The translations under genes were made by a program, and so were the position numbers. DNA of 64,000 bases from NCBI RefSeq assembly GCF_003226565.1, contig NZ_QKOE01000008.1, positions 62,001 to 126,000 on the forward strand, given 5' to 3'. Position 1 is the first letter of the stretch. Every line of letters starts with the position of its first letter. This stretch comes from Parazoarcus communis SWub3 = DSM 12120 (GTDB lineage: Bacteria > Pseudomonadota > Gammaproteobacteria > Burkholderiales > Rhodocyclaceae). This document shows, in pieces, positions 1-64,000 of this stretch. A model generated the notes under the pieces. The model did no database searches. It saw only the letters and a list, made by a program, of their open reading frames with translations, and was not told where the DNA came from.

Positions 1-284
1 AGACCCGCGGCCGCCAGGGCATTCCGCTGCTGCACGACATTCCGGTCGTTGGCAACCTGTTTGGCGCGACAACCGTCGATACCGTCCGGACCGAACTGCT
101 GGTGCTTATCACGCCGCGCGTCGTACGCAGCGAAGTCGATGTGGACGATGTCAGCGCAGAGATGCGTGAGCGGCTACGCCTGCTGCGCAGCGCGGAGGGT
201 CTGGCGGGCGAGGAAATGTCGCGGCTACTGCCGGGGCGGCCGATGACGGACGGCGCAACCACCGCCATTCCCGTAAAGGAATGA
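1..284 (+). CDS. gspD: Type II secretion system secretin GspD, C-terminal fragment
   Basis: The reading frame is open from the left edge and ends at TGA 282-284, so only about the last 93 residues are present. They carry the typical end of the secretin channel domain, GIPLLHDIPVVGNLFG followed by ELLVLITPRVV, which is the conserved beta-barrel end of the GspD/PulD family. In the family this protein forms the outer-membrane pore for folded exoproteins. The last 30 residues are hydrophilic and resemble the S-domain tail that a pilotin can bind. Gene start and neighbours lie outside the window. Identification rests on these motifs; PilQ or another secretin is less likely because of the strong GspD-type wording. 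Confidence 0.85.
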   Translation, partial: TRGRQGIPLLHDIPVVGNLFGATTVDTVRTELLVLITPRVVRSEVDVDDVSAEMRERLRLLRSAEGLAGEEMSRLLPGRPMTDGATTAIPVKE

Positions 285-456
285 CGTCATTCAAGCTGAT
301 GGTGTGGGCTTTCGTGACAAATTTCACGGGGCGAGCAATCTTGCCGGTTGTTCCTGATCGGCACGCGCCCCATCTGGCTGGCTGCCCTTATCCGCATGCT
401 TGCCGTCATGCCAGTGGCGTTCCAGGTGAGACAGATTGATTCTTATAGACCATTTT

Positions 457-469
457 TTGAATAATTCAA
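457..469. promoter_or_regulatory. 13-bp AT-rich palindrome upstream of the lipoprotein gene
   Basis: TTGAATAATTCAA is a perfect inverted repeat centred 47 bases before the ATG of the lipoprotein gene. It lies in the AT-rich half of the 225-base gap after gspD. It resembles an operator, but it is one base too short and lacks the T/A half-site bases of an FNR box. No regulator is assigned. The rest of the gap (285-456) shows only a weak GGGGCG/CGCCCC hairpin (328-371) that could end gspD transcription. Confidence 0.25.
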
Positions 470-509
470 GTGCATGAATCCAAACGCATTTGTCTGTAAA
501 GGAGGAATT

Positions 510-944
510 ATGCAAAAAGGGTGTTGCGTGAGTGCGACAAGTCGATGGGTGGCCTCCCTGTTGCTGGCAGGCGGCCTGGTCATGATGTCGGGATGCACCA
601 GCCTGGGGGGGGCAGGTGCCACCCCAGAGGAAATCGTGGCCAAGCGGGCAGTCGCGCGCTGGCAGGCGGTTATTGCCGGGGACTGGGAAAGCGCTTATAG
701 TTACGCCACGTCTGCTTACCGAGCCGCAGTGAACCTTGAATCCTACAAGGGACGTATCGCGGGTCCGGTAATCCGCAAAGCGGCTGAAGCCAAGTCGGTC
801 AGCTGTCAGGAGTCCAGTTGCGAAGTAGTGCTGCGTATGACATACGAGCCTGCAGGGCGGCGGGGTTTCGGCGAGTTGACAACTGAATTCAGTGAACGCT
901 GGGTCGAAGAAGATGGGCGCTGGTACATTTTTCAGCGTTTCTGA
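510..944 (+). CDS. Small lipoprotein with NTF2-like character, function unknown
   Basis: The product is 144 residues. The start at 510 is chosen because AAAGGAGG (about 498-504) sits at the right distance; an upstream in-frame ATG at 474 has no ribosome site. The N-terminus has basic residues, a hydrophobic stretch (LLLAGGLVMM) and a lipobox-like MSGC, so export and lipidation are likely. The mature part (AKRAVARWQAVIAGDWESAY early, WVEEDGRWYIFQRF at the end) reads like the small NTF2-like or SnoaL-like fold, in which a helix with conserved W/A positions precedes a curved sheet. No catalytic motif is visible. It follows gspD but has its own promoter region. I do not recognise a specific family. 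Confidence 0.75.
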   Translation: MQKGCCVSATSRWVASLLLAGGLVMMSGCTSLGGAGATPEEIVAKRAVARWQAVIAGDWESAYSYATSAYRAAVNLESYKGRIAGPVIRKAAEAKSVSCQESSCEVVLRMTYEPAGRRGFGELTTEFSERWVEEDGRWYIFQRF

Positions 945-1019
945 TCTCGAGAGTCAGGTGCAGCAGACTGCAGTCAGGTCTGTTGCGTAAGTACAACGAC
1001 TTGCGGGGGTGGCGCGCCG

Positions 1020-1061
1020 TTGGTTGTTTTCGCATGGGGTGTATGCTAGTGTCGCCACTAG
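1020..1061 (+). promoter_or_regulatory. Putative promoter and short inverted repeat before the secreted-protein gene
   Basis: TTGGTT (1020-1025) and TATGCT (1042-1047), 16 bases apart, are a weak sigma-70-like pair. The inverted repeat CTAGTG-TCGC-CACTAG (1046-1061) overlaps the expected transcription start. It could be an operator or a 5' stem that stabilises the messenger of what looks like a highly expressed gene. Both assignments are inference. Confidence 0.3.
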
Positions 1062-1118
1062 CGTAATTTCCTGAGCACGTTGCGCTAATTTGGTTTAGAT
1101 AAATCTAAGGAGTCTTCA

Positions 1119-2642
1119 ATGAAGAAAAAGCTTCTCGCTACTGGTGTTGCGGTTGCTCTGGGTGCGCTGTCCGGTGTGGCGAGCGCTGCTGTTACTGTCA
1201 ATGCAGGTGGTGTTGGTCAGATCAACGTTCTGCCCTACTACAGCGTTCAGGAAGGCAACGACACGCTGATCTCCATCACCAACACTGACACCACTCGCGG
1301 CAAGGCGGTCAAGGTTCGCTTCCGCGGCGCCGAGTGGTCGGATGACGTGTTCGACTTCCAGATCTTCCTGTCGCCGGGCGACATGTGGACCGGTGCTGTC
1401 ACCAAGGACGGCAACCTGGCCAAGATGAGCACCTCCGACAGTTCTTGCACCCTGCCCGCCAGCGTGAACCAGGCTTTCGTGCCCATTCGTCTGCAGGCCG
1501 CTGCCCAGAACACCGGCACGCTGGAAGGCTACGTTGAAGTCATCACCATGGCCGATATTCCGGCTACCGGTACTGGCGCTGGCAACCTGACCGCCAACTG
1601 GGCTGTTACCAAGGATCTGTACAACGCAATCAAGCACGTTGCTGGTGGCAAGCCCGCCTGCCGTACCGATGCTACTGCTCAGACCCTGCTGGAAGGCCTG
1701 ACCCAGGACAACGTTCTGGTGCCTGCTGGTGCTCCGCAGAATGCCTGGATGGTTGCGCCGACCGCTTCGCTGACCACCTTCGCGACCATCATCAACGTGC
1801 CGACCTCCAAGGCCTTCACGTTCCCGGCTACCGCGCTGGTTGAAAGTGCGCCGCTCAAGCAGTACTTCGAGCAGTCGAACAACGCTCTGGCGTTCAACGT
1901 TGCACTGACCGCCGACAACATCTTTGCTCCGATCGCTGCAAACGGCGGTGCTGAGCTGCCGATGTACCAGTTCGACATGCCGGATCTGTCGACCCCGACC
2001 AACGCTGTTGATGTGCTGGCTGTTGATCAGCGTGACGCCATTGCTACGCTGCTGGCCAAGGCTTCGGTGACCACCGAGTATGTGACCAACGATTCGCTGC
2101 TGGCCTCGACCGACGTCGTGATCAGCCAGCCGGTCCGTCGTTACTTCTACGAGTACACCCAGAAGGCCGCTGGTCAGACCTTCCATCTGACGATTCCGGA
2201 TTCGACCGGCACCAACCACAACTACGATGTGAATGGTGACGTCGGTACCGTGTATCAGCCGCTGGATGGTGCAACCAACCGTATCGCCGTGGCGAACCCG
2301 CGCTTCTTCGACCGTGAAGAGAACACCTTCACCAGCTCGAGCGGCATCGTGATTTCGCCGACCCCGCCGTCCGCCATCACCCCGATCTCGCTGAAGGGTG
2401 AAGTGTCGGTTGTGTCGATCAACAACTCCGGCCTGCCGACTGGCGCGCTGAACGCGTCGATCACCGCGAACGACTACACCGCGACCGGTGGCTACTCCGA
2501 CGGTTGGACCACCCTCTCCACCACCTCGCAAGGTACTAACGGTGGCGCACTGCCGGTGATCGGCTTCTCGGCGATCAACCTGTTCAACGCCAGCGCGGGT
2601 GCTGCCGGTACCAACTACGGCATGACCCTGCCGCTGAAGTAA
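1119..2642 (+). CDS. Secreted or cell-surface protein of unknown function, probably abundant
   Basis: This is a 507-residue protein with a clear Sec signal peptide (MKKKLLATGVAVALGALSG, cleavage after ASA near residue 23). The start is supported by TAAGGAG eight bases upstream. The mature protein starts with VGQINVLPYYSVQEGNDT and is rich in Thr, Ala, Asn and Val, with no membrane segment, few Cys (one pair, about residues 109 and 182) and no PEP-CTERM or LPXTG-like tail. Codon use differs from its neighbours: GCT, GTT and GGT are common where the rest of the window prefers GC-ending codons, a usual sign of high expression. A strong terminator follows directly. It sits immediately before a periplasmic prolyl isomerase. 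Surface-layer, matrix or pilus-like roles are possible, but I cannot assign one. Confidence 0.8.
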   Translation: MKKKLLATGVAVALGALSGVASAAVTVNAGGVGQINVLPYYSVQEGNDTLISITNTDTTRGKAVKVRFRGAEWSDDVFDFQIFLSPGDMWTGAVTKDGNLAKMSTSDSSCTLPASVNQAFVPIRLQAAAQNTGTLEGYVEVITMADIPATGTGAGNLTANWAVTKDLYNAIKHVAGGKPACRTDATAQTLLEGLTQDNVLVPAGAPQNAWMVAPTASLTTFATIINVPTSKAFTFPATALVESAPLKQYFEQSNNALAFNVALTADNIFAPIAANGGAELPMYQFDMPDLSTPTNAVDVLAVDQRDAIATLLAKASVTTEYVTNDSLLASTDVVISQPVRRYFYEYTQKAAGQTFHLTIPDSTGTNHNYDVNGDVGTVYQPLDGATNRIAVANPRFFDREENTFTSSSGIVISPTPPSAITPISLKGEVSVVSINNSGLPTGALNASITANDYTATGGYSDGWTTLSTTSQGTNGGALPVIGFSAINLFNASAGAAGTNYGMTLPLK

Positions 2643-2677
2643 TGCGGGTATTCGGCTGATTGTTGGCCGAACATGAA

Positions 2678-2708
2678 CAAAGGCGGGCTTGCCCGCCTTT
2701 GTTTTTTT
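2678..2708 (+). terminator. Rho-independent terminator
   Basis: A perfect 10-bp stem CAAAGGCGGG (2678-2687) and CCCGCCTTTG (2692-2701) with a four-base loop is followed by a run of T (2702-2708). It closes the transcript of the secreted-protein gene and separates it from the isomerase gene 36 bases on. Confidence 0.92.
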
Positions 2709-2743
2709 GTGTTTAGTGTTTATGTTTTGATGCTGGAGGTTTG

Positions 2744-3628
2744 ATGGTGATCGTTCGCAGGTTGCTGGTGACGGGTGTGATGGCGGTGTTGTGTCAGGCT
2801 CCGATGGCTGCAGCGGAGACGGTGGCGACCCATCCCAAGGCAAGTTTGTCTGCGGTTGAAATTCAGGCCGAAATGGCCGTACTGGCGCCCGAGTTGCAGG
2901 AGGCGGTGAAACGTTCGGCGACATCGGCACAGAACCTCGCGGCAGATCTGCTGGCGCGCCGGATCATTGCCGAGCAGGCTCGCGAGTCTGGACTGGAGGC
3001 GGACCCGGTGGTCGCTGCCCGCGTACGACTGGCTGCGGAGCGCGCCTTGTACGAGGCGTATATGGAGCGGGCTGCGACGAAGGCGGTGGACTCCAAACTG
3101 GTGGAACGTCAGGCGAAGGATGAGTTTCGCGCGTTTCCTGAAAAGTACAAAAAGGGTGAGCAGGTACGTGCTCGCCACATTCTGATTGGCGCCTGCAAGT
3201 GCGCACCCGAAAAAGCGCAAGAGCGTGCCGAAGCCATTCTTGAACGCTTGAAGGCCGGTGAGTCTTTCGAGGCGCTGGCCAAGGCAGAGTCGGAAGATCC
3301 GGGTTCCGCCAAGGAGGGAGGCGACCTGGGCTTCTTCGAGCGGGGCAGGATGGTGCCGCCGTTTGAGGAGGCCGCGTTTGCGCTGAAGGCGCCGGGCGAT
3401 CTGTCGGGCCTGGTGACGTCCCAGTTTGGTATCCATATCATTCGACTGGAAGAGCGCAAGCCTGCTGAAAAACTGTCTTATGACGAGGCGCGTGATGCGC
3501 TGGTGTCGTCGATCGAGACCAAGCTGAAGGTTGCCGAGCGGACGCGTATCCTGAACCCCATCCGCGCGCCGGGGGCGATTGCCTATGACGAAGAGGCGCT
3601 TGGTCGGGCCGTGGCGGGGAAAGACTGA
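2744..3628 (+). CDS. PpiC-type (parvulin) peptidyl-prolyl cis-trans isomerase, exported
   Basis: The 294-residue product has an N-terminal signal sequence (RRLLVTGVMAVLCQAPMAAA, cleaved near AAA-E) and so acts in the periplasm. CTGGAGG (2733-2739) precedes the ATG. Residues about 25-125 form a helical SurA/PrsA-like chaperone region. Residues about 140-235 form the parvulin domain, with VRARHILIG at its start, GGDLGFFERGRMVPPFEEAAF in the middle and TSQFGIHIIRLEER at its end. The family catalyses proline isomerisation and helps fold exported proteins. Its place between an abundant exported protein and a polysaccharide locus suggests it folds that protein. EpsD-like isomerases of exopolysaccharide loci are similar in design. 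A terminator at 3700-3731 ends its transcript. Confidence 0.88.
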   Translation: MVIVRRLLVTGVMAVLCQAPMAAAETVATHPKASLSAVEIQAEMAVLAPELQEAVKRSATSAQNLAADLLARRIIAEQARESGLEADPVVAARVRLAAERALYEAYMERAATKAVDSKLVERQAKDEFRAFPEKYKKGEQVRARHILIGACKCAPEKAQERAEAILERLKAGESFEALAKAESEDPGSAKEGGDLGFFERGRMVPPFEEAAFALKAPGDLSGLVTSQFGIHIIRLEERKPAEKLSYDEARDALVSSIETKLKVAERTRILNPIRAPGAIAYDEEALGRAVAGKD

Positions 3629-3699
3629 GTCGCGATGTTGATTGCCACTATGTATCGGTATCGTAGTGGCGTATTGTCTTGCGCTAGTGTCATATCCCT

Positions 3700-3731
3700 G
3701 GCCGGGCGTATCATACGCGCCGGCCTTTTTT
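3700..3731 (+). terminator. Rho-independent terminator after the isomerase gene
   Basis: GGCCGG (3700-3705) pairs with CCGGCC (3720-3725), with an inner GCGT/ACGC stem separated by one bulged G, and is followed by six T (3726-3731). It ends 16 bases before the chosen wzm start. An in-frame codon at 3642 would place the start of wzm upstream of this terminator, which argues against that longer form. Confidence 0.82.
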
Positions 3732-3746
3732 CCGTTTATTGAGCGC

Positions 3747-4535
3747 ATGACTTTTCTGTCGGTCCTGTGGGCGCGGCGTTCGCTGCTGTTCGGTTTCATC
3801 AAGCGCGACATCAAGATGCGCTACACCGGCACCCTGGTCGGTGGTTTGTGGGCAATCGGCCAGCCGGTGATGTTGCTGGCGATCTATGCTTTTGTGTTCC
3901 GGCGTGTGTTTCGTGTCGAACTGCCCGATCTGGGGGCGAACAGCTTTGTGGCCTTTGTCGCGTGTGCGCTGTGGCCCTGGATGGCGTTGCAGGAGTCGGT
4001 GCAGCGGGCGACACAGGCGATTGCATCCAATGCCGACCTGGTGCGCAAGATCCGCTTTCCCTACGAATTTCTGGTGCTGGCCGGCGTCAGCTCCAGCTTT
4101 GCCATTCATTTCACCGGTTTTTGTGGTGTGCTGATGGCGCTGTCGGCCTGGGGCGAGCCTTTCCATTTTGTCGCGCTACCCACGGTGTTGCTGGCCTGGT
4201 TGTCGATGTTCATGCTGGCGCTGGCGCTGGCGCTGGTCACGTCTTCACTGCAGGTGATCCTGAAGGATGTGGATCATCTGATGGGGCCGGCTTTCATGTT
4301 GTTGTTCTATGCCACGCCCATCCTTTATCCCTTGGCCCTGGTGCCCGAAGTGGTGCGGCCGTGGATGGAAATCAATCCCCTGTTGCATGTGATCGAACCG
4401 CTGCGCGCCGCCTTGCTGCGGGGTGAGGGGGCCGTCGTGTCGCTGCTGCCCTTGCTTGGCTTGTCCGTGTTGCTGGTGCTGGCTGCAAGAGCCTTGTTTG
4501 TGCGTCTGTCGGCGTATTTCGAGGATTTCCTGTGA
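3747..4535 (+). CDS. wzm: Polysaccharide ABC exporter, membrane subunit (Wzm/KpsM-like)
   Basis: The 262-residue protein is an ABC-2 type transporter permease. It opens with the family pattern (LFGFIKRDIKMRYTGTLVGG, then LWAIGQPVMLLAIYAFVF) and has about six hydrophobic helices, including the segment ending TPILYPLALVPE. With the ATPase encoded next it would export a lipid-linked polysaccharide across the inner membrane. The start ATG 3747 is preferred because a terminator lies just upstream and because the family begins near this point. The stop overlaps the next gene by four bases, indicating translational coupling. It belongs to the O-antigen or capsule exporter class; the exact polysaccharide is unknown. 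Confidence 0.9.
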   Translation: MTFLSVLWARRSLLFGFIKRDIKMRYTGTLVGGLWAIGQPVMLLAIYAFVFRRVFRVELPDLGANSFVAFVACALWPWMALQESVQRATQAIASNADLVRKIRFPYEFLVLAGVSSSFAIHFTGFCGVLMALSAWGEPFHFVALPTVLLAWLSMFMLALALALVTSSLQVILKDVDHLMGPAFMLLFYATPILYPLALVPEVVRPWMEINPLLHVIEPLRAALLRGEGAVVSLLPLLGLSVLLVLAARALFVRLSAYFEDFL

Positions 4536-5722
4536 GCAGTGCGATTCCGCTGATCCGTTTGCGTGGGGTGGGCAAGGCCTATCCCTTGGCCGATTCGCCG
4601 CTCGGTCGTCTGCGTACCATCGTGACCTTGTTGCTTGGGCGTCCCTTGCCTGCAGTATTCCAGGCCTTGAGTGGCATCAACCTCGAGGTGCATCGCGGCG
4701 AATCGCTGGGCTTGATTGGGGTTAACGGTGCGGGCAAGTCCACCTTGCTGAAGACGATTGCCGGGGTCGTGCGTCCGAGTGCAGGCGAGATCGAGATCAA
4801 CGGACGGGTGTCGGCATTGCTGGAGTTGGGGGCGGGTTTTCATCCGGAATACACCGGACGTCAGAATGTGTTTCTGGCCGCTTCGTTGATGGGGCTGAGT
4901 GACGCGGAGATACGGGCGCGTCTCGATGACATTCTGGCTTTCGCTGATATCGGCGAGCACATCGATCAGCCGATCAAGCACTATTCTTCCGGTATGGTGG
5001 TGCGGTTGGGGTTCGCGGTGGCAACCTGTGTGCGCCCCGACATCCTGATTACTGACGAAGTGCTGGCAGTGGGGGACGAGTCGTTCCAGCGTAAGTGCGT
5101 TAGCTGGATGGAGGCGTATTTGCGAGGCGGCGGCACCTTGCTGTTGTGTTCGCACAGCATGTTCCATATCGAGAAACTGTGTCGTAAGGCGGTATGGATA
5201 CACGACGGTCAGATCGAGGCTTATGGCGATGCGTCGGTGGTGACCCGCGACTACCTTGCGTGGCATGAACGGCGGCTGGCTGCGGCCAGGCCAGGTGCGC
5301 AGCCGTCGAACGCCCAGGCGGCGGGACAACATGCCGTCCGCAAATTGAGTCTGAATGGCTGCGGTGCCGAGGGCACAGAGATCGGGATGGGAGAGACGCT
5401 GACGATCAGCGGTGTCGTATTCGCACCGGATGGACGCCCGCCAGTGGTGGCATTGGGTTTTCTGAAAGCCGACGGAACACCGATCTACGGGCTGGCTTCA
5501 GACATGGATGGACATGTATTGAGCGCCATTTCGACGCATGAGTTTGTGTTCAATCTGTCTTTGCCCGGTTTGTTGCTGTTGCCGGGTCACTACATCGTTC
5601 GGGCGCATGCACTGGATGCAGAGGGTTACCGGTTGTTCGATGAGGTGGTTTGCCCGCTCGTGGTCAAGGGTGATAGCCGTGAGATGGGGGTTTGCAGGTT
5701 ACCCCATCAGTGGCATGCGTGA
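4532..5722 (+). CDS. wzt: Polysaccharide ABC exporter ATPase with C-terminal carbohydrate-binding extension (Wzt-like)
   Basis: The 396-residue protein starts at GTG inside the end of wzm. The nucleotide-binding domain fills residues 1-240: Walker A GVNGAGKST (about 63-71), the signature region YSSGMVVRLGFA (about 151) and Walker B PDILITDEV (about 169). Residues about 265-396 form an additional beta-rich domain. In the Wzt family such a domain recognises the non-reducing end of the finished O-antigen and so couples chain termination to export. A KpsT-type capsule ATPase would lack this domain, so an O-antigen-like system is more likely. Nearby methyltransferases and an acyltransferase could make the terminal modification that is recognised. 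Confidence 0.92.
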   Translation: MSSAIPLIRLRGVGKAYPLADSPLGRLRTIVTLLLGRPLPAVFQALSGINLEVHRGESLGLIGVNGAGKSTLLKTIAGVVRPSAGEIEINGRVSALLELGAGFHPEYTGRQNVFLAASLMGLSDAEIRARLDDILAFADIGEHIDQPIKHYSSGMVVRLGFAVATCVRPDILITDEVLAVGDESFQRKCVSWMEAYLRGGGTLLLCSHSMFHIEKLCRKAVWIHDGQIEAYGDASVVTRDYLAWHERRLAAARPGAQPSNAQAAGQHAVRKLSLNGCGAEGTEIGMGETLTISGVVFAPDGRPPVVALGFLKADGTPIYGLASDMDGHVLSAISTHEFVFNLSLPGLLLLPGHYIVRAHALDAEGYRLFDEVVCPLVVKGDSREMGVCRLPHQWHA

Positions 5723-5731
5723 GCTTGAGTG

Positions 5732-6367
5732 ATGGAGCCTGATTCGAACATGCGTAATCCGCACGAGCTTACAGGGTGGCCGTGCCACCGCAATACCCTT
5801 GAAGGCGTGGATTCGTTGGGGGCTGGATTCCGGGCGGGGCCGGGGGTATCGGTATTCCGCACGGGCAACGTGCACCCCGGGGCCGGCATTTTCATTGGCG
5901 AAGATGTGATGCTGTTCGATCATGTCAGGTTGTTGCTCGGTGATGCAGATACCCGATTGACGATTGGAAATCGTGTCGTGATCAATGTCGGGGCTTATGT
6001 CTCGGGTGAAGGTGGTCTGCAGATCGGCGACGATGTGCTGATTGGCCCGCATGCCAAGTTATTGTCGGCGGGGCACGAGATACACGAAGGTCATCTCGAG
6101 GTCAGCCGGAATCCCATCATCGGTATGCCGATCCGGGTGGGGGCAGGGGCCTGGATCGGCGCAGGTGCGATCGTGATGCCTGGCGTCACGATCGGTGAAG
6201 GGGCTGTGGTGGGGGCGGGCAGCGTCGTGACGCGAGATGTGCCGGCACGGATGGTGGTGGCGGGAAACCCCGCCAGGGTATTGCATGCACGCGGACGTCA
6301 GGCCCCCCTTCTTCAGCGTTGGTCGAGGCTGGTAAAACGTATGCTGGCCGCGCTTGGGGTGCGCTGA
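5732..6367 (+). CDS. Hexapeptide-repeat acyltransferase (LbetaH family)
   Basis: The product is about 211 residues (ATG 5732; a GTG at 5729 is also possible). From about residue 45 it has the left-handed beta-helix pattern of imperfect [LIV]-G-x4 hexapeptides (IGEDVMLFDHV, IGNRVVINVGA, IGDDVLIGPHAKLLSAGHE, VGAGAWIGAGAIVMPGVTIG, VGAGSVVTRDVP) and ends with the family closing phrase VVAGNPARVL. SAGHEIHE contains the catalytic-type histidine. The family transfers acetyl or similar groups from CoA to sugars. Lying seven bases after wzt, it probably acetylates the exported polysaccharide or its precursor. The substrate is unknown. Confidence 0.85.
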   Translation: MEPDSNMRNPHELTGWPCHRNTLEGVDSLGAGFRAGPGVSVFRTGNVHPGAGIFIGEDVMLFDHVRLLLGDADTRLTIGNRVVINVGAYVSGEGGLQIGDDVLIGPHAKLLSAGHEIHEGHLEVSRNPIIGMPIRVGAGAWIGAGAIVMPGVTIGEGAVVGAGSVVTRDVPARMVVAGNPARVLHARGRQAPLLQRWSRLVKRMLAALGVR

Positions 6368-6388
6368 CCGAATCGACCCCGGGTCTGA

Positions 6389-7249
6389 TCAGGTACGGGA
6401 GATGACGTAGGCGTCCTGGTTGTCCCAGAAGTGCGCCGGGAAGTGCGTGACGCGGGCTTGGGGGTGCAGTGCGTTGACCTGCCTGCGCACATAGGGGTCG
6501 GCGGTATAGGTGCAACCATAGACCTGCCCATCCAGGGTGGAGGATTCGCTCTCGGCAAAGAAGGCATAGCCGTGTTCGGAGAGCGTGACGCCAGCGAGTT
6601 GGGCGGATCGCGTTCCGTGCGTGCTGATGATCAGGTGGCCGCCCGGTTCGAGTGCATCGAACAGGCGTTGCAACCAGGGAAGCCAGGCGGAGTCGGGCAG
6701 ATGGCTGAATAGCGAGAGTACAAAGATGACCTCGAACCTGCGCTCGAAACGCACTTGCTTGGGGTCAGTCGATGAGTAGAAGCCGTTGACGTGGAGTTGA
6801 TCGCGCAGAAAGTCGACGCTGCCCGGCATGACGTCGGAGACATGCAGGTGGCCTGCTGGCAGAGCCTTGACAAGGTGTCGGGTGAAGCGGCCGTAACCGG
6901 AGGCGAACTCAAGGAAGGCGTTGCACGCTGACAGCCGCAGACCGATATGCTCGCTCAGTCGCATGAGCTCGGCGAGTGTTCTCCAGCCATCGGCAAGATA
7001 GTCACGGATTGGGTTGCGCGAGCTGGGGTGGTTGGCGAAGAAGCGAAAGATCTCGTCGTTTGGATGAATTTGAGCGCAGATGCCGAAGGCAGTGCCGAAG
7101 TTGTTTGAAAGTCCGTGTCCTTCGATCAGGTTGTGGCTGTCTATATCTGCAGGGTTGAGCTTCAGCGCGGCGTGCAGGATCTCCGTGGCTTGCGCTGTCC
7201 GGCCTTCGTTGAGTAGCTGCCTTGCAATGGGATACAGCGAAGAGGACAT
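6389..7249 (-). CDS. SAM-dependent methyltransferase with short N-terminal TPR-like region
   Basis: The 286-residue protein is on the opposite strand to the rest of the polysaccharide locus. The first 40 residues (ARQLLNEGRTAQATEILHAALKLNP) look like one or two TPR helices. Residues about 105-235 are a class I methyltransferase: FLEFASGYGRFTRHL is motif I, HVSDVMPGSVDFL follows, and FVLSLFSHLPDSAW with LEPGGHLIISTHG gives the later motifs. The last region, about 200-286, is not recognised. Genes of this kind are common in glycan loci, where they may methylate sugars. It faces the acyltransferase tail to tail and diverges from the next methyltransferase gene with a 101-base gap. Confidence 0.82.
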   Translation of the reverse strand: MSSSLYPIARQLLNEGRTAQATEILHAALKLNPADIDSHNLIEGHGLSNNFGTAFGICAQIHPNDEIFRFFANHPSSRNPIRDYLADGWRTLAELMRLSEHIGLRLSACNAFLEFASGYGRFTRHLVKALPAGHLHVSDVMPGSVDFLRDQLHVNGFYSSTDPKQVRFERRFEVIFVLSLFSHLPDSAWLPWLQRLFDALEPGGHLIISTHGTRSAQLAGVTLSEHGYAFFAESESSTLDGQVYGCTYTADPYVRRQVNALHPQARVTHFPAHFWDNQDAYVISRT

Positions 7250-7350
7250 CGGCGGAGCTCACTATGGGTCGGGTCGGACATTTTAGTGGCATCTGGCGGA
7301 CTTTTCGAATTTTCGATCGCCCTTGAGGCGGGTCTTGAGGATTGGAACGG

Positions 7351-8604
7351 ATGATGGGTGAGATCAGGGTTGATGAGGGAGGGGGGGAAGGGTGCAATGA
7401 CGGTGCTCCTCGTTTTACGGTGCACTGGTCCGGCGTGCCGATGGCGCACGAAGTGGATGCGCGCTTCGAACTCGACGCGAGCTGGCGACGGCCCAGAGAT
7501 ACCTTTGGGCCTTTCGAGCTGATCCGGTGCTTTGTCGGGTCTTTGCTCCGGCTCCGGCCAGAGAAAGTCGTTTTCTTGCAATTCTCGGGGATTGCGCTGG
7601 AGTTGGCCCGGATCTCTGCGGCGCTTGGCCTTGAGGTCCATTTGCGCATGCCCGCTGAGGATGCGCTTGAAGGGCTGGATCCGGTCAGTGCGCGGTGGGC
7701 GGCTGGTGTGTTGTCGCGCGTGCATGGCATGGTCGAGGGCGGGGCCTTGCTTGCTCCGGAGGCGATGCGTGCGCGGTTCGGTGGGCAATGGGCTGAAGCC
7801 TGGTCGGATGGGGGCGTCGGTGATCGCGACAGGCCTGCGTTCGGCTATGAAGCCTATGCCTTGGGGCGTCGGGACCATGCATTGCTGTATGCGATGCAGC
7901 TCGGGTTCGCGAGCCATTTTTCCGGGTGTCGAAAGGTGCTCGATGTGGGCTGCGGTACGGGCGTCTTTCTAGAGGTGCTCTCGCGCAACGGTATTACGGC
8001 GACGGGGGTGGAGCGCAACGATGTCAGTGCGCGGTTTGCCCAGTGCATGGGGCATCAGGTCGTACAGGCGGATGCGATTGAGTACCTGGAGGCCAATCCG
8101 GCATCCTGCGATGGTGTCTACTGTTCTCATTTCATTGAGCATCTGCCAATCGAGGCGGCTGAGCGGCTGATCAGGGCGGTATCTGCTGCCTTGGTTCCGG
8201 GGGGGGTGGCGGTGTTCGTCTTTCCTGATCCCGAATCCATTCGCAGTCAGTTGCTCGGGTTCTGGCGTGATCCGGAGCATGTCAGGTTTTATCACCCGGA
8301 GCTGGTGTCTACGCTGGCCGAGATTCATGGGCTGGCGCTCGAATTCGATAGCCAGCTCGAGTCGGGCCGCGAAGTGGTGCCATTTGCGATGAAGATGCCT
8401 CCCCGGCCGGTAGCCAGGGCGCCGGGTCTGTGGGCGCGCGTGCTGCGACGGCTGGGGATTGCGCCGTTCAGCTTGCTGGAGGCCGAGCGTATGCGCGCCG
8501 ATGCGATGGATGAGGTGCTCAAGCAATTGTGGTCGGTGAATCAGACCTGGGCGTGGGACGACAACGCAGTGTTGCGTTTCCGTAAGCGGGCCGCACTTAT
8601 ATAA
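7351..8604 (+). CDS. SAM-dependent methyltransferase of the polysaccharide locus
   Basis: The product is about 417 residues (ATG 7351; 7354 is also possible). The class I methyltransferase core is in the middle: VLDVGCGTGVFLEVL (about residue 195) is motif I, GVERND follows, CDGVYCSHFIEHLP is the acidic and post-I region, and LVPGGVAVFVFPDPES is motif III. The phrase FWRDPEHVRFYHPELV is typical of glycan-associated methyltransferases that act at chain ends. The N-terminal 150 residues are not recognised and may bind the acceptor. It may cap or decorate the polysaccharide, which would fit the terminal-group recognition domain in Wzt. The acceptor is unknown. Confidence 0.82.
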   Translation: MMGEIRVDEGGGEGCNDGAPRFTVHWSGVPMAHEVDARFELDASWRRPRDTFGPFELIRCFVGSLLRLRPEKVVFLQFSGIALELARISAALGLEVHLRMPAEDALEGLDPVSARWAAGVLSRVHGMVEGGALLAPEAMRARFGGQWAEAWSDGGVGDRDRPAFGYEAYALGRRDHALLYAMQLGFASHFSGCRKVLDVGCGTGVFLEVLSRNGITATGVERNDVSARFAQCMGHQVVQADAIEYLEANPASCDGVYCSHFIEHLPIEAAERLIRAVSAALVPGGVAVFVFPDPESIRSQLLGFWRDPEHVRFYHPELVSTLAEIHGLALEFDSQLESGREVVPFAMKMPPRPVARAPGLWARVLRRLGIAPFSLLEAERMRADAMDEVLKQLWSVNQTWAWDDNAVLRFRKRAALI

Positions 8605-8605
8605 T
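8600..8605 (+). promoter_or_regulatory. Consensus-like -10 element before the sulfatase-fold transferase gene
   Basis: TATAAT lies exactly over the stop codon of the methyltransferase gene, 41 bases before the next start. A convincing -35 at 16-18 bases is not visible (TTTCCG only). It may allow separate expression of the downstream genes, or it may be chance. Confidence 0.25.
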
Positions 8606-8646
8606 CCGCCACCCGGTTCTTGCGGGCGAGGCGATTGGAGATCGAG

Positions 8647-10446
8647 ATGAGGGCTGGCGGCCCGCGTGGGGTGGGGTATCGAGTCAGGACGTTGGCTGCG
8701 AGTGCGGTGGTCGGCCTGTTTCTGCTCGCACTGGGTGTTTTGGTGTTCCTGCGCGTCCGCCATGTTGATGCGGCGTTTGGCGCCGCTTTCGGTTGTCAGG
8801 GTTGCCTGACCGGAAGCGTGCTGATCCACGATTTGCCCTATGTGAGCGGCGTGCTGGCCTGCCTGATACTGGGGGTCTGGGTGCGCGCGCGCTGGCTGGG
8901 GGGGGCGTGCCGCTTGCTGGCGCTGCTTGGGCTGCTGGTGTACGGACTGGATATTGCGGTATCGCAGCAACTCTTCACCCGGCTGCATGCCGCGGATGTC
9001 ATGGTTTTTGCGGCCCAGCCAGCGGTGTTGCAGTCCCATCTGATCAACACCGGGCTGTTGCATTGGCCAGTATTGCTGGCGCTGGGAGTGCTCGTGGCCG
9101 GTTTTCTGGTGCTGCCTGCCGGGCGCGGCGGGAGGCGCGGTGCTATGGCCTTGGTCGTGCCCCTGGGGCTTGCAACGGCGGGCTTTGGCATGGACCCGGG
9201 GCAGTATGTGCATGACTGGGCTTTGCGCAATGTGGTGTCAGTCAATTTCAATACCGGGGTGTCGCGGCCTTATCGAAACGCGCCAGGGCCCGAAGTGGAT
9301 ACGCCTGCTGCGATCGAGTGTGCGCCCGGTGAGAATGTGCGGCCCGATGTCGTCATCCTGATTCTGGAGTCCTGGTCGCCTTATCAGAGTGCCCTGTTTG
9401 GCGGTATTCATGACTGGACACCCAGTCTGGACCGGATTGGTCGTGAAGGCAGCTATTTCACGCGGATGCATGCTTCAGGCTTTACCACCAACGATGGCTT
9501 GATGGGGTTGTTGACCGGGATGGAGTTGCTGTCGCCGGTGAAGCCGTTCTTCTCGAGCATGCCTTTCGAGACCACATGGGGCCAGTCACGTACCTTGCCG
9601 AAGTTGTTGGGCGAGCGTGGCTACGATACGGCGTTCTTTACTTCCGGCAACCTCGCCTTTACCGAGAAGGGACGGTGGTTGAAGGATATCGGCTTTGCTC
9701 ATGTGGAAGGGCATGATCATCCGTCCTATGAGGGGCATCCGCGCATGCATTTCGATGCGGTGCCAGATGAGGTGCTTTACGCCCGAGTGCTCGACTATCT
9801 GAGCCAGGGTCCGTCGACTGGCCCTAGATTGGTGGTGATCGAGTCGGTGTCGTCCCATCATCCGTTCATTCATCCTTACACGAAGGCGCATGACGAAGAG
9901 GCCGTGTTCAGGTACATGGATCAGGCTGCGGCCGCCTTTCATGCTGCGCTGGTCGAGCGGGGATTTCTGGAACAGGGGCAGTTGCTCATCGTGAGCGATC
10001 ATCGCGCCATGATCCCCGTGCGCGCCGAGGAGCGTGAGGTCTTCGGTCGCGCCACGCTCAGCCGGATTCCGGCGATCTGGGTGGGCGAGGCCATTCGTGA
10101 GCGGGGTGAGGTGGCGACGCCGTTTCATCAGGCAGATGTGATCGACACGTTCGACTGGATGACTGCAGAGTCGGTCTGTACCGACAAGGGGCGGCGAGAT
10201 CTGACGCGCCCTGCACTGACCCGGCCGCGTTGCTTGTATCACGGCAGGGGCGACAATCGTGACTTGGTCGATGTGTTCTGCCCGCAGGGCGAAGGTACGA
10301 TCCGGTTGGCTGGAGACGATACGGCGATGGACGAATGGTCGCCTGCAGGGGCGCCGGGCGCGGAGCAGGCAGTGGCTTGGTTGAACCGTTACCGGATTGA
10401 GAGGGATCGGCATCACGACCAATGGAAACAGGCGCAAGACAGATGA
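8647..10446 (+). CDS. LTA-synthase-like sulfatase-fold membrane transferase
   Basis: The start at 8647 (599 residues) is chosen for GGAG at 8637-8640. The first 190 residues contain about five hydrophobic helices (VVGLFLLALGVLVFL, VLACLILGVWV, LLALLGLLVYGLDI, VLLALGVLVAGFLVL and a weaker fifth). The soluble domain belongs to the alkaline-phosphatase/sulfatase superfamily: VVILILESWSPYQ gives the metal-binding acid, ASGFTTNDG holds the likely nucleophilic Thr, and LLIVSDHRAMIP gives the second metal site. Relatives are LtaS, MdoB and EptA, which move phosphoglycerol or phosphoethanolamine from phospholipid to a glycan on the periplasmic side. In this locus it may add such a group to the exported polysaccharide or to lipid A. 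It overlaps the next gene by up to 25 bases. Confidence 0.82.
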   Translation: MRAGGPRGVGYRVRTLAASAVVGLFLLALGVLVFLRVRHVDAAFGAAFGCQGCLTGSVLIHDLPYVSGVLACLILGVWVRARWLGGACRLLALLGLLVYGLDIAVSQQLFTRLHAADVMVFAAQPAVLQSHLINTGLLHWPVLLALGVLVAGFLVLPAGRGGRRGAMALVVPLGLATAGFGMDPGQYVHDWALRNVVSVNFNTGVSRPYRNAPGPEVDTPAAIECAPGENVRPDVVILILESWSPYQSALFGGIHDWTPSLDRIGREGSYFTRMHASGFTTNDGLMGLLTGMELLSPVKPFFSSMPFETTWGQSRTLPKLLGERGYDTAFFTSGNLAFTEKGRWLKDIGFAHVEGHDHPSYEGHPRMHFDAVPDEVLYARVLDYLSQGPSTGPRLVVIESVSSHHPFIHPYTKAHDEEAVFRYMDQAAAAFHAALVERGFLEQGQLLIVSDHRAMIPVRAEEREVFGRATLSRIPAIWVGEAIRERGEVATPFHQADVIDTFDWMTAESVCTDKGRRDLTRPALTRPRCLYHGRGDNRDLVDVFCPQGEGTIRLAGDDTAMDEWSPAGAPGAEQAVAWLNRYRIERDRHHDQWKQAQDR

Positions 10447-12038
10447 TGAGGGATTGCGCTTCGCGCATGTTGCTGGTGCTGACGCTGGGTGCGGTTGGCT
10501 TGGGAGCGTACCTGCGCCTGCAGCAGATCGAGTTGCAGTGGCTGACCGATGATGAATGGCATGCGGTGCATAAGATTCTGTCGGGCGCAACGTATCTTGA
10601 GATTGCGCGTTCGGTCGGGGGGGCGGATTTTTCCATTCCTCAGACCTTGGCTTACAAGTGGCTTGCCGGGCATGTCGGTATCGATGAACTGGGCATGCGA
10701 CTGCCAATGTTGGCTGGCGGTATTTTGCTGGTGGCGGGGGCCGCTTGGTGGGTATGGCGTGTGTTTGGTGCCTGGGCGGCGCTTTACTGCACCACGTTGC
10801 TGGCGATCTCGCCGCTGTTGATTGCATTCAGCCGTACCGCGCGGCCCTATGCATTGACCGTTCTGCTGGCTTGCGTCACCGTTCTTGCGCTGGCTGAGTG
10901 GCGACGGGCGCCCCGAGGGGGGTTGCTGTGGCTGGCTGGGTTGGGGGCATTTTTCGCCTGCTGGTTGCACATGGCGGTTGCGCCCTTTGTGGTGGTGCCG
11001 ATTGCTGCGTTGGTCGTGGAGAATTGCTGGCAGGCCTGGCGGCAGCGGCGCTGGTGCCTGTCTGTGCCCTTGTTGGCGATGGCGGCGGCGGTGGCGGTTG
11101 GCGTGGGCTTGGCTGCAGTGTTGCCGATGTTGTTGAGCCGTGGGGCTTTGGCGTCCCGTATGGGCGCAGATCTTCCGACGCTGGAGACTTACCTTGGCGT
11201 ATGGTCGATCTGGTTTGGAGTGAGTTCGAACGGGCTTGCGCTGGCGCTGCTTGTACCCGCGTGCGTGGGGGCAGTGGAGTGCTGGCGCAGGCGTCCCGAT
11301 GTCATGGTGTTGTTTGGCCTTGGCTTGACGTGTGCGATGGTTGGAATCTATGCCAGTCGGCCGGCGTGGGTGCACAATCCGCTGACTTTTGGCCGCTATC
11401 TGTTGCCGGTGCTGCCTTTCCTGCTGCTCTGGGTGGCACTGGGGGGGCTGCGGCTTGGGGGCGCGTTGGGTTGGCCAGGCGCAAGGCTTGCGGTGCTTGG
11501 CGTGCTGGCAGCGGTGCTTTTCGTGAATGCGCCAACGCGGGATTTGTTGATGCGCCCGAACAACTTTACCCTGAACTATTGGTATCAGTTCGACTACCGG
11601 CCTGAATATAATCCTGTCCGACGCTTGTTCGAGGCCTTTCCGGAGTCACCGTTCTGGCGCAGGTTGGGTGAGTTTGAGCCGCAGAGCAAGCGCATTGCAG
11701 TGGCGGGACATGGCCTGGAAAGTTATTCCCAACTGGATGTGCGATGGCAACCGATCCATCGGCAGATTGTTCTCAACGGGCAGCGAATGGGGTTATGCGA
11801 CCCGCCGCCGTATTGGGGCGAGGTGCCGGAAGGGTCGGGGTTCGAACTGCGTAATGCGGTCAGTCTGGCCTCGGTCGCAGCGATGAGGGCGGCCAGCCTG
11901 GATTACGTGGTTTTCAAGCGCAACACTTCGGGCATGAACGTGCCCGACATAGAGCCCTGTATCGCGCGGTTTCGCGAAATCCATGGCGTACCGGCGTATG
12001 AGGATGCTTTCCTCGTTGCCTTTGACATGAAGTATTGA
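10422..12038 (+). CDS. GT-C family membrane glycosyltransferase
   Basis: The 538-residue protein (ATG 10422; an in-frame ATG at 10443 is also plausible and would nearly remove the overlap with the previous gene) has about ten hydrophobic segments in the first 380 residues and a hydrophilic C-terminal domain. The first periplasmic loop carries LTDDEWHAVHKI, the acidic loop-1 motif of the ArnT/PMT/GT39-83 class, and FSRTARPYALTVLLA is the usual next conserved stretch. Such enzymes transfer a sugar from a polyprenyl phosphate donor on the periplasmic face. The DPM1-like GT2 and GtrA genes that follow are the standard partners which make and flip that donor. Confidence 0.85.
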   Translation: METGARQMMRDCASRMLLVLTLGAVGLGAYLRLQQIELQWLTDDEWHAVHKILSGATYLEIARSVGGADFSIPQTLAYKWLAGHVGIDELGMRLPMLAGGILLVAGAAWWVWRVFGAWAALYCTTLLAISPLLIAFSRTARPYALTVLLACVTVLALAEWRRAPRGGLLWLAGLGAFFACWLHMAVAPFVVVPIAALVVENCWQAWRQRRWCLSVPLLAMAAAVAVGVGLAAVLPMLLSRGALASRMGADLPTLETYLGVWSIWFGVSSNGLALALLVPACVGAVECWRRRPDVMVLFGLGLTCAMVGIYASRPAWVHNPLTFGRYLLPVLPFLLLWVALGGLRLGGALGWPGARLAVLGVLAAVLFVNAPTRDLLMRPNNFTLNYWYQFDYRPEYNPVRRLFEAFPESPFWRRLGEFEPQSKRIAVAGHGLESYSQLDVRWQPIHRQIVLNGQRMGLCDPPPYWGEVPEGSGFELRNAVSLASVAAMRAASLDYVVFKRNTSGMNVPDIEPCIARFREIHGVPAYEDAFLVAFDMKY

Positions 12039-12065
12039 TCCCTTTGGGGATGTGTTCGGATTCCT

Positions 12066-12848
12066 ATGCTGCATAACAAGAAGATCGTCGTTGTACTACC
12101 CGCTTACCATGCGGTTGAAACGCTCGAGCGTACTTATCGCGCACTGCCCCTCGACATTGTTGACGAGGTCATTCTGGTTGACGATGCCAGCACCGACGGA
12201 ACGGCGGAGCTGGCTCGCCGGTTGGGTATCCACACAATTGTTCATCCGCATAATCTGGGTTATGGCGGTAACCAGAAGACCTGTTACTCGGCTGCACTTG
12301 CAGCGGGGGCCGATGTGGTGGTGATGGTGCACCCGGACTACCAGTACGAGCCGCGGTTGGTGTCTGCAATGGCGGGAATGATTGTATCCGATGTTTATGA
12401 TGTTGTGCTAGGTTCTCGTATTCTGGGTGGAGGGTCTTTACGCGGCGGCATGCCGGTGTGGAAGTACGTTGCCAATCGGGCGCTGACCTTCTTCGAGAAT
12501 CTGATGTTGGGGGCGAAGTTGTCGGAGTATCACACCGGTTATCGGGCGTACCGTCGTGAAGTGCTGGAAAATGTGCCAATGCAGTGGAATTCGGACGACT
12601 TTGTCTTCGACAACGAATTTCTGGCGCAGATCATCGTTGGTGGCTGCCGGGTGGGCGAGATATCCTGTCCGACCCGCTACTTTCCCGAGGCCAGTTCGAT
12701 CAACCTGCGCCGTTCCATCATCTATGGCTTGGGTGTGCTCAGGGTGTCGGTGGAAGGGGCGTTGCACCGCTTCGGTCTGAAGCGGCACCCGCGTTACGCG
12801 TTTTCGCGGTCGCAGGGACGCCCGTTCGGGGACGATCGTAGTGCGTGA
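12066..12848 (+). CDS. GT2 glycosyltransferase, DPM1-like polyprenyl-phosphate sugar synthase
   Basis: The 260-residue protein is a compact GT-A fold family 2 enzyme. [15 protein letters not shown] opens it, [15 protein letters not shown] carries the nucleotide-binding acidic residues near residue 40, and [10 protein letters not shown] is the DXD equivalent. [13 protein letters not shown] is the acceptor-side motif typical of DPM1-like enzymes. There are no transmembrane helices. Its 8-base overlap with the GtrA gene points to the usual pair: this enzyme loads a sugar onto polyprenyl phosphate and GtrA assists its flipping. Confidence 0.87.
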
Positions 12849-13287
12849 TCTGCGCAAGCTGTTCAGGTCGGCACGGTTTGCCGAGGTGGTCCGCTATCTG
12901 ATTGCCGGCACGGCGATCACGCTTGCGGCACATGCGGTCTATCTGCTGGCTTTGTCTGGTGGAATCGAGCCCCACCCGGCATGGGCAGTGTCTTTCGTAT
13001 TCGGTACGGTCATTGGTTACCTGATTCATCGCGGATTTGTGTTCCGGGTGAAGGCGAGACGGCGGCACTGGGTGAGTTTTCCATTGGCTTACGGTTTGCG
13101 GTTCTCGATTGGACAAGGCTTGCTTGCCCTGTTGCTGGCGCTCGACATGAGTGCCGGCTGGGCGGGATTTGTCACCAATGTGGCGATGGCCCCCATTGGC
13201 TTTCTGTTGCTGAAGACGGTGTTGCGCGAGCGCGCAGCGGTGAATGGCGATGGCGCGCTGGATGGTGGAAAAAAGGGGGCGTCCTGA
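12841..13287 (+). CDS. GtrA-family membrane protein, putative lipid-linked sugar flippase
   Basis: The 148-residue product starts at GTG 12841, eight bases before the end of the previous gene. Four hydrophobic helices are visible ([72 protein letters not shown]), and the short basic [16 protein letters not shown] is the usual GtrA opening. The family is thought to move polyprenyl-phosphate sugars to the periplasmic side for GT-C enzymes. The stop overlaps the next ATG (TGATGATG at 13285-13292). Confidence 0.85.
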
Positions 13288-16259
13288 TGATGCAGGTGGA
13301 CGAGTCGGAGCGAGGGTCGCCGATGATCGCAGTGGCATCCGAAGGGGTCATCGATGTCATTGTGCCCGTTTATGGCGGAGATGAGGATACCCGGCGTTGT
13401 CTGGCGTCGCTTCACGCGTCATCCGTGCGCTGTGCGTTCGAGATCGTGGTGGTGGACGATTGTTCGCCCGATCCCGCCTTGTCTGCCTGGCTTGATGCCG
13501 AGGCGGCCGCTGGGCGGATCACCCTGCTGCGCAATGAGATGAACAGGGGCTTTGTTGCCTCGGTGAATCGGGGTATGACGCTGCACTCCGATCGTGATGT
13601 GGTGCTGCTGAACAGTGATACCGAGGTGGCGGGAGACTGGCTGGACCGATTGCGAGCCTGCGTCGATGCCGCGCCGGATATTGGTACGGCTACGCCCTTC
13701 TCCAACAATGCGACGATCTGTTCTTATCCGTTCGAGGGTTGGCAGGGTGAGGTGCCCGGGGCGTTGGGGCTTGCGGGTCTGGATGCCGTGTTTGCTCGAG
13801 TCCATTCGGGGCGTGCGCTCGATCTGCCGAGTGCCGTGGGCTTCTGCATGTATATCCGCCGGCGCTGCCTGAACGCGGTTGGGCTGTTCGATGAGGCCCG
13901 CTTTGGACGGGGGTATGGCGAGGAGAACGATTTCTCGCGGCGTGCCGTTGCTGCCGGATGGCGAAACGTGCTGTGCGCGGACGTGTTTGTCCATCATCGA
14001 GGTGGGGTCAGTTTCGGTAGCGGGCGAACGCAGTTGATGCAGGCGGCCGGTGAGGCGCTGAGCGCGGCGCATCCCGATTACGATGAGGTTGTGCGTCGCT
14101 TTATCCTGCATGATCCGGTTGCGCCCTTGCGCGCACAGGTCAGTCTGGCCCGTGCCGCCCTTGGTGGATGCGAGTTTGCCGCGGTGGTGGCTGAAAACGC
14201 GCAGGCGCTCGAAGTCAGACGCTTGCAGGGGCGACGATTGCGCGAGGCCTTGCCGGTAAAACTTCATATCACCCATAAGTGGGGTGGTGGAATCGAGCGC
14301 TGGGTGCGGGATTTCTGCGACGCCGATCTTGCCGCGCGCAATCTTGTGCTCAGGGGGCGGACTTCGCGTAACGAGACCGCGTTCCAGCTGGAGCTGGTGG
14401 ATCCGCAATTGGGGCAGACGCCGCTACGTGTCTGGGATCTGCAGACGCCCGTGCTGGGTACGGCAGTCGGGCATGCAGAGTACCGTGAGGTGCTGGATTG
14501 GGTGTGCCGCAGCTTCGAGGTACGGGCGGTCTACGTTTCGTCTCTGATCGGTCATTCACTGGATGCGCTGGAGACGGGATTGCCAACGACCTGGGTGATG
14601 CATGACATGTATCCCTTTTGTCCGGCTCTGTTCGCGTGGTTTGAGCAGCCCTGCACGCAGTGCGGTATCACGGAGCTTTCGCGTTGTCTGACGGCCAACC
14701 CGCACAACATCTTCTGGCATGTCACCGACGGCGAGTCCTGGATGCAGGTGCGACGGGCGTTTGAGGCGCGGATAAGTGATGGGGGGTTGACCATCGTCGC
14801 GCCCAGCCGTGACGTACATGCTCGGTATGCGCAACTGTTGCCGCCACTGCTGTCGAAGCCGTGGCAGCTCGTGCCGCACGGTTTGGGTGGGGCGATTGCC
14901 GGTGCGGTGCGGTCCAGGCCGCGCCCAGTGACTGCCTCGACGCGATTGCGGGTGTTGGTGCCCGGACGGCTGCTGCCGCACAAGGGCTTGGGGGTGCTCG
15001 AAGCGGTTTATCCGAATCTGCACGCCTTTGCCGATCTGATTCTGTTGGGCTGTGGTGATTTTGGCCGTGCCTTCGAGGGGCTGCCCGGCGTGAGGGTGAT
15101 TCCGGACTATGAGATCGACGCGCTGCCTGCGTATGTGGCAGACCTCGAGCCGGACTGTGCCTTGCTGCTGTCGATACTGCCGGAAAGCTACAGCTACACC
15201 CTGAGTGAGATGCGAGTATTGGGTGTGCCGGTGGTGGCGACCAACCAGGGGGCATTTGCCGAGCGTATACGTGACGGAGTGGATGGTTTCCTGGTGGCGC
15301 CTACGCCAGCTGCGGTCGTTGGCAGGCTGCAGCAGTTCGCCGCGGATCGAACCGTGTTGGATCGGGTTGCCGAGCTTGTTCGGGCGCTGCCAGTGCGTAC
15401 TGCATTTGAAATGGTCGCCGACTACGATGACCTGCTGCCGGCAGATTGGAGGGGTCAGGGGGGTAGGGTATCTGTCGAAATGGCGATTCAGACGCTGGCC
15501 GAACGATTGTGGTTGCAGGACGAGGTGGCGCGGCTGCATGACCGATTGGGGGGGGCGTTGGGTGACGCGGCCCGCCTGCAGGCAGACGTCCATGCCCATG
15601 CGCTTGTGGTGCGCAACCGGGAGGAGCGGATTGCTGCGCTGGAGGCCGAGCGTGATGCGATGCTCAATTCGGCGTCGTGGCGCGTGACCCGGCCTTTGCG
15701 CAGGATTGAGCGCCTGCTGGCTGCACCCGTTTCCACTGCAGTTGGTGCAGGTGTTGAGGCTGAGCCACCTCATGAGGCGGAGGTGTCGAGCCCTGTTGTT
15801 GAGGTCGGCAGGCACTCGGCCGGGCTGCCCGTGTCACGTTCGGCCGCGCGCCAGAGCGTTCGGGAGGCCCTCGGCCTGCCGGACTCGGCACGCGTCGTGG
15901 GTGGCGCTGGAGCGGGGCCTGCCTGGGAGCGCTTTGTCGAATTGGCGTCGCGGGTGACCGCTGGTGATACCCGGACGGCCTTCGTCTGGCTGGGTGAGAC
16001 ATCGCTCCCGGATGGTGTGGCGGGTCGGGTGCCGGTGGCGGCGGTACTGGCGTCAACCCGCGACCTGTTTATCGCAGATGCGCTGACGGCAGAGGTCTGG
16101 ATGCGGGGTATCGATCTTTACTGCGCGGGACCGGAGGATGAAGCCTGGAGGAGCCTGGCAGCCGTTTGTGCCACGCCGTTATTGTCTTGCGAGCGTCTGG
16201 GCGGTGATGTTGACGATCATTGTCGGGCCGTATTGAAGGCCTTGAACACAGGCACCTGA
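13287..16259 (+). CDS. Bifunctional glycosyltransferase (GT2 + GT4) with C-terminal coiled coil and third region
   Basis: Translation probably starts at ATG 13287 or 13290, within the TGATGATG overlap, giving about 990 residues. Residues about 20-300 are a family 2 transferase (DVIVPVYGG, EIVVVDDCSPD, LLNSDTEV as the DXD motif, RGYGEENDFSRRA). Residues about 410-800 are a GT-B family 4 transferase (LRVLVPGRLLPHKG near 553, PESYSYTLSEMRVLGVPVVA near 632 as the E-x7-E region). Residues about 745-800 form a coiled coil ending in SWRVTRPLR, which is common at the end of polysaccharide transferases. The last 170 residues are not clearly assigned. It probably adds two successive sugars in the cytoplasm during repeat-unit or chain synthesis. 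Confidence 0.88.
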   Translation: MMQVDESERGSPMIAVASEGVIDVIVPVYGGDEDTRRCLASLHASSVRCAFEIVVVDDCSPDPALSAWLDAEAAAGRITLLRNEMNRGFVASVNRGMTLHSDRDVVLLNSDTEVAGDWLDRLRACVDAAPDIGTATPFSNNATICSYPFEGWQGEVPGALGLAGLDAVFARVHSGRALDLPSAVGFCMYIRRRCLNAVGLFDEARFGRGYGEENDFSRRAVAAGWRNVLCADVFVHHRGGVSFGSGRTQLMQAAGEALSAAHPDYDEVVRRFILHDPVAPLRAQVSLARAALGGCEFAAVVAENAQALEVRRLQGRRLREALPVKLHITHKWGGGIERWVRDFCDADLAARNLVLRGRTSRNETAFQLELVDPQLGQTPLRVWDLQTPVLGTAVGHAEYREVLDWVCRSFEVRAVYVSSLIGHSLDALETGLPTTWVMHDMYPFCPALFAWFEQPCTQCGITELSRCLTANPHNIFWHVTDGESWMQVRRAFEARISDGGLTIVAPSRDVHARYAQLLPPLLSKPWQLVPHGLGGAIAGAVRSRPRPVTASTRLRVLVPGRLLPHKGLGVLEAVYPNLHAFADLILLGCGDFGRAFEGLPGVRVIPDYEIDALPAYVADLEPDCALLLSILPESYSYTLSEMRVLGVPVVATNQGAFAERIRDGVDGFLVAPTPAAVVGRLQQFAADRTVLDRVAELVRALPVRTAFEMVADYDDLLPADWRGQGGRVSVEMAIQTLAERLWLQDEVARLHDRLGGALGDAARLQADVHAHALVVRNREERIAALEAERDAMLNSASWRVTRPLRRIERLLAAPVSTAVGAGVEAEPPHEAEVSSPVVEVGRHSAGLPVSRSAARQSVREALGLPDSARVVGGAGAGPAWERFVELASRVTAGDTRTAFVWLGETSLPDGVAGRVPVAAVLASTRDLFIADALTAEVWMRGIDLYCAGPEDEAWRSLAAVCATPLLSCERLGGDVDDHCRAVLKALNTGT

Positions 16260-16314
16260 CGCCGAGGCTTGAGTGGTGGAAGGACGTCGGGCGATGGTGT
16301 GATCGATAAGACGT

Positions 16315-16346
16315 TACAATCGGAGCCTGTTCTGCATTTTCCGATT
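16315..16346 (+). promoter_or_regulatory. Putative gmk promoter -10 and leader hairpin
   Basis: TACAAT (16315-16320) is a good -10, but no clear -35 is present at the expected distance. AATCGGA (16318-16324) and TCCGATT (16340-16346) could pair to form a 7-bp stem ending nine bases before the gmk ATG, which has only a poor ribosome site. It may mark the boundary between the polysaccharide locus and the housekeeping genes. Confidence 0.35.
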
Positions 16347-16355
16347 GAGTCCGAC

Positions 16356-16970
16356 ATGCCTGGTACCCTCTTCATCGTCACCGCGCCCTCGGGTGCCGGC
16401 AAGACTACGCTGGTGCGTGGCCTGCTGGAGCGCGACCCGCAGGTCAAGCTGTCGATCTCGTTCACCACGCGCCCGCCGCGGCCGGGTGAGCTGGATGGGC
16501 GCGAGTACCATTTTGTTGATGTGCCGACTTTCCGTGCCTTGCGCGATCGCGGCGAGTTCCTCGAGTGGGCCGAGGTGCATGGAAACTATTACGCCACCTC
16601 CAGGGTCTGGCTGAAGGAGCAGATCGGTGCCGGCACCGATATCCTGCTGGAGATCGACTGGCAGGGCGCGCAGCAGGTGCGCAAGGTGTTTCCGGATGCG
16701 GTCGGGGTGTTCATCCTGCCGCCGTCACTCGAAGAGCTCGAAAGCCGGTTGCGTGGGCGGGGTACCGATAGTGACGATGTCATCAGCCGGCGACTGCTCG
16801 GCGCCCGCGGCGAGATGCGGCACGTAGCAGAGTTCGACTACGTTATAATTAACAACGAGTTGCATGTCGCGCTCGAAGATCTGGTCGGTGTGGTGCGCGC
16901 GTCGCGCCTGCGTTATGCCAACCAGCACCAGCGACATCCGCAGTATTTTGATTTTCTCGAACAGGATTGA
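16356..16970 (+). CDS. gmk: Guanylate kinase
   Basis: The 204-residue protein phosphorylates GMP to GDP with ATP in the cytoplasm. The P-loop APSGAGKTT is at residues 9-17. SISFTTRPPRPGELDGREYHF is the conserved GMP-binding stretch, EWAEVHGNYYAT follows, and ILLEIDWQGAQQV is the Walker B-like element. Length matches the family. Start ATG 16356 is chosen because it gives the standard N-terminus MPGTLFIV. It is followed after three bases by rpoZ and then spoT, the common proteobacterial arrangement that links guanine nucleotide supply with (p)ppGpp control. Confidence 0.97.
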   Translation: MPGTLFIVTAPSGAGKTTLVRGLLERDPQVKLSISFTTRPPRPGELDGREYHFVDVPTFRALRDRGEFLEWAEVHGNYYATSRVWLKEQIGAGTDILLEIDWQGAQQVRKVFPDAVGVFILPPSLEELESRLRGRGTDSDDVISRRLLGARGEMRHVAEFDYVIINNELHVALEDLVGVVRASRLRYANQHQRHPQYFDFLEQD

Positions 16971-16973
16971 GCC

Positions 16974-17189
16974 ATGGCCCGTATCACCGTTGAAGACTGC
17001 CTGAAACGCATCCCGAACCGCTTCCAGCTCACGCTGGTGGCCACTTATCGCGCCCGTCAGCTGACGGTTGGCGGCACGCCGCAGATCGAGCTGGATCCGC
17101 ACGACAAGGACAAGCCCACCGTGGTCGCACTGCGCGAAGTGGCTGCTGGCAAGGTCGGGCTGGAAATGCTCAACCGCGGTCAGGCCTGA
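16974..17189 (+). CDS. rpoZ: RNA polymerase omega subunit
   Basis: The 71-residue protein begins [20 protein letters not shown], the hallmark of omega, and contains the conserved ATYRARQL helix. It helps assemble the beta-prime subunit and is part of a ppGpp binding site in proteobacteria. It lies three bases after gmk and 26 before spoT, so it is surely co-transcribed with them. Length is typical for a short betaproteobacterial omega. Confidence 0.96.
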
Positions 17190-17215
17190 CCAGGCAACCG
17201 GGGTGGGCACGCACC

Positions 17216-19417
17216 ATGGAACCAGACATTGCGACCGCCCCGCCCCAGCCGTTTCGCCCGCCCCCGTCGAGCGTGCTGTCGCTCGACTTTGAACAGCTCA
17301 AGACCAAGCTCTCGGGCTATCTTAAGCCTGAAGATGTCGGCCGTGTCGAAGCGGCTTACCATTTTTCAGCCGATGCACACGAAGGTCAGTTCCGCATCAG
17401 CGGCGACCCCTACATTTCGCATCCGGTGGCGGTGGCGTCCATCGTCGCCGACTGGCATCTCGACGCCCAGGCGCTGATCGCTGCGCTCCTCCATGATGTG
17501 ATGGAGGACACCCACATCTCCAAGGCGGAGATCGCCGAGCGATTCGGCAAGACTTCGGCCGAGCTGGTCGACGGCTTGTCCAAGCTCGACAAGATCGAGT
17601 TCCGCTCGCAGGAAGAGGCGCAGGCCGAGAATTTCCGCAAGATGCTGCTGGCGATGGCCAGCGACCTGCGGGTCATCCTGATCAAGCTGGCCGACCGCCT
17701 GCACAACATGCGTACGCTGGATTCGATGCGGCCAGCCAAACGCCGCCGCATTGCCAACGAAACGCTGGAAATCTATGCCCCCATCGCCAACCGGCTGGGG
17801 CTCAACAATATTTACCGTGAGTTGCAGGAGCTGTCCTTCGAGCACAAGTACCCGATGCGTTTCCGGGTCCTGTCCAAGGCGATCCGTGCGGCGCGCGGCA
17901 ACCGCCGCGAGGTGGTGGGCAAGGTGCTGGCCAGCATCGAGGAGCGCCTGCCGCAGTGGGGTATCAGCGCCGAGGTGCAGGGGCGCGAGAAGCATCTGTA
18001 CAGCATCTACCGCAAGATGCTGGAAAAGCACCTGTCGTTCTCGCAGGTGCTGGATATCTACGGTTTTCGTGTCATCGTCCACGATGTTCCGGCCTGCTAT
18101 CTGGCGCTGGGCGCCTTGCATTCGATGTACAAGCCGGTGCCGGGCAAGTTCAAGGACTACCTCGCGATTCCGCGCGCCAACGGCTACCAGAGCCTGCACA
18201 CCACGCTGATCGGCCCGTTTGGCACGCCGGTCGAGGTGCAGATCCGCACCCGCGAGATGCACCATATCGCCGAGTCCGGTGTGGCCTCGCACTGGTTGTA
18301 CAAGGAAGACGAGAAGACGCTGACCGAGCTGCAGCAGAAGACGCATTCCTGGCTGCAGTCGCTGCTCGAGCTACAATCGGCTTCGGGCGAAGCTACCGAG
18401 TTCCTCGAGCACGTCAAGATCGACCTGTTCCCGGGCGAGGTCTATGTGTTCTCGCCCAAGGGCAAGATCTTCAACCTGCCGCGCGGCTCGACCCCGGTGG
18501 ATTTCGCCTATGCGGTGCACACCGATGTCGGCAACCGTTGTGTGGCCTGTCGCATCAATGGCGACCTGATGCCGCTGCGCTCGGAGCTGCGCAATGGCGA
18601 TCAGGTCGAGATCATCACCGCGGCGCACGCCAACCCCAATCCGGCCTGGCTGTCCTATGTGCGAACCGGCAAGGCGCGCGCGCAGATCCGCCATTTCATG
18701 AAGAACGCCCAGCAGGAGGAATCCGTCGCGCTGGGCGAGCGCCTGCTCAACCAGGCGCTGCGACCGCACGGGTTGACGCTGGGGCAGATCTCCAACTTTG
18801 CCTGGGAGCGTTTCCTGCGTGATCGCGGGGTGCGCCACAAGAAGGACATCTTTGCCGATATCGGTCTGGGCAAGCGCCTGCCGGTCATCGTTGCGCGCCG
18901 CCTGTCGCAGGCTCAGGACCAGGAATCCGGCCGGCCCAACGTCATCAAGCCCAAGCCCGCCGGCGCGATCCAGATCCGTGGCAGCGAGGGCATTGCGGTA
19001 CAGCTGGCGCGCTGCTGCCAGCCGATTCCGGGCGACCCCATCATCGGGACCATCCGCAAGGGGCAAGGGCTGGAAGTGCACCTGCACGATTGCCCGGTGG
19101 TGGCCAAGTTGCGTGGCGACCGTGGGCGCTGGGTGGATGTCGAATGGGAACCGGGCGAGGAGCGCCTGTTCGACGTCACCATCCGGGTGCTGACCAAGAA
19201 CGCACGGGGTGTGCTGGCGCGTGTGGCCAGTGCGATCGCCGAGGAAGACTGCAACATCCAGAGCGTGCACATGGACAGCGAGCAGGGGGCCTATACCGCA
19301 CTCAACCTGACCCTGCAGGTGCACGATCGCATGCATCTCGCCAAGGTCATGCGCGGTGTGCGTCGCGTGCCCGAAGTGGTCCGCATCGGCCGGGTCAAGG
19401 CGGACGGTCGCGCCTGA
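17216..19417 (+). CDS. spoT: Bifunctional (p)ppGpp synthetase/hydrolase SpoT (RelA/SpoT homologue)
   Basis: The 733-residue RSH protein has all expected domains. The HD hydrolase domain is at about 45-200, with HDVMEDT near residue 93 and LADRLHNMRTL later. The synthetase domain is at about 240-350 (REKHLYSIYRKM, YGFRVIVHD near 282, EVQIRT near 340). The TGS domain is at about 400-460 (VFSPKGKIFNLPRGSTPVDF). The C-terminal ACT domain is at about 655-733 (NIQSVHMDSEQGAYTALNL). The intact hydrolase motifs mark it as the SpoT type rather than the synthetase-only RelA type. Its position after gmk-rpoZ is the classical spoT context. Confidence 0.95.
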   Translation: MEPDIATAPPQPFRPPPSSVLSLDFEQLKTKLSGYLKPEDVGRVEAAYHFSADAHEGQFRISGDPYISHPVAVASIVADWHLDAQALIAALLHDVMEDTHISKAEIAERFGKTSAELVDGLSKLDKIEFRSQEEAQAENFRKMLLAMASDLRVILIKLADRLHNMRTLDSMRPAKRRRIANETLEIYAPIANRLGLNNIYRELQELSFEHKYPMRFRVLSKAIRAARGNRREVVGKVLASIEERLPQWGISAEVQGREKHLYSIYRKMLEKHLSFSQVLDIYGFRVIVHDVPACYLALGALHSMYKPVPGKFKDYLAIPRANGYQSLHTTLIGPFGTPVEVQIRTREMHHIAESGVASHWLYKEDEKTLTELQQKTHSWLQSLLELQSASGEATEFLEHVKIDLFPGEVYVFSPKGKIFNLPRGSTPVDFAYAVHTDVGNRCVACRINGDLMPLRSELRNGDQVEIITAAHANPNPAWLSYVRTGKARAQIRHFMKNAQQEESVALGERLLNQALRPHGLTLGQISNFAWERFLRDRGVRHKKDIFADIGLGKRLPVIVARRLSQAQDQESGRPNVIKPKPAGAIQIRGSEGIAVQLARCCQPIPGDPIIGTIRKGQGLEVHLHDCPVVAKLRGDRGRWVDVEWEPGEERLFDVTIRVLTKNARGVLARVASAIAEEDCNIQSVHMDSEQGAYTALNLTLQVHDRMHLAKVMRGVRRVPEVVRIGRVKADGRA

Positions 19418-19532
19418 GCTGCGCTGGCGGGGCTTTCCCGACGGATGCGGATTCCGCGCGGAGAAGTCCGGTCATGATGGATGCCGGACCACGCGTCTTT
19501 GCGCCCCCGCCGCCACAGGCGTGTCGACCTGA

Positions 19533-19538
19533 TAGAAT
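19533..19538 (+). promoter_or_regulatory. Putative -10 element before the DUF3460 gene
   Basis: TAGAAT lies 25 bases before the ATG and is followed by CCCGCC, the same downstream context as a TATAGT element at 51580. No clear -35 is visible. The 145-base gap after spoT also holds a 6-bp hairpin GTCCGG/CCGGAC (19466-19489) that could end spoT transcription, but it has no T run. Confidence 0.3.
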
Positions 19539-19562
19539 CCCGCCCGTACAAAAGGGGAGTGG

Positions 19563-19757
19563 ATGATCATGGCGATTTACGAATCCGAGCACACCAAGTT
19601 CATGCGCGAGTGGATGGAAAAGCATCCCGAGCAGATCGAAGAACAGAAGAAGGGTCGTGCCCTGTGGTGGGACAAGCCGCAGGACCTCGACAGCCAGGCC
19701 CGCGCACAAGCGTCGAAGGTGCCGGTCAAGCCCTACTACTACGATATCAACCACTGA
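19563..19757 (+). CDS. DUF3460 family small protein
   Basis: The 64-residue protein starts at ATG 19563 (or ATG 19569) after GGGGAG. The sequence IYESEHTKFMREWMEKHP followed by QKKGRALWWDK matches my memory of the DUF3460 family, short hydrophilic cytoplasmic proteins found mainly in betaproteobacteria. No function is established and no catalytic motif is visible. It lies just before a UbiE-like methyltransferase gene with an 11-base gap, so the two probably form an operon. Confidence 0.85.
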   Translation: MIMAIYESEHTKFMREWMEKHPEQIEEQKKGRALWWDKPQDLDSQARAQASKVPVKPYYYDINH

Positions 19758-19768
19758 TCTTCGTGTAG

Positions 19769-20536
19769 ATGACCAAGCCCGCACAAAGCGCCAGCCCGCT
19801 ACAGACCGATCCGCAACTGCGTCGTTACTTCGCGAACGAGGAAGAACGTCGTGTCACGACCCGCCGCCTGTTCGACAGTGCGGCCTCCGGCTACGATCGC
19901 GCCGAGAACATCACCGCCCTGGGTACCGGGCCGTGGTACCGGCGCCGGGCGCTGCAGCGTTGCGGTCTGAGCGCGGGCATGCGGGTGCTGGATGTCGCAG
20001 CAGGTACGGGTCTGGTGGCGCGCGAAGCGCAGCGCATCATTGGCCATAAGGGCACACTGACGGCGCTGGACCCCTCGCCGGGCATGCTCGAGCAGTTGCG
20101 CAAGAAGCTCAAGGTCGAGACGCTCGAGGCCTACGCCGAGTCGATTCCGCTGCCAGCCAACCATGTCGATTTTGTTTCCATGGGTTATGCCTTGCGCCAT
20201 GTGGGCTCTCTGGAGCAGGCTTTCTCCGAGTACCTGAGGGTGCTGAGGCCGGGCGGGCGGACCTGCATCATGGAGATCACCCGGCCGCGTAGCGGCTTTG
20301 GCCGTTTGCTGATGCGCGGCTACATCCGTGGTGTGGTGCCGGTGCTGTCGCGCGTGATGCGCTGCAATCCGGATGTGTCGATGCTGTGGGAATACTACTG
20401 GGATACCATCCAGGCTGCGGTCGAGCCCGAGCGGGTGCTGGAGGCCATGCGCAAGGCGGGCTTCGAGGACGTGCGTTGCATGGTTACGCTCGGGGTGTTC
20501 CGCGAATATGTCGGGCGCAAGCCTGCTTCGGTGTGA
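19769..20536 (+). CDS. UbiE/COQ5-like class I methyltransferase
   Basis: The 255-residue protein opens with FANEEERRVTTRRLFDSAAS, then YDRAENITALGTGPWYRRRA. The methyltransferase motif I is MRVLDVAAGTGLVAREA (about residue 72), followed by LTALDPSPGMLEQLR, VDFVSMGYALRHV and VLRPGGRTCIMEITRP. This pattern resembles UbiE, which methylates the quinone ring in ubiquinone and menaquinone synthesis. The TGLV motif and longer N-terminus differ from canonical UbiE, so a lipid or quinone substrate other than demethylmenaquinone is possible. It ends 69 bases before the exonuclease gene. Confidence 0.82.
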   Translation: MTKPAQSASPLQTDPQLRRYFANEEERRVTTRRLFDSAASGYDRAENITALGTGPWYRRRALQRCGLSAGMRVLDVAAGTGLVAREAQRIIGHKGTLTALDPSPGMLEQLRKKLKVETLEAYAESIPLPANHVDFVSMGYALRHVGSLEQAFSEYLRVLRPGGRTCIMEITRPRSGFGRLLMRGYIRGVVPVLSRVMRCNPDVSMLWEYYWDTIQAAVEPERVLEAMRKAGFEDVRCMVTLGVFREYVGRKPASV

Positions 20537-20605
20537 TGACGGCGGTGCGCGTGCTGCAGCCGTGCGACCTGATGCCCGTTCATCCCTGATCCGTCGTCCT
20601 GCCGC

Positions 20606-22033
20606 ATGAGCTTTCCCCCCCGACTTGCCGTCGTCGATCTCGAAACCACCGGTGCGCATCTTCAGCGCGACGGGATCACCGAGATCGCCATCATCCGGAT
20701 CGAGCACGGCGAGGTGGTGGAGCGCTGGGAAACCCTGGTCAATCCGGGACGGCCGATTCCGCCCAATCTGCAGCAGTTCATCGGGATTACCGACGAGATG
20801 GTGGCGGGGGCGCCAAGCTTTGCCGAGGTGGCGGACAAGGTTCAGGCGCTGCTCGCCGATACCGTGTTTGTCGCCCATAACGCGCGCTTTGACTATGGTT
20901 TCCTGAAGAATGCGCTGGGCGCGCTCGACCGCCGGCTGGATCTGCCGGTGATGTGCACGATCAAGCTGTCGCGCGCGCTGTTTCCGCAGCACCATCGGCA
21001 TGGTCTGGATGCCTTGATCGAGCGTCATGGTCTGGTCTGCGAGGCACGTCATCGGGCAATGGGCGATACCGATGCGCTGCTGCAATTCATCCGTCTGGTC
21101 GAGGGTGATGTCGAGCCCGATGTGTTGCGTCAGGCAGTGGAGCGCGCGATGAAGGCGCCGGCCAGGCCCCCCGGTTTGCCGGAGGGCGCCATCGAAGGCA
21201 TGCCCGACACCCCTGGCCTGTATCTGTTCTTTGCCTCGGAGCAGCCTCCCGAGGGCGGTCGGCCGGATGTGCCGATCCACATCGGCCGTGCTGCCAGCCT
21301 GCGTACCCGGGTCATCGAGCATCTGTCTGCCGCTGGGCGCAATGGCAAGGATGGCGAACTGGCGCGTCAGGTGCGTCGGGTCGACTGGATCGAGACCGCA
21401 GGTGAGCTGTCATCCCTGTTGCTGGAGATCGACATGCTGCGCGACCGCCAGCCCTTGTCGCAGCGCTTGCAGCGTCCGGGCGATGAGGCCTTCGCGCTGC
21501 GGGTCGATCCGGCTCGTCGTCGTCCGCCGGTGCTGGAGCGGGTGCGTATCGGTGCGACCGATCCGGGCGAATGGGTCGGGTTGTATGGTGCCTTCGGCAG
21601 CCGCAAGGAGGCCGACAACCTCCTGCGCGAACTGGCCATGGCCTATCAGCTGTGTCCGCAGCGGCTCGGCATCGAGCCCGTTGGCAAGGGGGCCTGTGCG
21701 GCGCATCGACAGAAGCAGTGTGCAGGCGTGTGTGCCGGCAAGGAAAAGCCCGAGGCTCACGATACCCGCTTGCTGGGGGCGCTGGAGTCGGTTCGTCTCA
21801 AGCCATGGCCCTGGCCTGGCGCGGTGAGGGTGGTCGAGCACCAAGCGGCAAGCGGTCTGCTGGCTTGCCATGTGTTTGATCAGGGGTGTTACCTGGGGAC
21901 GACCGACATGCCCGACGAGGCCTCGGCGCTGTGCGCCGGACCGCGACGCTTCGATCTGGATCGCTATCGGATGCTGATGCGCTGGCTGGCGGTGCCTGCC
22001 AACCGGGAACGGGTCGAGCTGATTCCGTCTTGA
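20606..22033 (+). CDS. DnaQ-type exonuclease fused to GIY-YIG/UvrC-like endonuclease (ExoCho-like)
   Basis: The 475-residue protein has two nuclease parts. Residues 1-175 are a DEDDh 3'-5' exonuclease of the DNA polymerase III epsilon type (VVDLETTG as Exo I, VAHNARFDYGFL as Exo II, HRAMGDTDALLQF as Exo III with the catalytic His and Asp). Residues about 192-275 are a GIY-YIG nuclease domain (TPGLYLFF, then HIGRAASLRTRVIEHL). The GIY and YIG triplets read GLY and HIG, a variation to note. The later region has a Cys-rich stretch (CAAHRQKQCAGVC) like the one after the UvrC nuclease domain. Known relatives are Cho-like repair nucleases; it probably acts in DNA repair. Confidence 0.85.
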   Translation: MSFPPRLAVVDLETTGAHLQRDGITEIAIIRIEHGEVVERWETLVNPGRPIPPNLQQFIGITDEMVAGAPSFAEVADKVQALLADTVFVAHNARFDYGFLKNALGALDRRLDLPVMCTIKLSRALFPQHHRHGLDALIERHGLVCEARHRAMGDTDALLQFIRLVEGDVEPDVLRQAVERAMKAPARPPGLPEGAIEGMPDTPGLYLFFASEQPPEGGRPDVPIHIGRAASLRTRVIEHLSAAGRNGKDGELARQVRRVDWIETAGELSSLLLEIDMLRDRQPLSQRLQRPGDEAFALRVDPARRRPPVLERVRIGATDPGEWVGLYGAFGSRKEADNLLRELAMAYQLCPQRLGIEPVGKGACAAHRQKQCAGVCAGKEKPEAHDTRLLGALESVRLKPWPWPGAVRVVEHQAASGLLACHVFDQGCYLGTTDMPDEASALCAGPRRFDLDRYRMLMRWLAVPANRERVELIPS

Positions 22034-22066
22034 GTCGGGGGGCGTGTGAAATTGTGAAGGCCGGGC

Positions 22067-22759
22067 TCAGCCCGCCGCACAGTTGCGCAGCATCGACAGC
22101 TTGTTCAGCACCAGGCCGCGACGACCGTGAGGGCGGATCATGCCGTCGCGGGTGAAGCGCGACAGCACGCGTGACAGGGTTTCCGGGGTCAGGTTGAGTT
22201 GGGCGGCGATGTTCTGCTTGTCGGTGTCGAGCTGAACTTCACAGCGTTCAGCGTTGGCGGGCGCAAGCCGGCTGAGGTAGTGGGCGACACGCTGGGTGCT
22301 GTTGCCTTGCAGACAGATCTGCAGGTTTTCGATCAGGTCGTAGATGGCCGACGACAGGCGCAGGGTCATCGCATTGGCGAAACCGGCCGAGGCTTCCATG
22401 GCGGTGCGCATGGCGGTGTTGCGAATTGCCAGGATGTGACTGTCCCGCGTGGTTTGCGCGGTAAACAATTGCGGCCGTCCGAGTAGCGCCGCCTCTTCAC
22501 CAAAGATTGCTCCAGCGCTCGCGACCTGAAGGATCTTTTCGGTGCCGCTTGACGAAATCAGCGCACATTTGACCTCGCCATCCAGCACCACCCACACCTG
22601 ATCGGCCGCGTCGCTGGCATGGGCGACGATTTCGCCCTTTGCGAAGTGCAGGCACTGGGCGCCTTTGAGCAGCCCCTGCAGTTCGGTGAGGTCGAGCAGG
22701 TCGAATGGCGCGGTGACGGCCAGGGTGTCGAGCGTCGGTGAGGTGGTTTCGATGTTCAT
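22067..22759 (-). CDS. Crp/Fnr family transcriptional regulator lacking an N-terminal iron-sulfur motif
   Basis: The 230-residue protein follows AAGGAG. Residues about 15-135 form the cyclic-nucleotide-binding-like effector domain (FAKGEIVAHASDAADQVWVVLDG, GTEKILQVASAGAIFGEEAALL), then the dimer helix, then a winged helix-turn-helix (NIAAQLNLTPETLSRVLSRF). The recognition helix has E-x2-S-R, as in FNR, which predicts binding to TTGAT-N4-ATCAA-type sites. The N-terminal Cys cluster of FNR is absent (only isolated Cys near 36 and 64), so it is not an oxygen-sensing iron-sulfur FNR. A Dnr-like nitric oxide sensor is one option. It diverges from narX and may act on the FNR box before napF. Confidence 0.87.
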   Translation of the reverse strand: MNIETTSPTLDTLAVTAPFDLLDLTELQGLLKGAQCLHFAKGEIVAHASDAADQVWVVLDGEVKCALISSSGTEKILQVASAGAIFGEEAALLGRPQLFTAQTTRDSHILAIRNTAMRTAMEASAGFANAMTLRLSSAIYDLIENLQICLQGNSTQRVAHYLSRLAPANAERCEVQLDTDKQNIAAQLNLTPETLSRVLSRFTRDGMIRPHGRRGLVLNKLSMLRNCAAG

Positions 22760-22869
22760 GTGCGGCTCCTTGCGGCAGCGTGCAATGCGACTGCCAGTTC
22801 ATGGAATGCAGTGTAGAACGCGAGCTTGTTCCCCGATATTGGTGCAAAACGGGACGCAATGCATCGGAA

Positions 22870-22885
22870 TACCTCCAAAGAGGTA
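22870..22885. promoter_or_regulatory. 7-2-7 NarL/NarP-type binding site between the regulator gene and narX
   Basis: TACCTCC-AA-AGAGGTA is a pair of inverted heptamers separated by two bases. The second heptamer, read on the other strand, is TACCTCT and fits the NarL consensus TACYNMT fully; the first differs at its last base. The 7-2-7 geometry is the one used by NarL and NarP dimers. It lies just upstream of a plausible narX promoter and about 110 bases from the regulator start, so nitrate-dependent control of either gene is possible. Confidence 0.6.
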
Positions 22886-22889
22886 TGGG

Positions 22890-22917
22890 CTGAAACACCT
22901 AAATCCCTGTTTACTAT
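22890..22917 (+). promoter_or_regulatory. Putative sigma-70 promoter of narXL
   Basis: CTGAAA (22890-22895) and TACTAT (22912-22917) with a 16-base spacer are a reasonable sigma-70 pair. The transcription start would be near 22924, giving a leader of about 90 bases and placing the NarL-type site at about -46. The same 255-base gap also holds the regulator promoter on the other strand, which I cannot locate with confidence. Confidence 0.45.
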
Positions 22918-23014
22918 AGACCTGAGATTCGCCGATGATGCCGCCAGGGCGTGGTGCTGCACATTGGGGGTATCCCCTCGTTTTTCGATCATCGGTTTTT
23001 GCGGGAGTCACAAC

Positions 23015-24931
23015 ATGATCAGGCGCATGCTGGGCGTCTTGGCGCGCCGGTCCATCCTGTTGCTGGTGGGGTTGGCGATGACGCTGCTGGTTTTGATCAG
23101 CCTCGGCGGGATGAGTAGTTCGGTATTTGTCGCCGAGACGGTGCAGGGGAGCGCGAGTGCGATCAACGTCGCTGGCAGCTTGCGCCGGCTGACACATCGT
23201 ATTGCCAGCCTGGTGGTGGCCGACGCCGGGGACGGGCAGGGTGCCAGTCCGCGTGTTGCGGAGGCGATCCGCAGCTTTGAGGAACAGCTGGTCCATCCGG
23301 CCTTGATCCGGGTGCTCGAGCGGGCGCCAGATGGCTTGTTCGCTGCGACCTATCGGGGCGTTGAGGCCAGCTGGCAGTTGAGCCTGCGGCCTCGTTTTGA
23401 CAGTATCCTGGCGCATGGCCCACCGCCTACCGCAGACAATATCCAGGCGATGCTGGTCGACGTCGATGCCTACGTCGACCAGCTCAATACCCTGGTTGCG
23501 GTGCTCGAACACGATACCGAGACCCGCATTCAGGACCTGGGCCGGATCCTGGCGGTGGCCATCGGGCTGACCCTGATGGTGATGGCTGCGGTGCTGGTGC
23601 TGTTGCATCGCATGTTGCATCAGCCGCTCAATGATCTGCTGGGCAAGGCCAACCGGATTGCGGGTGGCGATTTCTCCGCGCGGGCCGAATACACCGGGCG
23701 CAACGAGCTGGGCCGGGTCGGGACCGCTTTCAACCTGATGGCGGGTGAGTTGTCCAAGCTGTATCGCGATCTCGAGGCGCGTGTCGATGCCAAGACGGCG
23801 GAGTTGCAGCGCAGTAACCGTTCGCTTGAGCTGCTTTACCATGCGATTGCCCGGCTGTACCACTCTCCCGCCGCACCGGAGGCTTATACCGCAACCCTGC
23901 GCGACATCGAGCAGTTGATCGGCTTGCGCGGCAGCCAGGCGTGCATCGAGCCCCGGCATGATGGGCCGGCGGCGGTCATGGCGTCGACGTTTGGCCCCTG
24001 CGCGGAGCGGGCTGCGGATGCGACGGGGGCCGAACTCGCCTGTGCCCGCTGTCGTGGAGATGCGCGGCCGTGGAGCTACGAGTCCGAAGGCGATCACGAC
24101 CTGCTGCGCGTCCCCCTGCGCGACAGTGAGCGTCGCTACGGCATGCTGCGTCTGGCGTTGGCGCCGGGACAGCGTCTGGAGGGCTGGCAGCGCCAGCTGG
24201 TCGAGGCTTTGTCCCAGCACATCGGGATGGCATTGGGGGCCGCCCGCCGCAGCGAGCAGGAGCGTCTGCTGGCATTGCAGGAAGAGCGGTCGGTGATTGC
24301 CCGCGAACTCCATGATTCGCTGGCCCAGGCCTTGTCCTACATGAAGATTCAGGTCGCCTTGCTACAACCGATGGTTGGTGATCCGGCGCGGGCGACCGAG
24401 GCCGGGGCGACCTTGGCCGATCTGCGCGAAGGGATCAACGCTGCCTATCGTCAGCTGCGGGAACTGCTCGTGTCGTTCCGCCTGAAGATGACTGGCGATT
24501 TTCCCGAACTGTTGCATGCCGCCGTCGAGGAATATGCAGCCAAGGGCAAGCTCGAGCTGGTGCTTGAAACCCGCCTGGCGGATTGTCCGCTGGGCCCGAA
24601 TCAGGAGGTTCATGTGCTGCACATCATTCGCGAGGCGCTGTCGAACATGGTGCGCCATGCGCAGGCCCGGCATGCCTGGGTGCGGTTGAACTGCGATCCG
24701 GGCGGACGACTGACGGTCGACGTCGAGGATGATGGTGTCGGACTGGGCGAAGCGGCAGTGGACACGCGTCACCATCACGGGCTGGCAATCATGCGGGAAC
24801 GGGCGCGCAGCCTGGGCGGCTCGATCGAACTGGGGTCACGCCCGGGTGGCGGAACCCGTTTGCGCCTGCGCTTTGCTGCAGGGGCGAATACGGTGCATGC
24901 CGAACCTGTGATGTTTGGAGGTGTGGCATGA
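23015..24931 (+). CDS. narX: Nitrate/nitrite sensor histidine kinase NarX
   Basis: Start ATG 23015 with GGGAG just upstream gives 638 residues. TM1 is at about 9-35. The periplasmic domain holds the nitrate-binding P-box (ASAINVAGSLRRLTHRI, about 47-63), with the Arg expected to contact nitrate. TM2 is at about 178-200, followed by a HAMP linker. A GAF-like central region contains the Cys cluster typical of NarX/NarQ (Cys near 309 and GPC...LACARC near 328-345). The HisKA_3 dimer domain has ARELHDSLAQAL (His about 433), and the ATPase domain ends with DVEDDGVGLG. It senses nitrate and phosphorylates the NarL encoded four bases into its end. Confidence 0.93.
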   Translation: MIRRMLGVLARRSILLLVGLAMTLLVLISLGGMSSSVFVAETVQGSASAINVAGSLRRLTHRIASLVVADAGDGQGASPRVAEAIRSFEEQLVHPALIRVLERAPDGLFAATYRGVEASWQLSLRPRFDSILAHGPPPTADNIQAMLVDVDAYVDQLNTLVAVLEHDTETRIQDLGRILAVAIGLTLMVMAAVLVLLHRMLHQPLNDLLGKANRIAGGDFSARAEYTGRNELGRVGTAFNLMAGELSKLYRDLEARVDAKTAELQRSNRSLELLYHAIARLYHSPAAPEAYTATLRDIEQLIGLRGSQACIEPRHDGPAAVMASTFGPCAERAADATGAELACARCRGDARPWSYESEGDHDLLRVPLRDSERRYGMLRLALAPGQRLEGWQRQLVEALSQHIGMALGAARRSEQERLLALQEERSVIARELHDSLAQALSYMKIQVALLQPMVGDPARATEAGATLADLREGINAAYRQLRELLVSFRLKMTGDFPELLHAAVEEYAAKGKLELVLETRLADCPLGPNQEVHVLHIIREALSNMVRHAQARHAWVRLNCDPGGRLTVDVEDDGVGLGEAAVDTRHHHGLAIMRERARSLGGSIELGSRPGGGTRLRLRFAAGANTVHAEPVMFGGVA

Positions 24932-25572
24932 GCGAGCGCCAGCGTGTACTGATCGTCGATGACCACCCCTTGTTTCGCAAGGGGCTGACGCAGTTGCTGC
25001 AGACCATTGCCGCGTTTGAACTGGTGGGGGAAGCCGCCGGTGGTGTCGAGGGGCTGGCCATGGCAACGCGCCTGGCCCCCGACCTTGTCCTGCTCGACCT
25101 CAACATGAAGGACATGGATGGGATCGAGGTGCTCAAGGCGATCCGGGCAGCCCGTCTCGATGCCCGCGTCGTCATGGTCACCGTGTCTGATCATGGCGAT
25201 GATCTGGTGGCCGCGCTTCGGGCCGGGGCCGACGGCTACCTGCTCAAGGACATGGAGCCGGAGGCCATGCTCGACGCCTTGCGGGAGGCGGCAGAGGGCC
25301 GCATCGTGATCTCCGAGCAGCTCACCCACCTGATGGCCGCAGCCCTGCGTGGCCCGGCCCAGCCCCAGTCGGTCAGCGCAGCGGGGCTGACCGAGCAGGA
25401 GTTGCGGATACTTGAGCGCATCGCGGGCGGGTTGTCGAACAAGCTGATCGGGCGCGAGCTCGACATTGCCGAAGGTACCGTCAAGGTGCACGTCAAGCAT
25501 ATCCTGCGCAAGCTGGCCCTGCGCTCCCGTGTGGAAGCTGCGGTCTGGGCGGTGGAGCATCTGCGCGCCTGA
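24928..25572 (+). CDS. narL: Nitrate/nitrite response regulator NarL/NarP
   Basis: The 214-residue protein has a receiver domain at 1-125 (VLIVDDHPLFRKGL, LVLLDLNMKDMDG with the phospho-acceptor Asp, VMVTVSD, YLLKD) and a LuxR-type helix-turn-helix at about 150-205 (LTEQELRILERIAGGLSNKLI, AEGTVKVHVKHILRKLALRS, then RVEAAVW). The C-terminal part is very close to Escherichia coli NarL/NarP, so it should bind TACYNMT heptamers. ATG overlaps the narX stop (ATGA), showing translational coupling. Likely targets are the 7-2-7 site before narX and possibly the nap promoter, where only an isolated TACTGCT heptamer (25574-25580) is visible. Confidence 0.94.
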   Translation: MSERQRVLIVDDHPLFRKGLTQLLQTIAAFELVGEAAGGVEGLAMATRLAPDLVLLDLNMKDMDGIEVLKAIRAARLDARVVMVTVSDHGDDLVAALRAGADGYLLKDMEPEAMLDALREAAEGRIVISEQLTHLMAAALRGPAQPQSVSAAGLTEQELRILERIAGGLSNKLIGRELDIAEGTVKVHVKHILRKLALRSRVEAAVWAVEHLRA

Positions 25573-25726
25573 GTACTGCTGCGGGCCCAGGTGGTTTGTC
25601 GCTGTCACGAATGGGCGCCCGCCGCCGCCCGCTATGGGGCCGGTCGGTGAGGCGGTCCGTAGATGACTTTCGGGGGCATTCTCCGCCAGTAGATGCGTTC
25701 GCTGCCGTTTGAGACGGATTCTCATC

Positions 25727-25768
25727 TTGACGGCCATCAATGACCTTGCTTCCGGCAAGGCTTCAAAT
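25727..25768 (+). promoter_or_regulatory. FNR-type box and -10 element of the nap promoter
   Basis: TTGAC-GGCC-ATCAA (25727-25740) matches the FNR consensus TTGAT-N4-ATCAA at nine of ten defined bases. If it acts as a class II site centred at -41.5, transcription starts near 25775 and the -10 should be at 25763-25768, where TCAAAT is found (four of six consensus bases). The arrangement suggests activation of napFDAGHBC under low oxygen by FNR or by the divergent Crp/Fnr regulator. It also means that codons upstream of about 25775 cannot be the napF start. Confidence 0.68.
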
Positions 25769-25796
25769 GTCCTCGTTTTCATCGCGGGGATGTCTC

Positions 25797-26315
25797 TTGG
25801 AATCAGCTTCCTTCTCTCGTCGGGGTTTTCTGCGCGGCCGCATGCGTCGGGTCGACCCTGCGCAACGTCCGCCCTGGGCCTTGGACGAGGCGCTGTTCCT
25901 GGACCGTTGCACGCGTTGTGATGCCTGCGTGAAGGCTTGCCCGACCCGCATTCTGGTCAATGGCGATGGCGGCTTTCCGAGGGTCGATTTTGCTCAGGGT
26001 GAGTGCACCTTCTGCGGTGAGTGTGTGCGCCACTGCGAACCGGCTGCGCTGACGCCCGAGGCGGGCGAGCCCTGGCTGTTGAAGGCGCAGATCGGGGCGG
26101 GCTGTATTGCCCATCAGGGCGTCGATTGCAGGGTGTGCGGCGAGAGCTGTCCGACCGGGGCGATCCGCTTCCGGCTGCAGCGCGGGGGCGTGGCGCAGCC
26201 CGATTTGAATCTGGAACGGTGTAATGGATGTGGTGCCTGTTTCGCCCCCTGCCCGACCCGGGCGATCGAGGTGAAGGCAGGGCTGAAGGCAATGGAGCAG
26301 GAGGAGCGCGTATGA
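25797..26315 (+). CDS. napF: Periplasmic nitrate reductase accessory ferredoxin NapF
   Basis: I place the start at TTG 25797 (172 residues). GGGGA lies seven bases upstream, the inferred transcript begins near 25775, and the resulting N-terminus (M-E-S-A-S-F-SRRGFLRG) puts SRRG six residues in, as in E. coli NapF. In-frame ATGs at 25740 and 25767 lie in or before the promoter. Three or four 4Fe-4S clusters are predicted: CTRCDACVKACPTRI, CTFCGECVRHC, CRVCGESCPTGAIRF and CNGCGACFAPCPTRAI. NapF is a cytoplasmic protein thought to help mature NapA before export. The stop overlaps napD by four bases. Regulation by the FNR-type box is likely. Confidence 0.9.
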   Translation: MESASFSRRGFLRGRMRRVDPAQRPPWALDEALFLDRCTRCDACVKACPTRILVNGDGGFPRVDFAQGECTFCGECVRHCEPAALTPEAGEPWLLKAQIGAGCIAHQGVDCRVCGESCPTGAIRFRLQRGGVAQPDLNLERCNGCGACFAPCPTRAIEVKAGLKAMEQEERV

Positions 26316-26566
26316 ATATCGCAAGCCTGGTAGTCAGGGCGAAGCCCGAGGATTTTCCCGTTGTGGAGGGATTTCTCGGGCAGGTGCCGGGCGTGGAGTT
26401 GCAAGGCAAGTCGGTCGAGACCGGCCATATCGTCGTCACCGTCGAGGACGGCGAGGGCTGGTCGGTTACCGATTCGATCCTGAAGGTGAATCTCGGTCCC
26501 TGCGTGCAGGGCGTGACGCTCGCCTACGAATACACGGATGAAGGTCTCGAAGATCAGGAGGCATGA
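26312..26566 (+). CDS. napD: NapA maturation chaperone NapD
   Basis: The 84-residue protein starts at ATG 26312 behind AGGAGGAG and overlaps the napF stop (ATGA). The sequence MNIASLVVRAKPEDFPVV with ESV-like KSVETGHIVVTVE in the middle and the C-terminal LAYEY is typical of NapD, a small ferredoxin-fold chaperone that binds the twin-arginine signal peptide of NapA in the cytoplasm and prevents premature export. Length agrees with the family (about 85-90). Confidence 0.93.
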   Translation: MNIASLVVRAKPEDFPVVEGFLGQVPGVELQGKSVETGHIVVTVEDGEGWSVTDSILKVNLGPCVQGVTLAYEYTDEGLEDQEA

Positions 26567-26569
26567 GAA

Positions 26570-29116
26570 ATGAACATGGATAGACGCGAATTCATCAAGG
26601 CCAATGCGATTGCTGCGGCGGCGACCACGGCCGGTGTCAGCATCCCGATCACGGTACATGCCCAGGCCAAGAACGGCGACGGCACCAAGGTGCGCTGGGA
26701 CAAGGCAGCCTGCCGTTTCTGCGGCACCGGCTGTTCGGTGCTGATCGGTGTGCAGAACGGCCGTGTGGTGGCCACCCAGGGTGACCCGGATTCGCCGGTC
26801 AACCGAGGGCTGAACTGTATCAAGGGCTATTTCCTGTCCAAGATCATGTATGGCGAGGACCGCCTGACCCAGCCGCTGCTGCGCATGAAGAACGGCAAGT
26901 ACGACAAGAACGGCGACTTCGCGCCGATCTCGTGGGATCAGGCCTTCGACATCATGGCCGAGAAGTGGAAGGCTGCGATCAAGACGCATGGCAACGATTC
27001 GATCGCGATGTTCGGTTCGGGGCAGTGGACGATCTGGGAAGGCTACGCGGCCTCCAAGCTGTACAAGGCGGGCTTCCGCACCAACAACATCGACCCCAAT
27101 GCCCGTCACTGCATGGCTTCGGCGGTTGCCGGCTTCATGCGCACCTTCGGCATCGATGAGCCGATGGGGTGCTATGACGACATCGAGAACGCCGACGCCT
27201 TCGTGCTGTGGGGCTCGAACATGGCAGAGATGCACCCGATCCTGTGGAGCCGCATCACCGACCGGCGCTTGTCCAAGGACGGCTGCGAGGTGCATGTGTT
27301 GTCGACCTTCGAGCATCGCTCCTACGAGCTCGCCGACAACGCGATGATCTTCGTGCCCAACACCGATCTGGCGATCCTCAACTACATCTGCAACTACATC
27401 ATCCAGACCAAGCGGGTGAACACGGACTTCGTGAATCGCAACGTCAAGTTCAAGATGGGTGAGACCGACATTGGTTTTGGTCTGCGTCCGAACCATGCCC
27501 TGGAAGCCAAGGCGACCAGCAACGGCTATCCCGGTGCCGACGGCAAACCCAAGGGCGACACCGGTGCAGCCAAGGACATCAGCTTCGACGAGTTCGCCAA
27601 GTTCGTCTCCGAGTACACTGCAGAGAAAGTGTCCAAGCTTTCCGGCGTGCCGGTCGAGAACCTCAAGCGCATGGCCGAGGTTTACGCCGACCCGAAGCGC
27701 AAGGTGGTGTCGTTCTGGACCATGGGTTTCAACCAGCATACCCGCGGTACCTGGGTGAACAACATGATCTACAACGTCCACCTGCTGGTGGGCAAGATCT
27801 CCGAGCCGGGTAACAGCCCGTTCTCGCTGACCGGTCAGCCGTCCGCATGCGGCACTGCGCGCGAGGTTGGTACCTTTGCCCATCGCCTGCCGGCCGACAT
27901 GGTGGTGACCAATCCAATGCACCGGGCCATGACCGAGCAGATCTGGAAGCTGCCCGAAGGCACCATCCCGGCCAAGATCGGCCTGCACGCGGTGGCACAG
28001 AGCCGGGCGCTCAAGGATGGCAAGGTCAAGTGCTACTGGACCACGACCACCAACAACATGCAGGCCGGTCCCAACGTCAATGACGAGATCTATCCGGGCT
28101 GGCGCAATCCGGAAGCTTTTGTCGTTGTCTCCGATGTCTATCCGACGGTGTCCGCCTTGTCGGCCGACCTGATCCTGCCGTCAGCGATGTGGGCAGAGAA
28201 GGAAGGCGCCTTCGGCAATGCAGAGCGTCGCACCCAGTTCTGGCGCCAGCAGGTGTCGGCACCCGGCGATGCCAAGTCCGACCTGTGGCAGTACATCGAG
28301 TTCTCCAAGCGCTTCAAGGTCGAGGACGTCTGGCCGGCCGAGCTGATTGCGAAGATGCCGCAGTACAAGGGCAAGACCTTGTACGACGTCCTTTACGCCA
28401 ATGGCCAGATCAACAAGTACCCCTTGTCCGATGTCGAGACCGCCAACGCCCACGCGTGGAAGGGCTACATGAACGACGAGTCGAAGGTGCTGGGCTACTA
28501 CCTGCAGAAGGGGCTGTTCGAAGAGTACGCCCAGTTCGGTCGTGATCATGGCCACGATCTGGCCGACTTCGACGTTTATCACAAGGCGCGCGGCCTGCGC
28601 TGGCCGGTGGTGGACAACAAGGAAACCCTGTGGCGCTTCCGCGAGGGCTACGACCCGTATGTGAAGGCGGGCGAAGGGGTGAAGTTCTATGGCCATAAGG
28701 ACAACAAGGCGGTGGTGTTTGCGCTGCCCTACCAGGATCCCCCGGAAATGCCGGACAAGGAGTTCGACATGTGGCTGTGTACCGGCCGTGTGCTGGAGCA
28801 CTGGCACACCGGTTCGATGACCCGCCGTGTGCCCGAGCTGCATCGCTCGGTGCCCGAGGCGCAGGTCTTCATGCATCCGGACGACGCCGCCAAACGCGGT
28901 CTGCAGCGTGGCATGGCGGTCAAGGTGGCCTCCCGCCGCGGTGAGATCGTCGCCCGGCTGGAGACCCGTGGCCGCAACAAACCACCTGTCGGGCTGATCT
29001 TCGTGCCCTTCTTTGACGAAGGCCGGCTGGTCAACAAGCTGACGCTGGACGCAACTTGCCCGATCTCGAAAGAGACCGATTACAAGAAATGCGCGGTGAA
29101 GGTGATGAAGGCCTGA
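26570..29116 (+). CDS. napA: Periplasmic nitrate reductase catalytic subunit NapA
   Basis: The 848-residue precursor begins with a twin-arginine signal ([18 protein letters not shown]). The 4Fe-4S cluster is bound by Cys48, Cys51, Cys55 and Cys83 ([14 protein letters not shown]). The Mo-bis-MGD ligand is Cys181 in ARHCMASAV. The cofactor-binding C-terminal domain closes with [25 protein letters not shown]. It reduces nitrate to nitrite in the periplasm with electrons from NapB. A good AGGAGG precedes the start. Length is slightly above the E. coli enzyme (828), mainly through a linker near residue 305-335 ([18 protein letters not shown]). Confidence 0.97.
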
Positions 29117-29191
29117 TACCACGAGGTGTGAGCGCAGTCCCCCCGGTCCGGCATCGCGCCGGACCGTCGGGGCGGTGTTTGCTCGACGATC

Positions 29192-30079
29192 ATGAGCGAT
29201 ATGCAAAATACAAGTGAAAAGCCGGCTGCTGCAGCAAGTCTGCCTGCCACGTCGCGCCGCCGCTTCCTGAAGGATGCGGCAGGGGTGGCTGGAGGGGCAG
29301 GCTTGATGGCGCTGGCGGCTGGCTTGTATTCGAAGCAGGCGTCGGCGCTGCCGGCGACGGCGCTGCGCCCGCCCGGTGCACTGGCTGAAGGCGATTTTCT
29401 CGCAGCCTGTGTGCGTTGCGGCCTGTGTGTGCGCGACTGCCCGTACGACACCCTGAAGCTGGCCGAACTGGGTGACGGTGTGGCCAGTGGCACGCCTTAC
29501 TTCGAGGCACGCAAGATCCCGTGCGAGATGTGCGAGGACATCCCCTGCGTGGTCGCCTGCCCGACCGGGGCGCTGGATCGCGCGCTGACCGACATCGGCG
29601 ACGCGCGCATGGGGCTGGCGGTATTGATCGACCAGGAGAACTGCCTCAACTTCCTCGGGCTGCGATGCGATGTGTGCTACCGGGTGTGCCCGGTGATCGA
29701 CAAGGCGATTACGCTCGAACGCATCCATAACCCGCGCTCGGACCGCCACGCAATGCTGTTGCCCACGGTGCATTCGGACTATTGCACCGGCTGTGGCAAG
29801 TGCGAGAAGTCCTGTGTGCTGCCTGGCGAGTCGGCGATCAAGGTGCTTCCGATCCGACTGGCCCAGGGCTCCAAGGCCGAGCACTACCGTCGTGGCTGGG
29901 AGGAGAAGGAAGCTGCCGGTCAGTCGCTGATCGGCGATCAGGTCGAGCTGCCGGTGCGGGGGCTGGAAGACAAGGCCTACGGCGATACCCGGGTCCGCCC
30001 GGGCGAAGGGCCGCAGCCCGGTGACGCGGTGCCGGCGAGGCCGGCCGGTAGTGGGCTGGATTCGGGGTGGAAGCCATGA
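29192..30079 (+). CDS. napG: Quinol-oxidation iron-sulfur protein NapG
   Basis: The 295-residue protein has a twin-arginine signal ([18 protein letters not shown]) preceded by a longer than usual N-terminus. Four 4Fe-4S motifs follow: [43 protein letters not shown] and [15 protein letters not shown]. With the membrane protein NapH it forms an electron route from quinol to the periplasmic nitrate reductase. It lies 75 bases after napA and overlaps napH by four bases. The last 40 residues are Pro/Gly-rich and variable. Confidence 0.94.
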
Positions 30080-31002
30080 GCGCGCAAACCACGACGCAAG
30101 CGCGCCAGGTGCCGCCAACCAGCGTTCGCGGTGCCGCAATGCGCGGTGTGGTCGCACGGCCGGGGCAGGAGGCGATCGAGGCCAAGGGCTGGCTGCGTGC
30201 GCACAAATGGCTGCTGCTGCGGCGACTGTCGCAGCTTGGCATCCTCGCCCTGTTCCTGGTGGGGCCCTGGTTCGGCTGGTGGGTGGTCAAGGGCAACCTG
30301 GCGTCCAGCCTGACCCTGGGCGTGCTGCCGCTGACCGACCCCTTTGTGCTGGCGCAGCAACTGGCCGCCGGCCACTGGCCCTACCGCGAGGCGCTGCTGG
30401 GCGGCGGCATCGTGCTGGCCTTCTACCTGTTGCTGGGGGGGCGGCTGTTCTGCGCCTGGGTGTGCCCGGTCAATCTGGTGACCGATGCCGCGGCGTGGTT
30501 GCGTCGGCGCCTGGGGCTGAAGGGGGGCAAGGTGCCGTCCGGCAGCACCCGCTACTGGCTGCTTGGTTTTGTGCTTGTGATCGCTGCGGTGACCGGTTCG
30601 CTGGCGTGGGAATGGGTGAATCCGGTGTCGATGGTCCACCGCGGGCTGATCTTCGGTTTTGGCCTGGCCTGGGGCATCGTCGGCGCGGTTTTTCTCTATG
30701 ACCTGCTGATTGCCCCGCGCGGCTGGTGTGGCCACTTGTGTCCGCAGGGCGCTTTTTACGGCCTGATCGGCCGCAGTGCGCTGCTGCGGGTTTCTGCCGC
30801 GCGTCGCAGCGCCTGCAACGACTGCATGGATTGTTTTGCTGTTTGTCCCGAACCCCAGGTCATCCGGCCGGCGCTCAAGGGCGCTGGCCAGGACCACCCG
30901 CTGATCCTCGATGGCGATTGCACCACCTGTGGGCGTTGCATCGATGTCTGTGGCAAGGACGTTTTTCGTATTTCGACCCGATTTGACAGGAGCGAGTCAT
31001 GA
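30076..31002 (+). CDS. napH: Membrane quinol dehydrogenase subunit NapH
   Basis: The 308-residue protein starts at ATG 30076, overlapping the napG stop. It has four to five hydrophobic helices ([69 protein letters not shown]) with the family motifs [17 protein letters not shown] and [13 protein letters not shown], whose CP/CxxxCP loops are conserved. Two 4Fe-4S motifs at the C-terminus ([14 protein letters not shown] and [11 protein letters not shown]) face the cytoplasm in the family. With NapG it transfers electrons from ubiquinol toward NapC/NapB. Confidence 0.94.
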
Positions 31003-31445
31003 ACAAGAAGACCCGGAACTTTGCACTCGCGCTGCTGGCCGTGCTTGGCCTGAGCGCGGCCCTGCCTGCCAGTGCCCAGACCGTCACCAGCATCCGTGGT
31101 GCCGATGTCTCGGCGCCGGAGTTGCCCGCAGGCGCCTACAAGCCGATTCCCGACCAGGCGCCGATCCAGCGCGACTATGTACAGCAGCCGCCACTGATTC
31201 CGCACAAGGTCGAGGGGTATGAGGTCAGCAAGAACTTCAACCGCTGCATGGACTGTCATGCCTGGAGCCGTTACCAGGAGACCGGTGCGACCAAGGTCAG
31301 CCTGACTCACTTCAAGGACCGCGATGGCGGCGAACTGTCGAACATCTCGCCGCGCCGCTACTTCTGCATGCAGTGCCACGTGCCGCAGATGGACGCCAAG
31401 CCGCTGGTCGGCAACAAGTTCCAGCGTGCCGAAGGCCTGCGCTGA
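30999..31445 (+). CDS. napB: Periplasmic nitrate reductase dihaem cytochrome c NapB
   Basis: The 148-residue precursor has a Sec signal peptide (LALLAVLGLSAALPASA, cleaved near residue 26). Two CxxCH haem sites are present: CMDCH (near 82) and CMQCH (near 125), with upstream His residues able to serve as axial ligands. It is the electron-transfer small subunit of the NapAB complex. GACAGGAG precedes the start, and the ATGA overlap with napH shows coupling. Haem attachment depends on the Ccm system encoded 9 kb downstream. Confidence 0.95.
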   Translation: MNKKTRNFALALLAVLGLSAALPASAQTVTSIRGADVSAPELPAGAYKPIPDQAPIQRDYVQQPPLIPHKVEGYEVSKNFNRCMDCHAWSRYQETGATKVSLTHFKDRDGGELSNISPRRYFCMQCHVPQMDAKPLVGNKFQRAEGLR

Positions 31446-31465
31446 GCGAATGAACGGGGAAAACC

Positions 31466-32092
31466 ATGAGCGACAATAACAAAGGGTTGCGCCAACGCCT
31501 GCGCAACATGGGCTGGAGCGCCATCGTGCTGCTGTTTGCGGCCGGCGTGGTGTTCTGGGGGGGCTTCAACTGGGCACTGGAGGCGACCAACACCGAGCGT
31601 TTCTGCATCTCCTGCCACGAGATGGAAGTGAACGTGTTCAAGGAGTATCGCAACACCATCCACTACCAGAACCGTACCGGGGTTCGCGCAACCTGCCCGG
31701 ACTGCCATGTGCCCAAGGAGTGGGGGCCGAAGATGATCCGCAAGATCAAGGCTTCGCGCGAGGTCTATGGCAAGATCATGGGCACCATCGATACCCCCGA
31801 GAAGTTTGCCGCTGAACGTCAGCGTCTGGCCGAGAATGAATGGCGTCGGATGAAGGCCAATAACTCGCAGGAATGTCGGAACTGCCACAACTACGAGTAC
31901 TTTGACTACTCGGTGCAGGGGCGTCGCTCCAACCAGATGCACCAGGCGGGCCTGGCCGCCGGGCAGACCTGCATCGACTGCCACAAGGGCATCGCCCACT
32001 CGCTGCCGCCGGTGGCGCAGGACATCGGTGCTGGTCGTGATGCCGTTGCGCCGGACGTGTTCCACCCGCCGCAACCTGCGCAGTCGCAGTAA
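31466..32092 (+). CDS. napC: Membrane-anchored tetrahaem cytochrome c NapC
   Basis: The 208-residue protein has one N-terminal membrane helix ([19 protein letters not shown]) that stays uncleaved as an anchor. Four haem-binding motifs follow: CISCH, CPDCH, CRNCH and CIDCH. This is the NapC/NirT pattern. It oxidises quinol and passes electrons to NapB in the periplasm. Having both NapC and NapGH in one operon (order FDAGHBC) is the enterobacterial-type arrangement and offers two quinol routes. The operon ends with a hairpin at 32101-32131. Confidence 0.95.
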
Positions 32093-32100
32093 GCGGTACC

Positions 32101-32131
32101 GGCATCCCGCGCCAGGCTGGGGCGGGATGCC
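32101..32131. terminator. Bidirectional hairpin between napC and the chemoreceptor gene
   Basis: GGCATCCCGC (32101-32110) and GCGGGATGCC (32122-32131) form a perfect 10-bp stem with an 11-base loop between two convergent genes. There is no T run on either strand, so it may end transcription weakly or protect 3' ends. Confidence 0.6.
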
Positions 32132-32142
32132 GCGGGTGTTGC

Positions 32143-33777
32143 TCAGACCGAGTATTGCCCCACGGCCTTGCGCATGCGGTTTACCACGGTATCGAGCTGG
32201 ATCACCATGCATTCGGTATCGCTGACCACCGCCACGTTCTGTTCGGTCATGGTCGCGACCTGCTCGATGTGGCGTGCGAGTTCTTCCATGGCCATGCGCT
32301 GCTCACCTGATGCGTTCGAAATCTCGGTGACCCGCTGGCGGGTGTGACCCATTTCGGTATTGATGCGGGTGAGCGAGGCTTCGGCCGCACCCACCCGTTC
32401 CACGCCTTCGCCTACCTGGGTGGCGCCCACGCGCATGGTGTCCACGGCCAGCCGGGTTTCATCGCGGATGGTGCTGATCATGTCGCCGATCTCGCGCGTC
32501 GCCTGGCCGGTGCGTTCGGCCAGTTTGCGAACTTCGTCGGCCACGACGGCAAAGCCACGGCCTTGCTCGCCGGCACGTGCGGCCTCGATGGCGGCATTGA
32601 GTGCAAGCAGATTGGTCTGATCGGCAATTTCACGGATGACCCCGGTGATGCGGCCGATTTCATCGGACCGCTTGCCCAGGGACTCGAGTTGTTCGGCCGA
32701 GATGCGGATGCGCTCGGCCAGCGACTGGATGTTGCTGCTGGCTTCACGTGCAATACGCGCACCTTGATCCGAGGTGCGGCTGGTTTCTTCCGCGACTGTC
32801 CGTGTGGAGTCGGCGTGGTTGGCAACTTCGGCGATCGATACCGTGACCTGCTGGATCGACGAGGCTGCCGAGCCGGCCGCTTCGCTCTGCACATGCGCAG
32901 CCTGGCGGACTTCGCGGACGCTCTGGCCCACGCTGCCCGCTGCCCGCCCGACTTCGGCGGAAACTTCGCCCATGCCCTGCAAGGTGGCCTGCATCGAGGA
33001 AATGACCTTGTCTGCCCGGCGTGCGACCGCCCCGATGACATCGCGCCGGCTCAGGTCAAAACGCGGTCGCAGATCGCCTGTGGTCAGCACCGCCTCCAGC
33101 CAGGCTGCGGTGGCGCCGAGGTCGCGATTGACCCGAGGAGCGTAGACGGCCAGAAAATACAGGGCATACAGGCTGCTGAGCAATACCAGTGCAAGCATGG
33201 GCATGGGCACGGGACCGGCGCCGGTCAGCGCGCATGCCAGCACGACGACCGCCGGCAGTAGCGCCATCACGCCGATCAGGCTCATCTGCGCGCGCAGCGA
33301 CAGCAGGCCGTCCAGCCAGGCCGGACGGGTGCTGACGATACGGCCGTGATACACCTTGATGCTGCGGTCGCCGGTACGGATACGGCGGTAGGCCGCTTCG
33401 GCAGCAGCAACCTCTTCGCGGGTCGGCCGGCCACGGATTGACTGATAGCCGACAATACGCCCCTGTTCCCGAACTGGCGAGGCATTGGCCACGACCCAGT
33501 AATAACCCCCATCCTTGCGCCGGTTCTTGACCAGGCCGCGCCAGGGGCGCCCTTGCTTGAGGTCTGCCCACATGTCGGCAAAGGCCTCCGGTGGCATGTC
33601 GGGGTGGCGCACCATGTTGTGGGGTTGCCCCAGCATTTCCTCACGGGAATAGGCGCTGATGTCGGCGAACGCCTGGTTGAGCTCCTCGATCCGGCCTTGC
33701 AGGTCGGTGCGCGAATAGATGAAGGCTCCTTCAGGAATCAGGGTCTCGACATCGCGGGTGAGTGTGGCTGAACGCAT
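32143..33777 (-). CDS. Aer-like chemoreceptor with N-terminal PAS domain
   Basis: The 544-residue methyl-accepting protein follows CAGGAG. A PAS domain at about 15-115 ([17 protein letters not shown], then [18 protein letters not shown] and [19 protein letters not shown]) is of the Aer type, which in E. coli binds FAD and senses redox state. Two hydrophobic helices follow at about 165-215 ([36 protein letters not shown]). The long coiled-coil signalling domain contains the conserved hairpin tip [19 protein letters not shown] (near 395). It lacks a large periplasmic domain, so it probably senses internal energy state. Its place next to nap suggests taxis along oxygen or nitrate-linked redox gradients. 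Confidence 0.9.
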
Positions 33778-33792
33778 GGTCTGCTCCTGGCG

Positions 33793-33854
33793 CTTCCGGT
33801 CTGGTCGGAAGTGAACATTCGACAGTGCTCCGTTAGCACTTTCCGTGCCGAATG
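33793..33854 (-). other. Structured leader region upstream of the chemoreceptor gene
   Basis: On the strand of the chemoreceptor messenger two stem-loops can form just upstream of the start. One is CTTCCG/CGGAAG (33793-33811). The other is a nested pair, with outer CATTCG/CGAATG (33817-33822 with 33849-33854) and inner AGTGCT/AGCACT (33824-33829 with 33835-33840). I do not recognise a known riboswitch. Further upstream, 33920-33950 is strikingly AT-rich for this genome (ATATTACTTTAGATATAAAT) and may hold the promoter. Confidence 0.35.
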
Positions 33855-34042
33855 AATGCCATGGCGCCTGGATGCGGGGCCATGCAGTGGGGAGACGCGC
33901 GCGACGGTGCGTTCGGAGATATTACTTTAGATATAAATTTCCGTTGGCCGGCGAGGCTTGGTCGGGCAATGCCCAAAACGGGTGCCATGTGTCCCTGCAT
34001 TGCACGGATTCGAGTTGCAGCCTGTCACCATCCGGAGCCTCC

Positions 34043-35154
34043 TCAGACGGTGTGTTCGTCGGCGAAGCGTCGCGCGATGTCACGGAAGGTTTCTGACAGG
34101 GTCAGGAAGGCGTCCGTGATGTCCGGGTCGAAATGACGACCGCGTCCGTCACGGATGATGCGGACCGCCTCCTCATGCGGGAAGGCGGGTTTATAGACCC
34201 GTCGGCTGATCAGCGCGTCATAGACGTCGGCGACTGCCATCAGTCGCGCAGACAGCGGAATGGCGTCGCCGGCAAGGCCTTGCGGATAGCCACTACCGTC
34301 CCACTTTTCCTGATGTGAGTGGGCGATCTCGCGGGCGTAGCGCAGGAAGGAGAGCGGCAGTTCCATCATGCTCTCGGCGGCGACGATGGCGTCGTGACCG
34401 AGCGTGGTGTGGGTCTTCATGATTTCGAACTCTTCCGGCGTCAGTCGTCCCGGCTTGAGCAGGATGCGGTCCGGGATGCCGATCTTGCCGATGTCGTGCA
34501 GCGGCGCCGATTTGTACATCAGCAGGATGTTGTCTTCGGTCAGCTCGGCGGCGAAGCGCGGGTGGTCGCGCAGGTGGGTGGCCAGCGTGCGGACGTAAAG
34601 CTGAGTGCGGCGGATGTGGTTGCCGGTTTCCTCGTCGCGGGTCTCGGCCAGCGAAGCCATCGCCATGATGGCGGCGTCCTGGACCACGCAGACCGCGCGG
34701 GTACGCTCCTCGACAATGTCTTCGAGCATGCGGTTGCGGTCGCGCAGCGCATCGGTTGCAGCCTTGAGGCGCAGCTGGGTGCGTACGCGGGCCAGTACCA
34801 GCGGCGGGCTGATCGGCTTGGTGATGTAATCCACCGCACCGACATCGAAGCCCAGCTGCTCGTCCACTTCTTCGGTGCGGATGGTCAGGAAGATCACCGG
34901 AATGTCCGCAGTGGCCGGCTCCGCCTTGAGCCGGCGGCAGACTTCGTGTCCATCGAGCCCGGGCATCATCACGTCGAGCAGGATCAGGTCGGGCGGCGGC
35001 GCGGTGAGGGCCAGTTCCAGCGCCCGCAGTCCGTCAGTGGCGATGCGGGTGCGGTAATGGGCTTGCTGCAGGCAGCGCACGATGGGTTCGATGGCGTCCG
35101 GCATGTCGTCGACCACCAGCACGGTTGGGCGTTCGGTGGGGCTTGGCACGGTGT

Positions 35155-35158
<4 letters not shown>
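34043..35158 (-). CDS. HD-GYP response regulator, putative cyclic-di-GMP phosphodiesterase
   Basis: The 371-residue protein is read from TTG 35158. GGGAG lies at the right distance and the TTGA overlap with the stop of the upstream kinase shows coupling; a longer frame would run deep into the kinase gene. The receiver domain is at about 10-130 (TVLVVDDMPDAIEP, LILLDVMMPGLDG, DYITKPISP). The HD-GYP domain is at about 165-350 (LAETRDEETGNHIRRTQ, PLHDIGKIGIPD, HQEKWDGSGYPQGL, LMAVADVYDAL), and all metal-binding elements are present. The family degrades cyclic di-GMP. Phosphorylation by the adjacent hybrid kinase is likely. Confidence 0.9.
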
Positions 35159-39801
<4,643 letters not shown>

Positions 39802-39961
39802 GACAACCCTCCCTAAAGGTACGGAGCGCCCAGAATGGGCGTTTCGCGGGTGGGGTCGATTCTGCCTGCATGTGCGCTGGCTGTCATCGGTCAGTATCGG
39901 CAGCCCGTATTCTTGCTTGCGGGATGGCATGTCGGGCCGCCCTGTGGTTCAATCGCGCACC

Positions 39962-40588
39962 ATGCTGGAAATCGAAGACCTCGCCTGCCTGAAGGGCGAC
40001 CGCCTGCTGTTTCGCGGCCTCGCCCTTACGCTTGCGGCGGGCGAGTTGCTGCGCGTTGCCGGTCCCAACGGGGTCGGCAAGACCAGCTTGCTGCGACTGG
40101 TCACCGGTCTGGCACTGGCCGAGGCCGGAGAGGTGCGCTGGCAAGGCGTGGCCATTGGCCGTGATCGTGATGCCTTCCATCGCGACCTGCTCTACCTGGG
40201 CCATGCCTCGGCGCTCAACGACCTGCTGACACCGCTGGAAAACCTGCGTTTTGCCTGTGCCGCGGCGGGAGACGAGGTCGACGAGGGCACCTGCATGGAG
40301 GCGCTGGTCCGCATCGGCCTGGCCGATCAGCTCGACCTGCCTGCACGCGTGCTGTCGCAGGGGCAGCGCCGGCGTGTCGGTCTGGCCCGTCTGTTCCTGT
40401 CGTCGGGCCGGCGGCTGTGGGTGCTCGATGAGCCTTTCACCGCGCTCGACGTGCGGGCGGTGGCCGATCTGGCCACCACCCTGTCCGATCATTGCCGTGC
40501 GGGTGGCATGGTCATGCTCACCACCCATCAGGATGCGCCCTTTGCGGTGGAGCCGCGTGTGCTCGATATCGGGGCCTACGCATGCTGA
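39962..40588 (+). CDS. ccmA: Cytochrome c maturation ABC ATPase CcmA
   Basis: The 208-residue protein is a single ABC ATPase domain: Walker A GPNGVGKTS (about 37-45), signature LSQGQRRRVGLARL (about 131) and Walker B LWVLDEPFTALD (about 153). CcmA with CcmB and CcmC uses ATP to release haem-loaded CcmE in System I cytochrome c maturation. The start ATG 39962 gives the family N-terminus (MLEIEDLACLKGDRLLFRGL). It is divergent from the large kinase gene with 160 bases between, which hold a 6-bp hairpin CGCCCA/TGGGCG (39827-39841) and no clear promoter. The stop overlaps ccmB. Confidence 0.95.
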   Translation: MLEIEDLACLKGDRLLFRGLALTLAAGELLRVAGPNGVGKTSLLRLVTGLALAEAGEVRWQGVAIGRDRDAFHRDLLYLGHASALNDLLTPLENLRFACAAAGDEVDEGTCMEALVRIGLADQLDLPARVLSQGQRRRVGLARLFLSSGRRLWVLDEPFTALDVRAVADLATTLSDHCRAGGMVMLTTHQDAPFAVEPRVLDIGAYAC

Positions 40589-41250
40589 ACACCTTTTTTG
40601 CAGTGCTGCGGCGCGATTTGTTGCTGGCCTGGCGCGGACGTGCAGACGTGCTGGTGACGCTGGCCTTCTTCGTCATCGTGGTCTGCCTGTTTCCTTTCGG
40701 GGTGGGTGCAGAGCCCAACCAGTTGCGTGCGATTGCGCCAGGGGTGCTGTGGGTTGCCGCCCTGCTGGCCTGTCTGTTGTCATTGCACCGGTTGTTTGCC
40801 CAGGATCATGTCGACGGAACCCTGGAGCAACTCCTCCTGTCTAGTGAGCCGGCCGTGTTGTGGGTGCTGGCCAAGGTGCTGGCGTTCTGGCTGACCACTG
40901 GCCTGCCGGTGGTGCTGGTGGCGCCGGGACTGGCGCTGTTGCTTGACCTCGAACAAGGTGCGCTGCCGACGCTTGCGTTAAGTTTGGCGCTCGGTACCCC
41001 CATCCTGGCCCTGCTGGGCGCAGTGGGGGCGGCGCTGACGCTGGGAGTACGCGGTGGTGGTATGTTGCTGGCGCTGCTGATCCTGCCGCTGTTCGTGCCG
41101 GTGCTGATCTTTGGCGCGGGCGCGGTGGAGGCCGAGGCCTCCGGTACCGGTGCAGCGGCGCACCTGCTGTTGCTGGGTGGCGGGCTGGCAGGTGCGTTGG
41201 CGCTGGCGCCGCTGGCCTGTGCCGCAGCCTTGCGAATTTCGACCGATTGA
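40582..41250 (+). CDS. ccmB: Cytochrome c maturation ABC membrane subunit CcmB
   Basis: The 222-residue inner-membrane protein starts at ATG 40582, overlapping ccmA by seven bases. Six hydrophobic helices are visible. The family phrase RRDLLLAWRGRADVLVTLAFF opens the protein, and FAQDHVDGTLEQLLLS is the conserved cytoplasmic loop that contacts CcmA. It works with CcmA and CcmC to release haem-CcmE. A stretch of 36 bases separates it from ccmC. Confidence 0.95.
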   Translation: MLNTFFAVLRRDLLLAWRGRADVLVTLAFFVIVVCLFPFGVGAEPNQLRAIAPGVLWVAALLACLLSLHRLFAQDHVDGTLEQLLLSSEPAVLWVLAKVLAFWLTTGLPVVLVAPGLALLLDLEQGALPTLALSLALGTPILALLGAVGAALTLGVRGGGMLLALLILPLFVPVLIFGAGAVEAEASGTGAAAHLLLLGGGLAGALALAPLACAAALRISTD

Positions 41251-41286
41251 TCTGGAAACGGGCACATACCCGAGACGCTGAAACCG

Positions 41287-42051
41287 ATGAACTCTAGCCA
41301 ACGCGGCTTTCGCATCTTCCGCTTTGCCGCCCCTCAGGTGTTTTATCCGCTGGCGGGCCGTCTTGCTCCCTGGTTTGCTGCAGCCGCAGTGGCGTTGACC
41401 CTCGTCGGGCTGTGGCTGGGTTTTGTCGTGGCGCCGACCGATGCGACCCAGGGCGAGGTGTATCGGGTGATCTTCATCCACGTGCCCGCGGCCTGGATGT
41501 CGATGTTCATCTACCTGGTGATGGCGTTCTGGTCTGCCGTCGGCCTGGTCATGAACACCCGGCTGTCCTTCGTCATGAGCCAGGCGCTGGCACCTACCGG
41601 GGCGATCTTCTGTTTCGTCGCGCTATGGACCGGCGCCCTGTGGGGCAAGCCGACCTGGGGGGCTTACTGGGTGTGGGATGCGCGCCTGACGTCGCAATTG
41701 TTGCTGCTCTTCCTGTATTTCGGTTTCATTGCCTTGACTCGGGCGATCGAGGATCCGCGTCGTGCCGATCGTGCCGGGGCGATCATTGCCTTGGTGGGGG
41801 CGGTGAATGTGCCGATCATCTATTTTTCGGTGAAGTGGTGGAACACGCTGCACCAGGGGGCGTCGGTCAGTCTGACCAAGGCGCCGTCGATGGCGACGAC
41901 CATGCTCGCAGGCATGCTGGTGATGGCGTTCGCGGCCTGGGCTTACACTCTGGCGGTGACCTTGTGGCGGGTACGGCCGATGATCCTCGAGCGCGAGCGG
42001 CACACCGAGTGGGTTGGCGAGGTGCTCGAGCGTGAAGGGGGGCGCAAGTGA
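41287..42051 (+). CDS. ccmC: Haem-handling membrane protein CcmC
   Basis: The 254-residue protein has six hydrophobic helices and the tryptophan-rich WWD domain typical of haem-handling proteins (WGKPTWGAYWVWDARLTS, about residues 118-135). Conserved haem-ligand histidines are present near 61 (IFIHVPAAW) and near 195 (WWNTLHQG). CcmC loads haem onto CcmE. Length is typical. TGATG joins its stop to the ccmD start. Confidence 0.95.
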   Translation: MNSSQRGFRIFRFAAPQVFYPLAGRLAPWFAAAAVALTLVGLWLGFVVAPTDATQGEVYRVIFIHVPAAWMSMFIYLVMAFWSAVGLVMNTRLSFVMSQALAPTGAIFCFVALWTGALWGKPTWGAYWVWDARLTSQLLLLFLYFGFIALTRAIEDPRRADRAGAIIALVGAVNVPIIYFSVKWWNTLHQGASVSLTKAPSMATTMLAGMLVMAFAAWAYTLAVTLWRVRPMILERERHTEWVGEVLEREGGRK

Positions 42052-42266
42052 TGCAGTGGGAATCGTGGTCCCAGTTCTGGCATATGGGTGGCGCGGCGGT
42101 CTTTGTCTGGGGCAGCTATGCGGTGACCTTTGGTCTGGTCGTGCTGGAACTTGTGCTGGTCGCACAGCGTCGGAAGGAAACCTTGAAGCGCCTGCTGCGC
42201 TGGCGCCGTGCGCTTGGCAAGGATGGTTCGGGGCGCCAGTCCGCCCCTCTGGAGTCTGAACAATGA
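42051..42266 (+). CDS. ccmD: Small membrane protein CcmD
   Basis: The 71-residue protein starts at ATG 42051, sharing one base with the ccmC stop (an in-frame GTG at 42048 is less likely). It has one membrane helix ([21 protein letters not shown]) followed by a basic cytoplasmic tail ([15 protein letters not shown]). CcmD helps release haem-CcmE from the CcmABC complex. Position and form identify it better than its sequence. Confidence 0.9.
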
Positions 42267-42709
42267 AAGCCCGTAGCAAGCGTCTGATGCTGGTGGGCGG
42301 CGGGGTGGCCTTGCTGGCCGCTGCAGTCGCCCTGGTGTTGAGTGCCTTCCAGCAGAATCTGGTGTTCTTCCACACGCCCACCGAAGTCATGGAGGGCAAG
42401 GCCCCCACCGGAAAGACCTTCCGCATCGGCGGTCTGGTCGAGGACGGGTCGATCCAGCGTGAGGCTGATGGCCTGACGGTGCGTTTCGCGATCACCGATA
42501 CGGCCAAGGTGATTCCGGTCAGTTACCGCGGCACGCTGCCCGACCTGTTCAAGGAGGGCAAGGGGGCGGTGGTGCAGGGCACGCTTGGCCCAGATGGCCA
42601 GTTCCGCGCCACTGAAGTCCTGGCCAAACACGACGAGAACTACATGCCGCCTGAGGCGGCCCATGCGCTTGAGCAGGCTCACAAGGCCGGCATGACGGTG
42701 AGCCAATGA
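42263..42709 (+). CDS. ccmE: Periplasmic haem chaperone CcmE
   Basis: The 148-residue protein has an N-terminal membrane anchor ([22 protein letters not shown]). The haem-binding motif is [10 protein letters not shown], with the covalent ligand His123 and the usual Tyr four residues on. It receives haem from CcmC and delivers it to CcmFH. The start overlaps ccmD by four bases and the stop overlaps ccmF by four. Confidence 0.96.
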
Positions 42710-44679
42710 TTCCCGAACTTGGACATTTCGCACTGGTGCTGGCTTTCGTGCTGGCACTGGTTCAGGCGGTGGTGCCGCTGGTCGGTGCAGCACGCAACAA
42801 TCAGTCGATGATGGCGGTGGCCAGGCCTGCGGCGCAGGGGCAGTTCCTGTTCATCGTGTTTGCCTATGGCTGCCTGACCTGGGCCTTCATCACCAGCGAT
42901 TTCTCGGTACAGCTGGCGGCGACCAACTCGCACAGCGAGACTCCGCTGATGTACAAGATCACCGGGGTGTGGGGCAATCACGAAGGGTCGCTGCTGCTGT
43001 GGGCAATGTCGCTGTCGCTGTGGACCGTGGCGGTGACCGTGTTTTCGCGCAATCTGCCGGACGCCTTCATGGCCCGGGTGATTGGCGTGCTCGGCTTTGT
43101 CAGCCTGGGTTTCATCGCCTTCATGCTGGTCACCTCGAACCCCTTCGACCGCTTGCTGCCGGGTGCGCCGCAGGGGCGTGACCTGAATCCTCTTCTGCAG
43201 GATCCGGGCATGATCATCCACCCGCCGCTGCTCTACATGGGTTATGTCGGCTTCTCGGTGGCCTTTGCCTTCGCCATTGCCGCGCTGCTGACCGGACGGT
43301 TCGACGCCGCCTGGGCGCGCTGGTCGCGGCCGTGGACCACAGTGGCCTGGGTCTTCCTGACCGCGGGTATCGCGGTGGGTTCGGGCTGGGCGTATTACGA
43401 GCTGGGCTGGGGTGGGTGGTGGTTCTGGGATCCGGTGGAGAACGCTTCCTTCATTCCCTGGCTGGTCGGTACTGCGCTGATGCACTCGCTGGCCGTGACC
43501 GAAAAGCGCGGCGCCTTCCGCAGCTGGACGGTGCTGCTGGCGATCAGCGCGTTCTCGCTGTCGCTGCTGGGGACCTTCCTGGTGCGCTCGGGGGTGATCA
43601 CCAGTGTGCATGCATTCGCCACTGATCCGGCCCGGGGCATGTTCATCCTGGCCTTGCTGGTGATCGTCATTGGCGTTTCCCTGCTGCTGTATGCCTGGCG
43701 TGCGCCCAAGCTGACCGGTGGCGGTTCGTTCGGGCTGGTGTCGCGTGATACCACCTTGCTGGGCAACAATGTGCTGCTGGCGGTGGTTGCGGCTTCGGTG
43801 CTGCTTGGTACGCTGTATCCGCTGTTCCTCGATGCCCTGAACCTTGGCAAGATCTCGGTTGGCCCGCCCTACTTCGAGGCCGTGTTCGTACCCTTGATGA
43901 CGCCGGTCGTGGTGCTGATGATGTTCGGTCCCTTCCTGCGCTGGAAAAACGACGAGATGGGGGCGGTGGTACGCCGTCTGGCGCCGGCTGCCGTGGTCAG
44001 CGTCCTGACTGGGGTGGGGGTGGCATTTGCGATCGGCAATCCGACCTGGCGCACGATGCTGGGCATCTCGCTGGCGGCGTGGGTGGTGTTGACCAGCTTC
44101 CAGTTGCTTGCTGCGCGGCTCAAGGATCGCCACGGTGGGACGACCTCCAGCCGCTTGTCGACCATTCCGGCAGCGTGGTGGGGGATGTGGCTGGCACACT
44201 TCGGCGTCGGCATCTTCATCATTGGTGTGACCCTGGTCGGCAGTATCGAGTCCAACCTCGATCTGCGCATGAAGGAGGGGCAGCAGGCCGATTTCGCGGG
44301 CTATACCGTCAAGTTCCGCGGTGTGGTGGAGGCCGATGGTCCCAATTACGACGCCATGCGCGCCACGATCGACCTCAGCCGTGACGGTCGTGCGATCGCC
44401 ACGCTGCAGCCGGAAAAGCGGGTGTACCGTGCGATGGGCATGCCGATGACCGAAGCCGCACTCGATATCGGCGTGTTCCGCGATGTCTATGTGTCGCTGG
44501 GCGAGCAATTGCCCGAGGGCGACTGGATCGTCAGCCTGCACTACAAGCCCTTCATCAGCTGGATCTGGGCGGGCTGCATCTTCATGGTCCTGGGGGGCAT
44601 CCTGGCTGCCGCAGACCGTCGTTATCGTCGTCTGGCCGAGCGCAGTGCGCCGGCTGGTGCGGCGGCTCATGCTGCCTGA
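42706..44679 (+). CDS. ccmF: Cytochrome c haem lyase subunit CcmF
   Basis: The 657-residue membrane protein has about fourteen helices. [14 protein letters not shown] starts the conserved region, and [19 protein letters not shown] (near residue 240) is the WWD haem-handling motif. Conserved histidines occur near [11 protein letters not shown] and [12 protein letters not shown]. The periplasmic domain near 510-610 contains the [11 protein letters not shown] stretch of the family. It attaches haem to the CxxCH motifs of apocytochromes together with CcmH. It overlaps ccmE by four bases and is followed after eight bases by ccmG. Confidence 0.96.
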
Positions 44680-44687
44680 GTGACTTC

Positions 44688-45281
44688 ATGAAAGCCAAGT
44701 TTCTCGTTCCGCTCTTTCTTTTTCTGGTGCTGGTGGGTTTTCTGGCCTTTGGTCTGGGGCTCAATCCGCGTGAGGTGCCGTCACCGCTGATCGACAAGCC
44801 GGCACCGGCATTCAGTCTGGCCCGCCTGGATCAACCGGAGCAGCGTTTCTCGATCGACGAGATGCGCGGCCAGGTCTGGCTGCTCAATGTCTGGGCTTCG
44901 TGGTGCGTGGCCTGTCGGCAGGAGCATCCGGTACTGGTCGACCTGGCGCGGCGCAATCTGGTGCCGATCGTCGGGCTCAACTACAAGGAAGTGCGTGGGG
45001 ATGGTGCGATTGATGCTCGCGGCATGGCGCTGGAGGTGGAGACCGCGCAGGCGATCTCCCGCGCGCGTGGCTGGCTGAAGGCGCATGGCGATCCTTATCA
45101 GTTGTCGGTGCTGGATATCGATGGGCGGGTGGGTATCGATTTCGGGGTGTACGGTGTGCCGGAGACTTTCCTGATCGACCGTGATGGACGCATTCGCTAC
45201 AAGCATATCGGCCCGGTTACCCCGGACAATCTGCAAAAGGTGTTGCTGCCGAAGATCGAGGAGCTCAAGCGTGCGGGTTAA
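44688..45281 (+). CDS. ccmG: Thiol:disulfide interchange protein CcmG (DsbE)
   Basis: The 197-residue protein has one N-terminal membrane anchor (LVPLFLFLVLVGFLAFGLGL) and a periplasmic thioredoxin-like domain. The redox motif is WASWCVACRQEHP (Cys near 77 and 80); the family often has CPTC or CxxC variants here. The acidic GVYGVPETFLIDRDGRI element with cis-Pro is typical. It reduces the CxxCH cysteines of apocytochromes before haem attachment. It overlaps ccmH by 11 bases. Confidence 0.95.
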   Translation: MKAKFLVPLFLFLVLVGFLAFGLGLNPREVPSPLIDKPAPAFSLARLDQPEQRFSIDEMRGQVWLLNVWASWCVACRQEHPVLVDLARRNLVPIVGLNYKEVRGDGAIDARGMALEVETAQAISRARGWLKAHGDPYQLSVLDIDGRVGIDFGVYGVPETFLIDRDGRIRYKHIGPVTPDNLQKVLLPKIEELKRAG

Positions 45282-45816
45282 GTCTGTGTTTGCCCGCCGT
45301 ATCGGACTGAGCTTGCTGCTGTCGGCAGTGCTTGGCGGTGGCGGGGTCGCGTTTGCCGACGATGCTGCGCAGGTGGCGGTGCCAGTCGTCGCCAATCCTG
45401 AGCTTGAGGCCGAGGTGATGGAGTTGTCGCACAAGTTGCGCTGCCTGGTGTGTCAGAACCAGTCCATTGCCGAATCCAATGCGCCGCTGGCGGTCGATTT
45501 GCGTGACCAGGTGCGCGAGCAACTTGAGGCCGGGAAGAGCAAGGATGACGTGCTCGAATACCTGGTCGAGCGTTACGGCGATTTCGTGCTCTACGAGCCG
45601 CCGTTCAAAACCACCACCTTGTTGTTGTGGGGTGGGCCGGCGGCCCTGCTGGTGGGTGGAGCCGGCTGGCTGGCTTTCCGCCTGCGCCGTCGCCAGGCTG
45701 AAGCCGCCCAACAAGCCCGATTGACCGATGCCGAGCGCGACCGCGCTCGCGCCTTGCTGGCGGGCGCAGCGCCCGTTGCTGCAGACGCACCGTCTGCCGA
45801 GGAGCCCCGTTCGTGA
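45271..45816 (+). CDS. ccmH: Cytochrome c maturation protein CcmH
   Basis: The start GTG 45271 lies inside the end of ccmG, behind GAGGAG, and gives 181 residues. A signal peptide (RIGLSLLLSAVLGGGGVAFA) is followed by the redox motif LRCLVCQNQSI near residue 59, the conserved ERYGDFVLYEPPF and a C-terminal membrane helix (LLWGGPAALLVGGAGWLAF). It is the short CcmH (CcmL-like) form, and the TPR half is a separate gene, ccmI. It binds and reduces apocytochrome thiols with CcmG. It overlaps ccmI by four bases. Confidence 0.95.
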   Translation: MRVKSVFARRIGLSLLLSAVLGGGGVAFADDAAQVAVPVVANPELEAEVMELSHKLRCLVCQNQSIAESNAPLAVDLRDQVREQLEAGKSKDDVLEYLVERYGDFVLYEPPFKTTTLLLWGGPAALLVGGAGWLAFRLRRRQAEAAQQARLTDAERDRARALLAGAAPVAADAPSAEEPRS

Positions 45817-47075
45817 TTGCCTTCCTGATTGTGGCCGGCCTGTTGGTGGCCGGCGCCTTGTTGTTGGTGTTGCCTCCGCTGCTGGGTTACGGGCGTGGTG
45901 CCCGGCTGACTCCCGCTGCGGCGGATGCGGCCCAGGCTGCAACCGCCCTTGCCGTCTTGCGTGAGCAACTGGCTGAACTGGAAGCTGAGCGGCAGGCAGG
46001 CGGCATTGATGACGCGGAGTATGCCCGCAGCCGTGAAGAGCTCGAGCGGCGTGCGCTGGATGAGGGCAAGGTCGTCGATGCCGGCGGCCGTGGTGGCCCG
46101 GCGCGTGGCTGGGCAGTATCCGTAGCGGTGGCGGTGCCTGCGCTGGCTGTTGCCGTCTATCTGATGGTGGGAACACCTGCTGCGCTGGATCCGAAGAATA
46201 TCGAAGGGCAGGCAGGCTTCACCGCCGAGCAGGTGCAGGACATGGTTGGCACGCTGGTCGCCCGCCTGGAGAAGGAGCCGGACAATATCGAAGGCTGGGT
46301 CATGCTGGCCCGCTCCTGGATGGTGCTGGAAAACTATGCTGAAGCATCCAAGGCCTTCGCCCGCCTTGCCGAGCTGATTCCGAACAATGCCGATGTGATT
46401 GCAGATTGGGCCGATGTGGTGGCGGCTCAGCACGGTTCGGTGGTGGGTGAGGCGGAAGCCCTGATCCAGCGCGCGCTGGAGATCGATCCGGATCATGTCA
46501 AGGCGCTTGCGCTGGCGGGTACTGCCGCCTATCAGAAGGGCGATTTTGCTGCCGCGGCGACGCACTGGGAGCGCATTCTGGCGCGCGTGCCGCCGGGCGA
46601 GGCGATTCGAGAGGCCTTGCGCAGCAGTGTGGATGATGCGCGCGCCAAGGCCGGTTTGCCGCCACTGGCAGCGGAGTCGGCTGCAGCGGTAGCTCCCGCT
46701 GTTGCTGCACCCTCTGCTCCGGCGGGCGTCGATGCGACTGCACTGACGATCTCCGGGCGCCTGGAATTGGATGCTGCGTTGCAGGGCCGGGTCATGGCGG
46801 AAGATACGGTCTTTGTCTTTGTCCGTGGCGGCGAGGCTGGCCCCCCGATTGCCGCTCAACGTTTCAAGGCCGCTGAGCTGCCGCTGGACTTCAGCTTTGC
46901 CGGGGTGCCACCGATGATGGCCGACGCGCCTCTGCCGCCCACCGTGTCGGTGATGGTGCGTATCTCGCGTTCTGGCGATGTTGCTGCGCGCCCTGGCGAT
47001 ATCGAGGGCAGGGTGACCGGTCTGGCGCCCGATGCCAGTGGCGTCGTATTGCGGGCCAGTCAGGTGCGTGAGTGA
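45813..47075 (+). CDS. ccmI: Apocytochrome c chaperone CcmI
   Basis: The 420-residue protein starts at GTG 45813. Two membrane helices (FLIVAGLLVAGALLLVLPPLL and SVAVAVPALAVAVYLMVG) flank a cytoplasmic coiled region (LREQLAELEAERQAGGIDDAEY) typical of the CcmI/CycH N-terminus. The periplasmic part holds TPR repeats (about 140-270: NIEGWVMLARSWMVLENY, EALIQRALEIDPDHVKAL, AYQKGDFAAAATHWERIL) and ends with a beta-rich domain. It captures apocytochrome C-termini and presents them to CcmH/CcmF. It is the last gene of ccmABCDEFGHI. Confidence 0.94.
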   Translation: MIAFLIVAGLLVAGALLLVLPPLLGYGRGARLTPAAADAAQAATALAVLREQLAELEAERQAGGIDDAEYARSREELERRALDEGKVVDAGGRGGPARGWAVSVAVAVPALAVAVYLMVGTPAALDPKNIEGQAGFTAEQVQDMVGTLVARLEKEPDNIEGWVMLARSWMVLENYAEASKAFARLAELIPNNADVIADWADVVAAQHGSVVGEAEALIQRALEIDPDHVKALALAGTAAYQKGDFAAAATHWERILARVPPGEAIREALRSSVDDARAKAGLPPLAAESAAAVAPAVAAPSAPAGVDATALTISGRLELDAALQGRVMAEDTVFVFVRGGEAGPPIAAQRFKAAELPLDFSFAGVPPMMADAPLPPTVSVMVRISRSGDVAARPGDIEGRVTGLAPDASGVVLRASQVRE

Positions 47076-47082
47076 AGCGGCT

Positions 47083-47106
47083 GCGGGTCGGTTTGAGGCG
47101 ACCCGC
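47083..47106. terminator. Hairpin between convergent ccmI and alr
   Basis: GCGGGTCG (47083-47090) and CGACCCGC (47099-47106) form a perfect 8-bp stem with an eight-base loop, followed on the plus strand by CTGTTT. It lies eight bases after the ccmI stop and 17 before the end of the opposite gene and may serve both. Confidence 0.65.
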
Positions 47107-47123
47107 CTGTTTCAGCCCCGGTA

Positions 47124-48215
47124 TCAGCCTTGGTATTCGAAGCGTACCCGTTTGACGTTACATAGCAGCTCGTAGGCGATGGTGCCGGCAGCGGAAGCGA
47201 TCCGGTTGACCGGAACCTGCGCCCCCCACAGTTCCACCGTGCTGCCGATGCCACAGCCGGGTACATCGGTCAGGTCGATCGTGAGCATGTCCATCGACAC
47301 CCGCCCAATCAGGCACGTGGGGTGTCCATCCACGGCAACCGGCGTGCCGTCCGGCACTGTGCGCGGATAGCCATCCGCGTAGCCCATTGCGACCAGTCCG
47401 ACCCGCGTCGCACGCTCTGCGACGAAGCGGCCGCCATAACCCAGCGCGGCACCGGCCGGAATGTCGCGGACCGCCATGACTTGACTCTGCAGGGTCATCA
47501 CCGGGCGCAAACCGTTGTCGGCGGCAGGCAGGGGGTCGGCGCCATACAGCAGGATGCCCGGGCGTGCCCAGTCCCGGTGCGCAGCCTGCCAGCCCAGCAC
47601 TGCGCTTGAGTTTGCCAGGCTGCGTGGGCCTGGTAGATGACGTGTGGCGTCATCGAACACTGCGATCTGATCGGTCGTGCTCAATACATCAGGCTCGTCT
47701 GCACGGGCAAAATGGGTCATCAGTGTGCAGCTTGCGACCCGTCCGCTGTCGTGCAGTCGCTGCCACGCGGCGGGGGCCTGTTCAGGCAGGAAGCCCGCAC
47801 GGTTCATGCCAGTATTGATCTTCAGCCACACATGCAGCGGCTGCGACGCTGGGGTGCGCTCGACCATGTCGATCTGTGCGGCGTGGTGTACCACGATCCA
47901 CAACTGTTCGCGCATGACGGCGTCGAGTTCGTCGGTGTCGAACACGCCCTCCAGCAGCAGGATGGGATGCTGGATGCCGGCCGCGCGAAGGCTGAGTGCC
48001 TCGTCCAGAAAGGCGACCGCAAAGCCGTCAGCCACGCCGGAGAGGGCTTTTGCACACGCGATCGCGCCATGACCGTATGCATTGGCCTTGATGACGGCGA
48101 GGGCCCGGCCCCCATGACGTGCGCGGGCAAGCAGGTAGTTGTGGCGCAGGGCGTGGAGGTCGATCAGGGCACGGGCGGGGCGCATGGATGGGGTCGGCAG
48201 TTGTGGAGGCATCAT
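47124..48215 (-). CDS. alr: Alanine racemase
   Basis: The 363-residue form starts at ATG 48215; ATG 48185 is also possible, and neither has a good ribosome site. Fold type III PLP enzyme: the Schiff-base Lys is in AVIKANAYGHG (about residue 37), the catalytic Tyr is in LGYGGRF (about 255), and IGRVSMDMLTIDL is the C-terminal signature. It converts L-alanine to D-alanine for peptidoglycan. Length and order match the family. It is convergent with the ccm operon and its upstream gap is shared with a divergent binding-protein gene. Confidence 0.94.
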   Translation of the reverse strand: MMPPQLPTPSMRPARALIDLHALRHNYLLARARHGGRALAVIKANAYGHGAIACAKALSGVADGFAVAFLDEALSLRAAGIQHPILLLEGVFDTDELDAVMREQLWIVVHHAAQIDMVERTPASQPLHVWLKINTGMNRAGFLPEQAPAAWQRLHDSGRVASCTLMTHFARADEPDVLSTTDQIAVFDDATRHLPGPRSLANSSAVLGWQAAHRDWARPGILLYGADPLPAADNGLRPVMTLQSQVMAVRDIPAGAALGYGGRFVAERATRVGLVAMGYADGYPRTVPDGTPVAVDGHPTCLIGRVSMDMLTIDLTDVPGCGIGSTVELWGAQVPVNRIASAAGTIAYELLCNVKRVRFEYQG

Positions 48216-48554
48216 GGTGCCGTGTCGGACATCGCGTCGCAATCGGAAGCCGCGATCTTGTCGGGGGCGATGCCGCCTTCGGGTGTGAAGAGTGGCAGAA
48301 GCCGGGGGCCGATTTCGTGCAGCGAGCGTGGAGAGGCGGATGCTGCGTTGGCAAACCTGCATTGAAAAGACCTAAATCAGAGCAAATAAAGTAAATAAAG
48401 TGTTTTATTGTTAAAATTGTTTTTTTCTGTATGTATTCTTGATGTGCCGTTCATATCGCAGCTGAGCTGACCCGTTTATGATTGCGTCTTTAGCGCGGGC
48501 CGAGATGAAATAGGGCGCTACCTGCGGGCGGTATGGGTGAGAGGGGAGCTTTCG
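48216..48554. other. 339-base intergenic region with AT-rich repeat block
   Basis: No coding sequence is convincing here. Bases 48362-48440 are very AT-rich compared with the genome. They hold a tandem 9-bp repeat AAATAAAGT (48384-48392 and 48393-48401), an inverted pair AATAAA/TTTATT (48394-48409), and a T run after 48419. The block could form the promoter and a regulator site (for example an H-NS-type or nucleoid-protein site) for the binding-protein gene. GAGGGGAG just before 48555 is a strong ribosome site. Confidence 0.45.
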
Positions 48555-49352
48555 ATGAACAAGAAGCTGTTTCCGATGATCCTGGCGGGCTTGCTGCTGC
48601 TCGGAGAAGGTGGGCCGGCAGTTGCGGCGGATCGTGAGGCGGACGTTCGCCAAGCCGGTGTGCTGAAGGTATGCATCTGGCCCGACTACTATGGCATCAC
48701 CTTTCGCAACCCGAAGAGCGGCCAGCTGACCGGGCTTGACATCAGCTTGTCACAGGCATTTGCGGCCGATCTCGGGGTCAAGGTCGAGTATGTCGACGTG
48801 ACATTCCCCACCTTTATTGATGCACTGCTGGAGCGTCGCTGCGATGTTGCGATGTTCGGTATCGGTGCGCTGCCGTCGCGTGCGGAGAAGGTGCGTTTCT
48901 CCCTGCCTTACCTGCGTAGCGATCTGGTTGCCGTGACCTTGCGCAACCACCCTTCGGTCAAGCGCTGGGCAGACATCGATCAACCCGGTCGGGTGGTGTC
49001 GGTGCTGAAGGGAACCTTCATGGAGCCGGTCATGCGCGCGCAACTCAAGCATGCCGAACTTCAGGTGGTGGCGCCGCCGGAGACGCGTGAGCGTGAGGTG
49101 CGTTCGGGACGGGCGGATGTGTTCATGAGCGATTATCCCTACACCCGTCGGGTGCTGGATAACGAGGACTGGGCGCATCTGGTCTTCCCCGATCAGCCGG
49201 TGTTCCCGCTGGATTACGCCTATGCGGTCGCGCCGGGCGATGATGCCTGGCTGGCGCGGGTCAATCGTTTCGTCAGCCAGATCAAGCAGGACGGGCGGCT
49301 TGCCGCTGCTGCAGAGGCGGTGAAGCTGACCCCCATCGTGGTCAAGGACTGA
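48555..49352 (+). CDS. Periplasmic solute-binding protein, family 3 (amino-acid type)
   Basis: The start ATG 48555 behind GAGGGGAG gives 265 residues with a Sec signal peptide (MILAGLLLLGEGGPAVAA). The mature protein has the bilobed family 3 pattern: LKVCIWPDYYGITFRNP, GQLTGLDISLSQAFAADLGV, then RCDVAMFGIGALPSRAEKV and FSLPYLRSDLVAV. The usual Arg/Asp ligand positions for an amino or organic acid are recognisable but the ligand cannot be stated. No permease or ATPase gene is adjacent. Instead a hybrid kinase follows after 16 bases, so it may be a sensory binding protein rather than a transporter part. Confidence 0.88.
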   Translation: MNKKLFPMILAGLLLLGEGGPAVAADREADVRQAGVLKVCIWPDYYGITFRNPKSGQLTGLDISLSQAFAADLGVKVEYVDVTFPTFIDALLERRCDVAMFGIGALPSRAEKVRFSLPYLRSDLVAVTLRNHPSVKRWADIDQPGRVVSVLKGTFMEPVMRAQLKHAELQVVAPPETREREVRSGRADVFMSDYPYTRRVLDNEDWAHLVFPDQPVFPLDYAYAVAPGDDAWLARVNRFVSQIKQDGRLAAAAEAVKLTPIVVKD

Positions 49353-49368
49353 GGGGCGGGTTCGCCCG

Positions 49369-51531
49369 ATGGCAGGGCTCAGCCTCGGTCGCGGGATGCG
49401 CCAGCTGGCGGCGGCCACCGTCATCAGCCTGGTCGCGATCGCGTTGGTGATTGGGGCACACCTGTGGCAGATGCGCGGTGAGATCGAGGGCGTAGGGCGC
49501 AAGCAGATGGCTTCGGTCGCGGTGTTCCTGGCTTTTGAGGCGAACCGGCAGTTCACGGTTGCCCAACTGATTGCCGCAGATGCCATGCAGGCCTGGAAGG
49601 CCGGGGGGGATCCGGATGAACGGAACCAGACCATCCGTACTGCGTTTCAGCACGGCTTGCGCAATGACCCGGCGTTACGGGAGATCGTGCTGATCGATGC
49701 CGAGGGGCAGGTTCTGCTGGCCACCCGCGACGCCCTTCGTGGGCAGCGCCTCGCGGGTCACGACTTTCTGGCTGCGGCGCAACCGGAGCTTGCCTACCTG
49801 GGTTTGCCGCAGACCGGTCGCGGGCTGTTGCCCAGTATGCCCCCTGCACACCCGGCCGCAGCACAGGAAGGCTTCTTTACGCTGACCTTTGCCCAACAGG
49901 ATCTCCGGGTGGTGTTCGTGCTGGGGGCGGCGAACGTGCTCAATCATTTCGGGCGCCTGACTCAGGATGAGACGGGCGGAGAGGTTCGCCTGCACCGTTA
50001 CGATGGCGCTTTGCTGGCCAGCTCGCGAGCGGCGGCTGCAGGACCGAACCCGATTTTCCGCGACTTTCTGCCTGCAGTGGAGCGAGGGGGATTTGTCGAC
50101 GAAACCCCATCCGGCGAGGTCTGGTTCGCACATTTTGCGACGCTTGACGATTTTCCGCTGGTGATCGAATACCGCAGACCACAGGCTGCCCTGCTGGCAA
50201 GTTGGCGGGCCGAGTTGCGCTCGTCGGTGGTGACGCTGGCCGTGGTGTCGTTCATCGTGCTGATGTTTGCGGTGGCCGTCTTTCGTGTGCTCAGGGAGCT
50301 GACCGCAGCACGGGACGCCGCACAGGCGGCAGCTCAGGCCAAAGCCAGCTTCCTTGCGACCATGAGTCATGAGCTGCGTACGCCGATGCATGGCATTCTG
50401 GGCATGGCAGAGTTGCTCGATGCGTCGCCCCTGTCGCCGGCGCAGCGGGAACATCTTGCAGTGTTGCGCCGCTCCGGGCGTCTGTTGCTGACCATCCTCA
50501 ACGATGTGCTGGATTTCTCGAAGATTGATGCCGGGCATCTGACGCTTGAACGCATTGCCTTCTCCCCGCTCGATGAGGCTGGCGAGGTGATCCGGGTGCT
50601 GGAGCCAGCGGCACAGGCGCAGAACAATCAGCTCAGCCTGCTCGCCGACCCGGCCTTGGTGCAGCGGATGGGGGATCCGAACCGGTTCCGGCAGTTGCTG
50701 TTCAATCTGGTTGGCAATGCCATCAAGTTCACCCGCGATGGGTTGGTGCAGGTCCGACTCGAGTCGCTGGCCACAACACCAGGCGCCGTTCCCGTGTTGC
50801 GCTGCGAAGTGAAGGACTCAGGGATCGGCATCGCGCCTGAAGTGTTGTCGCGGCTCTTTACCGCTTTTGAACAAGGGGATTCTTCCACGACGCGAAAGTA
50901 CGGTGGAACCGGGCTTGGGCTGGCGATCTCCCGCAGGCTGGCGGAGGCGATGGGCGGGCGCATCGGGGTGGAAAGTCGGCAGCATGAAGGTGCATGCTTC
51001 TGGTTCGAGTTGCCGTTGCCACTTGCTGAGTCTGCACCCGTGCAGGTGTCGAGCATGCCGGCTACCGGGTCTTCCGCACGGGTGGCTGCACCGGCTGTTC
51101 CGTCGGCGGTGGAGGTGGAGGTGGAGGTGGAGGGGGCCGACCCCGCGCCGATTGTGAAGGGGCTGAAAATCCTGGTGGCGGAGGACAATCCGACCAACCG
51201 GATGCTGATTCAGGCGATGCTGGCCCGCAAGGGGCACCGCCTCGAGATGGCCGAGGATGGTCAGGCGGCGTTCGAGCGTGCGTCGGAAGCGGACTACGAT
51301 GTGGTGCTGATGGACATCCAGATGCCGCGCATGGATGGTTATCAGGCGGCAAGCGCGATCCGTGCATTGCCGGGGGCGAGGGCGCGGGTGCCGATTGTCG
51401 CGTTGACCGCCGATGCCTTGCTGGAGGAGCGGGACAAGGCACTGCAGAGCGGATTGTTCCAGCACTATCTGACCAAACCGATCGACTGGGCCTTGCTCGA
51501 TGCAACGCTGGCACGGTTCAAGCCGGTCTGA
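49369..51531 (+). CDS. Hybrid sensor histidine kinase with C-terminal receiver
   Basis: The 720-residue protein has TM1 (about 12-34), a periplasmic sensor region (about 35-285), TM2 (SVVTLAVVSFIVLMFAVAVF, about 286-306), HisKA with FLATMSHELRTPMHG (His about 335), ATPase domain ([19 protein letters not shown]) and a receiver at about 600-720 (LKILVAEDNPTNRML, VVLMDIQMPRMDG, YLTKPI). There is no HPt domain, so phosphotransfer needs an outside partner. The linker between ATPase and receiver holds a V-E repeat. It is co-transcribed with the binding protein upstream, which probably presents a ligand to its periplasmic domain. A BvgS-like logic with the binding domain as a separate protein is one model. 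Confidence 0.88.
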   Translation: MAGLSLGRGMRQLAAATVISLVAIALVIGAHLWQMRGEIEGVGRKQMASVAVFLAFEANRQFTVAQLIAADAMQAWKAGGDPDERNQTIRTAFQHGLRNDPALREIVLIDAEGQVLLATRDALRGQRLAGHDFLAAAQPELAYLGLPQTGRGLLPSMPPAHPAAAQEGFFTLTFAQQDLRVVFVLGAANVLNHFGRLTQDETGGEVRLHRYDGALLASSRAAAAGPNPIFRDFLPAVERGGFVDETPSGEVWFAHFATLDDFPLVIEYRRPQAALLASWRAELRSSVVTLAVVSFIVLMFAVAVFRVLRELTAARDAAQAAAQAKASFLATMSHELRTPMHGILGMAELLDASPLSPAQREHLAVLRRSGRLLLTILNDVLDFSKIDAGHLTLERIAFSPLDEAGEVIRVLEPAAQAQNNQLSLLADPALVQRMGDPNRFRQLLFNLVGNAIKFTRDGLVQVRLESLATTPGAVPVLRCEVKDSGIGIAPEVLSRLFTAFEQGDSSTTRKYGGTGLGLAISRRLAEAMGGRIGVESRQHEGACFWFELPLPLAESAPVQVSSMPATGSSARVAAPAVPSAVEVEVEVEGADPAPIVKGLKILVAEDNPTNRMLIQAMLARKGHRLEMAEDGQAAFERASEADYDVVLMDIQMPRMDGYQAASAIRALPGARARVPIVALTADALLEERDKALQSGLFQHYLTKPIDWALLDATLARFKPV
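51108..51131 (+). repeat. Hexanucleotide tandem repeat (GGTGGA)4 within the kinase gene
   Basis: Four perfect copies of GGTGGA encode alternating Val-Glu residues in the linker before the receiver domain. Copy changes would keep the frame and alter linker length only. Confidence 0.8.
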
Positions 51532-51579
51532 TCCCGCGATCTGCGGCGTGCTGTAATTCCGCTCGTCGAACGGCTACGG

Positions 51580-51660
51580 TATAGTCCCGCCTTTGGGGCG
51601 GGTGACCCGGGGAAACGCATCCGGATGCCCGTGCATATCCCTACTGGATGGTGCTCTGCC
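51580..51660 (+). promoter_or_regulatory. Putative promoter and structured leader of the pigment-locus plus arm
   Basis: TATAGT (51580-51585) is a good -10 without a clear -35 (TTCCGC). Directly after it CCCGCC pairs with GGCGGG (51586-51602), and a perfect 12-bp palindrome GCATCCGGATGC (51617-51628) follows. The palindrome overlaps one of two possible start codons (ATG 51625). If the other, GTG 51661, is used, all of this is untranslated leader. I do not recognise a known riboswitch. Confidence 0.35.
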
Positions 51661-52992
51661 GTGACGACTCTTGATGCTGTTTCTGCCCGGGATTGTGATG
51701 TTCTCGTAATCGGTGGCGGCCCCGCCGGTTCGACTGCGGCGGCCCTGCTGGCCGACAAGGGGCATCGGGTCGTGCTGCTGGAGCGTGCACGCCACCCGCG
51801 CTTCCATATTGGTGAGTCCCTGTTGCCAGCCAACCTGCGTCTTTTCGAGCAACTCGGTGTGGCTGAGGAGATCGCCGCCATCGGTATCCGAAAGTATTCG
51901 GCCGAGTTCGTTTCTCCGCATCATGACAACCAGCAGCGCTTCAACTTTGGTGAAGCTATGGATCGATCCATGCCATACGCCTATCAGGTGCGGCGCTCCG
52001 AGTTCGACCATATCCTGATCGGCAATGCGGCACGCAAAGGCGCCGAAGTCATCGAGGGTTGCCGCGTCAAGGACGTGGATTTTCACGCTGATGGGGCCAA
52101 TGTGATGGCCGAGCATGAAGACGGACGTCGTGAGCAGTGGGCGGCGCGTTTCGTCATCGACGCCTCGGGGCGCGACACCTTCCTCGCCAATCGCATGCGC
52201 GCCAAGCACCGCAACCCCAAGCACAACAGTTCGGCGATGTACGCCCACTTCGCCGGTGCGCGGCGCCACGAGGGGTGTGCCGAGGGCAACATCACGATCT
52301 ACTGGTTCGAGCACGGCTGGTTCTGGTTCATTCCGCTGTCCGACGGGGCCACCAGCATTGGGGCGGTGACCTGGCCCTACTACATGAAGCAGCGCAACGG
52401 GCGGTCGATGGAGGCCTTCCTCGACGACACCATCGCGCTGTGCCCGGCCTTGGTCGAACGCCTCAAGGACGCACATCGCGTGTCGCCGGTCGAGGCCACC
52501 GGCAACTTCTCCTATACCACCGACCATACCCATGGCGAGCGCTATGTCCTGCTGGGGGATGCCTATGCCTTCATTGATCCGGTGTTTTCATCCGGGGTCA
52601 TGCTGGCCATGCAGGGTGCCTTCTTTGGTGCCGAGGCGGTCGATACCTGTCTGCGTGATCCGGCGCGTGCGCCGCGGGCGCTGGCGCGTTTCGACAAGGG
52701 CGTGCGCCATGGCCCGCGCGAGTTCTCGTGGTTCATCTACCGCATGACCAATCCGACCATGCGCGACCTGTTCATGGGGCCGCGCAACACCCTGCGGATG
52801 AAGGAAGCACTGCTGTCGCTGCTGGCCGGTGACATCTACGGGCGCACGCCGATCTGGTTCTCGTTGCGCGCATTCAAGGTGGTCTATTACCTCTCGGCCC
52901 TGCGCCACCTGCCGCGTACCTTTGCCGCCTGGCAGCGGCGTCGGCGCAACATCCAGCCGGTTGAGGACGGCGAGATGGTGGCGCGCGGATGA
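51625..52992 (+). CDS. Flavin-dependent halogenase-like oxidoreductase of the pigment locus
   Basis: The product is 455 residues from ATG 51625, or 443 from GTG 51661, which has GGATGG eight bases upstream; both are possible. The N-terminus has the FAD dinucleotide motif DVLVIGGGPAGSTAA, then HIGESLLPANLRLF. The halogenase signature WxWxIP is present as WFWFIP (about residue 232), and VLLGDAYAFIDPVFSSGV is the second flavin motif. The family includes tryptophan halogenases and related reductases. In the xanthomonadin cluster a comparable halogenase-like gene stands next to the chorismatase gene, as here (4-base overlap). Halogenation of an aryl polyene or its ring is possible, but it could also be a non-halogenating oxidoreductase. 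Confidence 0.85.
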   Translation: MPVHIPTGWCSAVTTLDAVSARDCDVLVIGGGPAGSTAAALLADKGHRVVLLERARHPRFHIGESLLPANLRLFEQLGVAEEIAAIGIRKYSAEFVSPHHDNQQRFNFGEAMDRSMPYAYQVRRSEFDHILIGNAARKGAEVIEGCRVKDVDFHADGANVMAEHEDGRREQWAARFVIDASGRDTFLANRMRAKHRNPKHNSSAMYAHFAGARRHEGCAEGNITIYWFEHGWFWFIPLSDGATSIGAVTWPYYMKQRNGRSMEAFLDDTIALCPALVERLKDAHRVSPVEATGNFSYTTDHTHGERYVLLGDAYAFIDPVFSSGVMLAMQGAFFGAEAVDTCLRDPARAPRALARFDKGVRHGPREFSWFIYRMTNPTMRDLFMGPRNTLRMKEALLSLLAGDIYGRTPIWFSLRAFKVVYYLSALRHLPRTFAAWQRRRRNIQPVEDGEMVARG

Positions 52993-54011
52993 GTGCCTTG
53001 GGGGTATTGTGGCCACAAGGGCTGGACCAGGCGCTACCGCAGGACTTGCCTGCCGATCAGGTACTGGGTGAATTGCGTTTTGGGAAGGATGTCCTGCGTG
53101 ATGCAGGCCTGCCTTGTGTGCTCGTGCGCGTTCCCACGCTGCTGCCGGAGCAGCCCTGGCGGGCGGTGTGGTGGTCCGGTACCCAGGTGACTGCCGGGCA
53201 GCACGGAGCAGTCAGTTATCGGCATGACGGCCATATGCTGTTCGGCGCCGTTCGGGTGGACGAGGCCGAGTTTGCCCCCTCATCGGAAGCCAGTGCCTTG
53301 CAGCAGGCGGCGGAGCAGGCTTATCGCGAGATCTTCGCCGCGCTGCAACTGGCGGGCTATCCCGGTCTGTTCCGGGTGTGGAACTTCATTCCTGCGATCA
53401 ATCGCATCGATGAAGGTATCGAGCGCTACCGCCAGTTCAACATCGGGCGCCAGCTGGCGTTCGCGGCTTGTGGCCAGGCCCTGACGGGTCGGGTACCTGC
53501 AGCGAGTGCGCTCGGCGTGACCGACGGTGCGCTCGAGATCGGCTTCATTGCGACGCGGTGTGAGATGTTGGCAGTGGAGAATCCACGTCAGGTCAGCGCC
53601 TATCATTACCCGCAACGCTACGGCCCGCGCAGTCCGACCTTCTCCCGTGCTGCAGTGGCCCGGCACGATGGGCAGGACGTGTTGTTCATCTCCGGGACGG
53701 CGAGCATCGTCGGACACGAGTCCTTGCATCATGACGACGTCGAGGCCCAGACGGCCGAAACACTGACCAACATCGAAATGGTGCTCGACGAATCGGCCCG
53801 TCTGCTCGGTAGCGAGCGTACCGCGCCGGACGCACTTGCCTGCCTGGCCTATGTCCGCGCCGCTGGCGATCTGCCGCGGGTCCGGCTCCAGGTGCAGCGT
53901 GTCTTGGGTGGCGATGCCCGGGTGTGCTATGTCGAGGCCGATGTCTGTCGTGCTGAACTGAAGGTCGAGATCGAGGCCAGCGGTGGTCATCCGATAAGGG
54001 GAGCAATGTGA
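52989..54011 (+). CDS. xanB2: Chorismatase of the XanB2/FkbO-Hyg5 type (hydroxybenzoate synthase)
   Basis: The 340-residue protein has the RidA/YjgF-like chorismatase pattern. GLFRVWNFIPAIN is followed by IERYRQFNIGRQLAF, and later SGTASIVGHESLHHDDVEAQ is followed by ETLTNIEMVL. Xanthomonas XanB2 hydrolyses chorismate to 3- and 4-hydroxybenzoate, which feed xanthomonadin and ubiquinone. Hyg5 makes 3-hydroxybenzoate and FkbO a dihydrocyclohexadiene acid. Which product forms depends on active-site residues I cannot place from sequence alone. In this locus it most likely supplies the aryl starter. ATG overlaps the halogenase stop, and the next gene overlaps its own stop (GTGA). Confidence 0.85.
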   Translation: MSALGVLWPQGLDQALPQDLPADQVLGELRFGKDVLRDAGLPCVLVRVPTLLPEQPWRAVWWSGTQVTAGQHGAVSYRHDGHMLFGAVRVDEAEFAPSSEASALQQAAEQAYREIFAALQLAGYPGLFRVWNFIPAINRIDEGIERYRQFNIGRQLAFAACGQALTGRVPAASALGVTDGALEIGFIATRCEMLAVENPRQVSAYHYPQRYGPRSPTFSRAAVARHDGQDVLFISGTASIVGHESLHHDDVEAQTAETLTNIEMVLDESARLLGSERTAPDALACLAYVRAAGDLPRVRLQVQRVLGGDARVCYVEADVCRAELKVEIEASGGHPIRGAM

Positions 54012-54853
54012 CAAAGTCAGGAATCGCGGCGGTCCGCGTGGTGTGTGCGCTGCTTGCCGGTGCCTGTGGTGCGTCCATGGCGTGGGCGGAGGAGAAGCCG
54101 CTGTGGGAGCTTGGAATGGGGGTGGGCGCGGTGTCCTTTCCGGACTACCGTGGTTCGGACCGCCAGCGTACCCATGCCCTTGCGGTGCCGTACTTTGTCT
54201 ATCGCGGCGAGTTCTTCAAGGCTGATCGTGATGGCATCCGCAGCATTTTCTTCGATTCAGACCGGGTGCAGCTCAACCTGAGCCTGGCTGCCTCCTTGCC
54301 GGTGGACTCGGACGGCAACGGTGCCCGGCGTGGAATGCCCGATCTGAAGCCGACGGTAGAGCTGGGCCCTTCGCTCGAGATCAACCTGTGGCGCGCCACT
54401 GACCGCCATGCGCGTGTCGATCTGCGCCTGCCGGTGCGTGCCGCCTATACGGTCAAGGGGCCGGTCAAGCATGTCGGCGTGACCTTCACGCCTTTCATCA
54501 ATCTGGATATTGACCCCTTTGGCCATTCGGGCTGGAACCTCGGGATGATGGCCGGGCCGATCTATGCCAATGCGCGTCAGCATCGCTACTTCTATGACGT
54601 GAAGCCCGAGTTCGAACTCCCTGATCGCCCGACCTACAGGGCGAGTGGAGGCTATTCCGGTACGCAGTTCATCGCGGCCTTGTCCAAGCGTTTCGACCGT
54701 TACTGGGTTGGCAGCTTCGTGCGTTACGACACCCTGCGTGGTGCGGCTTTTGCCGATAGCCCGCTGGTCGAGCGGGATCGGGCCTGGGCGGCCGGCGTGG
54801 CGATTGCCTGGGTGCTGGGTGAGTCGTCGCAGAAAGTCCAGGTTGAAGACTGA
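54008..54853 (+). CDS. MipA/OmpV family outer-membrane protein
   Basis: The 281-residue protein starts at GTG 54008 behind AAGGGGAG and has a signal peptide (VCALLAGACGASMAWA). The mature part opens ELGMGVGAVSFPDYRGSD and continues with alternating beta strands (THALAVPYFVYRGEFF, LSLAASLPVDSDG, PTVELGPSLEINLW, GVTFTPFINLDID) ending in an amphipathic strand, the pattern of the MipA/OmpV barrel family. Members act as scaffolds for MltA or as small porins. Its position inside the pigment operon, coupled to both neighbours, suggests a link with the outer membrane, where aryl polyenes are lodged. Confidence 0.86.
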   Translation: MTKSGIAAVRVVCALLAGACGASMAWAEEKPLWELGMGVGAVSFPDYRGSDRQRTHALAVPYFVYRGEFFKADRDGIRSIFFDSDRVQLNLSLAASLPVDSDGNGARRGMPDLKPTVELGPSLEINLWRATDRHARVDLRLPVRAAYTVKGPVKHVGVTFTPFINLDIDPFGHSGWNLGMMAGPIYANARQHRYFYDVKPEFELPDRPTYRASGGYSGTQFIAALSKRFDRYWVGSFVRYDTLRGAAFADSPLVERDRAWAAGVAIAWVLGESSQKVQVED

Positions 54854-54861
54854 GTGACCCC

Positions 54862-55662
54862 GTGACTCAGGCTCCGCCACGTCGTTTCTCCCCGCTGTAC
54901 GAGGTCTTCTGCCTGTATGTCGGCCTTGGCGCGCTTGGCGTGCTTTGTCTGGGCTGGTCGCTGGTGGCGGCGATGTTGTATCCGTTCATGCCGGACGCGA
55001 GCGGACGCAGGCTGGGACGGCGGGCCATCACGACGGTGTTCCGCATCTATCTGCGCATCCTGACCCTGCTGGGTGCGTGCCGTTTCGATATCTCGGCGCT
55101 GGATGAACTGCGTGATCAGGGGCCGATGATCCTTGCGCCAAACCACCCCTGTCTGCTCGATGCGGTGATGGTGATCGCCCGTCTGCCCAATGTGGCCTGC
55201 ATCATGAAGGCATCGCTGCTGAAGAATGTCTTTCTGGGCGGGGGGGCACGGCTGGCACGCTACATCCCCAACGCGCGGCCCTTGCAGATGGTTTACGCCT
55301 CATGCGAAGCCCTGGCCGACGGTGGGCAGTTGCTGATCTTTCCCGAGGGTACGCGCACGGTACGTTATCCGGTCAACGAGATGATCCCCAGTGTGGCGCT
55401 GATCGCGCGCCGAGCCAAGGTACCGGTGCAGACCATCATCATCGAGACCGACTCCGATTACCTGTCCAAAGGCTGGCCCTTGTTCCGTCGCCCGCCGATG
55501 CCAATCCGCTACCGCATTCGCCTCGGGCGGCGCTTCGATCCACCGACGGATGCCACCGCCTTCGGCCGCGAACTCGAGGATTTCTTTGCCGCCGAACTGG
55601 CCCGTGCCGAACTGGTGCCGCCACAATTTCACGCGGCTGCCCGCAATACCTCTGCGGCATGA
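54862..55662 (+). CDS. PlsC-like lysophospholipid acyltransferase of the pigment locus
   Basis: The 266-residue protein starts at GTG 54862. A hydrophobic N-terminal region (YVGLGALGVLCLGWSLVAAM) is followed by the acyltransferase motifs: NHPCLLD (H-x4-D catalytic motif, near residue 93) and LLIFPEGTRTV (near 155). Aryl polyene and xanthomonadin loci carry such acyltransferases (XanD-like), believed to attach the polyenoyl chain to a lipid or sugar head. It is eight bases after the MipA gene and overlaps the GT2 gene by four bases, so it is part of one operon. Confidence 0.88.
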   Translation: MTQAPPRRFSPLYEVFCLYVGLGALGVLCLGWSLVAAMLYPFMPDASGRRLGRRAITTVFRIYLRILTLLGACRFDISALDELRDQGPMILAPNHPCLLDAVMVIARLPNVACIMKASLLKNVFLGGGARLARYIPNARPLQMVYASCEALADGGQLLIFPEGTRTVRYPVNEMIPSVALIARRAKVPVQTIIIETDSDYLSKGWPLFRRPPMPIRYRIRLGRRFDPPTDATAFGRELEDFFAAELARAELVPPQFHAAARNTSAA

Positions 55663-56447
55663 TCGCCACTGCTCCTGACATGCCACTGCCGTCCTCTTCG
55701 CATTTCGTGCTGATTCCAAGTTACAACCCCGGCGCCAAGGTGTTTGATACGGTGCAGGCAGCACGCGCGCAGTGGGCGCCGGTATGGGTGGTGGTCGACG
55801 GCAGCACTGATGGGACGGCCGAACAACTGCAGGCCTTGGCGGAACAGGACGAGGGGCTGGAGGTGTTCGTGCTGCCGACCAATCAGGGCAAGGGCAGTGC
55901 GGTGCTGCATGGCCTGGACGAGGCCGCCCGTCGCGGCTTCACCCATGCGTTGACGATGGACTCCGACGGTCAGCACCCGGCCGAGCTCATCCCGCGCTTC
56001 ATGCAGGCCTCCGCCCGTCGTCCTGATGCCATGATCCTCGGCAAGCCGGTGTTTGATGCCAGCGCACCCTTGTTGAGGGTGCGCGGACGCAAGGTGTCCA
56101 ACGCCTGGGCCAACCTCGAGACCTTGTGGATGGGCATTGGCGACTCGCTTTACGGTTTCAGGGTCTATCCGGTCGAGCCGCTGCGCAAGGTCATGCGCGG
56201 TCAGCGCTGGATGCGCCGCTTCGACTTCGATCCGGAGGCGGTCGTGCGACTGGCCTGGCAGGGGGTGCAGCCAGTGAATCTGGATGCGCCGGTCAAGTAC
56301 TTCAGTGCCGGTGAAGGTGGGGTGTCTCACTTCAATTATCTGCGGGACAACACCTTGCTGACCTGGATGCACAGCCGCCTGCTGGCGGGATTCCTGCTAC
56401 GTCTGCCGGTTCTGATCTGGCGGCGATGGATAGGGTCAAGGCGGTGA
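55659..56447 (+). CDS. GT2 glycosyltransferase of the pigment locus
   Basis: Start ATG 55659 overlaps the acyltransferase stop and gives 262 residues. FVLIPSYNPGAKVFDTV opens the GT-A fold, VWVVVDGSTDGT carries the first acidic pair, TMDSDGQHP is the DXD motif, and a short hydrophobic region near the C-terminus (LLAGFLLRLPVLIWRRW) may associate with the membrane. The phrase DSLYGFRVYP is typical of lipid-linked GT2 enzymes. Similar transferases occur in xanthomonadin and aryl polyene clusters and may glycosylate the polyene lipid. It is the last gene of the plus arm before an AT-rich gap. Confidence 0.88.
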   Translation: MIATAPDMPLPSSSHFVLIPSYNPGAKVFDTVQAARAQWAPVWVVVDGSTDGTAEQLQALAEQDEGLEVFVLPTNQGKGSAVLHGLDEAARRGFTHALTMDSDGQHPAELIPRFMQASARRPDAMILGKPVFDASAPLLRVRGRKVSNAWANLETLWMGIGDSLYGFRVYPVEPLRKVMRGQRWMRRFDFDPEAVVRLAWQGVQPVNLDAPVKYFSAGEGGVSHFNYLRDNTLLTWMHSRLLAGFLLRLPVLIWRRWIGSRR

Positions 56448-56631
56448 TACTTGGCTGTGTGGCGCTGTTGCAGTGCAATGTTTTTTAATGTCTTATCGAT
56501 CAGTATGGAAAAATATTGAATTCATTCATGCGACTAGCAAAATAATTTAAGTTTAAATAATTTGATGCGTTGCAATATTTCTCCTAGACTTCGGGCGTCG
56601 GTGCCGAGGATGTGGTGCCAGGAGAATGTTC
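56448..56631. other. AT-rich intergenic region before the GNAT-hydrolase gene
   Basis: These 184 bases are markedly AT-rich. They contain the palindrome TTGCA-G-TGCAA (56468-56478), direct repeats AAATAATTT around an ATTTAAGTTTAAAT inverted repeat (near 56541-56562), and a T run at 56481-56486. They probably hold the end of the pigment transcript and the promoter of the next gene. No coding sequence is seen. Confidence 0.5.
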
Positions 56632-57762
56632 ATGAACTATCGCTTCGCATCGCTGACGCCGGCTGATGAGCCGGCAATTGCCCTGCATCTGATGTCCCTC
56701 GACGTCGAGGACCGTGCCCTGCGCTTCGGCAGTCCAGTGACCGACGACATTCTGGGCGTGTATGCACAGGGCCTCAATTTCAACCGTGATGTCGCCGAAG
56801 GGGCTTGGGACGGTGGGCGCTTGGTGGGGCTGGCGCACCTTGCCGTTTTTCCCGAGGGTGGCTATCCGGTCGGTGAGTTGGGGCTGTCTATCGCGCCGGG
56901 GTATCGTCGGCAAGGCATCTCCAGTCTGCTTATCAAGCATGCAATCGCGCGTGCCCGGCGTTTCCGGCTTACCCGCATGTATGTGCATTACATGCGCCGA
57001 AATCTGGCGATGACGAGACTTGTCCGACATTTTGGCCTGGATGTCGAGTACTACGGAGACGAGGCGCGGGCCTCCCTCGAAGTGGTTCCGCGCGCGCAAA
57101 GCGTGTGGACGGAAACCCGCCGAGCCGGCCCGGGAGGGCGGCTGGAGGTTTTCCACCGCGCGTCAGTAAGGCCGCTGCGAGGGCATGTCCTGCTCGTCCA
57201 TGGTGCCGGGGGCGACGGCTGGCAATGGCGCTCCGTGATGGCTGAGTTGGCTGCGGCGGGGTACAGCGCACATGCGCTGTCCTTGAGCGGTCATGGCAGG
57301 AGTGCGCGAGCGGCGCCGACATTGGAGCGAATGCGGACGGATGTGGCCGAAATACTGGCGGAGTTGCCCGGTGACACTCGCCTGGTTGGTCATTCGATGG
57401 GGGGTTATCTGGTGCAGCGCGAGCTCATGGAGCGGGAATGTCCTGCAGCGGTGCTACTGGCGCCGGTTCCGCCCGATGTGCCGAGGGGGCAGGATCTGGA
57501 CGCTTTGCTCGCGGGGTTGAGCGGCCGCCAGGCACGGATGGTCGCTGCCAGTATTCTTGCCGAGGCTTCGGGTGTGGCGGTCGAGCGGGTGTCGACACCG
57601 GTGGCGCTGATCAGTGGTGACCGCGACCGGGTCATGCCCGTACCCTGGATGCGCGCAACTGCTGCGCGCTATCGCGCACAATGGACCCGTCTACCCGCCG
57701 GGCACAATCTGCCTGTGGTGACGGGGGTGGGCCGGGCGGTGGTATCCGGGTTGCTGTCTTGA
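56632..57762 (+). CDS. Fusion of a GNAT acetyltransferase and an alpha/beta hydrolase
   Basis: Start ATG 56632, seven bases after GGAG, is preferred over ATG 56626; the product is 376 residues. Residues 1-150 are a GNAT domain: VGELGLSIAPGYRRQGISSLL is the acetyl-CoA-binding motif A (R-R-Q-G-x-S). Residues about 180-376 are an alpha/beta hydrolase: VLLVHGAGGDGWQWRSVM gives the oxyanion region, LVGHSMGGYLVQ the nucleophilic Ser, ALISGDRDRVMP the acid and PAGHNLPV the catalytic His. Both parts look intact. The substrate and the reason for fusing them are unknown. It lies between the two arms of the pigment locus and is convergent with a diguanylate cyclase gene. Confidence 0.85.
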   Translation: MNYRFASLTPADEPAIALHLMSLDVEDRALRFGSPVTDDILGVYAQGLNFNRDVAEGAWDGGRLVGLAHLAVFPEGGYPVGELGLSIAPGYRRQGISSLLIKHAIARARRFRLTRMYVHYMRRNLAMTRLVRHFGLDVEYYGDEARASLEVVPRAQSVWTETRRAGPGGRLEVFHRASVRPLRGHVLLVHGAGGDGWQWRSVMAELAAAGYSAHALSLSGHGRSARAAPTLERMRTDVAEILAELPGDTRLVGHSMGGYLVQRELMERECPAAVLLAPVPPDVPRGQDLDALLAGLSGRQARMVAASILAEASGVAVERVSTPVALISGDRDRVMPVPWMRATAARYRAQWTRLPAGHNLPVVTGVGRAVVSGLLS

Positions 57763-57787
57763 CTGCCGACTGCCCACGTCTATTGGG

Positions 57788-59509
57788 TCAATTGATGACG
57801 GCGTGCTGACCTGAAACACAGAGCCGGTTGCGGCCTTCCGCCTTCGCCTTGTACAGCGCCTGATCGGCGCGGTGCAGAATGGTTTCCAGTGAGTCGCCCG
57901 GATAGGCCAGGCAGGCGCCGATGCTGACGGTCAGGCCGTTGTCGCCGGGGAGTTCGATCGAGCGCTCGACACCGCTGCGAATGCGCTCGCTGAGGCTGGA
58001 CAGGGTGTCGAGGTCGCAGGGCGACAGCAACACAAGAAACTCGTCTCCGCCCCAGCGCGCCGCGCAGTCATAGGGGCGGATGCTGGCCGTGAGCAGGCGG
58101 CCGACCGCGGCCAGGGCCTCGTCGCCCATCGCGTGGCCCAGGTAATCGTTTATTTCCTTGAACAGGTCGATGTCGATCCAGATCAGGCCGAAAGTGTGCT
58201 GCTCACGCAGGGCGCGGCTGATCTCGGCCTCCAGTCGCTCGTTGAGGCCGCGACGGTTGTGCAGTCCGGTCAGCGGATCGATGCTTGCCAGCCGGTGCAG
58301 GGCCTCGGTGCGTTCGGCAACGCGGTGTTCGAGTTCGCGGGTGTGGCTGCGCACGGCTTCGGCCATGTTGCTGAAGTGCCCGATCAGACGGCCGATCTCG
58401 CCTTTGCCACGAGGGAGCTCAAGTGGGGTCAGGTCGCCATCGCGCACTCTCAGCATGGCGGTTTCAAGTGCGCTGACCGGATCCAGCACCAGGCGGTTCA
58501 GCACCAGGTTGAACAGCGCCAGCGCGGCCAGCAGGGTGATGGCGAAGATCACCAGCACGCTGGCAAAGCTCTTGACCGGCATCAGCACATCGAGGTCGAG
58601 CAGGGTGATTTCGTACCAGTCGATTTCCGGCAGGTAAGCGATGCCGGCCAGGTATTCCCGACCCTCGACCTTGACGAAGCGGCTGATCACCCGGCTGCCT
58701 TCGTCGGCAGCGACGGCGGGTGCCCGGGCCAGTTCAAGCATGGCCTGCTGCAGATGCTGGCGATCCGCTTCGGTATCGACCATGCGGAACACGGTGTTTT
58801 TCTCACCCTCGCGCTTCACGATGCTGGCGAAATCGATATAGCGTGGGTCGCGATAGAGCTGGATCGCACCGTTGTGGTCGGCAAACAGGGTGGTGATGCC
58901 GGGTTGCTTGACGCGCACGATATCGCGGATGAAACGGTCGAGTTCCAGTCCGGTACCGGCGACGCCGAGAATGCGGTCGCCATCGCGGATCAGCACGTCG
59001 ATCCACAGCTTGGTGACCTTCAGTTCTTCGTCTGGATTGACGTTGAGGTGAAAGTCGCGGCCCTGGGCGACGATCTGGTAGAACCAGCTGTCTGCCGGTT
59101 TGTCGGGTTTCAGGTAATAACGCAGCTGTTGGCCGGAAAACTCATCTGCCGCGTTGTTGTGATAATAGGCGCCGGAATCAAGCAGGGCGACGAAGTAGCT
59201 GCGGTCCTGGAAGTTGCGGCGAAAACTCTCCATCTCGGCGAGGGCTTCGGTCTCCAGTTCCTTGTCCGTGGGATTCAATGCCCAGCGCCGGATCACCTGT
59301 GAGTCGGCCAGCTGGCGCGATAGCGCGATCTCGCGGTCCAGCGGCTGCAGCAGGCGGGCGGTGTCGTAGCGCACCTGTGTTTCGGCCAGGCGTACGCCCC
59401 ACTGTTCGATGATGCCGGCGGCGATGCGTTCGAAAGCCAGCCAGGCCGCCGCAGAGGCGACCAGGATGAGTGCCGCGGTTAGCAGCAGGAAGCGGGGCTT
59501 GAGGGTCAT
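57788..59509 (-). CDS. Diguanylate cyclase with periplasmic Cache-like sensor domain
   Basis: The 573-residue protein has TM1 (FLLLTAALILVASAAAWLAF), a periplasmic region of about 290 residues of Cache type (SYFVALLDSGAYYHNNAADE, DVLIRDGDRILGVAGTGLEL), TM2 (ASVLVIFAITLLAALALFNL), HAMP and a C-terminal GGDEF domain. The active site RWGGDEF is intact and RPYD five residues before GGDEF is a complete inhibitory I-site, so product inhibition is expected. It makes cyclic di-GMP. A 9-bp inverted repeat lies three bases before its ATG and covers the place of the ribosome site. It follows the antiporter gene on the same strand. Confidence 0.92.
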   Translation of the reverse strand: MTLKPRFLLLTAALILVASAAAWLAFERIAAGIIEQWGVRLAETQVRYDTARLLQPLDREIALSRQLADSQVIRRWALNPTDKELETEALAEMESFRRNFQDRSYFVALLDSGAYYHNNAADEFSGQQLRYYLKPDKPADSWFYQIVAQGRDFHLNVNPDEELKVTKLWIDVLIRDGDRILGVAGTGLELDRFIRDIVRVKQPGITTLFADHNGAIQLYRDPRYIDFASIVKREGEKNTVFRMVDTEADRQHLQQAMLELARAPAVAADEGSRVISRFVKVEGREYLAGIAYLPEIDWYEITLLDLDVLMPVKSFASVLVIFAITLLAALALFNLVLNRLVLDPVSALETAMLRVRDGDLTPLELPRGKGEIGRLIGHFSNMAEAVRSHTRELEHRVAERTEALHRLASIDPLTGLHNRRGLNERLEAEISRALREQHTFGLIWIDIDLFKEINDYLGHAMGDEALAAVGRLLTASIRPYDCAARWGGDEFLVLLSPCDLDTLSSLSERIRSGVERSIELPGDNGLTVSIGACLAYPGDSLETILHRADQALYKAKAEGRNRLCVSGQHAVIN

Positions 59510-59511
59510 GC

Positions 59512-59548
59512 GGTCCGGATCCGGTTATTTCTTGTTGTTATCCGGACC
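59512..59548 (-). promoter_or_regulatory. 9-bp inverted repeat immediately upstream of the diguanylate cyclase start
   Basis: GGTCCGGAT (59512-59520) and ATCCGGACC (59540-59548) are perfectly complementary with a 19-base AT-rich loop. On the messenger strand the stem ends two bases before the ATG and would hide the initiation region, where no open Shine-Dalgarno sequence is seen. It could be a terminator of the upstream antiporter transcript, a translation control stem, or an operator. Confidence 0.55.
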
Positions 59549-59603
59549 TTAGCACAGCTGACTCGGGTGAGGTTGTGAGCTTTGGCCGGCTGCTTCTGGC
59601 CCG

Positions 59604-60908
59604 CTACTCCCGCACCCGTGGCGGCAATGTATGGCCGATGAGCGGCAGCCAGCGGCGCAGGCAGGGCGTTGTGACCACTGTACTGAAGATGGCCATGATC
59701 ACCAGCATCGTGAACATCTGCTGGGAGATCACGCCGAGGTCGTAGCCCACGTTGATCACCACCAGCTCCATCAGTGCCCGGGTGTTCATCATGACGCCAA
59801 GGATGCCGGCCTCGTGATGGCCCAGCCCGCAACGCCTGGCCGCCAGATACGAGCCGCCAAACTTGCCGAGGGTGGCAAGTGCGATCACCAGCAGACACCA
59901 GCCCCAGTCGGTCAGGCTGTCGAGGCTGCCGATGTCGGTGCGCAGGCCGGTGTAGGTGAAGAAGATCGGCAGGAAGAACACGGTGACGAAATGCCCCACC
60001 CGGGTATTCCAGGCTTCGCGCAGGCCGTGCTCGTCATGCAGGATCACGCCCATCAGGAATCCGCCGAAAATGGCGAAGATGCCCAGCTGATACGTGCTCA
60101 TGCCGGCGACGAAGATCAATGCCAGCATCGCACCCATCAGGTTGGGCGGCAGCCGCCCGCGACCCGGGTTGGCACGGTGGACCAGGCGTTTGGCAAGCGG
60201 GCGGATGCCCCACCAGCTGAAGGCAAAGAACACCATTACCAGCACGACCTTGGTGGCAAAGGCAAGCGGATCGAGTTGCGACACTGCCAGCGTCGAGACC
60301 AGTGCCAGCAGCAGCCAGCCGACCACGTCGTTGATGGCTGCAGCGCTGATTGCGATGACGCCGAGCGGGCTGCGGGTAAGCTGGAATTCGATCATGATGC
60401 GGCCAAGAATCGGTAACGCGGTGATCGAGAATGCGGTGGCAATGAACAAGCCTGCAGTCAGCGGTTCGACGCCGTCAGGCAGCAGGGGCGTGGCCAGCCA
60501 GCCCAGCCCGAAACCGAAGGCGAAGGGCAGCAGCAGCCCGGCGCTGGCGACCCAGGCCACGGTACGGCGATGCTTGCGTTCGGTCAGGTGGCCGAAGTCG
60601 AACTCGAGGCCGATCTGGAACATCAGCAGCAACAGGCCGATCTGCGACAGGATCTGCATTGGCTCGGGTGGCGCGCTGCGAAACACCAGATCAAACAGAT
60701 CGGGCGCCAGCCAGCCGAACAAGGAAGGGCCGAGCAGGATGCCGGTAATGATTTCACCCACCGCCGAGGACTGGCCAAGGCGTACCGCGATTTCGCCACC
60801 GGCGCGTGCGGCAAGGATGATGATGGCCAGTTGCAGCAAGGTGAAGAACAGCAGTGCTTCGGTCTGATGCACGCTGACCGTGTGGAGTGCGTCGGCTGCG
60901 CTGCTCAT
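59604..60908 (-). CDS. Cation/proton antiporter, CPA2 (KefB/NapA-type) family
   Basis: The 434-residue membrane protein starts at ATG 60908, one base into the stop of the ketoreductase gene (TGATG). About twelve helices are visible. Conserved features include GEIITGILLGPSLFGWL in helix 2, LLLLMFQIGLEFDFGHL, ATAFSITALPILGRIM, AAAINDVVGWLLLALV with the Asn-Asp pair of electrogenic CPA2 antiporters, and FGGFLMGVILHD. There is no C-terminal TrkA-N domain. It would exchange Na+ or K+ for protons across the inner membrane. Its coupling to the pigment fatty-acid-like operon is unusual for housekeeping ion transport. Confidence 0.9.
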   Translation of the reverse strand: MSSAADALHTVSVHQTEALLFFTLLQLAIIILAARAGGEIAVRLGQSSAVGEIITGILLGPSLFGWLAPDLFDLVFRSAPPEPMQILSQIGLLLLMFQIGLEFDFGHLTERKHRRTVAWVASAGLLLPFAFGFGLGWLATPLLPDGVEPLTAGLFIATAFSITALPILGRIMIEFQLTRSPLGVIAISAAAINDVVGWLLLALVSTLAVSQLDPLAFATKVVLVMVFFAFSWWGIRPLAKRLVHRANPGRGRLPPNLMGAMLALIFVAGMSTYQLGIFAIFGGFLMGVILHDEHGLREAWNTRVGHFVTVFFLPIFFTYTGLRTDIGSLDSLTDWGWCLLVIALATLGKFGGSYLAARRCGLGHHEAGILGVMMNTRALMELVVINVGYDLGVISQQMFTMLVIMAIFSTVVTTPCLRRWLPLIGHTLPPRVRE

Positions 60909-61630
60909 CAGATCATGCCGCCGTTGATCGAGATGATCTGGCCGGTGATGTAGCCTGCCTGTTTCGAGGCCAGAAAACCGACCAGGTCGGCCACCTCTTC
61001 GGCGCGTCCGGCGCGTTTCATTGGCACGATGCGGGCGATGGCCTCGGCGTCGAAGCTCGCTTCGCTCATCGCGGTGTCGATGATGCCTGGTGCGACCGCA
61101 TTGACGGTGATGCCGCGTCCGGCCAGTTCCTGTGCCAGCGACTTGGTGGCGGAATGCAGCGCCCCCTTGGCGGCCGCGTAATTGACCTGACCACGATTGC
61201 CGGTAATGGCGGCTACCGAGGTGATGTTGATGATGCGTCCCCAGCGCGTGCGGATCATCGGCATTGTCAGTGGCTGGGTGAGGTTGAAGAAACCATGCAG
61301 GCTGACGTCGATGACCTTGTGCCATTGCGCGGCCGACATGCCGGGAAACACTGCATCATCGTGAATGCCGGCGTTGTTGACCAGGACCTGGATGGGGCCG
61401 TCGGCAAGGATGTTCTCGACTGCGGCAGCGGTCACTGCAGCATCGGTCAGGTCGAAGGCCACCGCCTGCGCATCGCCGCCAGCTGCGCGGATTTCCGCTG
61501 CCAGGGCCTCGGCTGCGGCAAGGTTGCGATTGGCGTGCACCAGCACGGCATGGCCATCGGCGGCCAGGCGCTGGCAGATTGCACGGCCGATGCCGCCACT
61601 GCCGCCGCTGACGAAGGCGCGTAGGGTCAT
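60908..61630 (-). CDS. 3-ketoacyl-ACP reductase (SDR family, FabG-like) of the pigment locus
   Basis: The 240-residue protein is a classical short-chain dehydrogenase: AFVSGGSGGIGRAI is the NADPH site, LVNNAGIHDDAV follows, ITSVAAITGNRGQVNYAAAKGAL contains the catalytic Ser, Tyr and Lys, and APGIIDTAM and ITGQIISINGGMI close the fold. It would reduce the beta-keto group during polyene chain extension. FabG-like reductases in aryl polyene clusters have this form. It lies 15 bases after the dehydratase gene and shares one base with the antiporter start. Confidence 0.9.
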   Translation of the reverse strand: MTLRAFVSGGSGGIGRAICQRLAADGHAVLVHANRNLAAAEALAAEIRAAGGDAQAVAFDLTDAAVTAAAVENILADGPIQVLVNNAGIHDDAVFPGMSAAQWHKVIDVSLHGFFNLTQPLTMPMIRTRWGRIINITSVAAITGNRGQVNYAAAKGALHSATKSLAQELAGRGITVNAVAPGIIDTAMSEASFDAEAIARIVPMKRAGRAEEVADLVGFLASKQAGYITGQIISINGGMI

Positions 61631-61645
61631 GGTTGGAGTCCGGTA

Positions 61646-62095
61646 TCAGGTGGATGAAGCCGTGACCAGAACGACTGCAGCACGGCCGCGTACGAGCGGG
61701 CCGGCAGCGCTGGCGACGGTAAAGGCGTAAAGCAGGGTGCGCGCGTCAGCCGACAGGCGCTCGGCGTGGATGGACAGGGCACCGTCAATATCGTCGAGGC
61801 GGTCGACCAGGCACTCCACACTGCGTGCGCTGCCAAGAAAACCCGGCGTGGGTGGCGTGCTGCTGCCAGCGAGCAAGGCACCATGCACGGCCATCGCCTG
61901 GGCCGCGTATTCGACGGCATTGAGCGCGCCCAGGCGGCCGCTGGCGCGCAGTGGATTGTCGATCCGACGGTGGCTGAGTGCGGAACAGCGAATCTGGTCC
62001 CCATCCCAGGCCTCGACGCGCTCGAGCAGACACATGCCGCCCTGGTGGGGAATGTGTGCCGCAATCCAGGCGTGATCGAGTTGCTGCGGGCTCAT
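61646..62095 (-). CDS. Hotdog-fold 3-hydroxyacyl-ACP dehydratase of the pigment locus
   Basis: Start ATG 62095 overlaps the preceding stop (ATGA) and gives 149 residues. The sequence HIPHQGGMCLLERVEAWDGDQ, followed by ALNAVEYAAQAMAVHGALL, is the FabA/FabZ-like hotdog pattern, with the catalytic His in PHQGG and the conserved Glu in the central helix (NAVEYAAQ). It would remove water after ketoreduction to give the conjugated double bonds. ApeI/XanE-like dehydratases of aryl polyene clusters match this size and place. A frame-shifted overlapping frame was rejected because it lacks these motifs. Confidence 0.85.
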   Translation of the reverse strand: MSPQQLDHAWIAAHIPHQGGMCLLERVEAWDGDQIRCSALSHRRIDNPLRASGRLGALNAVEYAAQAMAVHGALLAGSSTPPTPGFLGSARSVECLVDRLDDIDGALSIHAERLSADARTLLYAFTVASAAGPLVRGRAAVVLVTASST

Positions 62096-62898
62096 CCGAG
62101 GACGTTCACACACAAGCGGCTGTCGTCGACATAGTCGATCACCACTTCGGCGGCTTCACCGGTGGCGAGACGAGCCAGTGAATGCAGTACGGACAGACTG
62201 CGTGCGGCCGGAATGCCGCTGCGGATGCTTTCCAGTGCCGGGTTGTCCAGGGTGTCGGCGACGCGGTCAGTCAATTCGCCCAGGGCAATCCGGGGGCCGT
62301 CGGTGGCATGCGGATCCAGCAGCAGCGCCACGGCAAAGGCATCGTGCAAGGGCCGGGCTGCAGCGAGGGGTTCCGGATAGGGATGGTCGTAAACCACCAG
62401 CAACACCGGGGCGTCCAGGCTGGACGCCAGTGCAAGGGCTTCCACCAGCCCGGCGGCAAAGCTGCCATCGTAGGCCGAGACAATCGTCGAGGTCGCCATT
62501 GCGCCAGTGGCGATGCCCCAGTAGCCCGATGCGGCATTGTTGACCGAATTGTGGAAGCGGGTGGGTGAGATCAGACGGTCGTTGCCGGCCAGCGCCTCGC
62601 AGATCGCGTGGCAATTGGCGCCGTCACCGCCGGCAGAGGCGAATACCGTGGCCAGTGTGGCCGCATCTGCGCCTGCCGCCTCCACGGCCTGCATGCCGGC
62701 GACCAGCGCGAGCTTGACCACCGCACCGACGCGGCGACGTTCGGCAGGCGGCAGCATGGTGGGGCTGGGAATACGGGTTGCGGCGGGTTGCCAGCCGGTG
62801 GATGTCCCCTGAAGCACGGCACGGGCAGCATTCCAGTCGTCAAAGCCGGGGCCGATCATGCCGATGGCCCGGATGCCTGCTGAAAGCGGTGCTGTCAT
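62092..62898 (-). CDS. Beta-ketoacyl synthase-like protein (chain-length-factor type) of the pigment locus
   Basis: The 268-residue protein resembles the short ketosynthase-like family found in aryl polyene clusters (PF13723-type, often named chain length factor). RVGAVVKLALVAGMQAVEAAG, FASAGGDGANCHAICEAL, and FHNSVNNAASGYWGIATG are typical phrases. It is much shorter than a full ketosynthase, and the catalytic Cys and one His of the triad are not apparent in the usual context. It probably pairs with the full ketosynthase encoded just upstream, with which it overlaps by four bases (ATGA). Confidence 0.82.
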   Translation of the reverse strand: MTAPLSAGIRAIGMIGPGFDDWNAARAVLQGTSTGWQPAATRIPSPTMLPPAERRRVGAVVKLALVAGMQAVEAAGADAATLATVFASAGGDGANCHAICEALAGNDRLISPTRFHNSVNNAASGYWGIATGAMATSTIVSAYDGSFAAGLVEALALASSLDAPVLLVVYDHPYPEPLAAARPLHDAFAVALLLDPHATDGPRIALGELTDRVADTLDNPALESIRSGIPAARSLSVLHSLARLATGEAAEVVIDYVDDSRLCVNVLG

Positions 62899-64000
62899 CG
62901 GGCGTCTCCTGCCGGTCGCGAGAATACCAGGCTGCAGTTGGTGCCGCCGAAGCCCAGTGAATTCGACAGTACATGGCGCAGCGGGGCGGATTCCGGCTGC
63001 AGGCGGTAGGCGATGTCGATCCCCGGGTCGAGCTCACGGGTGCCGGGGCTGCCCGGCATCATGCCTTCGGCCAGGGCGATCGCGCAGAACACCGCCTCCA
63101 GGCCGCCGGCGGCACCCAGGGTGTGTCCGGTGGCACCCTTGGTGGAGCTGGCTGCGGTACGGTTGCCGAACAGGGTGCCAACAGCGAGGCCTTCGGCCGC
63201 ATCGTTGCTGGGGGTGCCGGTGCCGTGCAGGTTGATGTAGTCGATGTCGGTCGGTCGCAGTCCTGCGCAGGCCAGTGCCTGCTCCATGGCCATGCGTGCG
63301 CCAAGTCCTTGCGGGTGTGGTGCCGACATGTGGTGGGCGTCGCTCGATTCGCCATAACCGGAGAGCACGATGTCGGCCGGGCCGGGTGTGTCCGGCGCAC
63401 GTTCGAGCAGCACAAAGGCGGCGGCCTCGCCGATCGAGATCCCGCTGCGTGCCGGGTCGTAGGGCCGGCAGGGCTCGGGCGCGACCAGTTCGAGCGAGTT
63501 GAAGCCGTAGAGCGTGGTCAGGCAGAGCGAATCGACCCCGCCGACGATGGCTGCGTCGATCAGGCCACTGGCAAGCAGGCGTGCGGCACTGGCGAAGACC
63601 TTGGCGCTGGAGGAACAGGCGGTGGAGATGACCCAGGCCGGACCGGCCGCGCCGACTGCGTGGCGCACGAATTCGGCCACGGAAAAAATGTTGTGGCTGC
63701 CGCGATAGTGGAAATCTGGCGGCAAGGCGCCGCTTAGCGGGTCGCGTTGACGGTAGGCGAGCTCGGTTTCCAGGATGCCCGAAGTACTGGTGCCGAGCAG
63801 CACGGCCACCCGGCGTGCGCCATGGCGCGCAACGGCGTGCCGTGCGGCCTCGAGGAAACCGTCCTGTTGCAAGCCGAGCATGGCGAGCCGATTGTTGCGG
63901 CAATCGTAGTCTGCCAGTGCGGGTGCGAGGGGCGCTTGTTCCAGGCCGTTCACCCGGCCGATCCAGGTGTCGAGATCGACCGTCTCGAAATCGCAGGGGT
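62895..64000 (-). CDS. Beta-ketoacyl-ACP synthase of the pigment locus, truncated at the window edge
   Basis: The frame runs to the right edge without a stop or certain start. At least 368 residues are visible, and a GTG at 63953 is probably internal because coding-like sequence continues upstream. The catalytic triad is complete: Cys in WVISTACSSSAKV, His in INLHGTGTPSND and His in KGATGHTLGAAGG. The C-terminus VLSNSLGFGGTNCSLVF is the family ending. This is a FabF-like ketosynthase, as in type II polyketide-like aryl polyene assembly. It would extend the hydroxybenzoyl starter with malonyl-ACP. Its partner genes (carrier proteins, ligase, exporter) should lie further right. Confidence 0.9.
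   Translation of the reverse strand, partial: PCDFETVDLDTWIGRVNGLEQAPLAPALADYDCRNNRLAMLGLQQDGFLEAARHAVARHGARRVAVLLGTSTSGILETELAYRQRDPLSGALPPDFHYRGSHNIFSVAEFVRHAVGAAGPAWVISTACSSSAKVFASAARLLASGLIDAAIVGGVDSLCLTTLYGFNSLELVAPEPCRPYDPARSGISIGEAAAFVLLERAPDTPGPADIVLSGYGESSDAHHMSAPHPQGLGARMAMEQALACAGLRPTDIDYINLHGTGTPSNDAAEGLAVGTLFGNRTAASSTKGATGHTLGAAGGLEAVFCAIALAEGMMPGSPGTRELDPGIDIAYRLQPESAPLRHVLSNSLGFGGTNCSLVFSRPAGDAR

Follow-up and report, generated by a model that had tools for sequence, protein, structure and literature searches.

The right end of the window (the whole stretch of DNA analysed, 64,000 nucleotides) opens a yellow-pigment locus which, to judge from its gene families and their order, is very probably an arcuflavin-type (xanthomonadin-dialkylresorcinol) cluster with the pathway proposed below. 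This locus is one contiguous block of about 36 kb, from window position 51625 to 87539 in extended coordinates (coordinates on contig C220 are those of the window + 62000), and adds another example to a published kind. Of possibly greater importance is a gene for a predicted B12-binding radical SAM protein, which often accompanies aryl polyene genes.

Gene content and organization of the locus

The genes are arranged in two convergent arms, whose junction, near 57.77 kb, falls between 57762 (+) and 57788 (-). The first-pass annotation had described two converging arms with genes for the flavoprotein, chorismatase, acyltransferase, GT2, ketosynthase, ketosynthase-like partner, dehydratase and ketoreductase; all were confirmed at the positions it gave. 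The plus arm comprises an arcA-like FAD-dependent halogenase-type flavoprotein (51625-52992; Trp_halogenase 118 bits, FAD_binding_3 93 bits), an arcB-like chorismatase (52989-54011; PF21168, 1.9e-37), an arcC-like MipA/OmpV outer-membrane protein (54008-54853; PF06629, 3.9e-43), an arcD-like PlsC-type acyltransferase (54862-55662; PF01553, 1.8e-14) and an arcE-like family 2 glycosyltransferase (GT2; 55659-56447; PF00535, 1.9e-18 when scanned from 55575). The start of the latter is the ATG at 55659, which overlaps the arcD stop; overlaps of 4 bases are found at arcA/arcB, arcB/arcC and arcD/arcE. A hybrid histidine kinase, which may or may not stand in for arcW/arcX, is encoded upstream of arcA.

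On the minus strand, a diguanylate cyclase stands at the arm junction (57788-59509; GGDEF, 9.7e-46); it occupies the same place in three genomes of the genus (G001, G002 and G003, 69-70% identity) and is absent from the BH72 table. It is followed by an arcG-like Na+/H+ antiporter (59604-60908; PF00999, 2.2e-54; TIGR00932 135 bits, under its cut-off of 238), which is part of the minus arm like arcG in BH72, and by an arcH-like 3-ketoacyl-ACP reductase (60908-61630; PRK05653-type FabG 358 bits, cut-off 273; FlxB model 274 bits, under its cut-off of 340). The arcI-like hotdog-type dehydratase (61646-62113) was assigned mainly by position and has 65-66% identity in G001-G003; no Pfam family matched it at 0.001, and the ApeP-like match had an E value of only 0.016, below cut-off. 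The arm continues with an arcJ-like short ketosynthase partner (62092-62898; PF13723, 99 bits, 3.1e-28) and an arcK-like ketosynthase (62895-64100, ending 100 bases beyond the window; PRK09185 537 bits, cut-off 407). Content, order and conservation of these genes are direct observations: since order is kept in the same-genus genomes G001, G002 and G004 (on two contigs in the latter), with 55-96% identity, the genes were considered as real and not as chance open frames.

The right edge of the window thus falls inside the cluster, and the gene set goes on along the same contig, with two acyl carrier proteins (ACPs), an AMP ligase, a FabA-like hotdog protein (the second dehydratase), an LpxL-like acyltransferase, a methyltransferase, a NodB-like deacetylase, and the permease and ATPase of an ABC system; profile searches also placed LolA_3 (3.8e-24) and an MMPL exporter (7.7e-14) in the cluster. 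AMP ligase, ACP, ketosynthase, ketosynthase-like partner, ketoreductase and dehydratases are all present, one dehydratase with a sub-threshold family match only.

The dialkylresorcinol (dar) genes lie about 13-22 kb past the window edge, on the same contig. DarB was recognized by PRK06816 (610 bits, cut-off 450), the DarB equivalog giving 504 bits, under its 550; matches of 37-43% in G000:C144, G004:C43, G067 and G073 were left out of the DarB rows. The BtrH-type DarE matched the DarH model (464 bits, cut-off 300), and darD was identified by place and conservation. Assignment of DarA by a family model was dropped, since no Pfam or NCBIfam model matched the candidate; it was placed by its position, and it adjoins darB in all eight fetched relatives with a dar locus. 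It has a 33% match in Streptomyces, beside a KAS III gene, and in the plasmid collection it matched three records from Streptomyces, each labelled 'hypothetical protein'. For the DarJ-like protein (519 residues), the idea that its last 179 residues form a second arcJ-type short ketosynthase was rejected (no Pfam match, no blastp similarity).

The rightward extension that the first-pass annotation had proposed as a check yielded what it named: carrier proteins, a ligase (of the AMP type), an exporter of the MMPL type and DarB, with a DarA candidate adjoining. Its statement that the window has no dialkylresorcinol gene is correct, but the doubt it drew from this about the likeness to arcuflavin weakens: a locus without such genes was rejected as a reading, and as they lie just beyond the edge the term 'arcuflavin-like' is firmer than that annotation supposed.

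Proposed pathway and product

The chemistry, product and role proposed here are inferred, mostly from the study of Azoarcus sp. BH72 (PMC3949708). The chorismatase would convert chorismate to 3-hydroxybenzoate, which the AMP ligase would load onto an ACP. From there ketosynthase, short partner, ketoreductase and two dehydratases would build the polyene as a type II set, and the methyltransferase would add a methionine-derived methyl group. DarA, DarB and DarC would make the dialkylresorcinol, and an acyltransferase would join both halves as an ester. The pigment would be carried outward by the MMPL exporter together with LolA and the outer-membrane protein, and there it probably protects against oxidation. 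Among 101 genomes, the chorismatase occurs in 21 (own genome included), all with the ligase, which occurs in 25.

The presence of arc and dar genes in one place fits their making one molecule. It is very unlikely that a xanthomonadin-like polyene is instead exported as another ester while the adjacent dar genes make a separate, free dialkylresorcinol. Either half can stand alone, as seen in the same-genus G003 (arc set without a DarB match) and in G058 (dar genes without a ligase match at 1e-30); against this, eight of the nine genomes with dar genes also carry the ligase (p 4e-5 by Fisher's test, uncorrected for kinship), and in BH72 the ester was detected and the free resorcinol was not (PMC3949708).

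The arcA-like flavoprotein

The best PDB matches of the arcA-like protein are the flavin halogenases 8zop, 3e1t and 7fco. It carries GESLLP at residue 63, RKYSAEF at 89 and GWFWFIP at 231, which we take to be flavin-dependent halogenase motifs; the last agrees with the WxWxIP-type flavoprotein read by the first-pass annotation. The WxWxIP is kept, together with a lysine that lines up with one in each of 8zop, 7fco and 5buk, presumably the catalytic lysine of flavin halogenases. These features speak for a protein that brominates or chlorinates the pigment, as in Xanthomonas; we nevertheless regard this as rather unlikely, since in G057 and L058 no arcA turned up in the neighbourhood of the chorismatase gene, and BH72, where arcA is annotated as a halogenase, makes a non-brominated pigment (PMC3949708). 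With halogenase motifs on one side and the BH72 pigment on the other, the 'possibly halogenated' of the first-pass annotation is neither supported nor refuted.

The chorismatase and its possible link to ubiquinone

By its family matches, the cluster encodes a predicted XanB2-type chorismatase. It scored 238 bits against TIGR04444 (under the cut-off of 325), and phmmer retrieved 5ag3 (6.3e-48), which we take to be Hyg5, and FkbO (4bps, 4.2e-38). Gly236, Cys320 and Glu327 are kept in 44 of 44 aligned chorismatases (own and 43 from fetched loci) and align with residues 240, 327 and 334 of 5ag3. If a deduced numbering offset of 9 is applied, these positions coincide with marks given in PMC7170507; for the third of its marks, which is Gly-164 in Nat-hyg5, the residue here is Ala174. 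Besides 3-hydroxybenzoate, the enzyme would probably also yield 4-hydroxybenzoate.

That it also feeds ubiquinone synthesis in this genus, replacing a missing UbiC as reported for XanB2, we consider about as likely as not. The chorismatase occurs in all five genomes examined from the genus and UbiC (PF04345) was found in none of them, nor was PF01947 found in the own genome; UbiA is present (341 bits, cut-off 275), and the double role of XanB2 is stated in PMC3949708. Across the 101 genomes, however, UbiC is absent in 9 of 21 with the chorismatase versus 24 of 80 without, no more than chance (p 0.30), and a ubiquinone role as a general rule was rejected as unsupported.

A gene for a predicted B12-binding radical SAM protein in the locus

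Between arcV and darJ lies the gene of a predicted B12-binding radical SAM protein (75612-77237, extended coordinates; PF02310 1.2e-15, PF04055 2.4e-24). A start at 77429 was rejected, relatives beginning with M/V-R-V/I-T, which corresponds to 77237 here. The CxxxCxxC motif is CPYTCSFC at residue 211, its three cysteines being invariant in 30 of 30 sequences. The protein shares PF02310, PF04055 and CxxxCxxC with HpnJ, BchE, AprD4, TsrM, TokK and CysS, and its predicted model, of a pLDDT of only 73.5, matches AprD4 (4.1e-20), TsrM, MgmA, OxsB, CysS and TokK. All 24 NCBIfam matches are far below their cut-offs, the best being HpnJ (162 versus 578), so that by curated models it is none of these enzymes; as no methyltransferase family model matched above cut-off, it was not filed as a methyltransferase.

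Of 178 relatives found, 80 orthologs were fetched (69-89% identity), and 57 of these have arc/dar genes no more than 10 kb away, the arrangement differing between loci; they come from Rhodocyclales, Nitrosomonadales, Chromatiaceae and Verrucomicrobia. In Azoarcus indigens DSM 12121 (L051) the gene adjoins arcV. The ligase occurs in 10 of 11 genomes with the radical SAM gene versus 15 of 90 without (p 1.6e-6, with the own genome and genus counted and kinship uncorrected). This association across four groups suggests that the protein tailors the polyene or the ring, and we give roughly even chances to its being a tailoring enzyme, so far unrecognised, for aryl polyenes of the xanthomonadin/arcuflavin type, for instance one that C-methylates the ACP-bound polyene or ring or alters it through other radical chemistry. 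Radical SAM enzymes modify carbon atoms beyond the reach of other enzymes. If the tailoring role is correct, the pigments of many Rhodocyclales, of Nitrosomonadales and of purple sulfur bacteria would be modified in a way that the BH72 pigment is not.

It is possible, if somewhat improbable in view of this linkage, that the gene is unrelated to the pigment and present by chance or for another reason. The remaining 23 of the 80 loci lack marker genes and arcA; a ligase match elsewhere in the genome is strong in 16 of these, weak in two and missing in five (L070, L101, L102, L120, L124). Two Ereboglobus loci have the gene next to a FabG-like one, and one of the two has an ACP gene there as well. 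The protein is also more conserved than those of the pigment genes (83% mean column identity over 11), and the arc/dar table of BH72, a strain that does make the pigment, lists no such gene (PMC3949708 Table 1). A 28% radical SAM match in G009 was dropped. The supplementary Tables S1-S4 of that paper may list one in Dechloromonas, Variovorax or Sideroxydans; among the titles listed by literature searches, none concerned a radical SAM enzyme of aryl polyene, xanthomonadin or flexirubin pigments or a cobalamin-dependent one of aryl polyenes.

Comparison with known pigment clusters

The closest known system is the arcuflavin system of Azoarcus sp. BH72, whose arc and dar genes are given in Table 1 of PMC3949708, where ArcB is reported to make 3-HBA and arcK and arcT insertion mutants to be colourless. 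Comparison with this table, by family and order and not by sequence alignment, established correspondences for arcA-E, G, H, J, K, M, N, P-T and V and for darB, C, E, F, I and J, and by place only for arcI, arcU, darA and darD; the arcF, arcL, darG and darH families had no match among the locus proteins scanned. The arc and dar genes form one contiguous locus here and separate loci in BH72, and patatin/Omp85, alpha/beta hydrolase, GGDEF, GNAT-hydrolase fusion, 4HBT and radical SAM genes are additional to its table. The Xanthomonas xanthomonadin cluster (XanB2) shares the chorismatase starter, the type II fatty-acid-like set and the acyltransferase, but is without dialkylresorcinol and gives brominated forms, e.g. 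dibrominated xanthomonadin I (PMC3949708). Flexirubin clusters are similar in making a polyene ester of resorcinol, and flexirubin models were matched here by the ketoreductase and LolA, both below cut-off. The flexirubin starter is tyrosine-derived, whereas the starter here would be supplied by the chorismatase.

Organisation of the pigment locus

The window spans bases 62001-126000 of contig C220 (165,642 bases), one of the 231 contigs of a 5.0 Mb genome. This contig carries a contiguous arcuflavin-type cluster, of an already known kind, and, linked to it, an extra gene encoding a B12 radical SAM protein. Genes are named after the arc and dar genes of Azoarcus sp. BH72, and window numbering is carried past 64000 to the right. 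The plus-strand arm encodes an arcA-like flavoprotein (51625-52992), a chorismatase (arcB-like, 52989-54011), MipA (arcC-like, 54008-54853), an acyltransferase (arcD-like, 54862-55662) and a GT2 (arcE-like, 55659-56447), with intergenic spacings of -4 to 8 bases, and ends with a GNAT and alpha/beta-hydrolase fusion gene (56626-57762). The latter is separated from arcE by 178 bases and had no match at the corresponding place in three same-genus genomes (G001, G002 and G003). The minus-strand arm comprises a Na+/H+ antiporter (arcG-like, 59604-60908), a ketoreductase (arcH-like, 60908-61630), a dehydratase (arcI-like, 61646-62113), a short ketosynthase (arcJ-like, 62092-62898) and a ketosynthase (arcK-like, 62895-64100), spaced by -22 to 15 bases. 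Between the arms, a GGDEF diguanylate cyclase (57788-59509, minus strand) occupies the same position in G001, G002 and G003 (69-70% identity), and is perhaps a regulatory link to c-di-GMP. Immediately ahead of arcA, and on its strand, lies a gene (49369-51531) for a hybrid histidine kinase with a receiver domain, which could be a pigment regulator; arcW/arcX are present in BH72.

The first-pass annotation had proposed an arcuflavin-like pigment locus, which was borne out by the rightward extension: acyl carrier proteins, an AMP ligase, an MMPL protein, DarB and a DarA candidate all lie on the same contig. Gene starts were taken as the first allowed by the open frame, except where relatives indicated another. 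All on the minus strand, the genes encode a methyltransferase (64213-64926), a NodB-like deacetylase (64923-65738), a patatin phospholipase joined to POTRA/Omp85 parts (65812-68022), an alpha/beta hydrolase (68242-68898), MMPL (68895-71282), LolA (71279-71839), an LpxL-like acyltransferase (71836-72795), a FabA-like hotdog protein (72792-73121), the AMP ligase (73118-74521), an arcU-like protein of no family (74487-75149), an ACP (75146-75427), the B12 radical SAM protein, its gene flanked by arcV and darJ (75612-77237; C220:137612-139237), a DarJ-like ketosynthase of 519 residues (77401-78960), a second ACP (78957-79223), an ABC permease (79233-80471), a 4HBT protein (80478-80975), an ABC ATPase (81079-82032), a BtrH-type protein (82116-83117), DarD (83218-83616), DarB (83619-84773), the DarA candidate (84766-85725) and, directly downstream of it, a beta-lactamase/AmpH-type serine hydrolase (85722-87539). 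This hydrolase gene also adjoins the DarA candidate in G001, G002, G004 and G030. The patatin/Omp85 protein has 68% identity in G001 and G002, and none was seen in the G003 stretch.

Conservation among genomes

Nearly the whole set was found in one region, with order kept, in G001 and G002 (55-95% identity), and was split over two contigs in G004, also of this genus; the arc set of G003 comes without a DarB or radical SAM match. Counting the own genome among 101, the ligase was detected in 25 at E 1e-30. Of the same 101, 21 have the chorismatase, each also with the ligase, and 9 have DarB at at least 60% identity, a count that leaves out two further genomes with DarB-like matches of 37-38%. 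Elsewhere in the own genome (G000:C144:35849-36940) there is a further DarB-like ketosynthase, a distant one with 42% identity, and G004 has one as well.

Chorismatase and flavoprotein

The chorismatase aligns with FkbO and with PDB entry 5ag3, whose deposited name is putative pteridine-dependent dioxygenase and which we take to be Hyg5. PMC7170507 names a Gly and a Cys as marks of the subfamily and a Glu of the active site; all three were kept in every one of 44 aligned chorismatases (the own one and 43 from the fetched loci), whereas the third subfamily Gly was replaced by Ala in 42 and by Thr in 2. The product of this chorismatase is likely, rather than certainly, 3-hydroxybenzoate (3-HBA), because sequence alone fails to predict the product, as PMC3949708 warns. 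UbiC was found in none of the 5 genomes of the genus, and the own genome does have UbiA; therefore a role of the chorismatase in ubiquinone synthesis is possible in this genus. The wider count speaks against a general rule, with UbiC lacking in 9/21 genomes with chorismatase versus 24/80 without (p 0.30).

The closest solved relatives of the arcA-like flavoprotein are halogenases, and halogenase motifs are kept. Halogenation cannot be claimed, because BH72 has the gene yet a pigment proposed to be non-brominated (PMC3949708).

B12 radical SAM protein

The protein has PF02310 and PF04055 domains and a CxxxCxxC motif at residue 211; no NCBIfam model matched above cut-off. DxHxxG is the cobalamin motif, and the HDCMG stretch at residue 49, judged by eye, is without His at the position of the DxHxxG His. 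A structure model built from 30 sequences (mean pLDDT 73.5) gave AprD4, TsrM, MgmA, OxsB, CysS and TokK as predicted best structural matches. Orthologs at at least 72% identity, with 83% mean column identity over the 11, occur in 11/101 genomes, leaving out a twelfth (G009, 28% match). The ligase is present in 10 of these 11 versus 15 of the 90 others (p 1.6e-6, own genome and genus counted in and kinship uncorrected).

From a wider titled collection, the best 80 of 178 relatives were fetched, and neighbourhoods were searched for 13 marker genes (at least 28% identity and 60 bits). Among these best 80 of 178 loci, at least one marker lay within 10 kb in 53 (52 of them at at least 40% identity) and arcA alone in 4 more (L054, L060, L068, L109), giving 57/80 linked; 49 had three or more arc/dar genes. 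According to record titles, the groups are mainly Rhodocyclales, joined by Nitrosomonadales (Ferriphaselus among them), Chromatiaceae and Verrucomicrobia. Again among the best 80 of 178, the nearest matched gene within 3 kb was downstream arcA in 42, upstream arcE in 4, arcV in 4, arcV on one side with DarJ or another ketosynthase opposite in 4, arcN in 2, a FabG-like gene in 2, a ketosynthase in 2 Verrucomicrobia (of which one has the chorismatase too), chorismatase in 1 and GGDEF in 1, with no matched gene in 18. Missing neighbours are partly due to cut contigs, because many contigs are short.

The ligase search covered 28 of the 80 genomes. For the 23 loci with neither marker nor arcA, it gave a strong match elsewhere in 16 genomes (best E 1.6e-92 or better), a weak one in 2 (L072, L078) and none in 5 (L070, L101, L102, L120, L124); the genome of linked locus L060 likewise had no ligase match. 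L072 and L078 have a ketosynthase with 42-43% identity to arcK, and perhaps represent a different aryl polyene type. Three observations count against a pigment role of the radical SAM gene: its presence in the five genomes with no ligase match, a FabG-like gene beside it in two Ereboglobus loci (one of which has an ACP gene there too), and the arc/dar table of BH72 (PMC3949708), which lists no such gene. The linkage to arc/dar genes and the co-occurrence with the ligase are consistent with a role in the pigment pathway, and the linked gene, as the main point of interest of the locus, merits a test.

Comparison with the arcuflavin cluster

Likeness to BH72 was judged by family and gene order. 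Table 1 of PMC3949708 lists arcA (halogenase), arcB (chorismatase), arcC (MipA), arcD, arcE, arcG (antiporter), arcH-arcK, arcM, arcN and arcP-arcV, along with the dar genes. The Na+/H+ antiporter, which might seem foreign here, belongs to the BH72 set as arcG. According to the same source, BH72 ArcB yields 3-HBA, which ArcT activates, insertion mutants in arcK and arcT are colourless, and the proposed structure of the pigment is a resorcinol esterified with a non-brominated aryl heptaene.
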